DNA from: a virus
Virus record (IMG/VR): IMGVR_UViG_3300032236_001802
Location: 1 to 64,000 of that record
Strand: one strand, 5' to 3'
Length of the DNA: 64,000 nucleotides
How positions within the stretch are numbered: the first letter of the stretch is position 1; every line of letters begins with the position of its first letter. This document shows positions 1 through 64,000 of the stretch, piece by piece. Under the pieces are notes generated by a model, which did no database searches, was not told the DNA's origin, and saw only the letters and a list, made by a program, of their open reading frames with translations. Made by a program: the position numbers and the translations under genes.

Positions 1-450
1 ATCTGTACTATTGGCAGTGGCCCCGGTTGCGATGCCTGCTAATTTCGTAAAATCAGCACTGCTCATAAATCCAGCTACGGTGCCAGAAGCATTGCTGTGC
101 CCGTGACCAGTGAGGGCAAAACCTGAAATCACTGCATCTTGGATACTGCCATCAGCCCAAACAAACGACAGCGTACCACCATCAAAATCAACGCTAGAGG
201 GGCGAGATTGAGCTGAAGGTGTCAACCCACTAGAATCTAGGGTTGCGACGCCATTGGCCACCCCTAGCAGTGCTACGGGTACAGAATCCGCAGAGAATAG
301 GGTTCGGGCCTGGGAGACGGCGATCCGCTTTGTTCGATCCGCACCCTCGGCGGATGCATCCCAGATCGGCAAAAGATCGGTATCGACAACGCTTTCCGCC
401 GCGATCGCCGGAAATTGAGAGATATTCCGAACGATAAATTCTTCTGGCAT
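1..450 (-). CDS. Tail-fibre-like protein, N-terminal part (runs off left edge)
   Basis: An uninterrupted minus-strand frame opens with ATG at 450 (MPEEFIVRNI) and has no stop down to base 1, so 150 residues are visible. The last third contains HSNAS..GFMSSADFTKLAGI followed by ATGATAN. This resembles a segment widespread in phage tail-fibre and receptor-binding proteins, of the form HxxAs-x-GfMSxxDfxKLxgIaxGAxaN. The rest is rich in Gly, Ser and Ala, as expected of an extended fibre. The gene is divergent from the portal-like gene, 106 bp away. No strong Shine-Dalgarno sequence precedes the ATG. The tail-fibre role is inferred from the motif; the receptor-binding end lies outside the window. 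Confidence 0.7.
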   Translation of the reverse strand, partial: MPEEFIVRNISQFPAIAAESVVDTDLLPIWDASAEGADRTKRIAVSQARTLFSADSVPVALLGVANGVATLDSSGLTPSAQSRPSSVDFDGGTLSFVWADGSIQDAVISGFALTGHGHSNASGTVAGFMSSADFTKLAGIATGATANSTD

Positions 451-556
451 TTCTGTAGAGTTTGGTGATTTTCCTAAATAGTAATTGATCTCGGTTCACC
501 CGCCGCTTTGGTCCGGTTCTCTGTCGAAATGGTACATTTCAAAGAAAAGGATAGTT

Positions 557-1840
557 ATGCCCACATCCACAGGCAGGAACAATCGCGCCGAAAACATTTG
601 GCGATCGATTACCAACTTCTTCACCAGATCGGCCCCGGCTCCCACTGGGCAAACCGCCCCCATCGCCCAACAGTACGGCGGAAGTTTCTCTAGTCAGTCT
701 GCCCTGAGCCGCAGGTATGATCAGGAGTATGTTGAACTTCCCATACGCGACTTCGTAAGAGCGCGGCAATTAATTCACCTCCGACAGACACCAGAGATCG
801 CCACCGCTCTAGATATTTTGGTCGGGGATTTATTCAGCTCTGAGGATGGCGACGATTACGGTTTCACCATTGGGGAAACCTTGATAGACGGTTCCCCCGT
901 TGATCCGGCAATCCGCTCAATCTGCATGAAGGCGATCGAGCGGTTGCTGACGGGAGGCAAGATCACCACGATCGCAGAGGAATTCCTAGCCTATGGGGAC
1001 AGCTTCAGATCCCTTGTGGTTGACCCCAGCTATTCGCAGATCCAAAAATTGAAACAATTGCCGACATGGGAAATGTTTCGGGTTGAGGACGCCGACGGCA
1101 ATATTCTTAGGTTTGAGCAGCGCCGCCGCCTAACCGAAGAAACCGCAGAATTCACAATTCACCCGATGCTCTGTGTGCATTGGAGATTCCGCCCGCTCTA
1201 TAAATACGGGCGATCGCTGTTTGATGAATCGCCAGAGGATCTGGCCGCCCTAGAGCAAGGTTATTTTGCAGTAGAGAAAGCAGCCATGGCGATCGGGGTC
1301 AATCCGAACGTGCATATCATGCCCGCAGGCTGGACAAAGCCGCAGAGCGAAGCTTATAAGGCTGCATACGAGGCAGAGCGCGATCGCTCTGGTCGGGTAA
1401 TGACCGATTTCTTCATGCTCAATGGTGGTGAAGTTAAGAAGTTATCCCAGACATGGAACCCGGACCTAAAAGCGCTAACCAGCAACGTGGATCAGCGCCG
1501 CGCCCGAATTGCCATGCGATCCAGGATCCCACCTTGGATGATCGGGTTGGCCACAATTGGAGCACGGGAAATCAGTGGTCAGCCCGCCATGGCTTACGCC
1601 CGGTTCCTGGGGTCAGTTCGGATGACCTTGGCCGAGGGTGTCCGCCAGATCCTAGATACAGAGCTGGCGATGAACGGTTACTCGAAAGATCAGATGAACT
1701 ATCGAATCCTATTTCCCAAGATCTATACCAACACCCAAGCCCAATCGAATTCCCAGGTTGATGAACCCGTTCCGGCCACCCCGCCCGATGGCATCACCTG
1801 GGATCGCGATCGCTTCTCCACCCTTGCCCACTTCCAGTAA
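557..1840 (+). CDS. Portal-like protein
   Basis: A 427-residue protein starting at ATG 557, preceded by AAAGG about 7 bases upstream; the frame is open further left but has no better start. It begins with a basic, low-complexity segment, then an alpha/beta region beginning LPIRDFVRARQLIHLRQTPE, and a helical C-terminal half with RRARIAMRSRIPPWMIG. Size, an early ..TALDILVGDLFS.. helix and an extended Pro-rich tail fit phage portal proteins, the ring through which DNA is packaged. No invariant catalytic motif exists for portals, so the call is an inference supported by its placement near the terminase. It is on the opposite strand from the terminase, which is unusual for these two partners. 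Confidence 0.55.
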   Translation: MPTSTGRNNRAENIWRSITNFFTRSAPAPTGQTAPIAQQYGGSFSSQSALSRRYDQEYVELPIRDFVRARQLIHLRQTPEIATALDILVGDLFSSEDGDDYGFTIGETLIDGSPVDPAIRSICMKAIERLLTGGKITTIAEEFLAYGDSFRSLVVDPSYSQIQKLKQLPTWEMFRVEDADGNILRFEQRRRLTEETAEFTIHPMLCVHWRFRPLYKYGRSLFDESPEDLAALEQGYFAVEKAAMAIGVNPNVHIMPAGWTKPQSEAYKAAYEAERDRSGRVMTDFFMLNGGEVKKLSQTWNPDLKALTSNVDQRRARIAMRSRIPPWMIGLATIGAREISGQPAMAYARFLGSVRMTLAEGVRQILDTELAMNGYSKDQMNYRILFPKIYTNTQAQSNSQVDEPVPATPPDGITWDRDRFSTLAHFQ

Positions 1841-1845
1841 TTCAG

Positions 1846-2046
1846 ATGAAAACCCCACCCCTCCATCAACCGCTGCCACCCTGGAACGATACCCCTCTGG
1901 TTATCCCAGAGACTCAGCAGCCGATGCCCCTTGCCGAACTGTTGCAACTGTCTGCCGTCACGGAAACAGATGCAGATACAGCCGTTCAATCATGGCGCGA
2001 TAAATCTGCAAAGATGCCCGAAATCCTTGACGCAGAGCCAACTTAG
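1846..2046 (+). CDS. Small protein downstream of portal, unknown
   Basis: A 66-residue acidic, proline-rich protein starting 5 bases after the portal stop and ending about 20 bases before a strong terminator, so it is very probably the last gene of the portal transcript. No domain is recognised. The short gap suggests translational coupling to the portal gene. It could be a head accessory or scaffold-like peptide, but nothing in the sequence shows this. Confidence 0.5.
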   Translation: MKTPPLHQPLPPWNDTPLVIPETQQPMPLAELLQLSAVTETDADTAVQSWRDKSAKMPEILDAEPT

Positions 2047-2066
2047 TCGCTTAAAGCAAGTCCAGT

Positions 2067-2103
2067 AAAAACCCGTATGGTGTCCGCCATACGGGTTTTT
2101 TTG
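2067..2103 (+). terminator. Rho-independent terminator after portal operon
   Basis: A perfect inverted repeat AACCCGTATGG / CCATACGGGTT with a short TGTCCG loop, preceded by A-run and followed by seven T. It closes the portal transcript. Confidence 0.9.
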
Positions 2104-2217
2104 ATTTGGGTGGATTTACTGGTGTAGAACCAAAAACCCATAGCTATATTGGATACATAGAGCAAAGGACACACACAGTCCGAGCTAAACACTTAACTTA
2201 CACACTGGAGTTTAACC

Positions 2218-2415
2218 ATGAAATTCAACGTTATCGCCAACATCACGTCTGTATCCCTGGTCGCCCTAATCACAGGGACTCAGGTTGCCGCGATCGCTAA
2301 GGCGGTTGAGGTTTCGTATAGAGAATATCCCTGCTACGTGAGCGGGGAAAAGCGGACATGCTGGACCCGCACTTATTCGGATGGTTCAAGCTTTAGCGGG
2401 GTTGTGCCTAAGTAA
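2218..2415 (+). CDS. Small secreted or membrane-anchored protein, unknown
   Basis: 65 residues with a start at ATG 2218 and a clear GGAG about 8 bases upstream. The first 28 residues form a signal-peptide-like segment: a short polar start, a hydrophobic stretch (SLVALITGTQVAAIA) and AKA as a plausible cleavage site. The remaining ~37 residues carry two cysteines in PCYVSGEKRTCW, which could form a disulfide in the periplasm. It sits alone between two hairpins, so it may be transcribed separately. The function is unknown; an accessory protein acting on the host envelope is one possibility. Confidence 0.6.
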   Translation: MKFNVIANITSVSLVALITGTQVAAIAKAVEVSYREYPCYVSGEKRTCWTRTYSDGSSFSGVVPK

Positions 2416-2433
2416 CCGTTAGCGCCCAGTAAA

Positions 2434-2462
2434 AAGCGCTCTGGCTGGAATCCAGGGCGCTT
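2434..2462 (+). terminator. Hairpin after the small secreted gene
   Basis: AAGCGCTCTGG / CCAGGGCGCTT, a long stem with one internal mismatch and a 7-base loop, preceded by A-run but lacking a T-run. It may be a weak terminator or an RNA-stabilising hairpin. Confidence 0.5.
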
Positions 2463-2492
2463 CAATGCAAACCTACAAACGAGATCATACCG

Positions 2493-2732
2493 ATGATAGA
2501 ACAACTTTGGAAGATTAAACGAGGGGCTATATCCTGGAAGCCCCAGCAACTTCAAACAGCGGACTTAGTTTGTTTTGGGAATGCAGCCTTAGGGGTTGCT
2601 CAAATTGTTTTTCAGAGCGTGGAAGACGCTCAAGATTTCTGCGATCGCCTAAACGCTTACCAAGCAGTTAACGGCCCCATAGCGGCTCAACAGTTCCTAC
2701 AAATCAGCGCTGGCCAGGAGGTTGCAGCATGA
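2493..2732 (+). CDS. Hypothetical protein, 79 aa
   Basis: A 79-residue protein with no recognised domain. Its stop codon overlaps the start of the following GGDEF-like gene by four bases (ATGA), so the two are translationally coupled and probably act together. The middle contains a hydrophobic beta-like segment (ALGVAQIVFQSV) followed by a helix (EDAQDFCDRLNAYQAV). Spacing of a GAG upstream of the ATG is about 11 bases, so translation is probably moderate. Confidence 0.5.
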   Translation: MIEQLWKIKRGAISWKPQQLQTADLVCFGNAALGVAQIVFQSVEDAQDFCDRLNAYQAVNGPIAAQQFLQISAGQEVAA

Positions 2733-3187
2733 TTTTTATCATTACGACGATCGCGGCTCTAGCCGTGGCCTATCACTACTGGCAACTTTCTCAAAGCTTG
2801 ATGCAGTGCCCGGTTTTTGGGTGCCTAACGCGGCAAGGGATTGAACGCCGCCGCCGCAAAGTTGGAAACGCGGTTGTATTCGCCGACATCGATAAGATGA
2901 AAGAGGCTAACAGCCTGTGGGGATACGAGGAAACAAATCGGCGGATTGCTGCGGCGATCGCTGATTTACGCGGCGATCTGGTTATGGGCCGTTGGTTTTC
3001 TGGTGATGAGTTCGTGATCTCCTGCAACGGGCAGGACGGTGATGCCCTGTGCCAACGGATTCAGGATGTGTTTGCCGCTCAGGGGCTATCGATTACCTGT
3101 GCCTGGGCGCTATCTACTGCGGCCCCACTGCAACAACAGGTAGACGCCCTATCGAAAATCGTTGCTCAGGCTAAAGAGCAACGATGA
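2729..3187 (+). CDS. Membrane-anchored GGDEF-like (nucleotide cyclase fold) protein
   Basis: 152 residues. Residues 1-20 are a single N-terminal membrane helix. Residues ~33-150 follow the diguanylate cyclase pattern: LTRQGIERR (compare LTxLxNRR), a metal-site segment FADIDKMKEAN at 51-61 (compare DIDxFKxxND), and the signature SGDEFVI at 91-97 in place of GGDEF. Known GGDEF domains are ~160 residues, so this is a compact version, and the first Gly of the signature is Ser, which is tolerated in some members. No RxxD inhibitory site is obvious. It could synthesise or bind cyclic dinucleotides at the host membrane, or be a degenerate sensor. Family resemblance is clear; activity is inferred. 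Confidence 0.65.
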   Translation: MIFIITTIAALAVAYHYWQLSQSLMQCPVFGCLTRQGIERRRRKVGNAVVFADIDKMKEANSLWGYEETNRRIAAAIADLRGDLVMGRWFSGDEFVISCNGQDGDALCQRIQDVFAAQGLSITCAWALSTAAPLQQQVDALSKIVAQAKEQR

Positions 3188-3217
3188 TCAAATCTCAAAA
3201 CTAGCAATAAGCAAAGT

Positions 3218-3248
3218 GAAAACCGCCAGGTCCGGACTGGCGGTTTTC
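3218..3248 (+). terminator. Rho-independent terminator after GGDEF-like gene
   Basis: AAAACCGCCAG / CTGGCGGTTTT with loop GTCCGGA, a perfect 11-bp stem ending in TTTT. It closes the 2493-3187 pair. The 170 bases to the next gene hold nothing I can identify. Confidence 0.85.
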
Positions 3249-3415
3249 GTGTGCCCTGTGTTAAATAAATGCTGGCGGTTGAGGGGGGAGGGAACAAACC
3301 CGATCGCATCAACCAAGAAAGCGATCGGGACAAGACTGAAGCCCAAGAAAACATCTCAAACCAACGAAATTACTTTAGCACAGGAGAAGCTATCTGGGGA
3401 AGTCCTTGGATAGAT

Positions 3416-4063
3416 TTATTTTGAATGAGGAATCAACTTAATCAGAACCGGAACCACGAACACCATAAACGCGAACCCGGCCATAGCCATTAACGCCCAG
3501 ACGGCTGCTCGCTCGTTGCTGGCAAAAACATCGGCGATCGCCTTAAATCCTTGAATCCAGGGTGAAACCTGAATTGAACTACTGTTACTAGAGGGGGCTG
3601 GCGATTGAGTTGGAGCCGTGCGAACAGCTTCAGCGCCGGGGATATTGGTTTTTGGCTCGATGTCAATTTTCCAGATTTCGGAGTCCCACACCTGGGGAAT
3701 CATGGACACGGTTTCACAGCTCACATTTTCATGGAAGATGAAAAACCCGGATAGGTTGGCCCCAGAAATCTGAACGCGGATCATTGCGTTGCCATCGATC
3801 GCCAAGGGTTTGCCGAGCGGCACAGTTTGCCATCTGTCATCCTGGTAAACCTGGCAGGTGATCCAGTCGCGTTCAGTGAGTCGGTTAATCATCCAATGAG
3901 TTTTACCGTTCTTTGAGATCTGATAGATCTCTAGACATTGCTGTGGAAACCATGCAGGCTTGCTTTTTATATTGCTGCGGCCCAGCAATATGTAGCCCTC
4001 ATCGTCGGAGTTAATGCAGCCTTGCTGATAGGTTTCTATCAGCAACAGTAAACACGATTTCAC
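3416..4063 (-). CDS. Hypothetical protein with C-terminal membrane helix
   Basis: I place the start at GTG 4063, because an ideal GGAGG lies 6 bases upstream; the ATG at 4144 would overlap the terminase gene by 47 bases and has no ribosome-binding site. The protein then has 215 residues. It opens with a short hydrophobic segment (CLLLLIE). A Pro/Ser-rich linker near residues 145-165 leads to one strong membrane helix at the extreme C-terminus (WALMAMAGFAFMVFVVPVLI). It lies directly downstream of the large terminase gene. No family is recognised; a tail-anchored membrane protein is all the sequence supports. Confidence 0.55.
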   Translation of the reverse strand: MKSCLLLLIETYQQGCINSDDEGYILLGRSNIKSKPAWFPQQCLEIYQISKNGKTHWMINRLTERDWITCQVYQDDRWQTVPLGKPLAIDGNAMIRVQISGANLSGFFIFHENVSCETVSMIPQVWDSEIWKIDIEPKTNIPGAEAVRTAPTQSPAPSSNSSSIQVSPWIQGFKAIADVFASNERAAVWALMAMAGFAFMVFVVPVLIKLIPHSK

Positions 4064-4097
4064 GTCTATCCTCCAGAATGCCCCTCGGCATAAGCGG

Positions 4098-6788
4098 TTA
4101 ATTTGTTGTAGAGCTACCTGAACCGAATCCGAACCATGCTGCATTTTCTGGAGTAATCGAGGCGTAAATTATGGCCTCGGCTTCGTCGGGGCTATAACCC
4201 AATCGCTCCTTAATACTATCTTTTGAGTCTACGGCAATTCTCCATGAGGATAGGTGCCAGCGCATCGCCAATAGTCCTGATCTCATTCGGGTATTGTTCG
4301 GCAGTGCCACCCTAGAACCACTGTCGGGGTCCAACATTTCCCGAAACTTCCAAGCCCACTCCGCCCGTTTGTTGGAAAAACCCATCTTACCCGACTTATC
4401 GCGGGCATCGGAGCTTTCGGCTCCACTCAAGGGTTCACACTGCAAGCCCATTTGATGCATTGTGTCTACCGGGCTGCTACCAATCCCGATTACATCAATT
4501 CCACACCACGGATCCCCCTTCATATGCTCAATTAAAAATTGAACAAACATAGGCCCAGACCGAACCTCCGCCCCCGGCTTGGTGTGCAGGTTAAACCATT
4601 GGTCCCACCGCTCTGCGACGCTGGAATTGTCCGCCCCGCCCCGCGATGGATCGCCGCCGATGCCCTCTTGCCGAGTGTTGGGCGGTGGGTTTTCCGTCCA
4701 GCGGGCGATCGCAGCATCGACCCATTTTGTAGGGAAGATTTGCCAGGAATCATCATCGCTGCCCGCAGAAAAGTCACCGAACAGTAGTTGCGATCTGAGG
4801 GGTTCCGGTAGGGATTGCAGAATGGCTTTATAACCGGTGCGAACGTAGTAGGGGTTATCGTCAACTAGTGCAGGGATAAAGGTTCGCGATCGCGGTGTGA
4901 GCAATTCACCGTCATGCTCCACAAGATCGGGACGGCGATCGCCGCGCCCGACCTCACGGGTTTTGCCATTCACTTCTACATACCAAACCAGTTCTCCCGG
5001 CTTGGCCGGGTTGGGATGCTGAGGGTCTAGCCATGGCCCCCAGTAGGTTCGCACCCACTGCCCCTGATAGCTGGCGGGAGGGTTGCCCGTGCAAACAATC
5101 CGTACCCGCTGCCCGACGACTTCTGTACGGTTCCAGCCCGCTAGGGTGCGATACTGCGATTCACTAAAGTGGCAGATTTCATCGAAGGCCCGTAAATCGT
5201 GGGCACGGCCCTGGTATTTAGAAACATCTTTCTCATGTTGCACGGCCCCCGCTTCAACCGTGCGCCCGTCCTTCAACCGCCAGATATGATCCTGCCCATT
5301 GAATCGGCCAATGGTCGGGGTAACCAACTCGCCCGCTTTTTCGATAATTTCCCGTAACTGTGGATACTCACGCCGAAAGATGATCGATCGCCTGTGAGCA
5401 GTAAAGGCCAATCCGATCAATAGATACGAGTTGTGAGTAACATTGTATCCATCCGTAATGTAAAGGCTATTGGGATTACTAACGGTGATGCAACGACAAT
5501 AGGTCGATCCCTTTTTCTCAATCCCAACAATCTGCTTACCCACCCAGATGCTAGGCTCATGCCCCTTTGCTGCTTCCACTTTGCGCGGCAAGCTAAACAA
5601 TCGCCAGCGGCCATTGCCTTCCACCGAAACAATGTAAGACATCCGCTTTTCGCCCTCATATCCGGGACTGTAGCAAACCCCCTGCTTCTTCCTGACTTTT
5701 GCCATAAAACCAAGCGATCGCACCAAGTTCGCGACATCATCGGCTAACTGCGATGATGTCGTGCAATAGGAAACCTCATTCCGTTGCTTGCTTGATGCGT
5801 ATCCATCCGTATCAAACAGCCCTTGGGCAAGATTCCACCTAAACTCTAAAGACTCCTTTAGGTAACCTTGGGGTAAAAACTTTTCATACGACATTTTACC
5901 CAGTAGTCCCGAATTCCTTGCCCACTGATCTAACCACTGATCTTTAAGCTTTACATCAAAATGTCCATCTTTTGGATATGAAGCCCACTTTTCACATAAA
6001 GATGTGCATCTTTCAAGAATCCATTCATCCGCAGTGGTTAGCGTAAATCCACTTGAAAATCTGCGAGATGAAATGTGGCCATCGCCTATCAGAGCACCAT
6101 ACACGTAAGCACGGGCGGCATTGCCATGATGCAGATTGGTGTAGTTAAGTGGCGCTGCAATTGGAACAATCAACCGTATCCCGGAATTGACAGCCTCATA
6201 CATCCACTGGGTATCTCGCACCATCGCCCGCGTAATGTAATTCACATTCCAGTCGGCTGGAGACGATACCTCTAAAACCTCTCGGCGTCCATTACTGGTC
6301 TTTGCCCTTGTGTTCTTTCGAGCCTTCCAGAATCCCCACAAATGATCGCTACTGCATTCAACGCTAGTCCCGTCCTCAAACTTCACTAAATAGGTATCTA
6401 GCCGCCCACGTTCATGGATCTGAAGAATGGTCTGAATCTCCCCATCGGGATTCATTATGCGATCTCCGATCTTCAGCTCTGAAAATGACTTCCAGACGCC
6501 ATTCCACATCAAAACCTGAGAATCCATCAACCTAACCTCTTCAGGGATTAGATCGATTATATCGTCCAGATTATCCCCCGTAAATTGGCTCAGGTTCTCG
6601 AATGCCCATCCTAATGCATAGCATGCCTGAGCTTTTCCGCCGCCAGCGCCGCCTCCGAAGAAAAGTTCATCAGCCTGACTTTCAAAGGCCCGCTCCTGCG
6701 GACTGTTCGGAATCACTTTCCACGGAAAAGGGACAACGGCAGACCGCGCCCGCTTCTTTTCGGCGGCGATCGCTCCAATTCGGCGCAT
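4098..6788 (-). CDS. terL: Terminase large subunit, interrupted by an intein
   Basis: The 896-residue precursor contains a host protein of about 495 residues once a 401-residue intein is removed. The terminase pumps DNA into the prohead and cuts it. Exteins join to form the Walker A loop GGGAGGGK-S, followed by SIIFRREYPQLR, which is typical of this family. Walker B is LRAFDEICHF, a coupling-type segment is VCTGNPP, and the RNase H-like nuclease shows the acids of GGDPSRGG, GIDVIG and SPDEAEA. All key residues appear intact. A GAGG lies 6 bases before the ATG. The partner small subunit is ~8 kb away, which is unusual. Confidence 0.92.
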   Translation of the reverse strand: MRRIGAIAAEKKRARSAVVPFPWKVIPNSPQERAFESQADELFFGGGAGGGKAQACYALGWAFENLSQFTGDNLDDIIDLIPEEVRLMDSQVLMWNGVWKSFSELKIGDRIMNPDGEIQTILQIHERGRLDTYLVKFEDGTSVECSSDHLWGFWKARKNTRAKTSNGRREVLEVSSPADWNVNYITRAMVRDTQWMYEAVNSGIRLIVPIAAPLNYTNLHHGNAARAYVYGALIGDGHISSRRFSSGFTLTTADEWILERCTSLCEKWASYPKDGHFDVKLKDQWLDQWARNSGLLGKMSYEKFLPQGYLKESLEFRWNLAQGLFDTDGYASSKQRNEVSYCTTSSQLADDVANLVRSLGFMAKVRKKQGVCYSPGYEGEKRMSYIVSVEGNGRWRLFSLPRKVEAAKGHEPSIWVGKQIVGIEKKGSTYCRCITVSNPNSLYITDGYNVTHNSYLLIGLAFTAHRRSIIFRREYPQLREIIEKAGELVTPTIGRFNGQDHIWRLKDGRTVEAGAVQHEKDVSKYQGRAHDLRAFDEICHFSESQYRTLAGWNRTEVVGQRVRIVCTGNPPASYQGQWVRTYWGPWLDPQHPNPAKPGELVWYVEVNGKTREVGRGDRRPDLVEHDGELLTPRSRTFIPALVDDNPYYVRTGYKAILQSLPEPLRSQLLFGDFSAGSDDDSWQIFPTKWVDAAIARWTENPPPNTRQEGIGGDPSRGGADNSSVAERWDQWFNLHTKPGAEVRSGPMFVQFLIEHMKGDPWCGIDVIGIGSSPVDTMHQMGLQCEPLSGAESSDARDKSGKMGFSNKRAEWAWKFREMLDPDSGSRVALPNNTRMRSGLLAMRWHLSSWRIAVDSKDSIKERLGYSPDEAEAIIYASITPENAAWFGFGSGSSTTN
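5430..6632 (-). other. LAGLIDADG intein inserted in the terminase P-loop
   Basis: An in-frame 401-residue insert (precursor residues 53-453) between GGGAGGGK and SYLLIG. Splicing blocks are visible: a block A-like DSQVLMWNGVWKSF with ELKIGD, block B ECSSDHLW, block F-like YCRCITVSNPNSLYITDG, and block G YNVTHN followed by Ser. Between them lies a homing endonuclease with two LAGLIDADG motifs, GALIGDGHI near residue 231 and GLFDTDG near 323. The first intein residue would be Ala, which resembles class 2-like inteins lacking Cys1. About 30 residues separate that junction from block A, which is longer than usual. Insertion at a catalytic loop is the classic site choice for inteins. Confidence 0.88.
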
Positions 6789-6903
6789 GAAGACCTCAGC
6801 CCAACACGATCCTTATTAACACAAAGGCTGGAGCTTAAATGCCAATCCCCAGCAAAACTTGATCCGGTACCCTGAAATTAAGTAGTTCCACTCATGCCGG
6901 CAG

Positions 6904-6917
6904 CACGGTATACCGTG
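6904..6917. promoter_or_regulatory. Palindromic operator, copy 1
   Basis: CACGGTATACCGTG, a perfect 14-base palindrome 45 bases upstream of the gene at 6962, in the divergent region between it and the terminase. The same GGTATACC core recurs upstream of the genes at 8383 and 9518. It probably binds a dimeric repressor or activator. Confidence 0.65.
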
Positions 6918-6961
6918 TTATACTGGATTAACAACCAAGAAAACCGCGAGAAGACACTACC

Positions 6962-7162
6962 ATGAGCACCAAATTTCAACTAACCCCTGAGCAAATCAAG
7001 CCCGACTATAACTACCTGCGGAATATTCGCCTTTACTTTTTCTTAAATAAAATGGGCGGCGAAGGATTGGTGCGGATCTGCTATTCCTCCCAGGGGGAGC
7101 TGTGGGTCGGTGTGAACAACCTGATTCATGGGAGATACGGGACTTTCCCTAAGCACGACTGA
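6962..7162 (+). CDS. Hypothetical protein, 66 aa
   Basis: A 66-residue basic protein (MSTKFQLTPEQ..) behind the first GGTATACC palindrome. GAGAAG about 10 bases before the ATG is a plausible ribosome-binding site. No domain is recognised. It leads a run of closely packed small genes to 8261, so it is probably the first gene of an early, co-regulated transcript. Confidence 0.55.
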   Translation: MSTKFQLTPEQIKPDYNYLRNIRLYFFLNKMGGEGLVRICYSSQGELWVGVNNLIHGRYGTFPKHD

Positions 7163-7170
7163 GCAAGGCG

Positions 7171-7251
7171 ATGGCGCATTATGAAGCCCTGGTAGCCGAA
7201 AACCCGAACCAGTCCGATGAACAAGTTCAACTCAACAGAAGGTATCTATGA
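7171..7251 (+). CDS. Short ORF, 26 aa, coupled to next gene
   Basis: ATG at 7171 (MAHYEALVAENPNQSDEQVQ...) to a TGA at 7249-7251 that overlaps the ATG of the following gene (ATGA). A purine-rich GAGCAAGG lies just upstream. The exact start-stop overlap and placement between two co-directional genes argue that it is translated, possibly mainly to couple its neighbour. Its length leaves the call uncertain. Confidence 0.4.
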   Translation: MAHYEALVAENPNQSDEQVQLNRRYL

Positions 7252-7505
7252 GTGGAAAATCCCGCTATCGCGGGTTAAAGCAATGGAAAGCCCAAGACAG
7301 TGTTCCTGGGGTTCGCCTACAAAATTTCCCGGCTTTCCGGGTTACCCCTGCGACCCTAGAAGCGTTTGAAAAGTTTTGCACCCAGAACAACAGCGATCGC
7401 CCCTTAGTTATGCGATCGCTGTTGCACTTAGCACTCTCGGATGAACAGTTTCAGAAACAGTTAATTCAAGTTCTGGAGAGGATGAAAAGTGTGGATTCAT
7501 TTTAG
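7248..7505 (+). CDS. Small putative DNA-binding protein (ribbon-helix-helix-like)
   Basis: 85 residues. After a basic N-terminus, residues ~35-75 read FRVTPATLEAFEKFC then a second helix RPLVMRSLLHLALS. This is the strand-helix-helix outline of ribbon-helix-helix regulators (beta strand then helix, turn, helix). It overlaps both neighbours, so it belongs to the same operon as 6962-8261. It is a candidate ligand of the nearby palindromes, but this is inference. No specific family could be named. Confidence 0.5.
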   Translation: MSGKSRYRGLKQWKAQDSVPGVRLQNFPAFRVTPATLEAFEKFCTQNNSDRPLVMRSLLHLALSDEQFQKQLIQVLERMKSVDSF

Positions 7506-8037
7506 AGTGCCGTCGCAGGACGGCGTAAAACAACCATCGAAGGTTGTCTGTCAGGTGTCAGGTTTTGTTAGCGGGGAGGCTTCTACCTCCTTTGTTCTGA
7601 GAGATCTTTGCATCGGGCAAGTTCTTGGGGATGCCAATCGTGTGGCTCAGTATGGGCACATGGAGCAGTGGATCCAAGGGCATGGCCCCTTACCGTTACC
7701 CCTAACCTCCGATCATCTGCTAAAGATGGCAGAGTTCTTCCCCGTGGGGATGACGAGCCTATCGGAGATCTTTGGGTTGGAAAACCGCGTCCCCTTGTCC
7801 GTTCTTGCCGATAGGGGAGAGCTGCGGTTGACCAAAGCTCTGCTTGAAAAACTACGATTTGCCTTTGTTGGATCCTCTCGGTTTTTGCAACCAGAGATGG
7901 CCGAGAGTGCGATCGTTTTCAAGATCGGAACACAATACTTTTTGAATGCGACCTGTGGATCTACCGAGGTTGTAACACTGGCACTTGACCAAGTTGATTT
8001 GAACAGCAAGTTTCCACTAGATTTCTACTACCCCTAA
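7489..8037 (+). CDS. Hypothetical protein, 182 aa
   Basis: The start is GTG 7489, chosen because GGAGAGG lies 7 bases upstream inside the preceding gene, which it overlaps by 17 bases. The protein has a first half rich in short strands and a second half with two helical segments (LTSDHLLKMAEFFPVG and LTKALLEKLRFAF). No membrane segment and no recognised motif are present. It is followed two bases later by the next gene, so it lies in the same operon. Confidence 0.5.
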   Translation: MWIHFRVPSQDGVKQPSKVVCQVSGFVSGEASTSFVLRDLCIGQVLGDANRVAQYGHMEQWIQGHGPLPLPLTSDHLLKMAEFFPVGMTSLSEIFGLENRVPLSVLADRGELRLTKALLEKLRFAFVGSSRFLQPEMAESAIVFKIGTQYFLNATCGSTEVVTLALDQVDLNSKFPLDFYYP

Positions 8038-8039
8038 CT

Positions 8040-8261
8040 ATGACAAGTGCTATCAAAACCAGGGCTTTAGCTATAGCAATACAAACGTTACAGCAGGCAC
8101 CCAACGGGCTTACGCTGGATCAAATCGTTAACGATGTACTCTTGCAGATTGAGCATTTCCACAGCCGCAGAGAGGCGCAGGCGGTGATCCGTGATGGGCT
8201 GCGTTCTCATCCAAGGGTGTTAGTTCAGTCCGATCTTTATGAGGTAAACCAGTATGACTAA
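8040..8261 (+). CDS. Small putative winged-helix protein
   Basis: 73 residues consisting of three predicted helices (ALAIAIQTLQQAP, TLDQIVNDVLLQIEHF, SRREAQAVIRDGLRSH) and a final strand pair (RVLVQ, YEVNQ). That order matches a winged-helix fold: the DNA-binding type where LTLDQIVNDV and the following helix form the helix-turn-helix. It is the last gene of the 6962-8261 run. Assignment is by shape only. Confidence 0.45.
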   Translation: MTSAIKTRALAIAIQTLQQAPNGLTLDQIVNDVLLQIEHFHSRREAQAVIRDGLRSHPRVLVQSDLYEVNQYD

Positions 8262-8293
8262 CCATAGTTTCCCGGTTTACTAAGCTCACAAAA

Positions 8294-8340
8294 CTTCCGT
8301 ATATTCACGGCTGAATAACACGGTATACCGCGTTATATTA
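8294..8340 (+). promoter_or_regulatory. Promoter-operator, copy 2 (upstream of DUF932 gene)
   Basis: Contains a 22-base near-palindrome at 8315-8336 (half ATAACAC, core GGTATACC, one mismatch) and a shared upstream block TATTCACGGCTGAAT also found in copy 3. A CTGAAT ... TTATAT pair about 17 bases apart is a possible -35/-10, which would place the palindrome in the promoter spacer. Confidence 0.6.
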
Positions 8341-8382
8341 AATGTACTGAAGCAAGCAAACTACAAACCGGGAGACAATATC

Positions 8383-9387
8383 ATGGCACATCAATTCGAT
8401 AGCGGTTTATTCGTCGGTACTGGAGCATGGCACGGTTTAGGGGTAACGGTTAAACAAGCCCCCGCAACAACCGCCGAAGCGATGAAGCTGGCGGGCATGG
8501 ATTGGACGGTAGAAGAAAGCCCAGTGATCACGATTGGACAAGATGAAACAGAGCCGTCCCTAGTGGATGGTTGGAAGGTTCTAAAGCGTTCCGACAACGG
8601 AACGGTCCTCAATGTCTGCCGGGAGTCTTGGACCCCAGTACAAAACGCCCAGGCGTTTGAATGGTTCGACCCCATCATCGCCGATGGTGACGCCGAGCTT
8701 TCAGCGGCGGTTTCATTGCAATCTGGCAAGCGGATCGCCATTACTGCCAAGATCAAAGACGCGACCGCCGAGGTTGTGCCTGGGGATCCGGTTGAATCTT
8801 ACCTTCTGCTGTTTAACAGCCATGACGGTTCCCTGTGTCTGGGGACCAAGTTTACAAACGTCCGAGTTGTTTGCGCAAACACCCTTGCGATCGCCCTGGG
8901 TGCTAAAACCCTGGCAGCCGGAAACGAAGATTTAACTTGGAACGGTAAGACTGGTCGCATCCGCCACACCAGATCGATTCACGATAATTTGCAAGCCATT
9001 CGGGACGCGATTGATGTTCAGCGGAGAACCTTCCGCTACTCAATCGAGGAATACAAGGCAATGAGCCGTGTGGATCTGTCCACCGCCGCGTTCAACGCTT
9101 ATGTTGCCAGCGTGTTCCTAGATAAGGATGATGAGAAGAAAACCGTTGGTGATCTGCGCCAATACGACCAGCTTGTTCGCAATTTCGAGCAAGGGCGTGG
9201 AGCCGACATGAAAGGAGTTCGGGGAACGCTTTGGGGTGCTTACAACGCTATTACGGAATGGACCAGCAGCCAACGGGCTGGGAATGGTGATATTGAGTCC
9301 GCCCGCGAGAACCTGAACTCTCTCTGGTTCGGAACAGCAGGGCAGATCAACGAAACCGCCCACTCTGCGGCCCTGGCACTGCTGTAA
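8383..9387 (+). CDS. DUF932 family phage/plasmid-like protein
   Basis: 334 residues. The opening GAWHGLG..V near residue 14 and the segment PVQNAQAFEWFDPI, together with LLLFNSHDGS, TNVRVVCANTLAIAL and a long helical C-terminus, match the DUF932 (phage/plasmid TIGR03299-type) family, usually ~330-360 residues, so it is full length. These proteins are common on phages and plasmids and their biochemical role is not established. GGGAG precedes the ATG. It is monocistronic, behind the copy-2 operator, with a hairpin after its stop. Confidence 0.85.
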   Translation: MAHQFDSGLFVGTGAWHGLGVTVKQAPATTAEAMKLAGMDWTVEESPVITIGQDETEPSLVDGWKVLKRSDNGTVLNVCRESWTPVQNAQAFEWFDPIIADGDAELSAAVSLQSGKRIAITAKIKDATAEVVPGDPVESYLLLFNSHDGSLCLGTKFTNVRVVCANTLAIALGAKTLAAGNEDLTWNGKTGRIRHTRSIHDNLQAIRDAIDVQRRTFRYSIEEYKAMSRVDLSTAAFNAYVASVFLDKDDEKKTVGDLRQYDQLVRNFEQGRGADMKGVRGTLWGAYNAITEWTSSQRAGNGDIESARENLNSLWFGTAGQINETAHSAALALL

Positions 9388-9394
9388 CCCAACG

Positions 9395-9420
9395 CCAGCC
9401 CCGGCGCAGGTCGGGGCTGG
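9395..9420 (+). terminator. Hairpin after DUF932 gene
   Basis: CCAGCCCCG / CGGGGCTGG with a seven-to-eight base loop; very stable but without a T-run, so termination may be partial or need a factor. Confidence 0.6.
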
Positions 9421-9439
9421 TAAAATGGTTCACAACTTC

Positions 9440-9480
9440 AGTGTATTCACGGCTGAATGATACGGTATACCGCGTTATCT
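9440..9480 (+). promoter_or_regulatory. Promoter-operator, copy 3
   Basis: Repeats the copy-2 block: GTATTCACGGCTGAAT followed by the GGTATACC core at 9464-9471 and CGCGTTAT. About 33 of 38 bases match copy 2. The left half-site is weaker (ATGATAC). It lies about 40 bases before the gene at 9518. Confidence 0.6.
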
Positions 9481-9517
9481 TGTATATATCAACCAACCGC
9501 GCAGGAGCGCTCACACC

Positions 9518-10225
9518 ATGCAACCTATCGTTACCACTGAAAACTACTTCTCCGACCTGAACTTGGCGATCGCTGAAGGTTTATTCCTCTCCAATGCAAA
9601 ACCCAAAAAGGTGGATCTCTACAATGCGATCGCCTCCCATAACAAAGCCTGTGAAATTGTTGATGCTCCCACCCAGGTAGTTACGCAACCCGAGAAACAC
9701 TCCGAGGAAATCGCAGTTGTTGAGCCTGTTGGCGCTGTGAGAACGGTTACCAAGGCTAAGAAAAACGCCTACGCCGAGCTTCGGCAACAGTGGAACAATA
9801 ACCGCGCCATGAAAGGAGTAAAGGCGGTTAAAGCGGCTTCTCAGAAAACAGAAAAGCCAGGGTTAACAGAGGCCCAAGAAGGACAGCTTAAAGTTTTAGT
9901 GGCGGGTTTTTACGCCGAGGACAAGAGCGATCGCATTAGAAATGCTTACTGGATCCATGGCGTTGTTGAGTTGGTTGGGACAACCAAAGCCGCCGAACTT
10001 TTAACCCTGAGCGTTCCCAACGTCGCACGGCAGGCTCGTAGCTACGAGCTTTTTACGCAAAGCAAAGTGATTGCAGACAACGTGAAAGCGGGGTTGTTAA
10101 GCTGGGCCAAGCTGCATGCAGAGATTGCAACCAAGACCCGCAAAACGCCGCTAGAAGAACTTGAGCAGTTGGCGCGGGACATCATTGCAGAAGCCCAAGC
10201 GAAAAAGACCACCTCAAAAGGCTAA
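9518..10225 (+). CDS. Hypothetical protein with helix-turn-helix-like region
   Basis: 235 residues. Residues 1-75 are acidic and variable, 80-115 are Lys/Ala-rich, and 125-205 include GTTKAAELLTLSVPNVARQARSYE... in which AELLTLSVPNVARQAR has the spacing of a helix-turn-helix as in ParB- or KorB-like proteins. The gene has a strong AGGAG before its ATG and a strong terminator after it, and is controlled by the copy-3 operator. It might be a DNA-binding accessory of replication or partition. No family was recognised. Confidence 0.5.
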   Translation: MQPIVTTENYFSDLNLAIAEGLFLSNAKPKKVDLYNAIASHNKACEIVDAPTQVVTQPEKHSEEIAVVEPVGAVRTVTKAKKNAYAELRQQWNNNRAMKGVKAVKAASQKTEKPGLTEAQEGQLKVLVAGFYAEDKSDRIRNAYWIHGVVELVGTTKAAELLTLSVPNVARQARSYELFTQSKVIADNVKAGLLSWAKLHAEIATKTRKTPLEELEQLARDIIAEAQAKKTTSKG

Positions 10226-10236
10226 GATTTTCCCGG

Positions 10237-10269
10237 TAAAAAGGGGATTCGGTTGAATCCCCTTTTTTT
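10237..10269. terminator. Bidirectional terminator between convergent genes
   Basis: AAAAAGGGGATTC / GAATCCCCTTTTT with loop GGTT, a perfect stem with A-run and T-run on opposite sides, so it works for both the plus-strand gene and the minus-strand ParB-like gene that overlaps it. Confidence 0.93.
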
Positions 10270-11104
10270 ATGCCTCAATCCGATCAAGATACTGAGACGC
10301 GATCGCTTCAAAAAACTGCCCTAGGGCAATCTGCTCATCACCCGATAGGGCAGCCTCCCGTGCTCCAAAGGCATTTTTAGCCTCTGTGATGATCTGCAAC
10401 CCTAGGGGGGAAAGCTTAAACGTGACCGTTTCAAACACATCATCCTGGGCGACGCTATCGCCCCCAGAACCGCTGTTTTCATAGTTGGGGTTAAACTGGT
10501 CCCAGTTGGCTTCCGCAAGGGCTAAAAGCTCTTGCAGCTCTTGATCCTCATAAGGTAAAGCCAGGGCTGTTTCCTCTCCCATGTCAGCGTAAATATCAGC
10601 CAGCAATTGAGCTAATTCAATCTTATCGGGATCTCCATGGGTTTCATTGATAACGATCGTTAGCTTTTTAGCCTCTGCATCAGTTAGTCCGTGGATCACA
10701 TTAACAAAAACGGTCTTCCCGTCCATTTCGAGCCATCGGTGATAGCCATCAATGATCTGATATTTGCCTTCTTGGTCTGGATGGGGCCGAACTACAATCT
10801 CTTCGATCTGTCCAACCCAGCTAAGCGATTCACCAATCGCCGCCTGTTCCCTGGGTCTAGTTTTTTGAGGATTCCATTCGTTAGGTATTAGGTCCGCCGA
10901 TGACACGGCAACCGCCCGCTGTATTGCATAGCGCTGATTAAGAATGACAGCGCTATCAATGCCTGGATAGGCGTGCCAAACCTCTTTACCTTGCCCTGCA
11001 CTATCACCTTCTTCGTTGATCTGTTGTTCCCCCTGAGATTCCACAGGGGGAACAACAACTTCGTTTGCCGAAACGGTTGTTGAACCAGTTTTTCTTTTAG
11101 TCAT
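10268..11104 (-). CDS. ParB/Srx-fold domain protein
   Basis: 278 residues. An N-terminal low-complexity region is followed by LIPNEWNPQKTRPREQAAIG, IVVRPHPDQEGKYQIIDGYHRWLE and VIHGLTDAEAKKLTIVINETHG, the characteristic ParB-like N-terminal fold with an [IV][IV]DGxHRW box that binds CTP or ATP in relatives. The C-terminus (helical, acidic) lacks the usual centromere-binding helix-turn-helix. In phages such proteins occur with DNA-modification enzymes; here it is the last gene of the deazaguanine operon, its start overlapping the dpdA-like gene by 8 bases. It could work with DNA modification, or as a nuclease. Which one is unknown. Confidence 0.7.
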   Translation of the reverse strand: MTKRKTGSTTVSANEVVVPPVESQGEQQINEEGDSAGQGKEVWHAYPGIDSAVILNQRYAIQRAVAVSSADLIPNEWNPQKTRPREQAAIGESLSWVGQIEEIVVRPHPDQEGKYQIIDGYHRWLEMDGKTVFVNVIHGLTDAEAKKLTIVINETHGDPDKIELAQLLADIYADMGEETALALPYEDQELQELLALAEANWDQFNPNYENSGSGGDSVAQDDVFETVTFKLSPLGLQIITEAKNAFGAREAALSGDEQIALGQFFEAIASQYLDRIEA

Positions 11105-12062
11105 CCCAAGTTATTCCCCTTGATTTCCATAGGTTAGTTGAATCAATTTGCATCTTTTGAAACTTTTTAACTTCACTTCTTAAATTGTGGATGTTTGCCG
11201 CTAAAGCCCCATCTGATTCTTTATAGCGGGGTAAGTGCTTGATGCCAGAAGCGGTTCCACCGCCAAACCTTAAGCATGAAGTCCACGACGATGAGTCGCA
11301 GGAATAAAGCGGGTAACGTTGCAAAACCCACTCGGAGGTTATTCCTAATAGGTGAACCTTTCTAAGTTTTTTCGTTTTTTTGAAATAAGCCATTACCCGC
11401 GAGAAGCACGGATCTAGCCAAGCCTCTAGCTTTTTCCGCTGGCGGGTATGAGGAACCAGCCCACCCAGGGCGATGTAATCGTATCCTTCTAGCGCCCTGT
11501 CCAGATGGGATAGATCGACGCCATGAGTAACGATCGGCATGGGATTCATACCAAGCTTTTCCAGAAGTTTTTGGTTTTTCCAGGTTGCATCCTGATCACC
11601 AATCACATCAAGGTTCATAAACAGAAGTGATTTAAGATGCGATCGCCACTTTGCATCAAACTGGATTGCCCATTGTGCATACTCTTGGGGGTGAACAATT
11701 CGATTACTTGCAAACGCCGAGAATGCTCCCGAATCGATTATCACGCGGGGCAAAACCCCTTCCCCTAAGGAGTTTTCGGCGATCTGCCGCTGGATAACCT
11801 TTTCTTTGTTTTTAACCTCTAACGGGTCAGCGTAGGTAGTTAAATGGTTTTCAATTGGCCCCATGCTGGCATACTGAATCTCTTTCTTTTGGGAAGGGTG
11901 ACCCGCTAGGTAGATTTGAACCATTTTTTTCCATGTGTTTTCATAGCTAACTAGCGGACCATCGGCATAAGCATAAGAACAAAGGTGGGATTGATACTGT
12001 TCTTGGGCAAGTAAATCGTATTGCCCGCGATCGCTACCTGCATCACAGAGGTGAATGTGCAT
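11097..12062 (-). CDS. dpdA: DpdA-like DNA 7-deazaguanine transglycosylase
   Basis: 321 residues and a TGT-like barrel outline: VIIDSGAFSAFASN (strand-Asp motif), LFMNLDVIGDQ, MPIVTHGVD, YDYIALGGLVPH, KVHLLGIT and YSCDSSSWTS. The Asp-rich strands and D(S)SSW segment match phage tRNA-guanine-transglycosylase relatives (DpdA), which swap guanine in DNA for a 7-deazaguanine. It overlaps queC by 20 bases and follows folE, queD and queE in one operon, which strongly supports the role. The protein would take preQ0 made by the other enzymes. No zinc-ribbon or Cys cluster typical of tRNA-specific TGTs is seen. The name is inference from context plus motifs. Confidence 0.8.
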   Translation of the reverse strand: MHIHLCDAGSDRGQYDLLAQEQYQSHLCSYAYADGPLVSYENTWKKMVQIYLAGHPSQKKEIQYASMGPIENHLTTYADPLEVKNKEKVIQRQIAENSLGEGVLPRVIIDSGAFSAFASNRIVHPQEYAQWAIQFDAKWRSHLKSLLFMNLDVIGDQDATWKNQKLLEKLGMNPMPIVTHGVDLSHLDRALEGYDYIALGGLVPHTRQRKKLEAWLDPCFSRVMAYFKKTKKLRKVHLLGITSEWVLQRYPLYSCDSSSWTSCLRFGGGTASGIKHLPRYKESDGALAANIHNLRSEVKKFQKMQIDSTNLWKSRGITWDD

Positions 12063-12762
12063 TTTGCTCTCTAAATTGCCAGATGGGATCGATCATGTTG
12101 TTCTCCTGAAACCCGCGATCGCGCAGTATGCAGGCATGGCACTTACCACACCCACCCTTAATGCCAGCGTAGCAAGTATGGGTTTCAGCGAACACCTGGT
12201 TAAAATCAAAGCTACCCATAGTCTCTACAGCCAGCTTGATACTCTCTGCCTTACTCAAATCCATCAAAGGCGTTCTGATCTCAAAGTGATCCGGGTTGCC
12301 CGCTATCGCCTCTCCCATAGCGGCTGCCGCTGCGTCAACAAAGGTCTGCCTACAATCCCAGTACCCAGCAAAATCGGCTTGACACAGCCCCGTGTAGATA
12401 GTGGTAATCCCTAAAGCCGCCGCCCGGTTTGCTGCGATCGTCAAAAAGAGTAGGTTTCTGGCGGGTACAAAGGTCGGTTCTACACCTGTTGGGAGTTCAT
12501 CAGGACCGCCATACTCCCCTAGGGGGGCGTTGCTGACCAGGGGGGAAGTACTTTGCAGTATGGGGCCAATATCGATAACCTCAAACCCATCTAGGCTTAA
12601 AGCGGTGGCCACCGCCCGCGCCGATTCCAATTCAATAGCGTGGCGCTGACCATAGTTAAAGGAAATCGCGTGAACCTCTTCAAACTCTTGCACGGCGATC
12701 GCGGCACAGGTTGTTGAATCTTGCCCACCGCTCAGAATAACCAGGCATTTACTTTTTGACAT
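12043..12762 (-). CDS. queC: 7-cyano-7-deazaguanine synthase
   Basis: 239 residues, close to the usual ~230. The PP-loop SGGQDSTT at 11-18 binds ATP, FNYGQRH follows, and VEPTFVPARN is the next conserved block. The C-terminus holds the zinc site THTCYAG...GGCGKCHACILR. It converts 7-carboxy-7-deazaguanine with ammonia and ATP to preQ0. The start at ATG 12762 follows folE's stop within 2 bases. All catalytic features are intact. Confidence 0.95.
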   Translation of the reverse strand: MSKSKCLVILSGGQDSTTCAAIAVQEFEEVHAISFNYGQRHAIELESARAVATALSLDGFEVIDIGPILQSTSPLVSNAPLGEYGGPDELPTGVEPTFVPARNLLFLTIAANRAAALGITTIYTGLCQADFAGYWDCRQTFVDAAAAAMGEAIAGNPDHFEIRTPLMDLSKAESIKLAVETMGSFDFNQVFAETHTCYAGIKGGCGKCHACILRDRGFQENNMIDPIWQFREQNAHSPL

Positions 12763-12763
12763 T

Positions 12764-13423
12764 TCAAACCCCTATTAGGTTCATAGCTTGCATCGTAACA
12801 GACATATCATTTTGAAAGATTCCAGTTGTAGCGCGGGTCACCGTTACGGCTCCAGCTTTGAGAACACCACGGTTCGACATACAAGAATGCTGGGCACTCA
12901 GGATAACGATGACGCCCTGTGGACTCAGGGCGTCATCTAGAACCTGGCAAAATTGCGTTGTTAGGCGCTCTTGTAATTGCGGTCTTTTAGCCAAAATGTC
13001 TAGCGACCGAGGCACCTTAGATAATCCGGCAACTTTACCGTTTGGAATATAACCAACATTTGCAACACCATAAAACGGCAGTAAATGATGCTCACATAAA
13101 CTGTTAAAGGGGATTGATTTGATAATAACCAGGTCGCTGTGAGCGCAAGGGAAAGTTTTCTTTAGCGCCTCCGCTGGGTTTTGGTGCAAACCGCTTGCAG
13201 CTTCCACCCAGTACCGGAACACGCGATCGGGGGTTTCGTCCATTCCTTCGGATAATGGTCCAAATACGATCGCCATTGCTTCACGAAGCAGGGTGATCGT
13301 ATGGTTGTCCGTTATCGGTTTGGATGGGGGAATAGAAGCAAGATGAAGTGCAGGTTTCATCAATTCGGACGGCGATGAGTCCGGGTAGTACTGGGATGAG
13401 TTGGTCATAAATCCATTTTGCAA
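12764..13423 (-). CDS. folE: GTP cyclohydrolase I (FolE)
   Basis: 219 residues. It makes dihydroneopterin triphosphate from GTP, the first step toward preQ0. Zinc and active-site residues are present: SLCEHHLLPFYG, GKVAGLSKVPR, LTTQFCQVL and AQHSCMSNRGV, the last aligning with EAEHxCMxxRGV of the family. The upstream end overlaps queD by up to 142 bases. The true start may be later, for example Met at 13360, because no strong ribosome-binding site precedes the first ATG and family homology begins near EAMAIVFGPLSEGMDETPDR. Confidence 0.93.
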   Translation of the reverse strand: MQNGFMTNSSQYYPDSSPSELMKPALHLASIPPSKPITDNHTITLLREAMAIVFGPLSEGMDETPDRVFRYWVEAASGLHQNPAEALKKTFPCAHSDLVIIKSIPFNSLCEHHLLPFYGVANVGYIPNGKVAGLSKVPRSLDILAKRPQLQERLTTQFCQVLDDALSPQGVIVILSAQHSCMSNRGVLKAGAVTVTRATTGIFQNDMSVTMQAMNLIGV

Positions 13424-13709
13424 CTAGTTCAGAAGTTGGACATTCAATTTTAAGCGTTTCATTTAGATGCCAGTGATCAAGATAGTCCCGAACCAAAGGG
13501 GCGATCGCCGCCTTGATATCAGCGTAATCTACAACCATGCCCCTTTTGGGACCATCTTCAAAAAGTTGGTTGCCCTGAACAAACACAAAACCCACCCAGG
13601 AATGACCGTGCAATCGCTGGCACTTCCCATCGTGATCAGATAGTTGATGGGAAGCTTCAAAGGTAAATTTTTTGGACAAAACCCATCCGCCAATAGGCAA
13701 GCACTGCAT
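13281..13709 (-). CDS. queD: 6-carboxy-tetrahydropterin synthase (QueD)
   Basis: 142 residues, a little longer than typical. The zinc site is FEASHQL plus RLHGHSW, and Cys in GKCQRLHGH is the catalytic one. DYLDHWHLNE and CPTSELVAKWIY follow, with IDETCTSSC near the end corresponding to the substrate-binding Glu. It turns dihydroneopterin triphosphate into 6-carboxy-5,6,7,8-tetrahydropterin. Its ATG is separated from queE by 1 base overlap. The N-terminal ~10 residues may be extra to the core fold. Confidence 0.93.
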   Translation of the reverse strand: MQCLPIGGWVLSKKFTFEASHQLSDHDGKCQRLHGHSWVGFVFVQGNQLFEDGPKRGMVVDYADIKAAIAPLVRDYLDHWHLNETLKIECPTSELVAKWIYDQLIPVLPGLIAVRIDETCTSSCFYSPIQTDNGQPYDHPAS

Positions 13710-14383
13710 TATTTAACTCCTATCAATTTGTGGGTTTGCAGAGAAAGTCTAGCTTTGGGCCAAACCTTAAGCGCTTCTAATGTTACGTCAAAAGACCCCG
13801 ACTGATACGGAGAAACGTCAAACGTGTCAGTCCAAGCGGGCTGAAAAAATACAGGTATTCCTGAATCAAATAACCACTTCAACACACCCCCCCTAAATGT
13901 CTTTTCATCCCTTGCATAGAATAGAATGTCCTCTTCTTTTTCGATAACGAACTTGACCTCATCAGCCCTGAGCCAAAGCTGAACGGGATAACTTTTGTTC
14001 ATGTGCTCTTTAGGTGAAAGCGTGACCCACACTTGACCGGGAATCGAACTTTTAGATAAAAAACCTCCAGACGTTTCGATGTGAACAGCTTTACCCGCTT
14101 CAATTAACCCCTCGCATAGTGCGGACAAGTTTCTATGAATAAACGGTTCGCCACCAGAAATAACAACGGTTTCAGCGTTGGATAATTCGCCGATGAGTTC
14201 TGATAAAGTCATAGATTTTCGAGGGGTTGTCGCGCCGCCATCGGCGTAACCCGTATCGCACCAAGAACAGCCCACTGGGCACCCAGACAACCGAATAAAA
14301 TCAACATATCTTCCAGCGTGCAACCCTTCTCCCTGGACGGTTTGCTGAAAGGTTTCGTGAATCTGAAAAACTTGCTCCACCAT
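13709..14383 (-). CDS. queE: 7-carboxy-7-deazaguanine synthase (radical SAM QueE)
   Basis: 224 residues. FQQTVQGEGLHAGR is the substrate-binding front end. The [4Fe-4S]-binding CPVGCSWCDTG at ~35-45 fits the CxxxCxxC radical SAM motif, and VVISGGEPF is the SAM-binding GGE-type motif. It makes the deazapurine ring from carboxytetrahydropterin. A GAGGATTT sequence just before ATG gives good initiation. The gene is first of the four que genes as transcribed. Confidence 0.95.
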   Translation of the reverse strand: MVEQVFQIHETFQQTVQGEGLHAGRYVDFIRLSGCPVGCSWCDTGYADGGATTPRKSMTLSELIGELSNAETVVISGGEPFIHRNLSALCEGLIEAGKAVHIETSGGFLSKSSIPGQVWVTLSPKEHMNKSYPVQLWLRADEVKFVIEKEEDILFYARDEKTFRGGVLKWLFDSGIPVFFQPAWTDTFDVSPYQSGSFDVTLEALKVWPKARLSLQTHKLIGVK

Positions 14384-14389
14384 AAATCC

Positions 14390-14629
14390 TCAAAATAAGT
14401 TTAACTGCTGCCCTTCGGTGCAACCGACGCAGAAGCTGTCCACCACACCGCGATCGCAGCTGATCGCCAACCGTTCACGCCCACTGCAATGGGGGTACAC
14501 CCAATCGCGATCGCTTGCCCATGACCCGCCCACTGAGGACAGGATCCCTAAGTTATGCCCAGGGTAAAGGCTCCGGGCTTTCGCCATTGCAGTATTAATC
14601 GAGCTTACGCGATCGGGTTTGGTTTTCAT
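14390..14629 (-). CDS. Small Cys-rich protein in deazaguanine operon
   Basis: 79 residues with four cysteines arranged as YPHCSGRERLAISC and SFCVGCTEG, suggesting a metal-binding mini-domain. It starts in a TAATG overlap with the terminase-small-like gene and ends 6 bases before queE. Nothing else is recognised. Its position suggests a role in the deazaguanine operon, perhaps a small adaptor, but this is inference. Confidence 0.5.
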   Translation of the reverse strand: MKTKPDRVSSINTAMAKARSLYPGHNLGILSSVGGSWASDRDWVYPHCSGRERLAISCDRGVVDSFCVGCTEGQQLNLF

Positions 14630-15147
14630 TAGTTCAGCCCTGCTGACAGGGCTTTGTCGGTACTATCGCTGATCTGCACAATGGCATCCAGCACTTGATC
14701 GAAAACTTCTTTAGGCAGAGACGCTTCAAGGGCGTCAACAACCTGCCGAAGCTCTGTCTGAATCCCCTGCTCAATCTGCACTTGTACGGGTGCATCCAGC
14801 CCCAGCAATTTGCGCCGAGATTCATTGATTTTGATCGCAGTGGCGATCGCCTTCAGATTACCTTTTCTCACCTCTGAGGCAATCTTGAGCAGGTAGTAGT
14901 CCAGCCGTTCTAGTTCAAGGGCAATCAGTTCCTCTGCCGAGTTTTTTCGGGTGCTGGTTGCCTCATTCAGTGCAGCGCAAACATCCTTGTAGGCGGTGGA
15001 CTTACTGTAGGCCGGTTGACTAAATTTCACCGCGATCGCCGCCGCGATCGATTCAAACGTAGCTCCCTCGCGCCGCATGTTGAGCGCGGCCAGTCTGCGA
15101 TCCGCCACTTTGATTCGACCTGGGGACGTTTTTGATATGGATGCCAT
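14629..15147 (-). CDS. terS: Terminase small subunit-like DNA-binding protein
   Basis: 172 residues from Met at 15147, the start chosen because it follows a helix-lacking segment; a TTG at 15189 would add 14 residues. The N-terminus carries ADRRLAALNMRREGATFESIA, then STAYKDVCAALNE, the shape of a helix-turn-helix that recognises pac/cos DNA. The middle is a long helix and the C-terminal third has RRKLLGLDAPVQVQIEQG, a segment common in small terminases. TerS would hand DNA to the terminase at 4098-6788. It leads the deazaguanine operon, far from its partner. Confidence 0.6.
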   Translation of the reverse strand: MASISKTSPGRIKVADRRLAALNMRREGATFESIAAAIAVKFSQPAYSKSTAYKDVCAALNEATSTRKNSAEELIALELERLDYYLLKIASEVRKGNLKAIATAIKINESRRKLLGLDAPVQVQIEQGIQTELRQVVDALEASLPKEVFDQVLDAIVQISDSTDKALSAGLN

Positions 15148-15193
15148 ACTGCAAAACAGTGTCAGAGCTTTAAGTTTCCTGTAGTTCAATTTG

Positions 15194-15205
15194 GCATAAT
15201 TATGC
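15194..15205. promoter_or_regulatory. Palindrome in divergent promoter region
   Basis: GCATAATTATGC, perfect 12-base palindrome between the divergent terminase-small-like and gpL-like genes. The AT-rich halves resemble -10 boxes in both directions (CATAAT). It could be a shared operator or a bidirectional promoter core. Confidence 0.4.
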
Positions 15206-15238
15206 TTAATTGATCCGCTTATCCGGGGATTTCCTCAA

Positions 15239-15931
15239 ATGCTGCCCGCAAACCTTTGGTCATTAACTCCAGATACGTTCATCGAATTGTTTGAAATCAG
15301 TAACTACAACTTGGACGATCCAGAGGAAACGTTTCGGTTTTGCAACTATACCGGCGTGAGCTATAGGTTGACCCCTGACTCAGATCCGCAGGAATACCCG
15401 GCGATCGGGTGCGAGTCTGAGGGATATGAGTTGGTTGGACAAGGGCCAATCCCTCAACCCAAGGTGACGATTTCAAACGTCGGTCGCGTGGTGAGTGACT
15501 GGCTCTTTTTGCTGAAGTATGATCCGCGCCATCGGCTTGAGGGTGCAAAGGTGACCCGCCGTCTGACCCAAGCCCCATTTTTGGAGGGTGGAGATCAGTA
15601 TCTAAGCCCGGTTCGGGAGTTGGCCCCAGCTATTTTTCTGATTGAGCAACTTGCTCAGGAATCCTACAAGGCGTGCCAGTTTATCCTAGCCAGCCCCTTC
15701 GATTTGGAGGGAGTAACGCTGCCAAACCGCCCCGCCCTGCGAACATGCCCGTTTGCTTATCGTGGCCCCTATTGCGGTTATACAGGCGTGGGGGCGTTTA
15801 CCAGGGCAAACCAGGTGACGACTGATCCGCGCCAAGATATTTGCGCCAAGACGATCGCCGCCTGTGAGCTGCGGTTCCCAGAGGGAAATCTGAGGTTTGG
15901 TGGGTTCCCTGGTCTGGGTGCTGTACGATGA
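15239..15931 (+). CDS. Minor tail protein L-like (gpL, Fe-S type)
   Basis: 230 residues. The C-terminal half has TCPFAYRGPYCGY, then QDICAKTIAACELRFP and FGGFPGLG, closely following phage lambda gpL, which caps the tail and can bind an [4Fe-4S] cluster through these cysteines. The N-terminal half is less typical. GGGGA before the ATG favours translation. It lies alone on the plus strand 28-48 kb from the rest of the tail module, which is odd because gpL usually sits between gpM and gpK. A relocation or a strand swap is likely. Confidence 0.75.
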   Translation: MLPANLWSLTPDTFIELFEISNYNLDDPEETFRFCNYTGVSYRLTPDSDPQEYPAIGCESEGYELVGQGPIPQPKVTISNVGRVVSDWLFLLKYDPRHRLEGAKVTRRLTQAPFLEGGDQYLSPVRELAPAIFLIEQLAQESYKACQFILASPFDLEGVTLPNRPALRTCPFAYRGPYCGYTGVGAFTRANQVTTDPRQDICAKTIAACELRFPEGNLRFGGFPGLGAVR

Positions 15932-15987
15932 TCGGCCTGTGACCTACATAAAAGCGATCGCCCCCTGGATTGGAGCGATCGCGGTGG

Positions 15988-17433
15988 CTATGAATCTAAA
16001 TCCTCACTTTCCCTAAATAGTCGCTCAAGCTTTTGTCGGTTAGATTCTGGAGCATCACCCGAACCAGCAGACGGCGGAGTTGAATCAGAACCACTGGAAC
16101 CCGTGGGGTTAGCCGTGGGGTTAGGGGGCTCGGGGTTGGGGTTGCTAGGCATGGAAGGGTTGTACCCGGTAGGATTACCCTCAAGATCTAAACCAGGCAG
16201 ACTGGCAGGGTACCAGCGCCCTTTTGCGTAGACCAGGGCCGGGTTTTTGACTGCACTCAGCAAAGCTGCCAGCTCACCCCTGAGCGCTTCATTTTGGCGG
16301 GTTCCCAATCTGTAGAAAATGGTATCGGCCATGATTTCCCCGATCGCCGTGCCGGGGAAAATAGCCACAGCCTTAGACCTGTGCTCCTGCGGAATGAATT
16401 CGGCGGCTGCCATAGAGACAGATACACCAATCAACCGCCGCCGAATTTTGCGGGTGAATGTACTGTACTTGAGCATCCATGGCCCCACAATATCCCGGCA
16501 CCGGCCACGGGATTCCCGGATCCGTTTCTTATTGAGCGATCGCAGTTCGGATAGGGTGTCCGGCGCTTCCTCCATGATCGTGACCCGCTCAGGGAACTCA
16601 TTGCGCCCACCGCGAAACTCTTCAGCTTCGGCCTCAATATCCAGCAAATCCTGTTCCATGGAATCTAGGATCTGTTCGGCGTTGCACAGGAGGGTTGCCC
16701 CTTGCCATTCCGAGGTTCGCCCGTAGGCGTCCCATGCTCGGATCTGAGCTTTTAGGACGTGCTTTGATAGCCATTTGACGAACTTGGACTTACCCGCGCC
16801 CATGCCCCCGATTACCACGACCACGGGATAACGATCTATGTCCTTAAGATCCTCCCACTGGAAATAGGTTGAATTGGTCCCCTGGGTTGGATAGGAGATC
16901 GCCGGGTCCGGCTGCTGCATGGGTTGCCCTGGACCGGGCTGTCCTGCTGGCTGTCCTGCTGGCGGTTGATAACCCTGCCCCTGGTACCCTTGGGCCTGCA
17001 TGATTGCCGGATAAGCGATCGGCATAGGATTCAGCATCCGCTCGATCTTCTGCATCTCCAATCGTGCGGGAAGGGTTCGCACCATGGCCTCGGCCTCCAT
17101 CTGCAACACGCGCTCACGATAGTTAAGATCGCGCTCCATATCATCCTGGGTTTGGATTTCCTCAAGAGCATTTTCATGCTCTGCTTCAATGCAGATCATT
17201 TCTGCTGTTTTGTGCATTGACCAAAGTTCGGAGGGGATTTCACCCTTTTGAGCATTGCGTGCGCCCCAACCTGCCGCCGCCAGCCCCAGCACTAGGGGAG
17301 CAATCCGCCACGGGCGAGGGGTGGAAATCGTTACACCAAGCAACACGATCGCCGCGATCGCACATCCAAAACTGGTGGCCGCTAACCGCTCGGAGAGGTA
17401 ACGGGATTCATCTGCTGATAATGATAAAGTCAT
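15988..17433 (-). CDS. Membrane-anchored P-loop ATPase, FtsK/HerA-like outline
   Basis: 481 residues, starting at ATG 17433 in a TAATG overlap with AGAGGTGAT just upstream. Two membrane helices lie at ~24-36 and ~45-58, followed by an acidic coiled coil (70-125), a Gln/Gly/Pro-rich linker (140-185), a nucleotide-binding domain with Walker A GGMGAGKS at 209-216 and Walker B-like RVTIMEEAPD near 283-292, and a disordered Pro/Ser tail. The arrangement resembles plasmid DNA-transfer or packaging ATPases and Zot-type proteins. The function is unknown. It is the last gene in a ten-gene operon. Confidence 0.6.
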   Translation of the reverse strand: MTLSLSADESRYLSERLAATSFGCAIAAIVLLGVTISTPRPWRIAPLVLGLAAAGWGARNAQKGEIPSELWSMHKTAEMICIEAEHENALEEIQTQDDMERDLNYRERVLQMEAEAMVRTLPARLEMQKIERMLNPMPIAYPAIMQAQGYQGQGYQPPAGQPAGQPGPGQPMQQPDPAISYPTQGTNSTYFQWEDLKDIDRYPVVVVIGGMGAGKSKFVKWLSKHVLKAQIRAWDAYGRTSEWQGATLLCNAEQILDSMEQDLLDIEAEAEEFRGGRNEFPERVTIMEEAPDTLSELRSLNKKRIRESRGRCRDIVGPWMLKYSTFTRKIRRRLIGVSVSMAAAEFIPQEHRSKAVAIFPGTAIGEIMADTIFYRLGTRQNEALRGELAALLSAVKNPALVYAKGRWYPASLPGLDLEGNPTGYNPSMPSNPNPEPPNPTANPTGSSGSDSTPPSAGSGDAPESNRQKLERLFRESEDLDS

Positions 17434-17798
17434 TACTTGATCACCTCTGGTAACACCTCGGCGTAACAAATGAGTTGATTGGCCAGCATTCTAGCCACTT
17501 GGAGATCCTTGATCGCCGTTGGCAGATCCCTGCGGCAGGTTGCAGCAAAGCAATCCTCTGCCGCTGTGCGGATCCAAAAGGAGAACTGAACATTTACCTC
17601 ATCTGGCAAAACTTTCAGCAATCCAGAGATCAAGGTGTGGTAACCCTCGATTAAATCCTCTAGGCCGCTGTTTTCGTTAATGATGACGAGCGCGTAACGC
17701 TCACAGAGCCGATTTACAGCCTCATGGGCATTTAGGCGATCGCTGGTTTTCGGTGGGTGGTATCGAAACATTTGCGCGAGCTGGGCTTCAGAATACAT
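17433..17798 (-). CDS. Hypothetical protein with Acb2-like N-terminus
   Basis: 121 residues. The first 38 (MFRYHPPKTSDRLNAHEAVN...RLCERYALVI) resemble the short helical phage family that includes Acb2-type cyclic-nucleotide sponges, whose members open FxYHpP.. and have a C-terminal helix of the form lxxAxmxaNxxI. Here the C-terminus reads DLQVARMLANQLICYAE, which fits. The middle third is longer than expected and contains two Cys. The call is a weak inference. The gene overlaps the ATPase by five bases. Confidence 0.3.
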   Translation of the reverse strand: MYSEAQLAQMFRYHPPKTSDRLNAHEAVNRLCERYALVIINENSGLEDLIEGYHTLISGLLKVLPDEVNVQFSFWIRTAAEDCFAATCRRDLPTAIKDLQVARMLANQLICYAEVLPEVIK

Positions 17799-17800
17799 AG

Positions 17801-18208
17801 TTAGATCCCTAGGATTAATTTGATTGTCAGTGCCAGGATATAGAGCAAAAAGGTGTCGGTCAGGAAATCAGCGATCGCTACCCTGAAATTGCGCCGTAAC
17901 CGCTCATGTTTGACATTTAGAAGCGGCTTGTAGCGGGCGATCTGAACAGCTTCAATCGTTTCGGCGTCATACAGGGATAGGCATGTCTGATAGTACAAAC
18001 GAACGCCCCAGAATCGGGAGATTGAGGCAAGTTTTTCATGATTCTGCCATCGTTTCTGGAGCGAATCAGCTTTGCCGATGTAGACCACGGGAGCTAAAGG
18101 GTTCCACCATTGGATTGCATAATAAACCCCCGGTTTGGGCGGTAACTTGTTTCGGTGGCGTAGGGGAACAGACGGCTTGAGTGTTAGGGGTAGCAGAAGT
18201 CGGCGCAT
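17801..18208 (-). CDS. GIY-YIG-like nuclease with C-terminal membrane helix
   Basis: 135 residues. PGVYYAI...APVVYIGKADSLQKRWQNHEK at residues ~26-58 is the GIY-YIG signature (GxYY..., VYIGK-x(n)-R-x-NH) and FWGVRLYYQTC and the Glu in ETIEAVQI follow as the conserved Glu region, so the catalytic frame looks intact. The last 20 residues form a membrane helix (FLLYILALTIKLILGI). It is short for a homing enzyme, and the membrane anchor is unusual. It sits in the membrane-protein operon, consistent with working at the envelope on entering or leaving DNA, but that is inference. Confidence 0.65.
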   Translation of the reverse strand: MRRLLLPLTLKPSVPLRHRNKLPPKPGVYYAIQWWNPLAPVVYIGKADSLQKRWQNHEKLASISRFWGVRLYYQTCLSLYDAETIEAVQIARYKPLLNVKHERLRRNFRVAIADFLTDTFLLYILALTIKLILGI

Positions 18209-18217
18209 GATTCCCCC

Positions 18218-18448
18218 CTAAACGATCCAAAGGATCACGCCAAGCGCGATCGCCCCGGCACTGAGGAAGCCATAAGGCTTTAGCTCATCGCCCAGCAGTA
18301 GGGTGAATCCCAGGGCGGCAATGATCGTGGCAGGCATAATGACGATGCCCCTTGGAAGCGCTGAAAGAGCGCCATGCAGGAGCGCAGAAAGAAAGATTCC
18401 GCCGATCATGAAACAGACGATTTTAAGCACTTCCAATAGTTGGGTCAT
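18218..18448 (-). CDS. Small membrane protein, three helices
   Basis: 76 residues with three hydrophobic helices: VLKIVCFMIGGIFLSALL, IVIMPATIIAALGFTLLLG and FLSAGAIALGVILWIV. It starts in an ATGA overlap with the 35-residue membrane peptide upstream. The size and topology are those of class I-like holins, but no lysis gene is next to it; it may instead belong to the ATPase complex. No family is recognised. Confidence 0.5.
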   Translation of the reverse strand: MTQLLEVLKIVCFMIGGIFLSALLHGALSALPRGIVIMPATIIAALGFTLLLGDELKPYGFLSAGAIALGVILWIV

Positions 18449-18552
18449 CTTGGTTTTCTCCAGAGGGCTAGATGTAGCAAGGTGGCAAGGAATGCAGCAG
18501 TGATAAAAATGAGGGCGATTTTCATCGCTGCTGCCAGTATCAGGGCTGGCAT
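18445..18552 (-). CDS. Membrane mini-protein, 35 aa
   Basis: Starts at ATG 18552 (MPALILAAAMKIALIFITAA), with AGGTTAA eight bases upstream, three bases after the stop of the preceding gene. It ends in a TGA that overlaps the next gene's ATG. Nearly the whole peptide is one hydrophobic helix ending in a basic tail (WRKPR), i.e. a single-pass protein. The tight coupling to both neighbours supports expression. It is short enough to be missed by gene finders. Confidence 0.5.
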   Translation of the reverse strand: MPALILAAAMKIALIFITAAFLATLLHLALWRKPR

Positions 18553-18555
18553 GGC

Positions 18556-19233
18556 TTAACCTGCTCGGCGCTCAAACCTGAGCACGCGCCCACTGGTCGG
18601 GGTGTAGGTTGGTTCCTTCGCCTCTGGGCTGCGGACCTGCCCTCGGGCTGCTCGGTAGCGTTCCACTAGGGATTTTTTGGCCACAGTGGCTTTTGTGTTC
18701 TCCAGTGCAGTTTTCTCGCTGAACAGGGCACTTTCGTAGCCCATAGCGTTTTCGTGTTTAGTATTCTCCAACCCAATGCCCAGATCAAGCCGTAGCCGCT
18801 CCAGCTCAAAGGCGTTAGCGTCGCGGTGATTCAGGACGCCCATGCGGGTATTGTGCCCGTATGCTTCCTGATTGAGTTTGACCTCGGTGGCCGCGACGTT
18901 GGAGCGCGATCGCATCACGTTCTTAGCCAGTTCAAGCCGTTGGCGCTGAACTTCCTCCCAGGTTTCCAGGTTCCTGGTCTGAGTAGTGACGTACTGTTTC
19001 CAGTGCTCCAGAAGTTGAGTTAACGCGGCTCCATCGCCCTGGGCGTTGTTCACATCTTCTGCGGTCAAGTTGCCCCAGTTAACAACCCAGGGCAACGAAT
19101 CTGTCCAAGCCTGCACATCGCCCCATCGGGCATTCGCAATTCCAAACCGGGAGCCGCTGTCGGTACCGCCGCCGTCAGTTTCAATCCCAACAGCTTCGGC
19201 AGTAGTTGCAAAAATGCTCTTTTTCTTAGGCAT
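18556..19233 (-). CDS. Coiled-coil protein, 225 aa
   Basis: Soluble and charged. An N-terminal Gly/Ser-rich stretch is followed by a long helical segment from ~75 to 195 with heptad-like repeats (LETWEEVQRQRLELAKNVMRS, NAFELERLRLDLGIGLENTK), so it probably forms a coiled coil. No known domain. It starts three bases after the preceding gene, consistent with an operon-encoded complex. It may be a scaffold or linker to the ATPase, which is inference. Confidence 0.5.
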   Translation of the reverse strand: MPKKKSIFATTAEAVGIETDGGGTDSGSRFGIANARWGDVQAWTDSLPWVVNWGNLTAEDVNNAQGDGAALTQLLEHWKQYVTTQTRNLETWEEVQRQRLELAKNVMRSRSNVAATEVKLNQEAYGHNTRMGVLNHRDANAFELERLRLDLGIGLENTKHENAMGYESALFSEKTALENTKATVAKKSLVERYRAARGQVRSPEAKEPTYTPTSGRVLRFERRAG

Positions 19234-19236
19234 GGG

Positions 19237-19728
19237 TTAAATCCCTCCTGGGGAAAGCTGCAAGGTGGTCTTAGGGGCGATCGCCTTCTGATCTGGGCCT
19301 TGCCCTTGAAGCGGCTGTGCAGACTTTGAGGGCAAAACCTGCACATCGATCGCCCGTGGGGTGACCGCCGATTCAATTGCCCCAACTTCGTAACCAGACA
19401 TAGTTTGGGTGATGCGAACCCGTTCCCCGATGAGATCCAGGGTTAGCCCGCACTGGGTGCTATAGGTGAAATCAACCCTGAGGTTAGTAGTTGGGCGATC
19501 GCCATACTGCCAATACTGACCACAGTGGATCGCGCCCATTTCTTCAACTAGAGCCTGCTCGGCCTGAATGTCGTTGTCGATGCATTCGATTAGCTGGTTA
19601 TCTCGCCGCCGCAGCAGTAGCAAGCGGTGACGCCCCAAACCCGAACGGCTCGGAGTATTTAACAGAGTGAGGATATGGAGCGTTTCGGATCGCGTCCGTG
19701 CGACCAGGGAATGGGGTGCGTAGATCAT
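19237..19728 (-). CDS. Hypothetical protein, 163 aa
   Basis: A basic N-terminal segment (RSGLGRHRLLLLRRRDN) and a beta-rich middle (LRVDFTYSTQCGLTLDLIGERVRI). No membrane helix and no recognised family. It overlaps the upstream gene by four bases, so it belongs to the same operon. Confidence 0.45.
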   Translation of the reverse strand: MIYAPHSLVARTRSETLHILTLLNTPSRSGLGRHRLLLLRRRDNQLIECIDNDIQAEQALVEEMGAIHCGQYWQYGDRPTTNLRVDFTYSTQCGLTLDLIGERVRITQTMSGYEVGAIESAVTPRAIDVQVLPSKSAQPLQGQGPDQKAIAPKTTLQLSPGGI

Positions 19729-20141
19729 TGTAAAGCTCCTATTGTGACGTTCTCACCCGCTTTTCCATGGCTGGGTGAGAAGCATTTTTGTTGATTCATG
19801 TTTGCAATTGCCACTCCGATGGCAAGGCCGAAAGTTGTACCGAAGACGAAAGCACCAATGATCATCACCCTTGACCGCAGCGAAAACACTACCGACATCA
19901 TCGCTAACCGCATCTGCCACTCCTGTCGAATCAGATCGTACTGAGTGGCTGGATGTTCAGACGCGATCGCCTGTTGCTCGATTAACCTGGACAGCTCTGC
20001 ATCAGTCATTTCATTGACGCCGCGCAGAAGCCGATACTCTTGGACCGCTTGCCCCTGTACCAAGCCGTTGACCGATTTACACAGAGCGTCTGTTCGCTGC
20101 TGCGTAAATCGAGCTAAATACTTGGCATGGTAGGAAGTCAT
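19725..20141 (-). CDS. Membrane protein, 138 aa
   Basis: A mostly helical soluble part (residues 1-70), followed by two near-adjacent hydrophobic segments (MAMMSVVFSLR and RVMIIGAFVFGTTFGLAIGVAIA), so at least one membrane helix. The coding sequence end includes a TTCTCACCC/GGGTGAGAA inverted repeat seen elsewhere in the window. No family is recognised. It may be one subunit of the operon's envelope complex. Confidence 0.5.
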   Translation of the reverse strand: MTSYHAKYLARFTQQRTDALCKSVNGLVQGQAVQEYRLLRGVNEMTDAELSRLIEQQAIASEHPATQYDLIRQEWQMRLAMMSVVFSLRSRVMIIGAFVFGTTFGLAIGVAIANMNQQKCFSPSHGKAGENVTIGALQ

Positions 20142-20143
20142 TG

Positions 20144-20518
20144 TTAGGCGAGTCCGTATTTTTGTAAGAAATCGGTAACCTTAGCGTCCGAATCCTTGAT
20201 AAGCCCGTCTACAGCCGTGCTTAGTTCGGTTTGGCGGGCCACTGTTGCGGCGTTGATACCGCCAGCCCTGCGCTCAAGCTTTGCTCGAACTTCAGCGTCG
20301 ATCGCTTCAGGGATGGCCCCATAGATGGAAGCGATCGCGCCGCTGGCTTGGTTAACAATCTGACTGGCTGTCTGTGCAGCTTCCTGAACTGCTGCGACTC
20401 CAGTTCCCTGGATCACAACGGCAAGAGAGTCCTTTTTACTGGTCTTTTTCCGCTTGACCCCGGTTGGGGCTGGCTGCGGAATACTGGATTCTGTTTTCGC
20501 TAATTCTGAACTTGACAT
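20144..20518 (-). CDS. Small alanine-rich helical protein
   Basis: 124 residues. A lysine-rich motif (VKRKKTSKKDS) near 20-35 is followed by Ala/Val-rich amphipathic helices (VAAVQEAAQTASQIVNQ, IPEAIDAEVRAKLERR). There is no recognised family. It overlaps the upstream gene by 19 bases. Such proteins often bind nucleic acid or membranes; nothing further can be said. Confidence 0.45.
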   Translation of the reverse strand: MSSSELAKTESSIPQPAPTGVKRKKTSKKDSLAVVIQGTGVAAVQEAAQTASQIVNQASGAIASIYGAIPEAIDAEVRAKLERRAGGINAATVARQTELSTAVDGLIKDSDAKVTDFLQKYGLA

Positions 20519-20820
20519 AGCTCGTAAACCCTCCTTAGGGCGAGTGGGTAGAGCCGGTTATAGGTGTCTCCGGCAAAGTTGCGGACTCCGGCATAGTGCA
20601 GCATGGCGCAAGTGGTCAGCCCAGCGGCAATCTGTAAATTGACCTCATCTGAGGAAGTTCCCCGGATTGAGAACCGAGAGCACCAACGGGAAAAGGTTGG
20701 GGCCGGGATGGGCTTACCCGCGATGTGTTCACACCATTCCCGCAGGTAACCGAGGGACAATCGAATTTCCTCCGGCGTAGTGGTGTGAGTTTCAGTTTCG
20801 CGTGTGAAAACTTGGGGCAT
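20500..20820 (-). CDS. First gene of the ATPase operon, unknown
   Basis: 106 residues, helical. It starts at ATG 20820 and has two TTTCNNNNNTGAAA-like sites at and above its start, suggesting it sits right behind the operon's regulated promoter. Residues 25-50 (LREWCEHIAGKPIPAPTFSRW) and a second half (AAGLTTCAMLHYAG) show no known motif. Confidence 0.45.
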   Translation of the reverse strand: MPQVFTRETETHTTTPEEIRLSLGYLREWCEHIAGKPIPAPTFSRWCSRFSIRGTSSDEVNLQIAAGLTTCAMLHYAGVRNFAGDTYNRLYPLALRRVYELCQVQN

Positions 20821-20862
20821 GATCCTTGATTTCTGGCGGTTTTAGAGTTTCATGTGTGAAAA
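20795..20862. promoter_or_regulatory. Two TTTC-N4-TGAAA operator-like sites
   Basis: TTTCGCGTGTGAAA (20796-20809) and TTTCATGTGTGAAA (20848-20861), spaced about 52 bases apart, flank the start of the ATPase operon. The second is a perfect 5-4-5 inverted repeat and the first has one change. They are candidate sites for the ribbon-helix-helix protein encoded divergently at 20983. Confidence 0.5.
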
Positions 20863-20982
20863 AATCCGAAACTTAAATAAGAGATTAACACAGGTTTTGG
20901 AGTTTTCACCGTTTTTCTGTCGGTGTTTTGTCGGGTTGATAGCGGCTTGCTGTACGATAGGAACACCTGAAAGGTGTGTGAT

Positions 20983-21297
20983 ATGGCAAAACCCGAATCT
21001 ATCCGAATTGATATCCGAGTAACCCCGAAACAGCTTGAGCGGGCAGATGACCTGGCTAACGCTTTGACAAGCGATCGCCCGGACGTAATGAGAACGGCCT
21101 TGGATCTGGGTTTTGATCAGTTGGAGCTTCGGCAGTTGCAGCACTGGCAGTATTTGAATGCCAAGCTGGTCAATGCGAAGCTGGGAGGGCGGCGGCAGAA
21201 CATAGCCGATGCCCTGGATCTGCTTACTCAGGATGGCGAGGATCTTGAGGGCCGGATTAAAAAAGTAATTGCCCTACTTGAAGGGGCGATCGGTTGA
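20983..21297 (+). CDS. Ribbon-helix-helix regulator-like protein
   Basis: 104 residues, start at ATG 20983 with AAAGG about 9 bases upstream; an alternative GTG three codons earlier is less likely. SIRIDIRVTPKQLERADDLANAL is the beta strand and first helix of a ribbon-helix-helix (MetJ/Arc) fold, with DVMRTALDLGFDQLEL as the second helix. It is divergent from the ATPase operon and therefore a likely local regulator of it. Its C-terminal extension is Lys/Asp-rich and helical. Confidence 0.6.
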   Translation: MAKPESIRIDIRVTPKQLERADDLANALTSDRPDVMRTALDLGFDQLELRQLQHWQYLNAKLVNAKLGGRRQNIADALDLLTQDGEDLEGRIKKVIALLEGAIG

Positions 21298-21432
21298 TGC
21301 GATCGCGTTGACCAAGAATTTGAGGGTGGGCTGCTGCTGCACTACCTCATACCCATGCCAGCCCACCCAAACCCCGCCGCCAAAGGTTAGGGTTAGGGGG
21401 ATTAAGTAGCACACTAACTTAATGATTTTCAT
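21274..21432 (-). CDS. Membrane/secreted mini-protein, 52 aa
   Basis: Starts at ATG 21432, three bases after the preceding gene's stop, with AAGGGA about 8 bases upstream. The N-terminus is MKIIKLVCYLIPLTLTFGGG, a signal-anchor-like segment, then a short hydrophilic tail. Its end overlaps the last 24 bases of the ribbon-helix-helix gene on the other strand. Function unknown. Confidence 0.45.
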   Translation of the reverse strand: MKIIKLVCYLIPLTLTFGGGVWVGWHGYEVVQQQPTLKFLVNAIASTDRPFK

Positions 21433-21435
21433 GGA

Positions 21436-21948
21436 TTATCCCTTTTTGCGCGCCCGCACGGGAGGGGCCGGGGATGGTTGGGGAGCGGGTTGGGCTTCAA
21501 TCCTGGCATCCTCCAACCGCATCAACCGTAACCAAGCGGCGTCCAATCGGTTGGATTCGGAGATCTGCCGCGCTCTGATCTCACTCCAGCCTGCGAACCC
21601 TGTTGCCAGCAGCAACCCAGCGATCGCCGTCAGGGTCCAAGCCGCTTTGGTGATCTTGAGATGCTTGGCAGGGTTCGGTTGAGGGTATTCCAGAGCATTG
21701 AGGCGATCGTTCAGACTATCGCCCTCGACTCTGGTCAGATAGTCTTGCGTCATCTGGAGTTCGATCAACTCCAATCGATTGGATAACAGGGTTAGCTGTT
21801 CGCCCTGTATGGCGAACCCAACATCAGACGAGCCTAACCGCCTGTGTATGGCCTGCAAGTCGGCTCGGGTAACGGGAGGCAGTTCTACCGTTTTAGGCTC
21901 CTGTGTTTGTTCAATCTCGGTTTCTGAAATCTTTGAAATCTTGAGCAT
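21436..21948 (-). CDS. Coiled-coil membrane protein, 170 aa
   Basis: I choose ATG 21948 because GGAG stands seven bases before it; an upstream frame extends to 21999. An N-terminal helical region (residues 25-75) is followed by one membrane helix (AWTLTAIAGLLLATGFAGW) near ~110 and a Pro/Ala-rich C-terminal tail (PAPQPSPAPPVRARKKG). The arrangement is that of a single-pass protein with coiled coils on both sides. It is divergent from 22241 and precedes the 52-residue gene. Confidence 0.5.
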   Translation of the reverse strand: MLKISKISETEIEQTQEPKTVELPPVTRADLQAIHRRLGSSDVGFAIQGEQLTLLSNRLELIELQMTQDYLTRVEGDSLNDRLNALEYPQPNPAKHLKITKAAWTLTAIAGLLLATGFAGWSEIRARQISESNRLDAAWLRLMRLEDARIEAQPAPQPSPAPPVRARKKG

Positions 21949-21991
21949 ACTGTTCTCCATACACGAAAGACACGCCGATGATAGCAGCAAA

Positions 21992-22019
21992 CCCGACAAA
22001 AAACCGTTATTTTGTCGGG
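21992..22019. promoter_or_regulatory. Inverted repeat CCCGACAAAA in divergent region
   Basis: CCCGACAAAA ... TTTTGTCGGG, a perfect 10-bp stem around AACCGTTA, 45 bases upstream of the membrane protein start and between divergent genes. The half-site TTTTGTCGGG occurs again at about 20925-20940 upstream of the ribbon-helix-helix gene. Likely an operator for the same regulator; a hairpin in RNA is the alternative. Confidence 0.5.
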
Positions 22020-22056
22020 GTAATCACGGTTTTTTCAGATTGCATCCCTTTTAGGG

Positions 22057-22085
22057 TTGACAACCAACCACGGGTAAGCGATACT
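22057..22085 (+). promoter_or_regulatory. Sigma70-like promoter
   Basis: TTGACA at 22057-22062, 17-base spacer, GATACT at 22080-22085, then A-rich sequence. It drives the plus-strand accessory block starting at 22118 or 22241. Confidence 0.7.
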
Positions 22086-22117
22086 GAAAGAGTAACGAAC
22101 GCGAGAGGATCGCAAGT

Positions 22118-22183
22118 ATGATGACAGCGCGTAAAGAGGGGTTATTGAGTTTTCGCTGTTGCCCGCAGATGAAAAACTGCTGA
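22118..22183 (+). CDS. Possible 21-aa leader peptide
   Basis: ATGATGACAGCG... to TGA at 22181, with GAGAGG about 9 bases upstream, directly after the promoter. MMTARKEGLLSFRCCPQMKNC contains three cysteines. The location between promoter and the first gene of the block suggests a leader or merely an unused ORF. Confidence 0.25.
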   Translation: MMTARKEGLLSFRCCPQMKNC

Positions 22184-22240
22184 AAGTGAAGGTTGATTGC
22201 TAGTTCGGATCAAAAACCATCAAAAACCAAGGAAACTGCC

Positions 22241-22696
22241 ATGTCGAATATTGAATACATCAACGGTCAAGAAAGTCACACCTCTAACTGGGGGAAATAC
22301 TACGTCAAAGGGCTGGAAAAGTGGGGAGTCAAGGAAGATTTTGCCGAGAATCGGCAAGACAAGCATCATTCTTATCAAGGTATCTGTGCCACGGAAGTTC
22401 CAGACGGAACGATTTTTACAATATTTGAACAGTCGGGAAACAAGCACGGTACAGATACCTATGTGTTTACGGTTTGCGAAACAAGCGATGAATCCTTTAC
22501 CAGCGATATATCTGGGTATGGATCGGGTAAGTGTGAAGGGAATTTTAAGATTATTGCCCGTGGCGCAACAAAAACAACCGCGCCGCGCCTAATGCAATGG
22601 TGGATCGATTCTTCGGTGAAAACCTTGGAATTTGCCCAGCACTGCGCGACGTACATCACAAAAAGGGGGATTAAAGAGCTTCCGCCTATGTCGTAG
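22241..22696 (+). CDS. Hypothetical protein, 151 aa
   Basis: ATG 22241 with AAGGAAAC just upstream is preferred to the earlier in-frame ATG at 22193. The protein is soluble, rich in aromatic residues and aspartate (DTYVFTVCETSDESFTSDI), with a C-terminal helix (LMQWWIDSSVKTLEFAQ). No family is recognised. It is the first gene of a plus-strand accessory run and may be an early host-takeover protein. Confidence 0.45.
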   Translation: MSNIEYINGQESHTSNWGKYYVKGLEKWGVKEDFAENRQDKHHSYQGICATEVPDGTIFTIFEQSGNKHGTDTYVFTVCETSDESFTSDISGYGSGKCEGNFKIIARGATKTTAPRLMQWWIDSSVKTLEFAQHCATYITKRGIKELPPMS

Positions 22697-22738
22697 CTAG
22701 ATTTCATTTCCCAGTTAAACCTACAAGCAGGAGACAAG

Positions 22739-22933
22739 ATGATTTTTGTTGCAGCTACTGAGATGCTTGGCATGGTCGCATTAGGTCCGGAGGAGGCGCG
22801 CCTCTCGCAAGAGGCGGCAGAAACTACCTGTTTCATAGTCCCGATAGGTCCGGAGGAGGCGCGCCTCTCGCAAGAGGCGGCAGAAACTACCTGTTTCATA
22901 GTCCCGATAGGTCCGGAGGAGGTGCAAAGTTAG
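22739..22933 (+). CDS. Small protein made of a 21-residue repeat
   Basis: 64 residues with AGGAGA before the ATG. Residues ~16-57 are two copies of GPEEARLSQEAAETTCFIVPI, with a third partial copy. The repeat is in frame with the 63-bp DNA repeat. Such a protein could be an artefact of DNA repetition rather than a conserved product, because the repeat also forms hairpins. No family is known. Confidence 0.4.
   Translation: MIFVAATEMLGMVALGPEEARLSQEAAETTCFIVPIGPEEARLSQEAAETTCFIVPIGPEEVQS
22784..22922 (+). repeat. 63-bp tandem repeat, two and a partial copies
   Basis: Copies begin at 22784, 22847 and 22910. Each contains GGTCCGGAGGAGG, a GCCTCT-CGCA-AGAGGC perfect hairpin, and AAACTACCTGTTTCATAG. 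The copies are identical and the third ends after about 13 bases. Confidence 0.9.
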
Positions 22934-22966
22934 GCGATCCTTATTTCCAAATTTCCCATTTTCAAA

Positions 22967-23002
22967 TAGGTTTACTGAACTTTGAAAAGTTCAGTAAACC
23001 TA
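22967..23002 (+). promoter_or_regulatory. Perfect 16-bp hairpin immediately before a start codon
   Basis: TAGGTTTACTGAACTT ... AAGTTCAGTAAACCTA with a tiny loop, ending 4 bases before the ATG at 23007. No Shine-Dalgarno sequence lies in the remaining gap. It may gate translation of the next gene, act as a binding site, or terminate the upstream transcript (no T-run). Confidence 0.7.
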
Positions 23003-23006
23003 CAGC

Positions 23007-23369
23007 ATGACTATAACTATGTTTCTAATTTTTCTGACCTCTGTTGCTTCTTTTTGGTTGAGCCAATATTTCACCCTTGAGCGGGGCGGTGGGCTTTACC
23101 GTGGCGAGTTCATGTCCGCGCGGTTTATTGCAGATGTGGTTCAAGCCTGGAATCTGCTGCTACTAGTAAGCCGCTGGGTTGTGAAGGTAGGGCGATCGCG
23201 CCGAAAATTTTTCAATCAGTTTGGATGGGTGGGCCTATTGCGTTTTACCGAAGGCGGTTTTGTTGATGATGAGTTCTTTGACAAAGGTGTGGGTTACCCT
23301 GCGGGGATAGCTGTCCCCTCCGCCGATCAATACACGGATAAGATCAAGATCTGGGAGGCGCATGAATAG
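23007..23369 (+). CDS. Membrane-anchored hypothetical protein, 120 aa
   Basis: An N-terminal helix (MFLIFLTSVASFWLSQYF) makes it membrane-anchored; a second hydrophobic stretch (LLLLVSRWVV) may insert too. The remainder is soluble with aromatic residues. The start lies directly behind the perfect hairpin and lacks a ribosome-binding site. The end overlaps the winged-helix gene by 8 bases. Confidence 0.5.
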   Translation: MTITMFLIFLTSVASFWLSQYFTLERGGGLYRGEFMSARFIADVVQAWNLLLLVSRWVVKVGRSRRKFFNQFGWVGLLRFTEGGFVDDEFFDKGVGYPAGIAVPSADQYTDKIKIWEAHE

Positions 23370-23811
23370 CGTCCCGTTGCAGAAGATTGAAAACGCGGCT
23401 CAGTACATCGCGGCTGTTGGCGAGCTGCAAGATTTACTCCAGAAAGAGCCGATGGACAGCCCCAGAGTCGCAGCTATGGCGATCGCCCTGGTTAGCCAAG
23501 CTCAAGCCCATCTGGCGGCTCCGGTCAAGATGGCGATCGCCATAATGGAATGTGTCAAATCAGGGCCAATGACTAATGCAGAGATTGCCAAAAAAATTGG
23601 GCGATCGCCTGAATCCGTGCGGCAGGCAATTGAAGCGCTCAAGCATGGCGGGGTGGAGCTTCAGGAATCCAGCGCCGGAAATTTCCGGGCCACTGGTAGA
23701 CCTTACGTCCTCCATCAGTACCGGACTGCTAGACCATTGTTTGAAGCTGCCGCGCAGGCCCAGGCAGAGGCGGCTGAAGCAACTTCGTTTGAAGGAAGGA
23801 GTTCAACATGA
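23362..23811 (+). CDS. Winged-helix DNA-binding protein
   Basis: 149 residues. In the middle, MECVKSGPMTNAEIAKKIGRSPESVRQAIEALKHGGVELQES is a typical winged helix (helix 1, AEIAKKIG, recognition helix PESVRQAIEALKHG). The N- and C-terminal regions are helical and Ala-rich. It overlaps the following gene by four bases. It may regulate the plus-strand accessory block. Confidence 0.65.
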   Translation: MNSVPLQKIENAAQYIAAVGELQDLLQKEPMDSPRVAAMAIALVSQAQAHLAAPVKMAIAIMECVKSGPMTNAEIAKKIGRSPESVRQAIEALKHGGVELQESSAGNFRATGRPYVLHQYRTARPLFEAAAQAQAEAAEATSFEGRSST

Positions 23812-24119
23812 AAGCTATGGCTGTTTTGACTCAAGACTTTCACCCTTTTAGAGAGGGTGATAGCTTTGAAATACAGAGAGATAGTGAAACAGCATATCTA
23901 TGCTCAAGCGGGGCAGGATTATTTCTGATTCCGAAAACCTCATTAGTGGTTTATCAAGTTCCGGGAAATATCTTTTTGCAATGTGCCGCCTGTAAAACGG
24001 TCCTCGATATACCATTTGCGTCTGATCACCTCTGTCACCCTGCTGGATGGATCTTTACTAGTAGCCATAAAAAATATTGCTCTAGCACTTGTTACGAAAA
24101 TTGCAAAGATTCACCGTAA
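23808..24119 (+). CDS. Cys-rich small protein, 103 aa
   Basis: The second half has QCAACKTVLD, HLCHPAGW, YCSSTCYENC, a Cys/His pattern compatible with zinc binding. The first half is a beta-type segment (FREGDSFEIQRDSETAYLC). It overlaps neighbours (ATGA) on both sides. No family is recognised. Confidence 0.45.
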   Translation: MKAMAVLTQDFHPFREGDSFEIQRDSETAYLCSSGAGLFLIPKTSLVVYQVPGNIFLQCAACKTVLDIPFASDHLCHPAGWIFTSSHKKYCSSTCYENCKDSP

Positions 24120-24121
24120 CC

Positions 24122-24811
24122 ATGATCTACACCTCATACTTTCGCGGCCCCACTATCGGCGATCGCGTCTCAATCTCCAGATCGGTCCCCAAGGGCTATG
24201 CCATTGCCGATAAGTGGTCTGTGTTCCAGCCCTCGAAAGAGTTGCTGCAATCCTGGAAAAACAGCGCCCAGGATGATGCAGCATGGGGGGAGTATATCGC
24301 AGGCTACAGGGAACTGCTACGCCTGCGACGGGATGAGTTGATGGCACTGGCCGAGGATCCGCCAAAGAACGATGTAACCCTACTCTGTTGGGAAAAGGAC
24401 CGCGATCGCTGCCATCGATCGCTAGTGGGAAAATGGATTACCCATTTCCTACCCGACCTGTGGGGCGGGGAAGTGCCCGTGCAACCCGTGCAACCCATAG
24501 AGCCGCAGGAGATGCCACAAGCACAGCCAGAAGCCCCAGCACCCAGCCTGATTGAATCACTGATAGATCCAATTGACTCCGAGGAAATAGCGCTCTATCA
24601 GTGGATTTTGAGCGCTCAGGATACGATGCAGGTTCCTGACGGGCTTTACCTGCATCCCCATATCCGGATCTGCAACGGTCAAAACTTCCTAAGGAAACTG
24701 GTTGAAGACACCCATACCGCGATCGCGGGTAACTCTGCGCGATCGCGGTATGGGGCACTAGCAAAGGACTTGGCGGCGCTCAAAGCTATTTTAGAAAATA
24801 GCTTGACATAG
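24122..24811 (+). CDS. DUF488-like protein
   Basis: 229 residues, starting at ATG 24122 two bases after the previous stop. The first ~105 residues include MIYTSYFRGP and VTLLCWEKDRDRCHRSLVGKWI. This matches the DUF488 segment (LCaEkdpxxCHRxli), with its conserved Cys/His pair. Function of DUF488 is not known. A Pro/Gln-rich linker (120-150) leads to an extra helical C-terminal domain that is not part of the family. Confidence 0.6.
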   Translation: MIYTSYFRGPTIGDRVSISRSVPKGYAIADKWSVFQPSKELLQSWKNSAQDDAAWGEYIAGYRELLRLRRDELMALAEDPPKNDVTLLCWEKDRDRCHRSLVGKWITHFLPDLWGGEVPVQPVQPIEPQEMPQAQPEAPAPSLIESLIDPIDSEEIALYQWILSAQDTMQVPDGLYLHPHIRICNGQNFLRKLVEDTHTAIAGNSARSRYGALAKDLAALKAILENSLT

Positions 24812-24831
24812 CTCCTACTAGGAGCTTTAAT
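24803..24831 (+). promoter_or_regulatory. Promoter with palindromic operator in its spacer
   Basis: TTGACA (24803-24808), 17-base spacer, TTTAAT (24826-24831). The spacer holds AGCTCCTACTAGGAGCT, an 8-bp inverted repeat round a single base. A repressor bound there would block polymerase. It drives 24894 and onwards. Confidence 0.65.
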
Positions 24832-24893
24832 AGATTTAAGGGCGAAGACGCCTGAAGCAAACCGCGAAATTAAACCAAGCAAGAAGGATATTT

Positions 24894-25286
24894 ATGGAAA
24901 GCGTTCTGGCATTTGATCTGGGTGAAGCCGTTGCCGTAACTGCTGACGAGTCAGGGGTTCAGCTTTGGACCGCAGGCTATAGCAGTAATTGCAAGGTGTT
25001 TGAAGAAAATGGTAGAAAAAAGCTTTTGTCTGGTGATTCCGGGTATCGGTGGAAAAAAGAGAAGAAAACCGCGAAATATTGCGAGTATGCGAGCTTCTGG
25101 TTTGGAGATTTTCCCTACAGTAGTTGGTGCTACGCTATCCGCCGTTGCCTGGTAACTGGTGAGGTTCAGGTAAGCGAGATCGCAACTGATATAAACAGTA
25201 GGGGTCCATCAACCCATGACCGATGGATCGCAAACTATCAGTCCTATGTACCTTCCTGCGTGGAGGCGGATCATATCCTCGCTTAG
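24894..25286 (+). CDS. Hypothetical protein, 130 aa
   Basis: 130 residues with AGAAGGA before the ATG. FDLGEAVAVTADES and the aromatic segment SFWFGDFPYSSWCYAIRRC show no known motif. It is the first gene behind the palindrome-containing promoter. Function unknown. Confidence 0.5.
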   Translation: MESVLAFDLGEAVAVTADESGVQLWTAGYSSNCKVFEENGRKKLLSGDSGYRWKKEKKTAKYCEYASFWFGDFPYSSWCYAIRRCLVTGEVQVSEIATDINSRGPSTHDRWIANYQSYVPSCVEADHILA

Positions 25287-25342
25287 GGCGCTCTTAGGGA
25301 ATTTCCATTAGATTTTTAGTTATTTCAGCTAAGGAGTCAAGA

Positions 25343-25882
25343 ATGATTATCACGCCAGAGATTCAGTTGCACGAAGAAGAGTACCGCCCGTGGCTTATGG
25401 CCGCGCAAAATGCAGGCTACAAGCCAGAATATTTCGGTAATGGTGTGCTGTACAACCACCCAGAGATTCATCACTTCTCCTGCTCCCCTTGGGGAGCAGG
25501 ACACTGGGTTGACAGCGATGGCAACCGACTGGAACGGCCTGGTAGCCCGTGGTACTGGCCAGAAAATCGCTCAATCCTGGACGGCGGCGGGAACGCCGCA
25601 GTTCAAGAAAGAGCGCGGTTGAAAACGTATAAGTTTGTCTGCGACACAATATTAATCCACTGTCAGAAGGAGGCGATCGAGCCTGAAGATGGAAACTGGG
25701 CAAATCATTACCCTTACAGACAGTTTGTAATTGAAGTGACCAGGGCGGGTGACACCTACTCTGTTACCAAGGTTGAAACTAAGATCAATAGCCAGGTCTG
25801 CCCGGTTGGGGAAACAGCCGCCAACTTTGTTGGTGGGATGACTGGCGGTGGGGTATTCGCTGCGGTCAACGGTTGGGATTAA
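25343..25882 (+). CDS. Hypothetical protein, 179 aa
   Basis: 179 residues with AAGGAG eleven bases before the ATG. Aromatic-rich (HHFSCSPWGAGHWVDSDG, SPWYWPENRSILDGG). The middle has a helix KTYKFVCDTILIHCQ. No family is recognised. It precedes 25884 by one base, so the two are probably co-transcribed. Confidence 0.45.
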   Translation: MIITPEIQLHEEEYRPWLMAAQNAGYKPEYFGNGVLYNHPEIHHFSCSPWGAGHWVDSDGNRLERPGSPWYWPENRSILDGGGNAAVQERARLKTYKFVCDTILIHCQKEAIEPEDGNWANHYPYRQFVIEVTRAGDTYSVTKVETKINSQVCPVGETAANFVGGMTGGGVFAAVNGWD

Positions 25883-25883
25883 G

Positions 25884-26135
25884 ATGCAGAAATCAACGAT
25901 CGCATCTTTGCGAGTGTCCGGCCCCAACCTTTTGAAAGGGGTTGTCCCCAAGGTGCCAACGGTGACAGAAGGCAAGATCCTCTTAATCCTGGACTTCCTT
26001 AAGCAAAACCCAGGAAGCCATACAGCGGCGCGACTTGGGGCTGTTGTTGGGTGGGGCGATCGCCAAACCCGGCAAGCCCTATGGGCGATCGGCCTCCAAG
26101 GTCGAAAAGGCAAAGGTTACGAGTGGAAACGATAA
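25884..26135 (+). CDS. Small winged-helix-like protein
   Basis: 83 residues from ATG 25884, one base after the previous stop. TEGKILLILDFLKQNPGSHTAARLG (helix, turn) and GDRQTRQALWAIG form helix-turn-helix then WAIGLQGRKGKGYEW as a wing. It could bind DNA, for example as a regulator of this accessory block. Confidence 0.45.
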   Translation: MQKSTIASLRVSGPNLLKGVVPKVPTVTEGKILLILDFLKQNPGSHTAARLGAVVGWGDRQTRQALWAIGLQGRKGKGYEWKR

Positions 26136-26158
26136 ACCAAAAACCAAGATCAAAACCC

Positions 26159-26572
26159 ATGAAAGGCAATCTTTACGCAATTCCTACAAATCCAGAAATC
26201 GTATCGGCGATCGCGCAGCCGATGTATGAGCGAACGCCCCACCCGCAGCACATTACTCTGGCTTACAACATAGATGAACACTCTGTTCATGCTGACAGCA
26301 CGGGAATTGTCTTCTCGGCCCCGGTTGTGAGCCAGTGTTGGAATGACCGCACTCAATGCCTAAAGGTTATTCTGCCTACTGGCATCCCTTGGGCCTGGGG
26401 CCAAGAAAAGACCCCTCACATTACCCTATCGTGGCCGCAGGGATCCGCCCCAGTTCAATCAAGCCTCATGCTTGCATCAAGCGGTTATAGTGAAACCGTT
26501 TTCCCTGAGCCGATCTTTGTGGTGTTCAGAGTTGAGTTTGTACCCTACGTGGAAAAGGAGCCACAATTCTAG
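26159..26572 (+). CDS. 2H phosphoesterase-like protein (two HxT motifs)
   Basis: 137 residues from ATG 26159; the frame is open upstream but this start fits the previous gene's end. HITL occurs at 31-34 and HITL again at 87-90, separated by ~53 residues, the arrangement of 2H phosphoesterases (LigT, CPDase, and the phage Acb1 nuclease that cuts cyclic oligonucleotides). The stretch TPHITLSWPQG is typical. It could degrade host signal nucleotides or process 2',3'-cyclic RNA ends. The stop overlaps the stop of the convergent glycosyltransferase. Confidence 0.55.
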   Translation: MKGNLYAIPTNPEIVSAIAQPMYERTPHPQHITLAYNIDEHSVHADSTGIVFSAPVVSQCWNDRTQCLKVILPTGIPWAWGQEKTPHITLSWPQGSAPVQSSLMLASSGYSETVFPEPIFVVFRVEFVPYVEKEPQF

Positions 26573-27999
26573 CGTTGACTCGCTAAATGATGGATCACGA
26601 TCGCGTTGGGTGCCGCCTGACAATCCAATGAGGTAACGTTGAACTCTGCTGGTAGGGTTATTGGGATAATCTTGGTCCTGTGCAGCGCCCTTGCTAGGGC
26701 AAGCTGATCGATAGCACACCAAACCAACCATTCAGCCAGCCAGTTTTCAAAAAACTTTTCAACATGCAGGCCGCGACGCCATACCAGAACACCGCCGCTG
26801 TACTGTGCAAAGTCAGCCCCCAACCTTTGTACAGTGCAATCCTTTTCCATACCCTTTACGAGCGATCGCCCTACCGTTGGGGCGATCGCGTCTTTCGTCA
26901 TGGCGATCTGAGCACTGCCCAGAAATCGCCAGATACAATCAATATCCCCCCTGCACACAGTGTCAGCATCCAGATAGATGGTTTCATTAAATGGGCTGAT
27001 CCAGTAGCTTGCACCCTTCAGCAAGCGGGCCTCCTGCTGATCTGAAAAACCAAAGTCTGATCGCCGGGTATTCAAGATCATTTGGAAATTGGTCTTTTCC
27101 TCCAAACTTAGATTTTCCGTTGTAACAAGGGCGATCGGCAGGTTGGAATACTGCTTGATCGATTTGGCGCAACTGAGGGCTAAATCAAGATACCGCCGTC
27201 CAACGGCAACGATCAGAACCCCCTTGGACAGTCTTACCAGGTAATTAGCGTTTTTTGCCGCATTGATGATCCGCTGTGCCGTTACCCTCATATTTATATT
27301 TGCCCTACGCTCTGCGGCTTGCCCCAGGGCATAAACTTGCCCCGCTGAAATGGCATCTGCATTATCGCTCAGGTTGTTCGCGTGCCTGCGCCAATAGTAC
27401 AGTGCTCTAGGATTGCACTTGATCAGCCCTTGTTCAGAAATTTTGAGACACAGATCATAATCAGGAGTTGCACCCGAAAAGGTATCAACTCCACCAACGC
27501 GATCATAAATGGATCGGCGAATCAATCTGAAGTGGAAAACCATAAAGTAATGCATCAATGCCAGATTAGAGTAACTAATCTGGCATCGCGTTCCCAAGCC
27601 GCGAGATGCAAAGTTTTCATCGACTTCGTTGTAATAGCTATACGCCATATCGACTAGTGGATTCTTATCAAAAAAATCCAACATGCTCGACAGGCAGTGA
27701 GGGTGTAAGGCATCATCACTATCGACCCATCCAAGGAATTCCCCAGATGTTTGCTCCAATGCTAAAGCCAGGGATGGGGCAAACCCTAGATGGGGATTGG
27801 AGATCACACGATAGCTGATCCCAGCGTCCCTAAATCGTTCCGCATAGTTTGCCGCAACTGAATCAGAACCGTCTGTTGAACCGTCAGACCAGACGATATA
27901 CTCAATTTCTGATCCTTCAATTGTTTGAAGCAAAACACTTTCCAGTGTTTGCACCAACCATTTCTTACGGTTATGAACGATTGTTACCAATGAAATCAT
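26569..27999 (-). CDS. Bidomain glycosyltransferase (GT2 then GT8-like)
   Basis: 476 residues. N-terminus: MISLVTIVHNRKKWLVQTLES (GT-A fold start), IVWSDGSTDGS and LGWVDSDDALHP (the DxD metal site) indicate a family 2 glycosyltransferase, to ~residue 230. C-terminus: GVLIVAVGRRYLDLALSCAKSI, IYLDADTVCRGDI (second DxD) indicate a GT8-like domain. Two glycosyltransferases in one chain could add a disaccharide to DNA bases, a virion protein or host surface. The convergent downstream gene overlaps at the stop codon. Its single-gene location gives no further clue. Confidence 0.8.
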   Translation of the reverse strand: MISLVTIVHNRKKWLVQTLESVLLQTIEGSEIEYIVWSDGSTDGSDSVAANYAERFRDAGISYRVISNPHLGFAPSLALALEQTSGEFLGWVDSDDALHPHCLSSMLDFFDKNPLVDMAYSYYNEVDENFASRGLGTRCQISYSNLALMHYFMVFHFRLIRRSIYDRVGGVDTFSGATPDYDLCLKISEQGLIKCNPRALYYWRRHANNLSDNADAISAGQVYALGQAAERRANINMRVTAQRIINAAKNANYLVRLSKGVLIVAVGRRYLDLALSCAKSIKQYSNLPIALVTTENLSLEEKTNFQMILNTRRSDFGFSDQQEARLLKGASYWISPFNETIYLDADTVCRGDIDCIWRFLGSAQIAMTKDAIAPTVGRSLVKGMEKDCTVQRLGADFAQYSGGVLVWRRGLHVEKFFENWLAEWLVWCAIDQLALARALHRTKIIPITLPAEFNVTSLDCQAAPNAIVIHHLASQR

Positions 28000-28013
28000 A
28001 ATTTTACCTATTA

Positions 28014-28394
28014 TTAACTACTAAGCCAGGGCGTATCTTCATCCAACTCATCCCACTCCTGGAAAACTGCTGGATGGGTTTGCATGAGCCATTCTGCCAA
28101 ATCAGAATAAATCTCTGAAAGCATATCAGCTTCATGTCTGATCTGATTAGCGGAATCTTGCAGATGAATAACTAAAAAAGAAATCACCTCGGATGCGCCG
28201 GGTTTTGAGCACAGCCATTCAACGTTCTGGCAAGTCCAATGCATCCAAGCCTGCAAAACATATAGGTGATCATCAGAGCTATTAATAGCCCACCGCCGCA
28301 TCATGTCATAGGTGGGAACAATGCCAGCGGTTTTCAAAACTTCGCATTGATTAATGATCGCTTGAAACCTGTTCTCTGTTTGCTGTTCAGCCAT
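28014..28394 (-). CDS. Hypothetical protein, 126 aa
   Basis: 126 residues, helical with many Trp and acidic residues (DHLYVLQAWMHWTCQNVEW, ..AEWLMQTHPAVFQEWDELDED). It ends with an acidic tail. It lies between the glycosyltransferase and the frameshifted HNH gene. There is no recognised motif. Confidence 0.5.
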   Translation of the reverse strand: MAEQQTENRFQAIINQCEVLKTAGIVPTYDMMRRWAINSSDDHLYVLQAWMHWTCQNVEWLCSKPGASEVISFLVIHLQDSANQIRHEADMLSEIYSDLAEWLMQTHPAVFQEWDELDEDTPWLSS

Positions 28395-28418
28395 ACCGCT
28401 GTCACCTCTTCTGATGAA

Positions 28419-28713
28419 TTATTGAGCCGTTTTCTTCTTGGCGCGAAGTGGGGCGTCATACCTTAGATGGCATGGAGCACACAGCGCTTTAAGATTGCCA
28501 GGAGCACAGTTTGAAGGGTCTGGTATCATGTGCGCCGTTGTTAGTGTCCACTTTTGTGGATGCTCAAATATGGCGATCAACAAAATCATCTAAGGACTCT
28601 TTCTTTTTACGGCACTGTTTGCCGCAGAATTCACACTGCCAGCCTGCGGCGGTACGAACGGCAAGGGAAATTTCATCCCAGTTTTTTGGATAAAGCTCTA
28701 TATGCATGGGCAT
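28419..28713 (-). pseudogene. HNH endonuclease with a frameshift
   Basis: Two frames together make one HNH protein. Frame one, from ATG 28713, encodes GWQCEFCGKQCRKKKE and stops at TGA 28564-28566. Frame two continues HPQKWTLTTAHMI, PSNCAPGNLKALCAPCHLRYDAP to TAA at 28419. The zinc CxxC pairs and the HNH segment are split by a one-base shift near ATATTTGAG. A decaying homing or defence-type HNH gene fits. A programmed shift cannot be excluded, but no classic slippery sequence is present. Confidence 0.7.
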
Positions 28714-28718
28714 AGCAT

Positions 28719-29177
28719 TCACCATTCATCCAGGTTTCTAAGGGCTTCCCGGTAGTTAATCCTGACCTGTTGCAAGATAGGATCCGGAATTGTCCAGAGT
28801 CGCGGGCTCCCACCGCACGGGACCGGATCAATTGGAACTACGTTTTCAAGCTTCCAGCCGATTTTCCCGACATACCATGGGTTTGAAGAGTTTGGCGGCT
28901 CTTCACCCGCATACTGCGCGATCGCAATAATGCTCATCTCTGGATCGGTTTCAGGCGTTGGATTTTCGATCAACTCTGATCGGTTTAGATCGCAAACAAA
29001 TTCATATCCCTTTTGATCCCACGTCTTCCCGTTGTGGATTGCGATGTAGGTTCCTATAGGATAGTTAAATCGATAGTTTCGATTTTCAATGCGTTTATCC
29101 AAGTATGCGATCGCGTACCCGAACGGTCTATAAAGTGTTAAACCAAATATTTTTGCCTTAGTTGCTGTTGCTGTCAT
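28719..29177 (-). CDS. ASCH-domain protein
   Basis: 152 residues. The start is ATG 29177 in a TAATG overlap. ASCH-domain features: GLTLYRPFGYAIAYLDKRIENR, then NYPIGTYIAIHNGKTW, close to the family pattern (xLsLxqPwaxai..gkK.iEnR.w, G.yiaIHag). The rest is a longer C-terminal region. ASCH domains bind RNA or act on modified nucleosides. It sits among DNA-modification genes. Confidence 0.65.
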   Translation of the reverse strand: MTATATKAKIFGLTLYRPFGYAIAYLDKRIENRNYRFNYPIGTYIAIHNGKTWDQKGYEFVCDLNRSELIENPTPETDPEMSIIAIAQYAGEEPPNSSNPWYVGKIGWKLENVVPIDPVPCGGSPRLWTIPDPILQQVRINYREALRNLDEW

Positions 29178-29461
29178 TAGTTTGGTTCCAAAGTTGGCTT
29201 CCAAGTAGTTCTGCTGTCTACGTTTAATCCGCTTCTCTTACACTTAGCAACTCCGTTTCCCCAGCACTGACTTTTGCAAGCTTCAAAGTAAGCCATCTGT
29301 CTAGAGAATCCCAGCGTTCTATAAGCGTCAAAAACCCTTATTAGGTTTTCTTTTCTGCCCATATAGTTAGGCTGTTCAGCCAGCAACTTCATCCTCTGAA
29401 GCCAGCATAGGTTGTCCAGCGGCAGATACCGCTGATAGCCGTCAATAGTTTTTATGTACAT
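29177..29461 (-). CDS. Hypothetical protein, 94 aa
   Basis: 94 residues, basic. Helical middle (DNLCWLQRMKLLAEQP, ENLIRVFDAYRTLGFSRQMAYF) and four Cys in the second half. It starts the base after the upstream gene's stop (adjacent TGA-ATG). No family known. Confidence 0.45.
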   Translation of the reverse strand: MYIKTIDGYQRYLPLDNLCWLQRMKLLAEQPNYMGRKENLIRVFDAYRTLGFSRQMAYFEACKSQCWGNGVAKCKRSGLNVDSRTTWKPTLEPN

Positions 29462-29800
29462 TCAAGAAAGCCCCCACGGGTCAAGATCGACATTGACCTT
29501 TTCTGGGGTCAACTCAATCAGGGTAAAACTGTCGTTAAAGTGCTCTGGAGTTCTGAACCATAAGCGACCACTACAGAGATAGACAACCACAGGCTTACAA
29601 CGCTCATCTCTGCGGCAGAAACACAGTACCCCTTCTGTAGAGCGCTTGAGCAGAATTGAAGCATCGCTTTCAGTTGAAACCGCGATCGCGACTAAGGGCA
29701 TGTAGAGCAGTTCGGTTTCGTCGCGGGGTTCCGCCACTCCCAAGATCATCGCCGTCTTGCCGTCACGATGTCGGTAAACTTGATTAGATTCGATGCTCAT
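29462..29800 (-). CDS. Hypothetical protein, 112 aa (small beta protein)
   Basis: 112 residues with beta-type pattern (YRHRDGKTAMILGVAEP, LLYMPLVAIAVSTES, LIELTPEKVNVDLDPW). It overlaps the methyltransferase by 4 bases (ATGA). It may be an SH3-like or DUF1653-like small domain; not certain. Confidence 0.4.
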   Translation of the reverse strand: MSIESNQVYRHRDGKTAMILGVAEPRDETELLYMPLVAIAVSTESDASILLKRSTEGVLCFCRRDERCKPVVVYLCSGRLWFRTPEHFNDSFTLIELTPEKVNVDLDPWGLS

Positions 29801-30777
29801 GCTCTAACCTTAAGTCCTGGTAACGGTAAAGGTAACTGCCGAACTGACTCAATGCACAAATTAACAGCGGGCTGGTTTAACTCAATCCCGATCGCATTCC
29901 GCCCATACTCCTGGGCTACAGAAAGGACCGTACCACTGCCCGCAAAAGGGTCCAGCACGATGCCATCCAGAGGGCAAGAGGACAAGATGCAAAGTAGAGC
30001 CAGCATCCGGGGAAATGGGGCAATATGCCCCTGAACGTGCGCTGTTGGAATAGACCATACATTTCGGGCATGATTTGCCCCTTTTGCCCCATCTGCCGCT
30101 ATCGATTCCAAGATGGACTTATCAAAATAATATTTTTGGGATTTGGTCAGCATAAAAACTGGCTCCCACGCTGTTGACGGCCTGTCGTCAACAGCTTCAG
30201 GTGAGGGGTTAGGTTTAGCCCACACCACCTCAGACCGAACACACCAGCCGGAGTCAGCCAGGGCGATCGCCATGCGTTGGGGGACCAAGTTTAGGCCCTT
30301 CCCCCGAAACTGGGTTGATCCACACGTGCCATCCCCGATATTTAGCCACATTACGCCCTGCGGCTTGAGTACCCGGTACAATTCCTCAAAAAGTAGCATT
30401 AGATGCGCCTGATACAGCGCGGGCGTTGGCTCCTGCCCTAATTCCCCCAGCCATGCCCCGCAAACCGAACAGGTCGATGATTTTTTGTGCCGGGTTTTTC
30501 GAACGCGATCGGCATTCTCTGGGCCTGCGGCGTGATAGCGATGAGAACCCAGCCCAGCGCCCCCGGCAACGTAGGTCGTGCTTTCAATCCATTGATGATC
30601 GCATTTAACATCTCGCCCCTGACACCAGACCTGTGGAGCGCTTTTATAGTTCCTCTGATTCCAATAGGGTGGACTGGTGACGATGGCATCAATAGAGCGC
30701 GACGGAAGCGATCGCACAATATCAAGGCAGTGGCCTTGATAAATCTGTACTTTCTCCGTGCTGTAGGTTGGTTTCAT
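29797..30777 (-). CDS. DNA methyltransferase, N4-C/N6-A type
   Basis: 326 residues. The start is ATG 30777 in an ATGA overlap; an in-frame start 51 bases upstream is unlikely. TSPPYWNQRNY at 34-44 is the catalytic motif IV, early in the chain, and FAGSGT near 275 is motif I (SAM binding), an order typical of the beta class. A Cys pair-rich insertion (CSVCG) near 108-120 suggests a zinc knuckle. HIGD-type GDGTC and VWAKPNPSPEAV are further conserved blocks. It probably modifies host- or phage-DNA to evade restriction. The target is not visible. Confidence 0.88.
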   Translation of the reverse strand: MKPTYSTEKVQIYQGHCLDIVRSLPSRSIDAIVTSPPYWNQRNYKSAPQVWCQGRDVKCDHQWIESTTYVAGGAGLGSHRYHAAGPENADRVRKTRHKKSSTCSVCGAWLGELGQEPTPALYQAHLMLLFEELYRVLKPQGVMWLNIGDGTCGSTQFRGKGLNLVPQRMAIALADSGWCVRSEVVWAKPNPSPEAVDDRPSTAWEPVFMLTKSQKYYFDKSILESIAADGAKGANHARNVWSIPTAHVQGHIAPFPRMLALLCILSSCPLDGIVLDPFAGSGTVLSVAQEYGRNAIGIELNQPAVNLCIESVRQLPLPLPGLKVRA

Positions 30778-31235
30778 GGATTGCGGCTTTTGATAAACCT
30801 TTGATGAACTTCTGGCTTGTGACGCCATTTCCAGTAATGCTCAATCATTACTGGATCATAAAAAACAGCTCGACAACCTTTTAATTTGTACCAGTGAATG
30901 CCCTCCAGGAATTCCCCGTTATACCTGCGGGCTTTTATCTTATGCACCGTGAGATCCGAGATCTCGGCGCACAATTGAGTCGCAGTAACAAGCCTTGGCG
31001 GTTCTGCTGTGTTAGGTTCTGTTTTGTTCGTAGCTAAGTTACTGACAGCGCGGATATAGGTTTTGCCGTCGCACATGTGACACACTTTGTCCTCGTGTCC
31101 CACGATTGAGTCGGTAAATTGCGGCTTGGCAAACGGCCCTAAAGCTTCTGTAGCTATAGAGTCAAAAACTTTCCCATGAACAGGTTCAGCCGTTCTTCCA
31201 CTCCCCTGACACATGGGACATTGAACTATTAGCAT
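30774..31235 (-). CDS. Zinc-ribbon plus helix-turn-helix-like protein
   Basis: 153 residues from Met 31235. Residues 1-60: VQCPMCQGSGRTAEP and KVCHMCDGKTYIRA, a four-Cys DnaJ-like CxxCxGxG pair. Then TATQLCAEISDLTVHKIKARRYNGEFL is excisionase/helix-turn-helix-like, ending in a basic tail. It overlaps the methyltransferase by 4 bases. Its first module duplicates the neighbouring gene at 31241. Confidence 0.5.
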   Translation of the reverse strand: MLIVQCPMCQGSGRTAEPVHGKVFDSIATEALGPFAKPQFTDSIVGHEDKVCHMCDGKTYIRAVSNLATNKTEPNTAEPPRLVTATQLCAEISDLTVHKIKARRYNGEFLEGIHWYKLKGCRAVFYDPVMIEHYWKWRHKPEVHQRFIKSRNP

Positions 31236-31240
31236 ATTTT

Positions 31241-31531
31241 TTATACCGGCTTGGCGTGTATATAGGTTCTGCCATAGCAGAGTTGACATTTTTTGTCCTC
31301 ATATCCGGCAATTGAATCAGTAAATTGCGGTTGAGCAAACTGTCCTAAAGCCCCGGTAGCTATGGGGTCAAAGACTTTTTCATAGACTGCTTCGGCTGTT
31401 ACTCCACGCCCCCGGCACATCGGGCATTCAACCTTTATTAACTCTGGCTCTGGTCCTGTCTGTGGTTTTGGCTGCGGATCTATTGGTAAGTAGAAACCAT
31501 AGGGGCTGTGTGATCCTGGGAATAATGACAT
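31241..31531 (-). CDS. Paralogous zinc-ribbon protein
   Basis: 96 residues from Met 31531 (a Met five codons upstream is possible). VECPMCRGRGVTAEA and KKCQLCYGRTYIHA mirror the next gene's zinc ribbon almost residue for residue, with the same FTDSIAG middle. The rest of the second protein is missing, so this looks like a duplicated ribbon module without the DNA-binding tail. The following start is six bases after its stop. Confidence 0.5.
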   Translation of the reverse strand: MSLFPGSHSPYGFYLPIDPQPKPQTGPEPELIKVECPMCRGRGVTAEAVYEKVFDPIATGALGQFAQPQFTDSIAGYEDKKCQLCYGRTYIHAKPV

Positions 31532-31560
31532 ATTTATTGCCTGCAACGTTGTTAAAAAGG

Positions 31561-31599
31561 TTTTCTGAAGTTGTCAGAACATCCAACAACTTCAGAAAA
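31561..31599 (-). terminator. Terminator-like hairpin after 32337 gene
   Basis: TTTTCTGAAGTTGT / ACAACTTCAGAAAA, perfect 14-bp arms, 11-base loop, followed on the minus strand by CCTTTTT. It lies just downstream of the 31609 stop. Confidence 0.75.
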
Positions 31600-31608
31600 A
31601 GGCAAACC

Positions 31609-32337
31609 TTAGCTAATAATCGGAAAGCGCCCCATGGTGGCATGGGTTAAGTGATCAACGATGTTTTGAATCGCCTCAATCTTCCACGCTGCCCCATCAG
31701 CTTCAAACAGGGCACAGGTTGGGGGTTCTCCTGTTTTTGCGGCTTGCTGCATTCGGAAGACAAAAAGGCCCGATGGCTGTTGAATCTCAGAAAAAGTCCG
31801 AAACGGTCGGAGGGTTACACGATTTGGGACCGGGCGATCTTCAACCACGCCCAGGCCGGTTCTGGCTGTAACCGTCTGGGTACAGCCATCGTCCGAAAAC
31901 CGCGAGATTTTTTCCTCCTTCAAATTGCCGATGATGGCAACCAGATTGTCTAAGTCCTCCGTTGGCTCAAAGCAGCTTTTAAGCGCAATGATCATTTTTT
32001 CAACGGGGATATATACCTCAAACTTAAAGGGAGTTATATAGTGCTTTGCCGTTGCTGTTAGGATGCAGTGGCGATCCTCATACTCCACGGCCATTTGGCC
32101 GTAAAGATGAACGGTCGCGTGATCTTCAACATGGATGAATGAGGGATACACATGCTCTTCATCGATCGCCTCCAGATATTTAGCAATTCCCGAAAGGGTG
32201 TTAAGCCTTAGAGTGGGAGGCGTTCGTCTTGTGGGCGGAATGAAGATTTCTCGATTGGTATACTCAATGCCGTTAATTGTGACGGTCTCAACTTGTGTAG
32301 CTTCTTGGGCTACTCTGATAACTTCTGTAAAATTCAT
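31609..32337 (-). CDS. Phage protein of unknown function, siphophage type
   Basis: 242 residues from Met 32337. The body (LNTLSGIAKYLEAI, FIHVEDHATVHLYGQ, YIPVEKMIIALKSCFEPTEDLDNL, KEEKISRFSDDGCTQTVTARTG and VPNRVTLRPFRTFSEIQQP, FVFRMQ...ALFEADGAAWKIEA) is a known conserved siphophage protein of unknown role (sometimes labelled DUF2303-like). It stands next to a putative replication-terminator relative, as in other phages. Start is not fixed by a strong ribosome-binding site. Confidence 0.55.
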   Translation of the reverse strand: MNFTEVIRVAQEATQVETVTINGIEYTNREIFIPPTRRTPPTLRLNTLSGIAKYLEAIDEEHVYPSFIHVEDHATVHLYGQMAVEYEDRHCILTATAKHYITPFKFEVYIPVEKMIIALKSCFEPTEDLDNLVAIIGNLKEEKISRFSDDGCTQTVTARTGLGVVEDRPVPNRVTLRPFRTFSEIQQPSGLFVFRMQQAAKTGEPPTCALFEADGAAWKIEAIQNIVDHLTHATMGRFPIIS

Positions 32338-32391
32338 GGAGTTTAGTTTGACTAGGTTTGACTTAAAAAACAGGATGAGCAAAATCAGGCG

Positions 32392-32754
32392 TTATTCGTT
32401 GTAATTTGAGTCGCGATCGCGGCCAACTTCTGTAGCCCCAACCAAGGGACCAGCACCCTCAACGAACATTAGCGATCGCGTTGCCTTTTGTGGTGCCAAA
32501 GTTTCTTTAACCTGAGAGGCTACAGATACTTCTCCATCTCCATGGGGCTTAAAAGCGATGGTAATGGTGATCCGCCGAACGGTTTCAGGATTGCAATTTG
32601 GATCCAAGATGTTTTGTAGAACCCTGTGCATTGAAACTTCAAACTGCTCGGAAACAACGCCACCGCCAATACTTGAAATTGTTGGAATCTTCCTTGTGAT
32701 TTTTGCGGTAACTTTTGGTGCCGTTGGGCTGTCTACTGTTCGATCTTCATACAT
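32392..32754 (-). CDS. Replication-terminator-like phage protein
   Basis: 120 residues. NPETVRRITITIAFKPHGDGEV and VKETLAPQKATRSLMF resemble small phage proteins annotated as replication terminator. That family pairs with the preceding type of gene in Firmicutes siphophages. A terminator role is not demonstrated. The gene follows a palindrome (GGGTTATACCC) 60 bases upstream. Confidence 0.45.
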   Translation of the reverse strand: MYEDRTVDSPTAPKVTAKITRKIPTISSIGGGVVSEQFEVSMHRVLQNILDPNCNPETVRRITITIAFKPHGDGEVSVASQVKETLAPQKATRSLMFVEGAGPLVGATEVGRDRDSNYNE

Positions 32755-32807
32755 GGCTAACTAGATAGTGAATAGTAAGTGGATAAGAAAACACACGGCT
32801 GACCAGG

Positions 32808-32818
32808 GTTATACCCTA
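32808..32818. promoter_or_regulatory. Palindrome GGGTTATACCC in intergenic region
   Basis: A perfect palindrome around TAT in the ~100 bases between two minus-strand genes. It could be an operator; the TATAAC on the minus strand may be a -10 box. Confidence 0.4.
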
Positions 32819-32851
32819 AGAGTATACACGATAAACCACGATAAGCAACGA

Positions 32852-33001
32852 TCAAGTCCTACTTAGGAATAGTTTGATCGCGTCTTGAACAACCTGTTGC
32901 AGATCTTGCCGAGTCCCGTTGCTAACGTAATCCGTTAGCTGTTGATGTACGCCCGGATCGATTTCGATGAGTATTGCTACAAGGTTCGCCGCTTGATTCA
33001 T
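32852..33001 (-). CDS. Small ribbon-helix-helix-like protein
   Basis: 49 residues from Met 33001. LVAILIEIDPGVHQQLTDYVSN then QDLQQVVQDAIKLFL is strand-helix-helix. The frame extends 57 bases upstream to a less likely start. AGGAGA is about 12 bases from the ATG. It overlaps the neighbouring gene by 80 bases in another frame. Confidence 0.45.
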   Translation of the reverse strand: MNQAANLVAILIEIDPGVHQQLTDYVSNGTRQDLQQVVQDAIKLFLSRT

Positions 33002-33302
33002 TTCCCGATTTTCTCCTGTGATAGTTGATGGCGTTGTTGATGATTTTGCGCTCTGCATAAAACCTGTCGAGCGCTTGTTGATGGCGTCTAGGATTGGCGT
33101 AGTAATACTGTGCCCAATCCCGGATCAGTTCCTCATCGAAATAGATGAGGTTCATGAAACGGTGATAATGAACCCCTTCTATAAGCTGTCCGTTGTCGCG
33201 GGCGGCTTTGAGTGATTTGGCTGAAAAGGTTGTTGCCGCGATCGCCTCCCGCACGGTTAGCAGTGGGCGGGCGACACTGGGGACTGGTGAAGGTTTCTTC
33301 AT
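32922..33302 (-). CDS. Excisionase/MerR-type DNA-binding protein
   Basis: 126 residues. LLTVREAIAATTFSAKSLKAARDNGQLIEGVHYHRF...YFDEELIRDWA is the winged helix of excisionases (helix-turn-helix then EGVHYxxx wing). The rest is basic. Its reading frame overlaps the next gene by 80 bases, so its C-terminus may be partly unnatural. It is probably a phage regulator. Confidence 0.55.
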   Translation of the reverse strand: MKKPSPVPSVARPLLTVREAIAATTFSAKSLKAARDNGQLIEGVHYHRFMNLIYFDEELIRDWAQYYYANPRRHQQALDRFYAERKIINNAINYHRRKSGNESSGEPCSNTHRNRSGRTSTANGLR

Positions 33303-33304
33303 GA

Positions 33305-34867
33305 TTAGGTGTATGGATTGATAGCGGGTGGGCGAATCACGCCCCTTTTTGAAAACACTCTGATGAAATCATCCAGCCCAGCGCCGAACACATCCAGATA
33401 GTAGAAATGGACAGGAAAGGTCGCGGGTGAATCATTTCCGACGAAGGTAATCCGTCCGACAAACTCGCAGCGATAAAACGCTGACAGCTTTTGGGACCAA
33501 ACAGTGGATGTGTCACCCCTCGTTAGGGCAATGTGACGGTGATCAATTCCTACCGCTTTCATGAGTCGGTGTTCCTCCAAGATCTTTTCGATCCAGGGCA
33601 AATTCACTGAAAGCATTTTGGGATCACCGTGGCGATCGTAGATAGGTGTGCCGTCGCGAAATTCAGGAATTGAAAAGGGATGATTCGTGTAGGTAAACCA
33701 ACTTTTTGTTTCCAGCGGGTTAACCTTTTCCCCTAGGGACTCTGGATCCCATCTGCGATTCAACCCGTTATCTTCAGCGGTAAAGTGGTGCCGCGCCCGA
33801 ACGTTAGCGGCATGCCCCTTGGCGTTGCTGCATGGGTCCAAGTCGATCGTACCGAAAACATCGTAAACCAGTTGCATTACATCCTCTGGGCTGTAATGCT
33901 CACAGGTTTTGCTTGATGTGAAAACCTTTCTGGCGTGATCTACCCGGCCATCTTCTGGTTGTGGATCCAAATACTCGTTAACGTTCAGCTTAAACGTACC
34001 GGGCAACGGCTCAACTAAGCCAGGAACCTGATCATCACCGTCCTCATCGCCATCGGTTTGGAGATCTTGCACCCTACCAGATCTCCAACGCTCCCAGCGG
34101 GTTTCCCCCTCGCCGCCCGGTTGATCGTCCTGTCCTCTCTCTATCACAAGGGGAGCCGCAGCCACAGGGGCGGGGGTGGGTGTTTCTGCCCCGTTCAAGT
34201 CGTTACTGTTGAGAACAAAACGCTCGACGGGTTGAGGTTGCGATCGCTGCATGGTGTAGGTCGATTCCCCACGGGTCACCGTGATTTCCGTTCCCGGTGG
34301 GTCAACTTTGCCCTGTTCTGCCAGGGCAAACCAGTGGGCGCGGAACGTCTTGGGGTCCATCTGGGTGTGTTCTGCCAGTTGGCGGTAAGACAGACCCGCA
34401 GCATGAGGACTGGTTAAAGCCGCTTCCACGATGCATGGGATGTCGGCACGCGATCGCCGCAGCCCATGCCGGGTATTGCATTTTAGAGCTGCCCATTTTG
34501 CATCAGTGGCATCCCCGTGCTCTACATAGGTTAAAACGCCAACCGCTTCAAACGTTGCAGCGCGATCGCGTTGATCCTGGGTAGCTTCAGGCGTGTTAGC
34601 AAACTCGCAGAACCGCAGGAGAGATTCGAGTCGATGATTGCCGTCAAACAGGTAGTAATCCTCGCCATCCAGCATGGCTGAAAGGGGTGGGAATACGTCG
34701 CCCCGTTTGTAAGCCGTTAGGTATTCCTCTACGGTTGGCTCATCCAGACTCTTTCGTGCCTGAATTTGGTGCTTAATCAGTTGCGACAACGCAACCTCAA
34801 CAACAACACCCTGTGAATCTTGTATCTGGAGATTTCCCCGGATAGCTTCTGCAACTGGCATGTTCAT
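33305..34867 (-). CDS. ParB-like domain fused to phage N6-adenine (Dam-like) methyltransferase
   Basis: 520 residues. N-terminus (1-200): LSQLIKHQIQARKSLDEPTVEEY..., DYYLFDGNHRLESLLRF and RHGLRRSRADIPC, a ParB-like fold with DGNHR. A disordered linker (~215-300) precedes CEHYSPEDVMQLVYDVFGTI, DLDPCSNAKGH, RHHFTAEDNGL and VNLPWIEKILEEH of a phage N6-adenine methyltransferase (Dam-like). NLPW replaces the family's NPP[WY]; activity may be altered. Such fusions could tie site recognition to modification. It is downstream of dnaB. Confidence 0.75.
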   Translation of the reverse strand: MNMPVAEAIRGNLQIQDSQGVVVEVALSQLIKHQIQARKSLDEPTVEEYLTAYKRGDVFPPLSAMLDGEDYYLFDGNHRLESLLRFCEFANTPEATQDQRDRAATFEAVGVLTYVEHGDATDAKWAALKCNTRHGLRRSRADIPCIVEAALTSPHAAGLSYRQLAEHTQMDPKTFRAHWFALAEQGKVDPPGTEITVTRGESTYTMQRSQPQPVERFVLNSNDLNGAETPTPAPVAAAPLVIERGQDDQPGGEGETRWERWRSGRVQDLQTDGDEDGDDQVPGLVEPLPGTFKLNVNEYLDPQPEDGRVDHARKVFTSSKTCEHYSPEDVMQLVYDVFGTIDLDPCSNAKGHAANVRARHHFTAEDNGLNRRWDPESLGEKVNPLETKSWFTYTNHPFSIPEFRDGTPIYDRHGDPKMLSVNLPWIEKILEEHRLMKAVGIDHRHIALTRGDTSTVWSQKLSAFYRCEFVGRITFVGNDSPATFPVHFYYLDVFGAGLDDFIRVFSKRGVIRPPAINPYT

Positions 34868-34869
34868 TT

Positions 34870-36252
34870 CTATCTCCTGGCAAGGTTGCGAAATTGGGTA
34901 AATTGAGATTCAAATAACAATTTAACGGTACCCACAGGACCATTCCTGTGCTTTGTGATGATCAATTCTGCAATACCCCGATCTGGGGTATCGGGGTGAT
35001 AATATTCATCCCGATAAAGCATCATGATCAAGTCTGCATCCTGCTCAATCGAGCCGGATTCCCGTAGATCGGACATCATGGGACGCTTATTGGTCCGCGT
35101 CTCGACAGCTCGGCTGAGTTGGGAAAGCGCGACGATGGGAACCTTTAACGCCCGCGCCAAGGATTTGAGCGATCGCGTGATTTTCGATAGCTCTTGCACG
35201 CGATTTTCTCCGCCCTTGGCCTCCCCTTGGATTAGCTGGAGGTAATCAATCACGATTAAATCCAGGTGACCAAACTCAGAGATATGGCGTCGGGCCACGC
35301 TTGCAATGTGATTGCACGTAGGGTTCGGGTAATCATCCACCCAAAACGGTAGGGTTGAAACCTGGGAGAGAGTATGCCCCAGCGGCTCCCACTCCTGCGC
35401 GGCGATCTGCCCTTCGCGTAACCTGCCGCTGTCAACCCGCGCTCTGCTGGCGATCATGCGAGTGAGGATCTGTTCACGATCCATTTCCAGGGAAAACAGG
35501 AGCACATTGCGTCCGCCGATCGCAACGCTTTCGGCCACATTGGTGGCAAAGGCTGATTTGCCCATGGCGGGCCGCGCTGCCACGATGATCAGATCAGAGC
35601 GCTGGAAGCCCTTGGTCATCGCATCCAGATCATAGAACCCGGTTGCAATCCCCGGCTGTATGCGCCCCTCTTGCACCTCTTCAATCCGGTTGAATACGGC
35701 GATCGCAATATCGCCAGCTTTAGCCAGGGTGTTTTTGGCCTGGGTGGCCTGCGTCACCCCGAAAATCGTCTGCTCTGCCAAGTTGCAAAGCTCCGGCAAT
35801 TCTTCCTGACTATAGCCAGTAGCTACAATCTGGTGCCCAGCTTGGATAATCTGGCGGCGGTGCCACTTGTCCACGATCATCTCAGCGTAGAGATCGACGT
35901 TCACAGCGCTAACCGTGTTCGCGACCAGATTCATGATCACCGACTGCCCGCCGATTTTTTCCAGCAGTGCCGACTCTCTGAGCTGAGTTAGCACTGCAAC
36001 TGGATCGACCATTTTATGGGCTGAATGCACAGCCAGAACGGCCTGGAAGATCAGGCGATTTGAGGACAGGTAAAAAGCGTCTGGGGGTAACTTATCCAGC
36101 ACTCTCGAAATAGCCTCTGGATCGATTAGCAATCCGCCCAGGATCGCAATCTCGGCCTCTACGCTGTGTGGTGGTGTTTTTTCTGAAAATGCCAAACCAA
36201 AAGGGATAACTTGCCCTGTTTGCCCTGTAGGTTGAACCTTAACTTCCTGCAT
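34870..36252 (-). CDS. dnaB: Replicative DNA helicase
   Basis: 460 residues, the family's normal length. N-terminal helical domain starts PPHSVEAEIAILGGLLID and continues DAFYLSSNRLIFQAV. C-terminal RecA-like domain: Walker A ARPAMGKSAF at 226-235, LLFSLEM, Walker B LIVIDYLQLI, VVALSQLSRAVE, and DLRESGSIEQDADLI as the final conserved segment. It unwinds the fork, and the iteron-bearing initiator gene is directly upstream. There is no intein. Overlap of 14 bases with the initiator gene indicates an operon. Confidence 0.96.
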   Translation of the reverse strand: MQEVKVQPTGQTGQVIPFGLAFSEKTPPHSVEAEIAILGGLLIDPEAISRVLDKLPPDAFYLSSNRLIFQAVLAVHSAHKMVDPVAVLTQLRESALLEKIGGQSVIMNLVANTVSAVNVDLYAEMIVDKWHRRQIIQAGHQIVATGYSQEELPELCNLAEQTIFGVTQATQAKNTLAKAGDIAIAVFNRIEEVQEGRIQPGIATGFYDLDAMTKGFQRSDLIIVAARPAMGKSAFATNVAESVAIGGRNVLLFSLEMDREQILTRMIASRARVDSGRLREGQIAAQEWEPLGHTLSQVSTLPFWVDDYPNPTCNHIASVARRHISEFGHLDLIVIDYLQLIQGEAKGGENRVQELSKITRSLKSLARALKVPIVALSQLSRAVETRTNKRPMMSDLRESGSIEQDADLIMMLYRDEYYHPDTPDRGIAELIITKHRNGPVGTVKLLFESQFTQFRNLARR

Positions 36253-37414
36253 GTTTCGCCCCTCCCATCAAAAGCTGGCGGGCCACATTACGAGCGGCTG
36301 CGATCGCTTCTGAATCAGGGGGGGAATGCTTGGGCGGCGGTTCACTGGGTTCGGCAAACTGCGGGGAAACCGCATCAGCCTTTCGTTTTTCGATCTGACT
36401 TGCATGACTCCAGTAGTCAAGCAAGTCCTGTCGGGCTTTCAGCGCTTCGGTTCCATAATGATTGCGGGCGGCGCTTTCCAGTCTGCGGAGATGCTTGGAA
36501 ATAGCGACCTTATTGATTGAGCCGTTCGGGAGAGTGAATCCCGGCAATCCGTTCATGATTTCATGCACGGCTTCAATCATTCCATCTGAAAAGCTCATCA
36601 ACCCAGCCCGCCAAGGGGCCTTCTCCAGATCCCAAAAAGAGCTTTTAATATTTTCCTGACTGGGAATTATTTGCGGATTCTGAGCGGGGTTTATTGGAGC
36701 CTCTAAGGCGGTTGCTATCTGTTGGGGGTTAGATATATCCATTGGGGCACTGTCCGTTGGTTTTTGAGGGTGTTTTGTTGGGCTTACAGCATCGCCCGCT
36801 GTGGGGTTGCTATCTGGATCTACGCGATCGCGGTTCGGATCATCCCGCGATCGCGTAGCGACAAGGGGGGGATCTGGGGCCGCTGGATCCGCGCCTGGTA
36901 CTGCCTCCGCTACTGATCCCTCTACTGTAGATACTGTATATATAGAGGGCTTGGTAAATTTACCAAGGTAGGTCGGTAAATTTACCAAGGTAGGGTCGGT
37001 AAATTTACCAAGGGGGTCGGCATTTTTACCAAGGGGGGGGTCGGTAAATTTACCAAGGTCATCCAAGAGATTTTTCCGGCTAAGGAAATAGACCTTTGCA
37101 GCACCGTCCGCTTTACTTCCCTTGGCGGAAATGTAGGTTTTATCCTGCAAGATTTTAAGTTTTTGCCGGATCGTTTTTTCCCCGGAAATGCCGACAAGCA
37201 TTTCTACGATTTCGGCAATGCTGTGTGCTCCCACTGGAATCACAGCCTTTTCCGCCAGTTTTGGATTTAAGGCGATCGCACCGTTGGCCCAGTACTCGAA
37301 AAGCCCTAAAAGTGCGGCGGCGGTGGTATCTCTGTTCATCAATTCCCAGTAGTCCAGGTGGACCACTGCGATTCGGTCGTTCGCCCGGTGAGTTATGCAT
37401 GATGTCCTAGCCAT
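36239..37414 (-). CDS. Replication initiator-like protein (lambda O-like position)
   Basis: 391 residues. N-terminal ~125 residues with a winged-helix outline (YWELMNRDTTAAALLGLFEYW, EIVEMLVGISGEKTIRQKLKIL, YISAKGSKADGAAKVYFLSR). Then a DNA-driven repeat LGKFTDP / LGKNADP / LGKFTDP / LGKFTKP produced by the iterons. A Pro-rich, disordered linker follows, with a helical C-terminus. It is upstream of dnaB and contains origin iterons, just like lambda O. Protein homology is weak, so the call rests on position and DNA signature. Confidence 0.65.
   Translation of the reverse strand: MARTSCITHRANDRIAVVHLDYWELMNRDTTAAALLGLFEYWANGAIALNPKLAEKAVIPVGAHSIAEIVEMLVGISGEKTIRQKLKILQDKTYISAKGSKADGAAKVYFLSRKNLLDDLGKFTDPPLGKNADPLGKFTDPTLVNLPTYLGKFTKPSIYTVSTVEGSVAEAVPGADPAAPDPPLVATRSRDDPNRDRVDPDSNPTAGDAVSPTKHPQKPTDSAPMDISNPQQIATALEAPINPAQNPQIIPSQENIKSSFWDLEKAPWRAGLMSFSDGMIEAVHEIMNGLPGFTLPNGSINKVAISKHLRRLESAARNHYGTEALKARQDLLDYWSHASQIEKRKADAVSPQFAEPSEPPPKHSPPDSEAIAAARNVARQLLMGGAKHAGS
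36951..37060. other. Probable replication origin: five iterons
   Basis: Five copies of a near-identical repeat, GGTAAATTTACC (palindromic 12-mer) with flanking TCGG.../...AAGG, at 36953-36964, 36975-36986, 36998-37009, 37019-37030 (degenerate: GGCATTTTTACC) and 37043-37054. Spacing is 21-24 bases, i.e. about two helical turns. They lie inside the initiator gene, beside an AT-rich TACTGTATATATAG. This matches lambda-type origin architecture. Confidence 0.8.
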
Positions 37415-37801
37415 TTACACTGAAGCTCTGTCTATTAGTTCGCTAAGGATAGTTAGCTGAGTTGCTAACTCATTGATGCGATCGCGGCGATCGCATTTTT
37501 GAATCCATTCGATATGCTGATTGCCCCCTGGTTTTCCAATCAATCGCTGTCGGCGTTTTCCGTCTGCTTCCCAACAAAGCCGGACATAGTTATAAACCTT
37601 GTTCCGTTTTTGTTGTTGAATCTCCACTATCCAGTGTGCAGAAGGTGCGATCGCACCTTCCTCTCGGATCGCATCGATTTGATCTTGCAATTCATTGAAA
37701 GCGGCTTGCAGCAGTTGCAGATAGCTCTGCTTGCTCGGCTTACTAACGAGCCGCAGCGGTTGCACTTCGCGAGTTACCGGAACCGATACAGCAGCGGCCA
37801 T
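37415..37801 (-). CDS. Hypothetical protein, 128 aa
   Basis: 128 residues starting at 37801 where it touches the next gene's stop. Coiled-coil region (SYLLQLL-type helix LQLLQAAFNELQDQIDAIREE) then a beta-rich stretch WIVEIQQQKRNKVYNYVRL...QRLIGKPGG. It resembles a DNA-binding accessory protein but is not recognised. Confidence 0.5.
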   Translation of the reverse strand: MAAAVSVPVTREVQPLRLVSKPSKQSYLQLLQAAFNELQDQIDAIREEGAIAPSAHWIVEIQQQKRNKVYNYVRLCWEADGKRRQRLIGKPGGNQHIEWIQKCDRRDRINELATQLTILSELIDRASV

Positions 37802-38001
37802 TATCCCACCAGCCTATCTTGTGGTGATTGTCCCTTGAGGACAGTCAGACTAGTGACAGATCGATCTTCTCCAAGGCGAATTGTTACCGTCATCTCGCAG
37901 CCTACATCTAGCGCCTGCTTGTAGCAGGCTCGGAGATGTCTAATCATTGCGTGTAAAGCTTTGGGTGCCCGAATTTGGCACATCTCATTATTGGGTATCA
38001 T
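37801..38001 (-). CDS. First gene of the replication operon, 66 aa
   Basis: A 66-residue protein, start ATG 38001 with GGAAGGA upstream. Basic, with a helix ALHAMIRHLRACYKQALDVG then two strands (EMTVTIRLGEDRSVTSLTVLKG). Small regulatory or DNA-binding protein; no recognised family. It is first in the replication operon behind a good promoter. Confidence 0.5.
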   Translation of the reverse strand: MIPNNEMCQIRAPKALHAMIRHLRACYKQALDVGCEMTVTIRLGEDRSVTSLTVLKGQSPQDRLVG

Positions 38002-38069
38002 TCTTTTCCTTCCGTGTTGAACTTGGTTTTAGTGTGCCTTTTGGGCTTTACCTTGGCTTAACTATTTAC

Positions 38070-38099
38070 TAGATAGCACTTAGCGATTACATCTGTCAA
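38070..38099 (-). promoter_or_regulatory. Promoter for the minus-strand replication operon
   Basis: On the minus strand TTGACA (38094-38099), 18-base spacer, TATCTA (38070-38075), followed by a short leader to 38001. Strong -35; the -10 is fair. Confidence 0.6.
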
Positions 38100-38169
38100 C
38101 AGGGTTCACGGTTTGTTAACAGACTAGGGTGCTGAGATACGATTAAGGGGTAGTTTCTTGGGGACGGTC

Positions 38170-38610
38170 ATGCTAAATCGCCTTTGTGGAGTGCTCTTTA
38201 CTGGTTTTGTGCTGGCGTTGAATCATCCCGATCCCGCTTTCAGCCGGGACGAAAATACCATACTTGGCCGGGTGATCCTTCCGGGGAATTACTTAGGGTT
38301 GCCCAATGAGGACTGCCCTAGGAGCAAGAAGTATCCCGATCTTCAGGATGGCGGAACGGTTTTGGCGACAAATGAAGATGGGGAAATCATTGGGCGGGGT
38401 TTGCTGCTCCCAGCCTCAAACGTCCCGATCTCTCCAGAGTTATCCCAGAATCGATCACTGCAACCGATGGCATGTCATGCCCTGTTCGTGATCAAGGTTC
38501 CCAGCGCTCAAACCTACTCTTTTCAGATTGTTAGTCCCGACCTCCTGATCACCCTGCCCAGCAAATTCCTAATCGAAAAAGGATGGCGCTTGGTAATCTT
38601 TGCCAAATAG
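38170..38610 (+). CDS. Secreted hypothetical protein, 146 aa
   Basis: ATG 38170 with GGGGACGG upstream. Signal-peptide-like N-terminus (MLNRLCGVLFTGFVLAL...HPDPAFSR). The mature part carries two Cys (EDCPRSK and MACHAL) that may be disulfide-linked. It has a beta-rich composition (SFQIVSPDLLITLP). No family is recognised. It might act in the periplasm, such as in superinfection exclusion. Confidence 0.5.
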   Translation: MLNRLCGVLFTGFVLALNHPDPAFSRDENTILGRVILPGNYLGLPNEDCPRSKKYPDLQDGGTVLATNEDGEIIGRGLLLPASNVPISPELSQNRSLQPMACHALFVIKVPSAQTYSFQIVSPDLLITLPSKFLIEKGWRLVIFAK

Positions 38611-38670
38611 TAGCATACTGTAACGGTATTGTGTTACTGTTGCAGTGTTGTTAATTAGAGCACGTCAGGC

Positions 38671-39207
38671 ATGCCAAGGCCATTGAATCTTGAAAGTCCG
38701 TGGGCGGAAGCGATCGGTAGAAAAGAAGTTGACGCCATAGAGTCTTTTCAAGCGAGACTCCTAATTGTTGAAAGGGACTGTCTTGCTACCGGGTTAACGC
38801 CCCACGCCAAGGCGATTGAAAACATTGTTGCGGCATCAGAGGCAGGGTGGCAGATTGTCACCATTTACAACGACCTTGGACGCAACACAGTCGATGTTAT
38901 TGTTGACGCCCGCCAGCTTTTGCGGGTCTTAAATTGTGTTGGCGCGGCTTATGTCTGCTGTGATCCAGAGGGGTTTTACTGCTGGAATGTCCGGCAAACT
39001 CCAGGGTTTCAGGTCGTTATCAACGCTTTTTCTCTGGGGTATGAGCAAGAATCCCCACCTTTTGACTTCCTCCTCCCAGAACTGGGGATGATCCGGGCTT
39101 CTGTGCATCACGTTCAGCCCGATAGGGTTCTTCTTGTCGGTACGGATCCTGAAGTCGCACGCCGCGCTCAGGTTGCTTTCGTTGATGGTAATGATTGGAA
39201 AAATTAG
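38671..39207 (+). CDS. Hypothetical protein, 178 aa
   Basis: 178 residues. It is alpha/beta (IVTIYNDLGRNTVDVIVDARQLLRVLN) with Cys pair AAYVCCDPEGFYCW. No recognised motif. It begins a run of plus-strand genes to 42488. Confidence 0.45.
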   Translation: MPRPLNLESPWAEAIGRKEVDAIESFQARLLIVERDCLATGLTPHAKAIENIVAASEAGWQIVTIYNDLGRNTVDVIVDARQLLRVLNCVGAAYVCCDPEGFYCWNVRQTPGFQVVINAFSLGYEQESPPFDFLLPELGMIRASVHHVQPDRVLLVGTDPEVARRAQVAFVDGNDWKN

Positions 39208-39215
39208 GAGCACAA

Positions 39216-39740
39216 ATGGCAACACTATTTGAAATTGGCAAAGACCTGCAAAATCTGGAAGATGCGATCGGGAAGATTGCAGACGCCCCGCAAGAATTTC
39301 AGGAGCAACTTGAAGCGGTTTTCCTGGACATGAAAAACGCTTCTGAAGAAGAGCTACGCAAAAAACTGGACAGCTACGCTAACTTAATCGCTCAATTGCA
39401 AACCTTTCAGGAGATCCGGCGAAAAGAGGCGGCGCGGTTAAACACCCTGGCCGCAGGCGATGCTATAACAGCAGCCACGCTGCAAGCACGATTAAAAGAT
39501 TTCATGATCGCGATGGGTTACAGAAAGCTTCAATCTAATTTTCATAAATTCTCAGTCGTTAAAAACGGCGGACTTGCACCGCTTATTTACGATGAAATTG
39601 ATCCGGCAGATCTGCCGCCAAACCTCCAAAAGACAACTGTGCAGCTAGATAAAGCTGCCCTTAGGGATATGTTGGAAGGCGGGGTTGAATTAGAGTGGGC
39701 CAAGCTCGGAGAAAGAGGCTCGTCAGTTCGGATTAGCTGA
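39216..39740 (+). CDS. Gp157-like protein
   Basis: 174 residues, start ATG 39216 with AGGAG. N-terminal long coiled coil (residues 1-75), then a globular C-terminus (LKDFMIAMGYRKLQSNFHKFSVVKNGG..., DEIDPADLP). This fits siphovirus Gp157, a protein linked with recombination in phages. Function is not firmly established. Confidence 0.7.
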   Translation: MATLFEIGKDLQNLEDAIGKIADAPQEFQEQLEAVFLDMKNASEEELRKKLDSYANLIAQLQTFQEIRRKEAARLNTLAAGDAITAATLQARLKDFMIAMGYRKLQSNFHKFSVVKNGGLAPLIYDEIDPADLPPNLQKTTVQLDKAALRDMLEGGVELEWAKLGERGSSVRIS

Positions 39741-39798
39741 TTTCAATTGAATTAGGAAATCAATAAGTAACTCAATTAGCAATCAATAGAGGTCAAAG

Positions 39799-40653
39799 AT
39801 GTACGTTGTTTTGATGATGGGAATCCCCGGCAGTGGGAAAACAACTCGCGCTAAAGAATTAGTGGCCGCTCACGGCTTGATCCGAGTCAATAAAGACGAT
39901 ATTCGCGCAATGATGGGCCTACCCTATTCCACTGAAATGGAAAAGATTGTCCGATCTGCCCACTCACAGGCGATCGTCGCAGCTTTGCGTAACGGGTTTT
40001 CTGTTGTTGTTGATGATGCCTCAAACCTCAAAGAATGGACTCGTAAGGAGATCCAATCCTTGATCCGCACCGTGGAAAACTCAAACCCTGAGTACGGGCA
40101 AATTGAAATGATTCTCAACGAAGAATGCTTAAACACTCCCATTGAAGAGTGTATTAAGCGTGATCTTCAGCGTCCAAATTCTGTAGGTGAAGCAGTTGTC
40201 CGCCATTGGGCCGATCGCTATCTCCCCAAACCCACGGCATACCAGCACAAGCCAGGGCTAAAGTCTGCGATCGTTGTGGACATTGACAACTGCTTGGCAA
40301 TAACTGGGAACCGTGGTCCTCTGGATTACGCTGCCGCAGGCAATGACAAAGTTAATCCGCCCATTGCTCATCTGCTTAAAGCAGTTGACGGCGATGTTAT
40401 TTTACTCACGGGCCGCGAAGAATCTGGCCGCGAAGTGCTGGAAGAATGGCTAGATAAGAACCTCATCGTTCACTCTGGCATCCTGTTCATGCGCCCAAAT
40501 GGCGATCGCACTCCGGCACCTAAATTCAAAAAGCAAGTGATTGAGGATACGATCCTCAATCACTGGAATGTGGAATTGGTAGTAGATGATGATCCAACAG
40601 TGATTGAACTTTGCAAGCTCTGGGGAATCCCCTCATTAAAGGTGACGCTATGA
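39799..40653 (+). CDS. Polynucleotide kinase-phosphatase (T4 Pnkp-like)
   Basis: 284 residues. N-terminal P-loop kinase GIPGSGKTTRAKE at 8-20, with a typical RVNKDDIRAM lid region. C-terminal HAD phosphatase: VVDIDNCLAITGNRGP at ~157-172 (DxDxT-like, with Cys for Thr), LLTGREESGR and VDDDPTVIEL. Together these fit T4 Pnkp, which makes 5'-phosphate and 3'-OH ends for ligation. It would help repair nucleic acids broken by host nucleases. No ligase partner is in the window. Confidence 0.82.
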   Translation: MYVVLMMGIPGSGKTTRAKELVAAHGLIRVNKDDIRAMMGLPYSTEMEKIVRSAHSQAIVAALRNGFSVVVDDASNLKEWTRKEIQSLIRTVENSNPEYGQIEMILNEECLNTPIEECIKRDLQRPNSVGEAVVRHWADRYLPKPTAYQHKPGLKSAIVVDIDNCLAITGNRGPLDYAAAGNDKVNPPIAHLLKAVDGDVILLTGREESGREVLEEWLDKNLIVHSGILFMRPNGDRTPAPKFKKQVIEDTILNHWNVELVVDDDPTVIELCKLWGIPSLKVTL

Positions 40654-40841
40654 GTCAAGTCTTAAACCCATCAGATAATCGGCGCTTTTTGGTTTCAGTG
40701 CAGGGCAAAAAGCAATATTTTAAGCATAAGGTAAGCGCCCAAATGGCTTACCAATGCGCCCACGGCTATGTAAGTCTTTGGAGTGCTGCCGGGTCCGGCT
40801 GGCACCTAGAACAAAGCAAAGGGGGACCGATAAAGGTATGA
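40650..40841 (+). CDS. Small protein, 63 aa
   Basis: ATG 40650 overlaps the kinase stop (ATGA). 63 residues: FLVSVQGKKQYFKHKVSAQMAYQC with basic and aromatic residues. Likely nucleic acid-binding by charge only. No family is known. Confidence 0.45.
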   Translation: MSQVLNPSDNRRFLVSVQGKKQYFKHKVSAQMAYQCAHGYVSLWSAAGSGWHLEQSKGGPIKV

Positions 40842-41347
40842 ATCCATTGAAATTTGGCACGAAGTTTGAAGTAGTTGTGTCCGCAGGGTTGATCGTAGAA
40901 ATTTATGAGCTACTGGAACAGGCAATGGATCAACTTGCCCAAAATGCTGAAAGGGGAGTAATTGATAGCGAGAAGGCAATATTTGCGATCGCCGTGAAAA
41001 TCATCGCTACCCTGGCAAACCAGTTCACAGCGGTTTCAATTGAAAAGCCCGCGCTCAATGAGTTGACCGATGCAGTTATTTTTTCAAATACCTGTTGCCG
41101 CAGCAATTCAGTTACCGTGGGGCACAATCCCCGCCATGGCCCCGTGTACCGCTGTGGACACTGTAAAAGCTATTGGGCTATAAACTCTAATCGGCTTTGG
41201 CAGGCTGTTGACGAGCCATTTAATCCCGCAGATCCAGGGATGGGACTATCACAGGTTTTCTTTGGATCTGGTGAACTAGGGTTAGGAAACGCCCTGGCTC
41301 TGGGTTCGCAGTTTGGAACATTGCTTTTAGGGGTCGATTTGGGATGA
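40838..41347 (+). CDS. Hypothetical protein with CxxC, 169 aa
   Basis: ATG 40838 in ATGA overlap with the previous gene. Helical N-terminal half (EIYELLEQAMDQLAQ) then VYRCGHCKSYWAI, a CxxC ribbon. The end is Gly/Leu-rich. It is translated together with its neighbours. Confidence 0.45.
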   Translation: MNPLKFGTKFEVVVSAGLIVEIYELLEQAMDQLAQNAERGVIDSEKAIFAIAVKIIATLANQFTAVSIEKPALNELTDAVIFSNTCCRSNSVTVGHNPRHGPVYRCGHCKSYWAINSNRLWQAVDEPFNPADPGMGLSQVFFGSGELGLGNALALGSQFGTLLLGVDLG

Positions 41348-41625
41348 ATACAGAACCGCTTTACAAAATCACCGCAGCTATGAGCGACATCCTTTCGGAG
41401 GACTCCAACCGGGTCCGTCAATGGCTCCCCCTGCACTTTAACCGGGCGATCGCGATCGTCCGGTTGCTAGAGGACGGGAAGCCGCGAACATCACGGCAGA
41501 TTGCCGATGATTTGGAGCTTTCCAAAGGGGTCACCGTTCAGCTCCTAAACGCGATCGCCAAAGGTTACCCAGCCTTAAACCAACTGGGAAGAAAAACAAA
41601 GCTATGGAGCATCACTAAACCCTAA
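41344..41625 (+). CDS. Small winged-helix DNA-binding protein
   Basis: 93 residues, ATG 41344 in ATGA overlap. RLLEDGKPRTSRQIADDLELSKGVTVQLLNAIAKG is a winged helix. It may regulate this block. Confidence 0.6.
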   Translation: MNTEPLYKITAAMSDILSEDSNRVRQWLPLHFNRAIAIVRLLEDGKPRTSRQIADDLELSKGVTVQLLNAIAKGYPALNQLGRKTKLWSITKP

Positions 41626-42488
41626 TGACAGACTCAAACCAACAACCCGATTTAATCGTTCTGATCAACCAAATGCAGGCGATCAACGCACAACTCAAGC
41701 AAATCAGAGGATTGCTTGAACCCAAGGATCTGGGATTCTGCGAAAGCCCCTATGTCAGGCGACTGTACTGCAACACCCAGTACAGTAATCCTGATGGCAC
41801 CGGATGTTTATACACATGGAATGGGGCTATCAACAAACCGGAAATCATCCCCCATACCGCGATAAGATTTCTGCTAAAAAAAGTAGAGATTGAACCGGGT
41901 GAATACAAGGGCAAAGACAACACGAAGTTAATCCTAGTGATTGACACAGGTAATTGTCATTACCGCCTAACAATGAGCATTAATAAAACCACCGCCAAAT
42001 GTGCCCTAGGTGGTTTAACAGTCGCCGATCTGAATCAACCCATTACCTTTTCGTTTCGCGCAGGCGATCGCGAAGAAAATGCCCTCATTTGTGATGTATG
42101 GCAGAACGGTGAAAAGCTATTTTTTGAGAACCCTGACAAGGTTCCCGCCAGTAGATTGATCCAGGCAATTGCCGACAGGCTCAACCAAACTGAGCTAATC
42201 GCCAAACCGGAAACCCAACCTGAAGCCAGTCAACCATCTGGGGAAGTTCCTCAGATAGAACCTGAGCTAGAACCCGCCAGCACCCAAACCGAACCAGAAG
42301 ATCTGTCAGAGTTGATTGCCCAGATCTCGGTATTGATGCAGGCAATTCACTGGAGCGCGAACCGTGGGCGATCGCACATCCTAGCCACCTACGGCAAAAA
42401 GAGCCGCGCAGAGCTGACCCACGATCAACTGGTAGAGTTTGCCAAATACCTAGAGAACCTACGGGATAATCCGCCAAAGGTTCTCTGA
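41625..42488 (+). CDS. Hypothetical protein, 287 aa (possible ssDNA-binding)
   Basis: TAATG overlap with the upstream gene. N-terminal ~170 residues are beta-rich with charged strands; IDTGNCHYRLTMSINKTTAKC; ITFSFRAGDREENALICDVWQNGEKLFF. This suggests an OB-like fold. A Pro/Glu-rich linker and a helical C-terminus follow (DLSELIAQISVLMQAI). No family is confirmed; ssDNA-binding by position among replication-repair genes is inference. Confidence 0.4.
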   Translation: MTDSNQQPDLIVLINQMQAINAQLKQIRGLLEPKDLGFCESPYVRRLYCNTQYSNPDGTGCLYTWNGAINKPEIIPHTAIRFLLKKVEIEPGEYKGKDNTKLILVIDTGNCHYRLTMSINKTTAKCALGGLTVADLNQPITFSFRAGDREENALICDVWQNGEKLFFENPDKVPASRLIQAIADRLNQTELIAKPETQPEASQPSGEVPQIEPELEPASTQTEPEDLSELIAQISVLMQAIHWSANRGRSHILATYGKKSRAELTHDQLVEFAKYLENLRDNPPKVL

Positions 42489-42495
42489 ATCTCTT

Positions 42496-42523
42496 CTCAC
42501 CCGTTTAACGTTAAACGGGTGAG
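42496..42523. terminator. Bidirectional terminator (perfect 28-base palindrome)
   Basis: CTCACCCGTTTAAC / GTTAAACGGGTGAG, perfectly symmetrical, lying between convergent genes. T/A-runs are weak on both sides. The CTCACCC arm recurs at 19750 and 52162. Confidence 0.75.
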
Positions 42524-42527
42524 AGTG

Positions 42528-42956
42528 TTAAATTGCAGCCACCGCGCCAAAGAAGTCAAAGATCTTCGGAACCCCACCCTCAACCGCGATCGGCGTAGTA
42601 AAGGTGGCCAACCCGATCAGCATCCCCAGGGTTGAGCCAGCGGTAGAGCTGCCCCCAACAACGACAAATGCCTGCTTGATTGACAGGCTTGTTTCCCATG
42701 AAATTGTCCACAGAACGTCTGTGGACTCCCATTGATTAGTGTCGATGTTCCAGCCCCCATAGGTTGGAGCCTCTGCTCCTAACCGGCTCCATCCTTCGGC
42801 TCTATATTCAGCTAAGGCGATCGCCTCGTAACTGGCATCTGCTGCGACCTCATTACCATTTAAGATGATGCCCAAGTAAAGGCCGTTCTCTAGGACGGCC
42901 CGTTGCATTGCCCAGCCTAAAAACTGCTGGCTAACTACTAAGCTTGCCGTTGGCAT
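42528..42956 (-). CDS. Tail-associated structural protein, paralogue A
   Basis: 142 residues from ATG 42956. It begins PTASLVVSQQFLGWAMQRAVL. It shares the pattern LGIILNG..., AEYRAEGW, SIKQAFVVVGGSSTAG and ATFTTPIAV with the neighbouring gene, so the two arose by duplication. Beta-rich content and position after gpJ suggest a tail-tip or decoration protein. Function is inferred from location. Confidence 0.5.
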   Translation of the reverse strand: MPTASLVVSQQFLGWAMQRAVLENGLYLGIILNGNEVAADASYEAIALAEYRAEGWSRLGAEAPTYGGWNIDTNQWESTDVLWTISWETSLSIKQAFVVVGGSSTAGSTLGMLIGLATFTTPIAVEGGVPKIFDFFGAVAAI

Positions 42957-42957
42957 T

Positions 42958-43401
42958 TTAGACCTCTGCAAAAATGGATAGGGCACAGTCAATTTGAGTA
43001 GTTTCCCCATCTGCCACGGCGATCGGCGTGGTAAAGGTACTCAATCCGGCAAAGGTTCCAGTCGTATTTCCGGGCGTTGTGCTGCCGTCAATGATGATAA
43101 AAAACTGTTTGATTGAGAATCCGCCCGTGGGACCAATCACGTCCCAGCTAACTGTGGGAACGTCAAATTCTAAGTTTGGAGCATCCCACGCCCCCGAAGT
43201 TGAAAAGGATATTGTTGGCCGCAGCCAGCCGCCTGCCGCATACTCTGCGGCGATCGCGTCATTGGATGCTGTGTAATGAATCGTTGGTGACACATCATCA
43301 CCATCCAAGATGATGCCCAACCGTAGATCTTTCCCTTCAAGTGCCAAACCCACAACATAATTAGAAAAGTCGGGACCAATCAGAAAGTTTGCCGTTGCCA
43401 T
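42958..43401 (-). CDS. Tail-associated structural protein, paralogue B
   Basis: 147 residues; start ATG 43401 eight bases after the gpJ stop. LRLGIILDGDDVS, AEYAAGGW, SIKQFFIIIDGSTTPG and STFTTPIAV align with the paralogue at 42528. Likely a beta-rich virion protein. Confidence 0.5.
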   Translation of the reverse strand: MATANFLIGPDFSNYVVGLALEGKDLRLGIILDGDDVSPTIHYTASNDAIAAEYAAGGWLRPTISFSTSGAWDAPNLEFDVPTVSWDVIGPTGGFSIKQFFIIIDGSTTPGNTTGTFAGLSTFTTPIAVADGETTQIDCALSIFAEV

Positions 43402-43408
43402 AGTGCTC

Positions 43409-46400
43409 CTAAAGTGCGTCGATCAGATTTTGCGCGGCGGTTTGCAGAGCCGCGATCTCGCTGGGTGTTTTACCGCTCCCAGCAATGACGAGAGTATGCC
43501 GTCTTGATGAATTGAGCGAACTTGGCCCAGATAACCCACCCTGAAAGCTGACCAGAGATCCCAACCCAGACGAATCAAAGGAGTTTGTATCCGTGGTTGC
43601 ATCGATCTGAGTTGACCCAACGAAGAACCTAAAATCATTGTTGGCCGTTCGCGAAGCGCTGATCAGAGCGCTTGTAGAGCTGCTGGTGTAAGCAATGATC
43701 CGCTCTGCCCCGGTAACCCCCGGCCCCACATCCCGAAACGACGTTACATAGCAAGAATTATCGGGGAATCTATAGTACAAATGGAGCTGCCGCAAACCAG
43801 TACCCGACGCCCCGAAAACTGCCGCCGTGTTAACGCCAGAGCCGCCAATCCCCTTTAGATAAGCCCCAGCAAAAAAGCTGAATCCAGGGTGCAACGTGCC
43901 AACATCGTAGTTATGGTTAACAAAGGCATTCCCGTCCCCTAGCAGCCCAGCAGTGGCCCCTGCTTGCACGTATTGCCCAACGGTGAACCCTGAGTTCGTA
44001 GCGATCGCGTCTGAGGGGTGCCGCACTGGGACCATTAACCCGGCCATGATCTCTGTAGAGCCTGGGCCTGTAACTCCGGCGTACAAATGGATTAGATCAA
44101 GATCGATGCCATCAATCTCAGTCAGGAATGCATCGATCGCATTTAGACCGGCAACGCTAACATCTGCGCCCTGTGCCTGTACCCTGGCCTGCCAATCTAG
44201 GGTTTCCGCGCTGTACCCTGGTCCAAGCGCCGTCGTTGTTAGGGTGCCTCGCCAACCAACCCGCCCCCGTAGGGTATCAACTGAGATTGCATCTGGAGCG
44301 GTTAGGGTTCCCCGCCAGCCAATCCGCCCCCGCAGCCGGGGAACCCCAGGGCGATCGCTCAAGCTGAAACTTGTCCCGATCTGTAGCTTGATCAGGTTGA
44401 TTACTCGGATTGGCCCTGCTTCAACCCATGCTGATTCAGTTTGGGTGTAGTCGATGCTTGCCACCCGCACAAAATAGCCGCGATCGTTGAATGGTACATC
44501 CCAAGATGCTGACCGAAAGGAAACCTGCTGGGTGCCTTGCCACTCCCCCCCAAACGGTTTGTACTGAACTGTGTATCCAGTTGTGAAGTCAGAGTTTGTT
44601 GGCGGTTGCCAGATGGCGGCCAAGATCAGATTCGTTGCCGAGAAATTGTCCTCTAATGTGCCTTTAAGGTTCTGCACGGGAGGGGGAATCGCAGGAGCAC
44701 TGGGCAACGGTGGCAACGGTGGCACATAGTAATCTGTGTCAATCACGCCATACTTATCATCACGATATTCCAGCGCCGATACTTCATAGAGCAGCCCGTA
44801 TTCCCCCTGCACTCGCACGATACTAATGATCTGGTAATACCCTGGCAGAATCGTTGTGCTGGCCAGAATCCAGGGGGATTCAGATAGGGGTATATCTCCT
44901 TCAAGGGGTTGGATTGCTAGGCGATCGGTAACTGTGCCCTCCGGGGTATAAACCACCCTTTCTACAATGTTGCCGTCAGGTAGAGTCAGGGTAATGGTCA
45001 GCGGCGCATTTTGCAGAGTCACGGGCCGATCCAAGACAATTTCATTGGCAGATGCCGCAACTACCAAACCGCTATAGTTCAGGATCGAGCGCTTCACGTC
45101 CATGGTTTTGATCACTTGCCCTGGTACAGCGATCGCACCATACGGACGTAATCTGAACTGAACCAACTCCAGTTCTAATCGTTCTGAAATAATGGTGGCC
45201 CATCCAGCCCTATGGGCCTGTGTGCGCGACGTGCAACCGAACGCCGAAAGCTCATTAATCCGGCGTCCATAGAGTTCAATCCCGATGGGGTCTTCTACTA
45301 CCTCAATGGTCCTACGATAAAAATTCTCAGGGTCCAACCAAGTAACATGGGCGATCGTCCGGCGCTCCCGAATTGGAGTGCGCGACCAATTGAACATACC
45401 ATCAACGATGTCCGACTGAGTAACTACCATTGTCGGCAAGCGCTGCCGGTCTGGAGCCAGCCGAATCACGCCAGAAATCCAATAGGAGAACCCCCGGAAA
45501 ATGGAGCGCAGAGCATCGATTACCCGTGTCGCATCCTCCTTATCCTCCAGAAGCACATTGCACTGATAGCGCCGCTCATAGGTTGGTCCCTCATACCCAC
45601 CCCCGGTCCCAGGGATGGCAATCAGCTCGTTGCAGTATTTTGATAGCTCATAAATTGACCACTTATCAACGTCCTCAGCTTTGATGTACTCTCCCAACCC
45701 GTACCGATCATTGATGATCAAGTCATAGAAGATCCAAGCAGGGCAGGAGGCGGCGATCGCCGCCTCGTAAAAAGTGCCGTCCCATGTGCCCGTGTAATGC
45801 AAGCCGCGATCGACGGCGACCGCTGCATTCGATGGGATTTGCAACAACCGCCCGCCAATCTCAAAAGCCCCTTGCGGCATGGAATCGAATTGCGCCGAAT
45901 CAAACTGCAACCCGACCAGGGCGCTGTAAGGATAGCTCAAACGAGCGGCAACCACCTCGGCATAGGCTCGGAAGGAAAGAACTCTCTGATAGCGCGTTGT
46001 GTCGCTGTCCTGCGGTGTTACCCGCTCTACTCGGACGGCAAAAGTGGATACCGTGCCCCCCGCATTGTTAACGGGAAAATCATACTCAAATTCGGTCAGG
46101 CTACTGAATCGAGCCTCAATCTCTTGATCATGGCGCACAACAAACGCGCCCAAGCCTTCCTTGATCAAGATCCTGAAGTGCATTGTTACCCGCCGATAGC
46201 CGCCGTCAGGGGGAAACTCCTGCATCTGGAAACCCAATCGCACCCGAATCAGATCACAAGATGCATTCGTGAATTGTCGGGTAACTGGCAAGTTGAACTT
46301 AACCTCTTGCCCTACGCCAGTCTCCGACGTAACATCCGTGCCATACCCAGGGATCGGCTCTTGATTTCCGGTCCCCGGCCTGAAATCGTAGCTTACTCCG

Positions 46401-46609
46401 CTGAAGTTGAAACTATTGTCCGCATTCTGGAGCGGTGTTTCGTTCAGGTAAACACCCTTTGTCCCACCTAGCGGCCCCTCGATTGGCCCCTCAGAAACCA
46501 CACCCAAAAGCTTCGCATAGGCTGTACTAAACCCAGTTTCACCGTCTTCTCTGGGCTTCTTCTTCTTCTTTTTACCGCCCTTACCCTTTGGGGTGAAGCC
46601 CTTTGTCAT
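43409..46609 (-). CDS. Tail tip protein J-like (central tail fibre)
   Basis: 1066 residues. A Lys/Gly-rich start (KGGKKKKKKPREDGETGFSTAYAKLLGVVSEGPIEG) and IYLNETPLQNADN are hallmarks of lambda gpJ-type proteins. The body follows the gpJ order with the hub domains, then fibronectin-like modules (~residue 640-740). The C-terminus carries WRGTLTxP repeats (TLRGRVGWRGTLT twice) and a Ser/Gly-rich end (HTLVIAGSGK) that is probably host-binding. It determines host specificity. Both ends appear intact. Confidence 0.88.
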   Translation of the reverse strand: MTKGFTPKGKGGKKKKKKPREDGETGFSTAYAKLLGVVSEGPIEGPLGGTKGVYLNETPLQNADNSFNFSGVSYDFRPGTGNQEPIPGYGTDVTSETGVGQEVKFNLPVTRQFTNASCDLIRVRLGFQMQEFPPDGGYRRVTMHFRILIKEGLGAFVVRHDQEIEARFSSLTEFEYDFPVNNAGGTVSTFAVRVERVTPQDSDTTRYQRVLSFRAYAEVVAARLSYPYSALVGLQFDSAQFDSMPQGAFEIGGRLLQIPSNAAVAVDRGLHYTGTWDGTFYEAAIAASCPAWIFYDLIINDRYGLGEYIKAEDVDKWSIYELSKYCNELIAIPGTGGGYEGPTYERRYQCNVLLEDKEDATRVIDALRSIFRGFSYWISGVIRLAPDRQRLPTMVVTQSDIVDGMFNWSRTPIRERRTIAHVTWLDPENFYRRTIEVVEDPIGIELYGRRINELSAFGCTSRTQAHRAGWATIISERLELELVQFRLRPYGAIAVPGQVIKTMDVKRSILNYSGLVVAASANEIVLDRPVTLQNAPLTITLTLPDGNIVERVVYTPEGTVTDRLAIQPLEGDIPLSESPWILASTTILPGYYQIISIVRVQGEYGLLYEVSALEYRDDKYGVIDTDYYVPPLPPLPSAPAIPPPVQNLKGTLEDNFSATNLILAAIWQPPTNSDFTTGYTVQYKPFGGEWQGTQQVSFRSASWDVPFNDRGYFVRVASIDYTQTESAWVEAGPIRVINLIKLQIGTSFSLSDRPGVPRLRGRIGWRGTLTAPDAISVDTLRGRVGWRGTLTTTALGPGYSAETLDWQARVQAQGADVSVAGLNAIDAFLTEIDGIDLDLIHLYAGVTGPGSTEIMAGLMVPVRHPSDAIATNSGFTVGQYVQAGATAGLLGDGNAFVNHNYDVGTLHPGFSFFAGAYLKGIGGSGVNTAAVFGASGTGLRQLHLYYRFPDNSCYVTSFRDVGPGVTGAERIIAYTSSSTSALISASRTANNDFRFFVGSTQIDATTDTNSFDSSGLGSLVSFQGGLSGPSSLNSSRRHTLVIAGSGKTPSEIAALQTAAQNLIDAL

Positions 46610-46938
46610 TATTCAAATACCGAAGAGGGAGCCACATCAAACCCTATCAGGTTCTTATTATCATCCCAAACCGAAACAAGACGCCCCGAACCTTTGAGGT
46701 TCTGAGATATTGAGCACAGCAATCCCCCAACCGTCAGGTATTGGGCACCGTCGCGGCCCTGCTTTGTTATCGCCAGGGCATCAGTTCTTTCGTTGATCTT
46801 GGTCCCCGCTGAAATAAACGATCGCACTGCTGGATCGCCTTCAATCAGCTCGTTAAGGTACTGGGCGATCGCCTGTTGCACCGCGTCAATAATTTGCTGG
46901 TTTGCATTAATTTGCTGGTTTGCATTTTCTTCGGTCAT
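46609..46938 (-). CDS. Hypothetical tail-module protein, 109 aa
   Basis: 109 residues. The first part repeats NANQQI / NANQQI, then AVQQAIAQYLNELI helix, and a beta segment (GRLVSVWDDNKNLIGF). It ends where gpJ begins (1-base overlap). Location implies a tail-tip accessory, nothing more. Confidence 0.45.
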   Translation of the reverse strand: MTEENANQQINANQQIIDAVQQAIAQYLNELIEGDPAVRSFISAGTKINERTDALAITKQGRDGAQYLTVGGLLCSISQNLKGSGRLVSVWDDNKNLIGFDVAPSSVFE

Positions 46939-46962
46939 GATTACTTGCCTATTTTTTTGTGA

Positions 46963-47193
46963 TTATAAATCTAGAACCCGGCCCCCAACGATTTCGACCA
47001 CCCTTACATAGGCTCGGTCGATCCCCTGGGTTGACTTTGCAACCTGCTCCAAGCTATCGGCAAACCCCAACTGAAACCAGCCGCTTAGATTATGGAATCC
47101 CTCGATTCTGTAGCGCGGGTTGGGCACGGGTTCAGCCAAAGCGGACGCGATCGCGGTTTGCAATTCTGGTGAAAATCTTTCGAGGTTTATCAT
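46963..47193 (-). CDS. Hypothetical protein, 76 aa
   Basis: 76 residues, start ATG 47193. FSPELQTAIASALAEPVPNP, RYRIEGFHNLSGWFQLGFADSL, AYVRVVEIVGGRVL. Possibly a small beta-rich tail protein. No ribosome-binding site of note. Confidence 0.45.
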   Translation of the reverse strand: MINLERFSPELQTAIASALAEPVPNPRYRIEGFHNLSGWFQLGFADSLEQVAKSTQGIDRAYVRVVEIVGGRVLDL

Positions 47194-47247
47194 TGTTTTC
47201 TGTGGTTTAATGAGTACACTACACTAAAGAACTAATGGAGCCGATCA

Positions 47248-48207
47248 ATGACCGAATCAAGCCCTCAATATACCGCAGCAATCCCCGCCGAAGGACTCCC
47301 CGTTGCAGAACTTTTGCATCGCTACACAGTACAGAAACCCGCTTTCTATGGTCGGGTTAAAGCGCTTGGAATCAAATTTAGAGCACAGGGTAATCGCTCC
47401 TATGCTTCCGCCGAGCAGATTGAAAAACTAGATAAGCTCCATGATCACTTACAGCAAGGGGGAACCTTTGCCACCTTCGATCAAGGGGTTAAGGGCGCGA
47501 GTGATATTGAGTTAAACCGCGTTGATTTGAACTATCCAATGATGGCGGAACTATTTACGCGATCGCTCCCACCAGCCGCCCCCCCCTCCCCTGCCCAGCG
47601 GCTCCAAGACATCTGCAATGGAGGATGGGAGATAGATAGTAAGGAGCTATGCGAAATACTCGGTTTGGCGCGCCTGCGCGGGGATCTGCTGCATCGCCAT
47701 GGGTTCACCATCCGAAGGGCTGGCAAGCGATCGCCATGGTGGCGGGTTTGCCCTCCGGATCGGCTAACGATGGAATTGTTAAACCAGGCGATCGAGCGGT
47801 GGCCGTTCGCGGTTGAAGCGGCCTGCGCGGCCTGGGGTTTGCCCGTGGAAACGTTCTATAAGCAAATCCTAGTAAGGGAGATCCCGCTGTCTGCCTTTAT
47901 GGCCGCTGTGATCACGCGATCTGTAGCGATCGAGAAGCTTAAGCTAGGTATGCCGCAGCAAGACACAACCGAACTCCAGGACAAGATAATCCACCAACTT
48001 GGAGAGAAGCCGTTAATGGAAACGATGAAGACAACCCTTGGAAGTATGGATAGAGTGGATTTGATCGCGACGGCAATTCGGGTATACATGAACAAGGGGT
48101 TCAGTGCCGAAGACTGCCATTCAATTCTGAAAGAAGATGGTAGATACTCAGACGAAGAATTGCACAGAGCCTTCCTGCGTGCTGCAAGTTTAGCCACCCT
48201 GGAATGA
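47248..48207 (+). CDS. Helix-turn-helix-type protein on the plus strand in tail module
   Basis: 319 residues, start ATG 47248 with GGAG. YTVQKPAFYGRVKALGIKF near 25-45 resembles a helix-turn-helix (RYTVQKPAFYGRVKAL). Later, KELCEILGLARLRGDLLHRHGFTI and AAWGLPVETFYKQIL look like repeated DNA-binding helices. It is flanked by minus-strand tail genes and overlaps gpI by 18 bases at its end. It may be a regulator, perhaps from an accessory insertion. Confidence 0.5.
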   Translation: MTESSPQYTAAIPAEGLPVAELLHRYTVQKPAFYGRVKALGIKFRAQGNRSYASAEQIEKLDKLHDHLQQGGTFATFDQGVKGASDIELNRVDLNYPMMAELFTRSLPPAAPPSPAQRLQDICNGGWEIDSKELCEILGLARLRGDLLHRHGFTIRRAGKRSPWWRVCPPDRLTMELLNQAIERWPFAVEAACAAWGLPVETFYKQILVREIPLSAFMAAVITRSVAIEKLKLGMPQQDTTELQDKIIHQLGEKPLMETMKTTLGSMDRVDLIATAIRVYMNKGFSAEDCHSILKEDGRYSDEELHRAFLRAASLATLE

Positions 48208-48744
48208 GGTTTGGGTCTTTTGAGAGATCAAAACCCATCCGACCAGAATAATCCCGTAGGCGATGGGCACGCGCCCACCCTCGGAAATTGTTGTACTTGG
48301 TCCCCCAAAGATTAGCGATCGCCGTCCGTCGCGTTCGGAATCTTTAGGGGATTTTACTTTACCGCGCAAAGCGCCCAGCAATAGCGCGGCCCCTGTAATG
48401 GCTAAGGTCGTGCTGGTCATGCCCAAAAAACCGACGCCCGCAATCCCCAGCCCTAGCAGGGCAACGCCTGCAATAATTCTGAATGTGTTCCCCGCCCCTT
48501 TTGGGATTGGGGCGATCGTAATCTCGCAGTTTATAGGGATTGGAGCATTAATCATTTGCTCTGATACTTCATACCCGTTTACACACACCCTATAGTGCAA
48601 GCCACTTTGAGCGGCTTCAATTAGATACCGCTCAAAGTCGCGAAAATTGGCCCTTAAAGCTGCGATCGCCTCTCCAATGGACTGCACTTTACAATCCACC
48701 TCTGGGGCGAACAACTCAGCTAAAGAGCCAAATAACTTAATCAT
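48190..48744 (-). CDS. Tail assembly protein I-like
   Basis: 184 residues. IKLFGSLAELFA... start, then SGLHYRVCVNGYEVSE and ITIAPIPKGAGNTFRIIAGVALLGLGIA (Gly-rich hydrophobic segment). A second Gly-rich hydrophobic stretch and GPSTTISEGGRVPIAYG complete the lambda gpI pattern. gpI helps assemble the tail tip. Its order (K, I, J) is conserved. Confidence 0.85.
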   Translation of the reverse strand: MIKLFGSLAELFAPEVDCKVQSIGEAIAALRANFRDFERYLIEAAQSGLHYRVCVNGYEVSEQMINAPIPINCEITIAPIPKGAGNTFRIIAGVALLGLGIAGVGFLGMTSTTLAITGAALLLGALRGKVKSPKDSERDGRRSLIFGGPSTTISEGGRVPIAYGIILVGWVLISQKTQTSFQGG

Positions 48745-48866
48745 GCAGCCTTAACGGGTTTTGATTGGGCAGGAACGGGAAAGCGGATCAGCTTACCTTT
48801 CCCTTCAACAATACCGCTAGATCCGTTCATCCCTGCTTGAATAGAAGATTGTGAATTTGAATTCAT
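48741..48866 (-). CDS. Small protein, 41 aa
   Basis: ATG 48866 with AGGG about 9 bases upstream. Ends in ATGA overlap with gpI. MNSNSQSSIQAGMNGSSG... Ser/Gly-rich. Longer versions start further upstream; the short one has the best context. Confidence 0.4.
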   Translation of the reverse strand: MNSNSQSSIQAGMNGSSGIVEGKGKLIRFPVPAQSKPVKAA

Positions 48867-49074
48867 GATTGTTTGCCCTACGTAGATTTGACTTTGCATC
48901 AGGCTGGAATCTGAGGAATTTCCCCACATCCAACCCAAGTAAAAAGATAGTAACACAGCCAAAATAGAGAGGATCTATTGCACAAACAAAAATCGCCCGC
49001 CTGAGAAGTCGAGCGATCTGGGTTGCAGTTGAGTAGTTAAACATTCAAGCTTACGTTATCAAATAATAACAGAG

Positions 49075-49866
49075 TTAACAGAAAGAAGCGTGTCTAAATA
49101 GACAGGCTGTTGCATTTCTTAGCGATGTGTCCAGTGATTCAATCAATGAGTACCGCCCTTCACCTAAGTTGTGTAGAATCTGATTCTCTTCGGCATTACT
49201 AACGATCGCCAAGTGCCCCGGCTCTGGTGTGCCTATGTTGATTAGCAATACGTCATGATCCTGGATTGGCGTATCTTTTGGTAATTGCCGGAAACCTTGT
49301 TCGCGAATCCTGCCGGGTGTGAACTGATTTAAGCCCAGAGTGTTGCACGTTTCCAGATCGATTCGAGAGTAATCTCTTAGCGGGATTTGGAGCATCCCGG
49401 CATAGTAGGCACGAACCAGGGAAAAGCAATCGCTACGCCCATAAACAAAGCGCCATAAATTGTAGTATTCAATCTGTCGAGGGCTTTGCAATGCGTTAAG
49501 CTCCAACGGGAACGGATGCAGCCCAAACGGATCAAAGTAGTCCCATTGGGCAAAAATCGTGTGGTAGCAGAGATAGGGGATCCCAACCTCTTTCGAGTTC
49601 ACTATATCTGCCGAACTGAGTTCAGCGGGGATTCCCTCATCAATGTGACTGTGATAAATGGCGATCGCCTTTGAGCGATACTGCTCAAACTCGGCCCCCA
49701 TTTCAAATTCTTTCGAGGGATCTGCTGACTTATTTGCCAATGCAATAACGTCCCCGTTTTCAAGGATCACCCCACAGGCTTCAGCGTTGTGAACGCTTCT
49801 GCACTGGTGAATAACGGCAGTAGCAATGTCATTTGTCAGGGTAAATAGGCGATGAGTTAGCAGCAT
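49075..49866 (-). CDS. Tail protein K-like peptidase (JAMM + NlpC/P60)
   Basis: 263 residues from ATG 49866 with GGGAG. N-terminus: JAMM motif, with YHSHIDEGIPAELSSAD near 71-87 (HxH...SxxD) and the upstream Glu in AEACGVI. C-terminus: NlpC/P60 domain GRSDCFSLVRAYY (Cys), PGHLAIVS (His). This is the two-domain lambda gpK layout: a peptidase that helps the tail pass the cell wall. Metal and catalytic residues are intact. Confidence 0.87.
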   Translation of the reverse strand: MLLTHRLFTLTNDIATAVIHQCRSVHNAEACGVILENGDVIALANKSADPSKEFEMGAEFEQYRSKAIAIYHSHIDEGIPAELSSADIVNSKEVGIPYLCYHTIFAQWDYFDPFGLHPFPLELNALQSPRQIEYYNLWRFVYGRSDCFSLVRAYYAGMLQIPLRDYSRIDLETCNTLGLNQFTPGRIREQGFRQLPKDTPIQDHDVLLINIGTPEPGHLAIVSNAEENQILHNLGEGRYSLIESLDTSLRNATACLFRHASFC

Positions 49867-49867
49867 A

Positions 49868-50581
49868 TCAACTCCCGTAATTAAACCGGGCCACATACCC
49901 GCGATCGTCTACGTGGGTAAATGTACGGCCAAATCCTAAGCCGCCATCCCAGACGGGATCCAAAGTTCGCTGAACCTCATCATCTGGCATCATATCAATG
50001 TAAAAATCAACAGCCAGCCCGGTTAGGTGCTGGCTGTTTTCCACGCCTCCCACCGCTCGGTTAGATTCGGGATCCCTGTACCAACTGGTTACCCGGATCG
50101 GTTGCTCCCCTAGCTCCCGGCGTATGTCCTCCATCCTGTAAGCCATGTGTTCAATGTTCTGAGTGTGCTTGGCCGTTACCGGGATTCGTTGACCATTCTT
50201 AGTGGCTTCTCCCCAGGAGAAGTGCCCGTCTGGGATGATTGGAGAATCAAGCTCTACCGGGCTGGACTTACCCGGCAAAATGATTTGTCCCGGTTTGGGT
50301 GGGCCAATTGGTGGCTCTTTAGCATCCAAGTGAATTGGGTGATCATCTTCAGACAGTAATTCAACGTGCTCGGTAAAAACAAACCAGCTTAGTCGCCCGC
50401 TAAATGGTTGAACCAGGGTGATCAGAAGATGCTTGTCTGATGCAGGTTGAACGCTCCGCAACTCAAACTCTTTTGGTCCCCCACCCTCCGGATTAACCGA
50501 AACTTTTTGACTGGCATCGAGCCTAGAACTGGGAATTGCGGCCTTTTTGAAAATGGTACTCTCTTTGACTAACAGCTTCAT
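49868..50581 (-). CDS. Peptidase M15-like (DUF882-type) endolysin candidate
   Basis: 237 residues. From ~residue 120: FSWGEATKNGQRIP, LGEQPIRVTSWYRDPESNRAVGG, NSQHLTGLAVDF and FTHVDDRGYVARF. It is the zinc D-Ala-D-Ala peptidase motif HxxxxxxD..H. An N-terminal region of ~100 residues is separate (possibly wall-binding). In a tail module it may be a cell-wall-degrading tail protein or the lysin. Confidence 0.72.
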   Translation of the reverse strand: MKLLVKESTIFKKAAIPSSRLDASQKVSVNPEGGGPKEFELRSVQPASDKHLLITLVQPFSGRLSWFVFTEHVELLSEDDHPIHLDAKEPPIGPPKPGQIILPGKSSPVELDSPIIPDGHFSWGEATKNGQRIPVTAKHTQNIEHMAYRMEDIRRELGEQPIRVTSWYRDPESNRAVGGVENSQHLTGLAVDFYIDMMPDDEVQRTLDPVWDGGLGFGRTFTHVDDRGYVARFNYGS

Positions 50582-50843
50582 GGTGCCTCTGAAGATTTAA
50601 GGTACAGCCGATCATGCAAACCTCGCGAACATCATAGAGCGGACTTGCCCTTTGGAACGCGATCGCCGCCGCCTCTGATTCAAAAAATGTTGCCGCCGAT
50701 AGGTTGTCGTAAGGATCCTTGCGATCATGCCGGAACCGCCCCTTACCAGTGGTGTTCCAATATCGAAAGCAGTGTTTTAACATTGGTTTGCGATCGTCCG
50801 GGATCGCACCCTTGCGGTATAGGAAATATAGTTCTTTCGTCAT
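50523..50843 (-). CDS. Hypothetical protein, 106 aa
   Basis: ATG 50843 in an ATGA overlap. 106 residues: MTKELYFLYRKGAIPDD, AATFFESEAAAIAFQRASPLYDV. Overlaps the M15 gene by 59 bases in another frame. A small alpha/beta protein, possibly tail-related. Confidence 0.4.
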   Translation of the reverse strand: MTKELYFLYRKGAIPDDRKPMLKHCFRYWNTTGKGRFRHDRKDPYDNLSAATFFESEAAAIAFQRASPLYDVREVCMIGCTLNLQRHHEAVSQREYHFQKGRNSQF

Positions 50844-51019
50844 AGACTCCAAACGGTTTTGCTACTGCCCAGGCTGATCCAGCTCTGCGGATATACCGAT
50901 CCAAGACTAACAGAATTGGCTTTTGGAGCAGTGTTATTGACCTCAGGATCTATCGGTGGACTGGAACCACCATCGCCCGCCAATCCGCCCAATCCTTTTA
51001 ATCCCGATAAACCCTTCAT
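50840..51019 (-). CDS. Small protein with ANSVSLGS..VWSL C-terminus
   Basis: 59 residues from ATG 51019 in an ATGA overlap. MKGLSGLKGLGGLAGDGG is Gly-rich; the end matches the module at the end of the gene at 51343. Confidence 0.45.
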   Translation of the reverse strand: MKGLSGLKGLGGLAGDGGSSPPIDPEVNNTAPKANSVSLGSVYPQSWISLGSSKTVWSL

Positions 51020-51339
51020 CTTGGCACCAACCTTACCCCGATATTTAGGTATCCAGTAATCCCCGGCCCGCCCGCTGGTAGGGTAATCGTTAGCGGCTCC
51101 CCTGCTGCATACGCCATCCACCATGGCATTGGCGCTGGCCCCGCAGCAGTACAGGGGACAGGAGATGTTATTATGCCGTCTGAAATTGTCAGAACTTTAG
51201 GCTCGACAGGATTGGCATCATAGGCGGCATGGATCGTTGTTATCAGCCATCGCTGAGATCTAGATGGTCTGGGCAAGTTCAAGACTATCTCTGTGTCAGG
51301 TTCTTCAGAGTTTCCTGTATAAGCAATACCGTAATTCAT
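51016..51339 (-). CDS. Hypothetical tail protein, 107 aa
   Basis: 107 residues, beta-rich (TEIVLNLPRPSRSQRWLITTIHAAYD; ITGYLNIGVRL). A short lectin- or fibre-like domain is possible. It starts three bases after its upstream neighbour and overlaps the next gene. Confidence 0.45.
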   Translation of the reverse strand: MNYGIAYTGNSEEPDTEIVLNLPRPSRSQRWLITTIHAAYDANPVEPKVLTISDGIITSPVPCTAAGPAPMPWWMAYAAGEPLTITLPAGGPGITGYLNIGVRLVPR

Positions 51340-51342
51340 AGA

Positions 51343-51786
51343 TCACAAACTCCAAACGCTGTCATCCCCGCCCAAGCTTGCCCAGCTCTGCGGATATAGC
51401 GATCCAAGGCTAACAGAGTTGGCATCTGGAGAAATATCATTACTGAGCATATTTAATCGGCGTATATCGCCAGAACAGACCCACAGTCCCGGCCCCGGCT
51501 GCTCCCATGCCCATTTTTTCATGTTGTATAGCGTGTCTGGTGTATCCAGCATCCGATTGTAATCGCGTAGCCGAAACGGCTTACCCCGGCGCTCTCTCAG
51601 GAATGCATCGACAGCGCTATAAAACCGGGTTGTAAAGCGTACCGAAATCGTTTCTGATACTGGGTAAAGGTTTAGATTCTCGCGATCGTCTACGCCCAGC
51701 TCAAAGCGGCTAATCGTGGGATCTGTGCTGAACTTGTGTTCAGTGTCCCATACGAAAACTGGCTCAATTAGGATCGGGTATCGCAT
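51343..51786 (-). CDS. Minor tail protein-like, 147 aa
   Basis: 147 residues. RYPILIEPVFVWDTEH, SVRFTTRFYSAVDAFLRERRGKPFRLRDY and a C-terminal ANSVSLGS module. It resembles minor tail/distal tail proteins by beta structure and location next to gpM. It shares its ending with the gene at 50840. Confidence 0.55.
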   Translation of the reverse strand: MRYPILIEPVFVWDTEHKFSTDPTISRFELGVDDRENLNLYPVSETISVRFTTRFYSAVDAFLRERRGKPFRLRDYNRMLDTPDTLYNMKKWAWEQPGPGLWVCSGDIRRLNMLSNDISPDANSVSLGSLYPQSWASLGGDDSVWSL

Positions 51787-51795
51787 GGCTAACCT

Positions 51796-52137
51796 TTAAC
51801 CTTGGGGATTCTCAAACGTGGCCCTCAACCTGTACCATCCGGGGCCAATTTTTGAGATACTCCACTCCACACAATAATAAGTTCGGCGTGGTAATTCTCC
51901 CGTGGGACTCCACTCAAACCGCCCTGCCCCGGCAAGCTGCTGAAAAACATCCTGAAGCTGTTGCGCTTCCAACGGATTGAGCGCCGCTGATTCGATATTC
52001 CAGCGCTCTGTGAGGGATTGCAACCCGATCGGCATGATCAGATCGTAATTATCGCCTAGCGTTACTTCAGCGATCGCGGCCTCAACTTCTTCTGGTACTG
52101 CCCACCTTGGAGGCAGGGTAAGGATAGGAGTCGTCAT
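51796..52137 (-). CDS. Minor tail protein M-like
   Basis: 113 residues with LPPRWAVPEEVEAAIAEV and LNPLEAQQLQDVFQQLAG, FEWSPTG then VEWSISKIGPGWYRL. It matches the lambda gpM (PF05939) pattern. gpM joins the tape measure to the tail tip. Size is typical. Confidence 0.72.
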   Translation of the reverse strand: MTTPILTLPPRWAVPEEVEAAIAEVTLGDNYDLIMPIGLQSLTERWNIESAALNPLEAQQLQDVFQQLAGAGRFEWSPTGELPRRTYYCVEWSISKIGPGWYRLRATFENPQG

Positions 52138-52161
52138 CTGGGGATTTCCTTGGATTAATTG

Positions 52162-52193
52162 TTCTCACCCATCTATAAAGCAATGGGTGAGAA
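52162..52193. terminator. Hairpin TTCTCACCCAT/ATGGGTGAGAA
   Basis: Perfect 11-bp arms with a 10-base loop between gpM and the next gene, followed by GCTTT on one side. Same arm motif as at 19750 and 42496. Confidence 0.65.
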
Positions 52194-52196
52194 GCT

Positions 52197-52904
52197 TTAC
52201 CAAATCGTGTAGACAGTGAATTTGCCAGACTCCAGTGTATGCACCCGCCCTAGGCCGTCTGAGACGGTGAGGGCGTACACAAAGGCGGTTTCCCCCACCG
52301 GCAGGGTGTTTGTATCGCTGGGATTGATGGAAAAATCAGCCGTAAATGTTTCCACCAGCGATCGCGTATCCTGCGATGTTTCGGTCTGATTCATTGCGCC
52401 GCCAGCTTTTTCGATGTCCGGTCCCTCAGAAGTGGATCCCACCTTAAAGGCTTGAAAGGTTGGGGTAAGCCCGTCAAGCCGCTGCCCCCTCACCTTGACC
52501 TGAACAGGAATCAAATCGCCGCGAACAAACCGCGCGCCGTTCAATCCCGATGCAACAAAGTTCGGGTTAGTGAGTGAGTTTAGGGACGTTAGCGATAGGT
52601 TGCCCTGTGGCGGTGCCGTTGGGATTGCATTCAGAAAGAACTGAATTGCCGTCTTGGTATGCGCCCAGCCCTGGGCTGGCAGAAGTTTTGATCGCCGTTT
52701 TAGATCGACCACCGCCCCCGCCGCAGTCTTTGCAGCGATCTCTGTAGATCGAACCAAACCGATTAATGAAATGTTGAGTTTTGCCTGCGCTAAGGATTGC
52801 CCCGGCGTTCGCACGTTCCCCATTGACCGTGCCAATCCAACAACATCCAGCCCTGTTTCTGTAGAGCTTTCCCCCGTAACCGCTCCAAATGCCAATCTAG
52901 CCAT
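52197..52904 (-). CDS. Hypothetical tail structural protein, 235 aa
   Basis: 235 residues, beta-rich and lacking a known motif: MARLAFGAVTGESSTETG, LTPTFQAFKVGSTSEG, VYALTVSDGLGRVHTLESGK. The location between the tape measure and gpM fits a tail-tube or minor tail protein. Confidence 0.5.
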   Translation of the reverse strand: MARLAFGAVTGESSTETGLDVVGLARSMGNVRTPGQSLAQAKLNISLIGLVRSTEIAAKTAAGAVVDLKRRSKLLPAQGWAHTKTAIQFFLNAIPTAPPQGNLSLTSLNSLTNPNFVASGLNGARFVRGDLIPVQVKVRGQRLDGLTPTFQAFKVGSTSEGPDIEKAGGAMNQTETSQDTRSLVETFTADFSINPSDTNTLPVGETAFVYALTVSDGLGRVHTLESGKFTVYTIW

Positions 52905-52928
52905 ATTTCATCCCTCGTAATGTGTGTG

Positions 52929-52962
52929 GTGTGATCACAATCAGAGGCGATCGTGATCACAC
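52929..52962. terminator. Hairpin GTGTGATCAC/GTGATCACAC
   Basis: Perfect 10-bp stem, 14-base loop, between two minus-strand structural genes. No T-run, so perhaps a regulatory or mRNA-processing hairpin. Confidence 0.5.
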
Positions 52963-52972
52963 GCGATCGCCT

Positions 52973-53776
52973 TTAATCCAACAGTAGATCTAAACTGCCG
53001 CTTGGCAGGTAAGGGGTGATTCCTGCATCAATCACTCGGTTCGGAGTGGATGCAAACCCGATATAAGTTCCGCCCGTGGCCGCCGTCCAGAACGATAAGC
53101 CCACCGCCGTACCCTGATTCCCTGTAGCTTCTGGCCAAGTGAGTTCCAGAGCGTTTGTCTTGTTGCCCGTGGCGGCTGGGGCAAACATCCCCGTATTGTT
53201 GGAAACCTGAACCCGTGCATAGCCGTTTCCGGTTGGCTCGGTGCCCCCGGCAGTGTTGCTACTGGCAGAAGTCGTGTAACCAATATGCATAGTCGGAATT
53301 GTGTTCATGGCCACCCCCCCGAACAGGTTGTTCAGGAGCTGGTTTTTGATCAGGTTACTAAACAGCCCCGGCCCAATCTCGATCGTTAGCGCCCCCGCTG
53401 GCACCCTCATGGCATCCCCAGTTTCTACCAACTTGGGAGCGGGTAGAGGGAAGTAGAACCAGGGGTTCCCGTTAACTGGGGAGTCAAATAAAACAACTGA
53501 TTGCACTAGGCCGTGATTGGCCTCAGCCGTGCGCCATAGAATATCGTTCTCTGTGGTTTTGATCTGGGTTGTTGTCACTGGGAAGTTGCCCACCGTATTG
53601 GGAATCGCCTTCCTTTCGTAGCCCGCGCCGCCCGGTTCTGCCCCCGGAGCCGCCGCCGTGGATGTGCCCACCGAATACGCTGCATACCAAGTAGATGGGA
53701 CATTCATTGGAACGCCCCCAAACATAAAATTCATGATCTGGCTTGCGCCGTAGTTTGTGATCTTGCCGGTTGTCAT
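52973..53776 (-). CDS. Virion protein with internal duplication
   Basis: 267 residues made of two similar halves: each begins FGGVxMNxxxT, then EPxGxGYxR and N...WPEA/WRTAEAN, ending in GxLxIxx/GSLDLLL. This is a beta-rich design typical of phage tail-fibre or decoration proteins. Upstream neighbour is the tape measure, so it probably belongs to the tail tip or tube. Confidence 0.6.
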   Translation of the reverse strand: MTTGKITNYGASQIMNFMFGGVPMNVPSTWYAAYSVGTSTAAAPGAEPGGAGYERKAIPNTVGNFPVTTTQIKTTENDILWRTAEANHGLVQSVVLFDSPVNGNPWFYFPLPAPKLVETGDAMRVPAGALTIEIGPGLFSNLIKNQLLNNLFGGVAMNTIPTMHIGYTTSASSNTAGGTEPTGNGYARVQVSNNTGMFAPAATGNKTNALELTWPEATGNQGTAVGLSFWTAATGGTYIGFASTPNRVIDAGITPYLPSGSLDLLLD

Positions 53777-53787
53777 CGCCTTTACCT

Positions 53788-56700
53788 CTATTGATTGAGC
53801 CTACCGTTCGGTCTTTGTTGTCTGCGTAATTCTTCAAGCACCGATGCCCGCACCGCATCTCGCAGCTTGGGCATGTTGATTGAAGGCTTCTCCTGAGAGG
53901 ATCCTGCATTGATCTGGATGGGCACCGATACCGATGTACCACCAATGGATCCGCCGCTAGGGACGGCGATCGGGAAGTTCCCCCGAACGATTCCCCCCTC
54001 AGAAAATCTTTGGATGCGATCGCCCTTATGGGCTGCTCCAAGCGCATACCCTGCCCGCGACTGCATCGCCAAATAGCTCCGGGTTTGGGATCGGGTAAGC
54101 ACCATTTCCCCCGGCGTTAGCGTGGCGAGAACTGAGTCCGGCCCTTCGCGCCGCAGGGCATAGCCAATCTCATCCGGGCGATCGCGTAGCCGTTGGTGCC
54201 CAGGGTGGCCCGGTACGATACCGCCATCGGCAAAACCAAACAACCCGCCCAGCAGTCCCCCGATACCGCCGCCCCCACCACCGCCGCCAAATAGCCCACC
54301 ACCGCCCCCGCCGCCCATACCGAACAGATTGCCAAACAATTGCTCTGTGATTAGTTGCGCGGCCAGGTTGGCAAGGCTATTCAAAACGTTGTCGATCATT
54401 TTGGAGAAAGCGTCTTCAATGCTTTCGTTCCCCGTGATCACATCTCCTAAAAACCCTTGGAACGCGCCTTTGACACCCTTTAACGCTTCGGTCATTGGGT
54501 TAAATTGTGCGTTGATGTTTTGCAGATTCACCGCATTGAGTTCAGTGAGATTGTTCCGCAGTTGGGCCACAATATCCGGCGCTGCCCCGACATCCTTTGC
54601 CCACTGGTCAATCTCGCGCATCCCCTGCTGAAGGGAATAGTTTTCGCGGGCGATCGCACCCTCTTTCTCGTATTGATTGGCCTGATACTCAAATCCCATC
54701 GTTCGGGCATAGTTACCCTTGGCATCGTTGATCGACATTCGGGATTCAAACACCTTGGAATCCTCCTGCCACTTCATTTCACTCTGCTGCTTCCTCAGCT
54801 CCTCGGTCTGGGCCTCAAGCTGGCTTTGAAGATTGCTCAAGTCAATTTGGGACAGTCGCTCATACTCTGCCCTGAGCGCCGCCGCCTGCTCCGTTGTTCG
54901 CTCACCCTTGCGAACCTGCTCGTCTAAGGCCATCCCCAATTGAGCGATCTGGTTTTGGGCATTCCTCTGATCCGCTTGGAATCCCAACTGAAGCGCCCTT
55001 TGTTGCAGCTCAAACCGTTGATCGCGTGTAGTGCCAGGGCGTTGGGCCTGGTTCTGGGCCTGTTGGGCCTCAGCCCTCAACACTTCGATCTGTTTGCCCC
55101 CTAGCTCCTGCTCAAATGCAAATTTTCGAGCGGCATTGGCCTGCTCATACTTTTGGCGGATGTCCGTCAATCGTTTCAACGCCTCATCATCAATATTCCC
55201 GCTCAGGGCATCTAGTTTGGCGTTTTGGTCCTGCAACAACGAGATCTGTTTATCCAACTCTGGAACAAACTTTTTCAGCTCATCAGGTAACCCCTCACCC
55301 TTCAGCGTATCCCGAATGCTAAGCGCATCCGCCAGGGCTGATTTTACCTTCTCTGATTCATCGCTTACCTTTTCCCGAAACTCGCGATACTCCCGTTCAG
55401 CTTGGGTTAACTCCTGTTGGAATTGCTTGTCCGGAGTGCTTTCCCCAATCTGCGATCGCATATCGCCAAACTGTTCCATCAGGCTCCGGGTGGATCGGGA
55501 CTGGTCCCGACCTGCAACCTGCAACTGCCGCTCCGCCTTTCTAGCCGCCCGTGCGGCATCCAACCGGGCACCCGCCCCCATCGCCCTAGCTCTGGCCTCA
55601 ATGTCGGCAATCTCCTGCCGTGATGTTTGATCGGCCAAACTGGCTGCATCCCCTAAGCGCCCCTGTAAAGGCTGTGAGGGTGCCCCCCTACTGATTTGAC
55701 CGTCAGGGAACAGCATCCTTGCCTTATTAGCGTATTTTGACCCAACCTCATAAGGCCGGAGGACCATTCTCGCGAAGGATGTGGATGCATCTGCCACAGA
55801 TTGATTCTGCGATCGCTTTTTCCACTCTGCGAACTGGTAATCAGTCATGATGGCGCGCGTGTTTTTGGCCGGATCGTAGTAATCCTTGACTGATTTGATT
55901 CCGCCTTTTCCAATCCAAGTCCCCGGCCTGCCGGGTTCATCGGTTAACTGAAACAACCCCTTACCGCCATATCCGCCCACCTCATCTTTAGCCATACCCA
56001 GGGTCGATTCCTGCATCGCACTAGCCATCATGGCGGCAATTTGATTGTCTTTCAATCCAGCCTTTCGGCCCTCGGCTTCAATGATTGCGGCGTATGCCCG
56101 CTGTTTGGGGTTGACGCCCTTAGGGATGATTGAGCCGCCAGTTTGAACCCTGGGCAGACTGGTGAACCCTTTTGTTGGATTGATGGTATTGCCCGCCTGT
56201 GCAATCTGCTTGGTTAATTGATTGCCATCCAGGAATTGAAACTGTGATGCGCCCGACTTTCTCAATTCGGCTTGGAACCTATTGAAATCAGCTTCGGTTT
56301 TGAACACGATGCACCCTGCACTGCCGGGAGCCGTAGCGCGGTTGGCGTCGGTGTGGAATCCGATCGCGGATCTCTCCGTGTTAAACGTTGGATTTACACC
56401 GATGAATGTTTTGCCCACACCAGGTAAGCCAGAGGCGATCGGTGCCCCGATATTGTAAGTCCCATACTCGACTGGAGCCATTGACCCCGATCGCGTAGTT
56501 CCACCTTTACCGAATTGATTCTGCGTTGTGGCCTGTCCAGAGTTCACGGTGTGTTCAGAAACCGCTTTCCCAGACCGATCAAATACCACTAGCTTCAGGT
56601 TCTCTAGTCCATATTCATCCTTGATCCCCGTGCGCTGCATGACCACTTTCCCGGCAAAATTCTTGCTGGTGACACCTGTTATCCCACTTGCACTACTGCT

Positions 56701-59700
56701 CCCCTCTGCCCCGGTTGGCAGTTGCCCGCCCAACTCCGTGGCCTGCTTTAAGGTGTCCTGTAACTGCTGCTGCTTGCCCATGATTTCCCGTTGTGCGGCG
56801 ATCGCCTGCTCAAACGGTTGGCTCAATGAATCAATCAGCCCGATCAAACTATCAACAAACTCACTGATATAGTTATCCTGAAACCCTTTCAGCGCAGACT
56901 TTAGGCGGTTCTTAGCGTTAGCGTTAGCGATCTGATTGCGGATCTCTTTCGAGCTAAGCGCCGCCTCTTGAGCCTGCCGCTGGATACCCTGGTAGAACTC
57001 CTCAACTTGCTTAGCCAGATCGCGCATCCGCCGCATTGCCGATACTTGTGCCTCGGCAAGGTCTGCTTCAAATCCCGACACCTGCCCTTCCAGTTGTTGC
57101 AGATCAGCCAGCTTGGCCAGAAGGGCTTTGTCCCGTGGCCCCGTAGCGCGATCGCTGAGTGTTTTTAGCTCTGCGGTCCCGGTCTGATTCGTAATGTTGT
57201 AGTTCTTCTGGATGGTTGCAATATCCTGCACATTCATCTCAGAGCGCATCTGGGCGATCGCCTGCCGGTTGAGTTTAATCTTCTCGGCGAGTTGATCTTG
57301 CTGCAATAGCTCGGTTCTCCGTGCGCTTTCACCCTGGGAGCCGCCCGCTAGTTCTGATTCGGCGATCGCCTTACGGGTTACGTTTCCAGTTTTTTCAAGG
57401 GCGGAAGTAGCATCCTCCAACTTGTCCACGATGCCCGCCCATGCCCGCTCAAACGCGGCCAAACCGTTCACCGAACTTGCCATAGCCTGAGTGAGGGCTT
57501 CTTGATCCTTCTGCGCTCCGGCTAGAGCGGTTTGGAATTGCACTAACCGGACGTTGTATTCATCCTGGGTAATCTTGCCCTCTTGAGCCAAATCTCCCAG
57601 ACTCTTGATCGCGTTCTTATAGGTTTCAATTTCCGCCGCGTTAGCCTGCTGTAATGCGGCCACAGGCTTTACTAAAGCCTCCCGCTTACCCAATAGTGCA
57701 TCTTCCTGGGATTTGAGCGCTCTGGCACCCTCTTTGTCGTTGGGATTAGTAACCGCCAGCCCCCGCCGCCGCCCCTGGATCTCCTGGATCTGGCGATCAA
57801 TATCCTTCACCTGATTGAGTTGGGACTGAGCGCCCTTCAATTGCTGGGTAACCCGATAGTGCATCTCCATTCGGGATCCGGCCAAATCGTCCATGGCGAT
57901 ACTGCGATCGTCCGCTTGATTCTGGGCAAAGGTCCGCCCACCGAATAAGCCCTGTACGCCGCGCTCCATATTCCCGATCGCCTTCTTAGCCCCCTCCCCA
58001 CCAATAAAGCCAGCCACACCCCCAAGGAACGTGCCCTCAAGTAGCGAATCCCCCTTCAAACCGCTGGCATTCTTCGGCATGGAGTCCATAAAATCGCGTT
58101 GGGCAACCCTCGCCTCAATCAGTGCAGATGTGTAATCCTTCAGCCCGCTCTGTGCCGCCGTTGCAAACTCTCGGAACTGCCCGCCCTGGTCGCTCAGGGA
58201 TTTGCCCACCATACCAAGCATGTCAATGACCGTTTGCACGATCATAAACTTGGCAAGGAACGCGCCGATGATTGGTGCGAACTTGGCAATCATCGCCATC
58301 AGCGATCCAAATGCTTTGCTTAGGGATGGGAGAAGAGTACCCGCCGCCGCAAAGGATGCAAGGAATTTCCCGGCAAACATTAGGGCGACGGCAGGAAGCG
58401 TCTTTAACAGGATAGATAGAACTCCGATAAGTAGCTCAATCCCGCCCACTGCAACATCTGCGCCGATTTTATTAAGTTGCAAGATGAATTGCCCCATCGT
58501 TGCCTGCAATTCAAAAATTACGTTATTTAATCGATTGAGCGATGCTTGCGCCGATTTTGATGCAGCGGCAACACCAACAGAGCTTTCTGCTCCTAATTGT
58601 TGGGCAAACTTGGGTAGAAATTCAGAGGATAATACCTCTCCCCGTTCTACCATTTTTGAAAACTCAGAGGTTGTCATTCCCATCGATCGCGCTGCAATAT
58701 TTAGCGCCCCCGGCAGACTGTCCCCAAGTTGTTGACGTAGTTCTTCCATGCTTACGACGCCTTTTGAAGCCAGTTGCGAAAGTGCTTCAAACACTAGCTT
58801 CTGCCGCTCTGGAGACAGTTGATAATTAGCCGTAGCCTGAGATACGTTTTTGAAAATCGATAACGATTGATCGCCTTCCAGCGAAGTATCTTTCGTGCTT
58901 GCAGAGAACTGGGCATAACCTTCAATCGAAGCTCTTAAATCCGTTCCTAATCGTTTAGCTTCACTCCTCAGTGAAGCCATAACTTCAGCGCCCCGACTTG
59001 CCCCACCACTTGTAAAGGTGATGGTCCGGTTGAATCGGTCCATATCTAGCGCGGCTTGCTTACAGGCTTCCCCGATTTGCTGAAGAATTGGGACAATTAC
59101 TGCCGCGCCGCCCAACCCCAACAGGGAAGACATTGCCAGCCCAAACGCCCCAGGGATTTTCATGAACGTGCCAATCATCGACTGGATCCGTTCTTTGGCC
59201 ATGTCGATAAACCCGCCAGCGGCAACTAGCCGCTTAATCCGTGCGGCGATCGATTCTGGCTGGTTCATATCTGGGAGATTCACAGATTGATTGAAGCGCT
59301 GATTTACATTAGATTCAGCGCGTTCAAATCGGTTGTAATTCTTACCAAAGCTGGCTTCTGCCTGATATGCCTTAGCTTCTGCCTCTGGATCTGGTTTTGC
59401 GTTAAGTTCGCGGATCCGGTTTACGGCTGAAGAGATAGCTTCATCTATTCCGCCGAATGCGAACTGCACATCCTGTGCCGCTGAATCCAACCCAGAGAAC
59501 TCAGCCAGAACCTGATTGACTTGCTCTTGCAAACCCATGGAGGAATACTGCCGTGTTTCCCCGCTGCTAAATTGTTGACGTGCTTCCACAATGCGAGGGG
59601 CGATCGCCGCTGCTGCTGCTGCCCCCTTACCTGGTACCGCCGCTAGAACTGGGCTGATACTGTTGAGGATTTGATCGACAGCCATAGCGATCGCAGATCC

Positions 59701-62700
59701 AGCGACATCCCCGGTTAGCCCATTCCCCATCTCAGATTCTAGGGCTTGCAGCTCTATCGCCGCCTGCTTGAGCAAGGTATTGAACTTTTGCAGTAGCGTA
59801 GCCGATTGATAAACCTGGTCGTTTTGGAGCTTCTGATAGGCGGTTACACCCGCCGCACCCGCTAGGCTGGCTTGCCGCCCTGCCATGCTGCCAACAACTC
59901 CCGCCACGCTACCAGCAACGGGCCCCGCCGCCCCCGCCGCTGTACTGGCAATCGTGCCCCCGGCGATCGCGGCTGCATCTGGTAGCACCCGCCGCAGAGT
60001 CCCCGGCGATCGCAACGACTGCATTAAATCGGCAATCTGCTGGCGTTGATCTTCAAATGCATATTGCTGCTCAGGAACCTTAAGCCGCGCCTGGGTCGCT
60101 AAATTCCTAGCGCGTGAGATTTGGGACTTCGTATTGTTGATCTGATTCCCTGCGCGGGTTCCCATCTTGGCCTCAGCCCCTAAGCTGGCCGATAGGTCCG
60201 AGATCTCGGCAGTAGCGGTTTCTGCCATGTCCTGAATTGTGCGGATCAGTGCATCCGCCAGTTGCAGATCACCTTTTTTGATCGCGGCCTTTAACCCTTG
60301 GTAACCTTCGCGAATCTGGGCAGAAATTTCCTTGGCCCGTGCAACTGCATCATCTGCACTGACCTTGTAAGCGAAGGCGGCTTGCTCTACCTTAACTTGA
60401 TCGGCTTGAATCTGCTTAACGGCTGCCGCCGGCGAGGGAACCGCATTACTTGAAACCGTTGCCGTGAGTGCTTTTAGTGGCTGTTGCGCCTCAACTAAAA
60501 TCGGCTCTGCCTGCGGCGGCAGGGCAAGTTTGGGCTTGAATTCTACCGCGTTACCCACCGCCCCCACCGCTGCCCCGGCCCCGGCCTGCAACATTTTACC
60601 GCCTAATACAACGGTACCAGCGTTAACGGCCATATCGCCGATCGCCCCTCCCGCCGCATGAATCGCCCCCGTGGTTGCAGTGGAAACGCCCTGGGCAATC
60701 CCCATAGCATGGGGGAACGCTTGCCCAATAAATCCAGCCGCCGAATTAGCCAGCCCACTAGTTCCGGCCTGCATCAACGGGTCGATACCAGCCCCGACCA
60801 ACCCGTGCAACCCGTGCGCCATCGCGCCGCCTGCTGGGCCTAGGGCATGGGTGGCTAGGGTAAACCCAACCGCAGGCAGGGCAAGCTGCTGCAAGCCTCC
60901 CTTAATCGTGCGTCCCATGGGCATGATGTCCAGTGCCACCCCTTCCAACCCCTTGGCCAGTGCCAGCCCTGCCCGCGCCGCTGTACCAAGGGCATGGGCC
61001 ACCCCCGCGCCCGCTTTGATTAATCCATTTGTGGCCTCATTGGAGCGCGTAGCTAGGGCGCTGGATTGCTGGGAATTGGCATACTCGCTGACCTTGCGAA
61101 AAACTGACTGTCCGGCACCGGCAACGCGCCCCGCCATGGCCCCGGCTCCGGCTGCGGCCTCCTGCAACTGCTCCCGCCGTCGTGCTGCGGCCTCCTGCCG
61201 TTGCAACTGTTCCGCCGCCCGCCGCCGCGATACGGTAAAAACTTCCTGACTCATCCGATCCACATCAGGATAATTACCGATCGCGTCAACTAACTGCTTT
61301 TTATTTAGTTGATCTGCCCCCTCAACACCTAGATTCTGAGCGATCGGCAGTAGGTCTTTTTTGCGATTGAATGTCCCCGCCGCTTCCCGTGCGGTTTGCC
61401 GTAGGCGTTCCGGTTTTTCAGAGATTGCCTGCCCAAAGTCTTCATAAAGCTGGAACAGATCAGCGATCGCGCCCTTGAAGGCGGCTTGCAGCTTACCAAT
61501 CTCTTGATCAATCTCTGCTACGGGTAACTGGCTAATGTCTGGGATTGCATCAAAGCTTCGAGAAAATTCTTTATTGATGTCTTCAATTTCAGCCAGCATC
61601 GCCGAAATTTCCTCATCAACATTAACCGTCGCCCCGGCAATCTTACCCTTCAGTGATTGCAGAATTTTCAGCCGTGCTTCGTTGTATTGATTTTGGATTT
61701 CCCCGCCGCCAACACCAGCCACGGTGTTAAATCGGGCGATCGCCTGCTTCTGTTCAACACTTGCCTTAATCGCGGCAGTGTTGCGTTCTGCGAACACGTA
61801 GGCGTCTGTTTCTGTTGCGCGATTGTAGTCAGCATTGCCGCCGACATTAGCTTTTACAGATCCTTCAATACGCCCACCTAGTTTTTTAGCTTCCTCAGCA
61901 GTTGCCTGCAATAGCTCAACACCCGTTTCAGTTCCATGTGCTAACTCCCCAAATAGAGATTGCATCGCATGGCGCAATTCATGTACCAGTGTTTCAAATT
62001 CTTTATCACCAAGCTTGCCTTTGCTGATTTGCTCAATCACTTCAGGGCGCACTCTGATTTCGTTGGCGGTTGAACTGTAAGAAGCGTGAGCCGTTTTGGG
62101 CATTTGATCATCGGCGATCAGTCGCGGAATGTCCGCACTGGTCATCGCAACTTTAGATGCTTTGGCCACATCTAAGGCGATTTGCTCGTAGATGTCTGTT
62201 ATGTTATTAAATTGATAGCTACCCTGAGCCTGCGCGGCCTGCACAGTGCGCCCTGAGCGCGATGCAACGTCTACCGGAATCTTCAGTAAATCTTTGTTCC
62301 TCTCTACTGCGATGCCTCTTTGAAACGATCTATTAGCCTTATAAAATTCATCAATGCTCTGCTGTAACTCTGCCGAATCTTTGCTTAAAGACGTTTCGGC
62401 GATTCGATAGATACCCTTTAGCTCATTACTTAAATTTGAATAAGAATCAGCCAATGTCTTGATTTGACCACCGATCCGACTAACACCCTCTTGATCGCCC
62501 GCCGCTCCCGCCGCCTGAAGCTGTGGAAATAGCGCCTCTCTAGATTGTTGATTAACAGCCATGCGATCGCGAATCTTACCCGCACCCAATCGCTCTGCCT
62601 CTGCTTCCATCTTGGATTGAAGCGTTTGAGATTGACTGGTGATGCGATCGCGCTCTATCTCTAATTGGCGTTGCTGCTGCTGCAACCGATCATAATTTTG

Positions 62701-63552
62701 CTTGAATTGCTTATTTTCTTCACGGGCCTGCTCCCCGGCATAGGTATCCCGTTTTTTGGCCTGCGCGGTCTGCTTACCTCTGGTCGCAAATCCTTCGCGG
62801 GTAATGTCGGCTTCCCCAATAACATCATTAATCGTCTGGGTTATGCCAGCAAGATCCGCGCCCATGGCGTTTAGCAATTCCTCGGCCAACCCTTGCCCCA
62901 GCTTGCGACCGACCAGGTTAAAGCTCCCGATTATGTCGCTCAATTCACCCTGAATTCCGTCTGACAAACCCTTACCCAAATCATGGGCGATGTTTTGCCC
63001 AAGTCCCAGCCCCACACCAGACACGATCGGGCCAAAGATAGCCCCAATCGCCTTAAATGGTGCGGTAATCGCTCCGGTTATCAGATTACCTTTCGGTTTA
63101 GCTGCAGCAAACCCGTTCTCGATGGCCTTGGATATTGCCTTGCTAACACCTTCAGAGTCAGTTTTAACCTGAACCTGCTGGGTTGTTTGCTGAGTTTGCT
63201 GAACGGTTTGGGCTGGCGTTGTCGTTTTAACGTTGACCTGAATATTCCGGTTTTGAAGCCGGTCAAGTTGCCTATTGAGATCCGTTAGTGCCTTGTCGTT
63301 GACCTTGGGGGTCAAGGGTTTGGAGTTCATCAGGCTTTGAACTCTGCCCCAGTGCTGCTCCTTACTGGTAAGGTGACGATTCAGATTAGTTAAAGCCGAA
63401 TCGTCAACCCGTACCGTATTCCCCCGTCCTAGCGATCGCTCAATCAGTCCCCCGATCCTGACGGCATCCGTTCGGGCTTTCTCCAAGGTCCGGTTATAGT
63501 CCGTTGGATTGAGCTTCAAGTCTAGGATGAGTTGACCGAGGGATAGTGCCAT
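53788..63552 (-). CDS. Giant tape measure protein with three enzyme-like domains
   Basis: 3254 residues, one of the largest tape measures. The N-terminus is long coiled coils. At ~520-530 HELRHAMQ fits a zinc metallopeptidase. A tape measure core around ~1500-1650 (ASLRSEAKRLGTDLRAS.., LASKGVVSMEELRQQLGD..) resembles known tape-measure domains. At ~2310-2440 an L,D-transpeptidase/YkuD-like segment appears (IGFHTDANRATAPGSAGC). At ~2480-2620 a lysozyme-like region (AAMMASAMQESTLG, KGLFQLTD). Its Gly-rich C-terminus (LTPGEMVLTRSQTR) is the common end. Start ATG overlaps the tail chaperone stop. Confidence 0.9.
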   Translation of the reverse strand: MALSLGQLILDLKLNPTDYNRTLEKARTDAVRIGGLIERSLGRGNTVRVDDSALTNLNRHLTSKEQHWGRVQSLMNSKPLTPKVNDKALTDLNRQLDRLQNRNIQVNVKTTTPAQTVQQTQQTTQQVQVKTDSEGVSKAISKAIENGFAAAKPKGNLITGAITAPFKAIGAIFGPIVSGVGLGLGQNIAHDLGKGLSDGIQGELSDIIGSFNLVGRKLGQGLAEELLNAMGADLAGITQTINDVIGEADITREGFATRGKQTAQAKKRDTYAGEQAREENKQFKQNYDRLQQQQRQLEIERDRITSQSQTLQSKMEAEAERLGAGKIRDRMAVNQQSREALFPQLQAAGAAGDQEGVSRIGGQIKTLADSYSNLSNELKGIYRIAETSLSKDSAELQQSIDEFYKANRSFQRGIAVERNKDLLKIPVDVASRSGRTVQAAQAQGSYQFNNITDIYEQIALDVAKASKVAMTSADIPRLIADDQMPKTAHASYSSTANEIRVRPEVIEQISKGKLGDKEFETLVHELRHAMQSLFGELAHGTETGVELLQATAEEAKKLGGRIEGSVKANVGGNADYNRATETDAYVFAERNTAAIKASVEQKQAIARFNTVAGVGGGEIQNQYNEARLKILQSLKGKIAGATVNVDEEISAMLAEIEDINKEFSRSFDAIPDISQLPVAEIDQEIGKLQAAFKGAIADLFQLYEDFGQAISEKPERLRQTAREAAGTFNRKKDLLPIAQNLGVEGADQLNKKQLVDAIGNYPDVDRMSQEVFTVSRRRAAEQLQRQEAAARRREQLQEAAAGAGAMAGRVAGAGQSVFRKVSEYANSQQSSALATRSNEATNGLIKAGAGVAHALGTAARAGLALAKGLEGVALDIMPMGRTIKGGLQQLALPAVGFTLATHALGPAGGAMAHGLHGLVGAGIDPLMQAGTSGLANSAAGFIGQAFPHAMGIAQGVSTATTGAIHAAGGAIGDMAVNAGTVVLGGKMLQAGAGAAVGAVGNAVEFKPKLALPPQAEPILVEAQQPLKALTATVSSNAVPSPAAAVKQIQADQVKVEQAAFAYKVSADDAVARAKEISAQIREGYQGLKAAIKKGDLQLADALIRTIQDMAETATAEISDLSASLGAEAKMGTRAGNQINNTKSQISRARNLATQARLKVPEQQYAFEDQRQQIADLMQSLRSPGTLRRVLPDAAAIAGGTIASTAAGAAGPVAGSVAGVVGSMAGRQASLAGAAGVTAYQKLQNDQVYQSATLLQKFNTLLKQAAIELQALESEMGNGLTGDVAGSAIAMAVDQILNSISPVLAAVPGKGAAAAAAIAPRIVEARQQFSSGETRQYSSMGLQEQVNQVLAEFSGLDSAAQDVQFAFGGIDEAISSAVNRIRELNAKPDPEAEAKAYQAEASFGKNYNRFERAESNVNQRFNQSVNLPDMNQPESIAARIKRLVAAGGFIDMAKERIQSMIGTFMKIPGAFGLAMSSLLGLGGAAVIVPILQQIGEACKQAALDMDRFNRTITFTSGGASRGAEVMASLRSEAKRLGTDLRASIEGYAQFSASTKDTSLEGDQSLSIFKNVSQATANYQLSPERQKLVFEALSQLASKGVVSMEELRQQLGDSLPGALNIAARSMGMTTSEFSKMVERGEVLSSEFLPKFAQQLGAESSVGVAAASKSAQASLNRLNNVIFELQATMGQFILQLNKIGADVAVGGIELLIGVLSILLKTLPAVALMFAGKFLASFAAAGTLLPSLSKAFGSLMAMIAKFAPIIGAFLAKFMIVQTVIDMLGMVGKSLSDQGGQFREFATAAQSGLKDYTSALIEARVAQRDFMDSMPKNASGLKGDSLLEGTFLGGVAGFIGGEGAKKAIGNMERGVQGLFGGRTFAQNQADDRSIAMDDLAGSRMEMHYRVTQQLKGAQSQLNQVKDIDRQIQEIQGRRRGLAVTNPNDKEGARALKSQEDALLGKREALVKPVAALQQANAAEIETYKNAIKSLGDLAQEGKITQDEYNVRLVQFQTALAGAQKDQEALTQAMASSVNGLAAFERAWAGIVDKLEDATSALEKTGNVTRKAIAESELAGGSQGESARRTELLQQDQLAEKIKLNRQAIAQMRSEMNVQDIATIQKNYNITNQTGTAELKTLSDRATGPRDKALLAKLADLQQLEGQVSGFEADLAEAQVSAMRRMRDLAKQVEEFYQGIQRQAQEAALSSKEIRNQIANANAKNRLKSALKGFQDNYISEFVDSLIGLIDSLSQPFEQAIAAQREIMGKQQQLQDTLKQATELGGQLPTGAEGSSSASGITGVTSKNFAGKVVMQRTGIKDEYGLENLKLVVFDRSGKAVSEHTVNSGQATTQNQFGKGGTTRSGSMAPVEYGTYNIGAPIASGLPGVGKTFIGVNPTFNTERSAIGFHTDANRATAPGSAGCIVFKTEADFNRFQAELRKSGASQFQFLDGNQLTKQIAQAGNTINPTKGFTSLPRVQTGGSIIPKGVNPKQRAYAAIIEAEGRKAGLKDNQIAAMMASAMQESTLGMAKDEVGGYGGKGLFQLTDEPGRPGTWIGKGGIKSVKDYYDPAKNTRAIMTDYQFAEWKKRSQNQSVADASTSFARMVLRPYEVGSKYANKARMLFPDGQISRGAPSQPLQGRLGDAASLADQTSRQEIADIEARARAMGAGARLDAARAARKAERQLQVAGRDQSRSTRSLMEQFGDMRSQIGESTPDKQFQQELTQAEREYREFREKVSDESEKVKSALADALSIRDTLKGEGLPDELKKFVPELDKQISLLQDQNAKLDALSGNIDDEALKRLTDIRQKYEQANAARKFAFEQELGGKQIEVLRAEAQQAQNQAQRPGTTRDQRFELQQRALQLGFQADQRNAQNQIAQLGMALDEQVRKGERTTEQAAALRAEYERLSQIDLSNLQSQLEAQTEELRKQQSEMKWQEDSKVFESRMSINDAKGNYARTMGFEYQANQYEKEGAIARENYSLQQGMREIDQWAKDVGAAPDIVAQLRNNLTELNAVNLQNINAQFNPMTEALKGVKGAFQGFLGDVITGNESIEDAFSKMIDNVLNSLANLAAQLITEQLFGNLFGMGGGGGGGLFGGGGGGGGIGGLLGGLFGFADGGIVPGHPGHQRLRDRPDEIGYALRREGPDSVLATLTPGEMVLTRSQTRSYLAMQSRAGYALGAAHKGDRIQRFSEGGIVRGNFPIAVPSGGSIGGTSVSVPIQINAGSSQEKPSINMPKLRDAVRASVLEELRRQQRPNGRLNQ

Positions 63553-63926
63553 TAGAATTCCGGCGTTTTTAGAGTTGCGGGTTCATATCGATATTTTTCA
63601 GCCCACTCAATGAGAGTTTTTGCCGCCGCCTGCCCTGGCCTAAGAGGTTGCATGGGCTGCCCCCATTGGGGCAGTTTTACAGCGGTCCAAAGGTCTGCGG
63701 GTAGAACGATAGACACATCGCCGCAGGGCAACGATAAACCCGCATAGAACCAGCCGTCTGGGGCTTGGGTGCCTCCTGTATCCCGATAGGATTTCCACCC
63801 CGTGGAGGGTGGTAGTAGATTGCACAGAGCAATAAACAGAGCATTCAAAAAGTCATCTCGATCCGGAAAGGTTGGTTCTAGCGCGATCGCTTCATCGATT
63901 TCGGTTATAGCTGCTTTTTGGCCTCC
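63552..63926 (-). CDS. Tail assembly chaperone, -1 frame extension (gpT-like)
   Basis: The -1 frame is open from 63926 to a TAA that overlaps the tape measure ATG. No ATG or GTG exists upstream in that frame (a TTG at 63848 is poor). It is best read as a fusion made by frameshifting at the slippery site C AAA AAG (63914-63920). The 124-residue extension would be fused to the upstream product in a lambda G/GT manner. Confidence 0.7.
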   Translation of the reverse strand, partial: GGQKAAITEIDEAIALEPTFPDRDDFLNALFIALCNLLPPSTGWKSYRDTGGTQAPDGWFYAGLSLPCGDVSIVLPADLWTAVKLPQWGQPMQPLRPGQAAAKTLIEWAEKYRYEPATLKTPEF

Positions 63927-64000
63927 TTAAGAAAATCAGATAGTTGCCCCAGGAACTCTTGAGGGATTTTGCCCTCACGCTCCAACTGAATCAGAATCTT
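63905..64000 (-). CDS. Tail assembly chaperone, gpG-like, 3' end (partial)
   Basis: 31 codons visible (ILIQLEREGKIPQEFLGQLSD...) ending TAA 63905-63907. It is the C-terminal end of the product just upstream of the tape measure. AAGGAGG lies right before the slippery stretch. The gene's main part is outside the window. Confidence 0.65.
   Translation of the reverse strand, partial: KILIQLEREGKIPQEFLGQLSDFLKEAKKQL

Follow-up and report, generated by a model that had tools for sequence, protein, structure and literature searches.

We favor a model in which a cyanophage operon replaces guanines in phage DNA with the deazaguanine dPreQ0, and a ParB-like protein serves as the DNA-binding partner of the transglycosylase DpdA. 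The operon lies in the window, the whole 64,000-nucleotide stretch that we analyzed, which spans bases 1-64000 of a 75,752-bp IMG/VR virus record (a fragment or a genome, of uncertain completeness). Systems of this kind are known; this one is distinguished by a divergent DpdA subfamily, a cyanobacterial host, and a proposed ParB partner that has been under-appreciated.

Eight open reading frames run along the minus strand from 15189 down to 10268. Because neighbors overlap or sit no more than 6 nt apart, they are likely expressed as a single transcript:

14629..15189, minus strand: first gene of the operon, a phrog_645 protein (2e-22; family label 'RNase E'; terminase-small/HTH-like)
14390..14629, minus strand: 79-aa ORF inside the operon, matching no family and absent from relatives
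13709..14383, minus strand: queE, 7-carboxy-7-deazaguanine synthase (radical SAM), assigned by TIGR04322, phrog_2076 and motifs, and kept in relatives
13281..13709, minus strand: queD, 6-carboxytetrahydropterin synthase, assigned by PF01242, TIGR03367 and a CxxxHGH motif
12764..13423, minus strand: folE, GTP cyclohydrolase I, assigned by PF01227 and NF006826; its frame overlaps queD and its start is uncertain
12043..12762, minus strand: queC, preQ0 synthase without a Gat domain, assigned by PF06508, TIGR00364 and signature motifs
11097..12062, minus strand: dpdA-like DNA guanine transglycosylase (321 aa), assigned by phrog_887 and alignments
10268..11104, minus strand: ParB-fold protein, the proposed DNA-targeting partner of DpdA, assigned by phrog_723, fold and dpdA adjacency

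The first-pass annotation had placed folE, queD, queE, queC and the DpdA-like gene in one operon, and the tight minus-strand block, in which all five match their families, upholds this. It had also noted a terminase-small-like gene at the head and a ParB-like gene at the end. Both positions are correct, but the roles differ from those implied. The leading gene, a phrog_645 member, has no match in relatives L009-L023 or L096, and we rejected both it and the 79-aa ORF as parts of the module because the relatives lack both. The phrog_645 family adjoins terminase in phage Typha; in the window, the large terminase lies at 4098-6788, 8 kb from the operon. The ParB-like gene, rather than being merely the terminal gene, is a conserved component of the module beside dpdA.

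The catalytic motifs by which the four preQ0 enzymes had been recognized are all retained, and each protein additionally matches its family. In searches with Pfam and NCBIfam profiles, QueC matches PF06508 (E = 2e-58) and scores above the cut-off of TIGR00364. It carries SGGQDS, YGQRHAIE, VPARN, YWDC (canonically YPDC) and a four-cysteine zinc motif that starts with CY; the signature as defined in PMC13329287 comprises SGGxDS, YxQxHxxE, VPxRN and a zinc-region tyrosine. FolE matches PF01227 (6e-58) and scores above the NF006826 cut-off, with motifs CEHHLLPF and HSC, and QueD matches PF01242 (2e-31) and scores above that of TIGR03367, with motif CQRLHGH. QueE gives a radical SAM match, a TIGR04322 match in NCBIfam that falls under the curated cut-off (8e-29), and a phrog_2076 match (6e-30), and contains GCPVGCSWCD (CxxxCxxC) and SGGEP. 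By their family functions, FolE, QueD, QueE and QueC would together produce free preQ0 from GTP.

The transglycosylase matches phrog_887 among the PHROG profiles (1e-33) and CAjan DpdA by tblastn (7e-22), and it aligns at 27-28% identity with DpdA of CAjan, Me-ZS1 and others. Four of its residues, D110, D152, D256 and H237, are invariant across phage DpdAs in two alignments (A1 and A3). We take the three aspartates to occupy the catalytic positions expected of TGT-type enzymes. H237 aligns with H196 of a 9g-like DpdA, a histidine that DpdA2 of the phage nt-1 type lacks (PMC6884629); because it is present and invariant here, we rejected a DpdA2 identity. The earlier description of the protein as DpdA-like, and not only a tRNA-type TGT, is thus borne out by the phrog_887 match, the grouping with phage DpdA and the retained histidine. 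By its sequence, we class the enzyme as a DpdA of divergent phage type. These same features, together with a Pfam search that returned no TGT match for the protein, the lack of QueF in the record, and the lack of QueA and QueG in the operon, make it very improbable that the operon instead raises queuosine in host tRNA through a tRNA enzyme, even though queuosine is made from the same precursors and phages that have preQ0 genes but no DpdA have been suggested to boost it (PMC6884629).

AlphaFold modeled DpdA poorly (pLDDT 63), and the structure matches of the model are generic TIM barrels only, not TGT specifically. DpdA proteins of this clade repeat their first beta/alpha unit, which occurs twice in the window protein and as many as four times in others; several loci also encode the N-terminal unit by itself, in small ORFs that lie upstream of dpdA. 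The last repeat copy lies 62 residues from DSGAF, and the N-terminus of CAjan DpdA lies 63 residues from it. Our guess is that the repeated unit could be a partner- or DNA-binding extension.

By homology to the CAjan and Rosebush systems, DpdA would swap guanines in the phage DNA for preQ0 and so generate dPreQ0. We consider it very likely that the phage DNA carries a deazaguanine and probable that this is mainly dPreQ0, which the first-pass annotation had named as the simplest candidate and which the gene set and the missing converting enzymes support as the best reading. As that annotation had stated, no QueF- or Gat-like enzyme is found: neither QueF (PF14489) nor ArcS (PF17884) occurs anywhere in the 75.8 kb record, with control searches for both positive in the expected genomes, QueC has no Gat domain, and a DpdC-like DUF6884 protein was likewise not found in the 75.8 kb, although a converting enzyme could be missed if the record is incomplete. 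The operon fits group 2 of Hutinet 2019, which combines DpdA with FolE, QueD, QueE and QueC and has no amidotransferase. CAjan and Rosebush carry almost only dPreQ0 (PMC6884629). Hutinet 2019 (PMC6884629) measured it at 28% of G in Rosebush and at 32% of G in CAjan, where it disappears if dpdA is missing. Because these phages have the same gene set and the window's record lacks QueF, ArcS, a Gat domain and a DpdC-like gene, we predict dPreQ0. Modification of this type guards phage DNA against restriction (PMC6884629), and by the same homology dPreQ0 would shield the DNA of this tailed cyanophage from its host's restriction enzymes.

A final base other than dPreQ0, arising by conversion in the phage or its host, for example to dADG, would require an enzyme of the kind found in three clade members (L015, L020 and L096), which have a DpdC-like DUF6884 gene beside dpdA/parB. 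The L096 gene matches Pfam DUF6884 at 8.5e-41; to the PADLOC DpdC models, the clade's genes match weakly, with best E-values of 1e-8 to 1e-4. Given that DUF6884 is associated with dpdC (PMC11888242), these three members may make dADG, which also occurs as a minor base in Rosebush and other phages (PMC6884629). For the window's phage, the possible incompleteness of the record leaves some room for such a conversion, but the absence of DUF6884, QueF, ArcS and a Gat domain, and the nearly pure dPreQ0 of CAjan and Rosebush with the same gene set, make it unlikely. We therefore retain dPreQ0 as the predicted base.

Several observations point to a cyanobacterial host. The HIP1 octamer GCGATCGC, which is typical of cyanobacteria, occurs 118 times where 1.2 occurrences are expected. 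The large terminase is nearest to that of Aphanizomenon phage CL131 (52% identity over 98%), the DnaB helicase is 51.5% identical to DnaB of Planktothrix phage PaV-LD, and Chlorogloeopsis fritschii PCC 6912 has a contig that bears the same operon with an inserted DUF6884 gene. Because of the HIP1 excess, the Aphanizomenon phage terminase and the operon in Chlorogloeopsis, we assign the phage to a cyanobacterium. Chlorogloeopsis fritschii is the only one of 386 cyanobacterial genomes with a DpdA of the window type, so dpdA behaves like a gene of mobile elements.

Viral relatives emerged from an alignment-based DpdA scan, which found 13 close loci (L009-L021, 44-56% identity) plus more distant ones; a single-sequence scan of viral contigs gave zero matches. 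QueE, QueD, FolE, QueC, DpdA and ParB recur in the related loci, three of which also have a DUF6884 gene and several a small ORF resembling the DpdA N-terminus. Of the 13 nearest viral loci, 12 have the ParB-like gene downstream of dpdA, as does L096; the exception is L009, where it heads the operon before queE. In L020 and L096, the DUF6884 gene separates it from dpdA.

The ParB-like protein matches phrog_723 (7e-18, PHROG profiles). Residues 61-150 are modeled with confidence by AF2, and the model's best structure matches, at E about 4e-7, are CTP-bound ParB, Noc, KorB and PadC, with sulfiredoxin next; a profile search likewise recovers ParB and Noc structures. Box II (GxxR) is present as DGYHR, and its G120 and R123 are invariant in the clade alignment A2. 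Model and motif together indicate a predicted ParB-CTPase fold that includes Box II. In the actinophage homologs, Rosebush included, Box II reads GNHT and lacks the arginine, which means that gating by NTP cannot be a general mechanism. A role in ParABS partition was rejected because the record lacks ParA (no PF13614 match); neither a sliding clamp nor an integrase was found in the record. A PADLOC scan of the protein gave no DpdB match at E<=0.1, and the PADLOC DpdB model PDLC02812 found nothing in the record, its controls being silent as well. A DpdB search of the 386 cyanobacterial genomes returned two matches only, both weak and interrupted by stops. By sequence criteria, the phage ParB-like protein is not a DpdB. 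Within the 5' end of its gene, at 11022-11057, lies a perfect 14-bp inverted repeat; we rejected it as a repeated ParB site because the window holds no further copies above chance.

To see how widely ParB accompanies DpdA, we scanned 122 dpdA loci, drawn from viral contigs, phages and genomes, with a ParB profile and a beta-type clamp profile of our own. ParB alone was found in 33, a clamp alone in 72, both in one, and neither in 16, some of which are cut at dpdA. PHROG checks confirmed 10 of 10 tested ParB calls and the tested clamp calls except L121; they also revealed that Cellulophaga phage phi3:1 has both ParB and a clamp, the latter missed by our profile, which brings the loci with both to two. 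No ParB match came from the clamp loci (0.90 Mb in total), and no clamp match from the window's record or from eight viral records belonging to the ParB group. Six phages fetched later as a held-out test all agreed with the pattern: Mufasa8, Boyle (a member of the Rosebush species), phiFN37 and Typha have ParB, adjoining dpdA or one small gene away, and PSTCR4 and V07 have a clamp.

A tree built from 126 DpdA sequences requires only one change between ParB and clamp. The split follows one deep divide in DpdA, with one inherited association per lineage and no repeated invention. Because the tree needs only this one change, contingency P values overstate the association of ParB with DpdA. The gene order is less constant: ParB lies upstream of dpdA in actinophages such as CRB2, Sour, Finch, Boyle and Typha, and downstream in the window, Mufasa8 and phi3:1. 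Because the pairing persists over great divergence and through switches of order, it supports a functional coupling of the two proteins.

On balance, we think that the ParB-like protein acts together with DpdA. As its dedicated DNA-binding partner, it would bring the transglycosylase to DNA or hold it there; we infer this step from the conserved adjacency and the ParB fold, by analogy to the role proposed for bacterial DpdB. A less probable, though serious, alternative is that the gene is a genomic neighbor only, encoding an autorepressor, a nuclease or a partition protein, and that DpdA acts by itself or together with host factors. In favor of it, DpdA of phage 9g alone places some dPreQ0 in E. 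coli plasmid DNA (PMC6884629), some dpd clusters can do without DpdB (PMC12839542), and the inverted repeat described above could be an operator. Against this reading, the gene remains beside dpdA, on either side, in very divergent phages, the record has no ParA, and the 9g result is no test of the ParB lineage, since the 9g-like phages in the set (L030) fall in the clamp lineage. Extending the partnership of ParB and DpdA, we tentatively raise a broader idea: phage DNA transglycosylases might generally need a DNA-encircling partner, a ParB-family protein in one deep lineage and a replicative sliding clamp in the other, with base exchange delivered along DNA by a clamp in both cases.

A systematic description of the ParB-DpdA pairing was not found in the literature, where earlier suggestions concern one mycobacteriophage and the bacterial DpdA-DpdB pair: a 2025 survey of ParB folds (PMC12704722) mentions neither transglycosylase, queuine nor DpdB, and Hutinet 2019 (PMC6884629) does not mention ParB. 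The operon would extend DNA-guanine replacement to a cyanophage clade with its own DpdA subfamily, and the loci examined here suggest that much of the diversity of phage DpdA comes with a ParB-like partner.

Among known systems, bacterial dpd islands pair a TGT-like DpdA with the ParB-superfamily protein DpdB, described as a ParB-like ATPase that helps to insert preQ0 and that some clusters can do without (PMC12839542), and some relatives of the operon likewise have a DpdC-like gene. The window's operon differs in that it has no match to the DpdB model and no restriction genes, and includes the preQ0 genes. The Queuovirinae (CAjan and the 9g group) and Microcystis phage Me-ZS1, whose host is also a cyanobacterium, likewise have a dpdA operon, but a Pol III beta-type clamp and a DNA polymerase follow dpdA in place of ParB. 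Related ParB domains accompany other DNA-modifying enzymes, in phage fusions of ParB to a DNA methyltransferase and in ParBc beside CmoX (phrog_498; PMC12783734; PMC12704722); those enzymes are methyl- or carboxymethyltransferases, whereas the partner here is a separately encoded transglycosylase. The mycobacteriophage operon of the Rosebush/CRB2 type (ParB-DpdA-QueC-QueD-QueE-FolE) is made up of the same six gene families; its ParB gene overlaps dpdA, and a dpdB-like role has been proposed for the ParB-like gene of CRB2 (PMC6392294). Rosebush gp1 is ParB-like (phrog_723, 2.5e-65) despite its HTH annotation, and the window's ParB belongs to the same family. This type differs from the window's operon in its ParB upstream of dpdA, the missing Box II arginine and a DpdA of subfamily phrog_7068. 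Because dPreQ0 has been measured in Rosebush, its gp1-gp2 pair makes the question of a ParB partner testable in a laboratory phage.

The DpdA-like transglycosylase (11097-12062, minus strand) carries an N-terminal unit of about 46 amino acids (xIHLA...SYAY...W) that is tandemly duplicated. In the window the protein has two copies of this unit, and across the compared loci (viral relatives L009-L019 and the Chlorogloeopsis fritschii PCC 6912 contig, L096) relatives have three or four, and free-standing copies also occur as small ORFs. At L015, L021, L029, L035 and L093, two dpdA genes lie in tandem in the same operon, a pairing that perhaps provides two sequence specificities.

Upstream of dpdA in the window's operon, the queD and folE ORFs share up to 143 nt (13281-13423), a frame overlap also present in the viral relatives L009, L011-L013 and L020 and in L096. 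At its 5' end, the ParB-like gene contains a perfect 14-bp inverted repeat with an 8-nt loop (11022-11057), a possible operator; further copies in the window were not above chance.

Across the whole window, the HIP1 motif GCGATCGC occurs 118 times against 1.2 expected. The 896-amino-acid large terminase (4098-6788) has a long N-terminal extension, which it has in common with Aphanizomenon phage CL131.

A ParB-like domain also forms the N-terminus of a Dam-like methyltransferase (33305-34867), further linking ParB domains to DNA modification. In Fusobacterium phage phiFN37 (L127), where preQ0 synthesis genes were not found near dpdA, that gene is accompanied by ParB, a DUF6884 (DpdC-like) gene and a queuosine-precursor transporter; phiFN37 thus likely relies on salvage and likely carries dADG.
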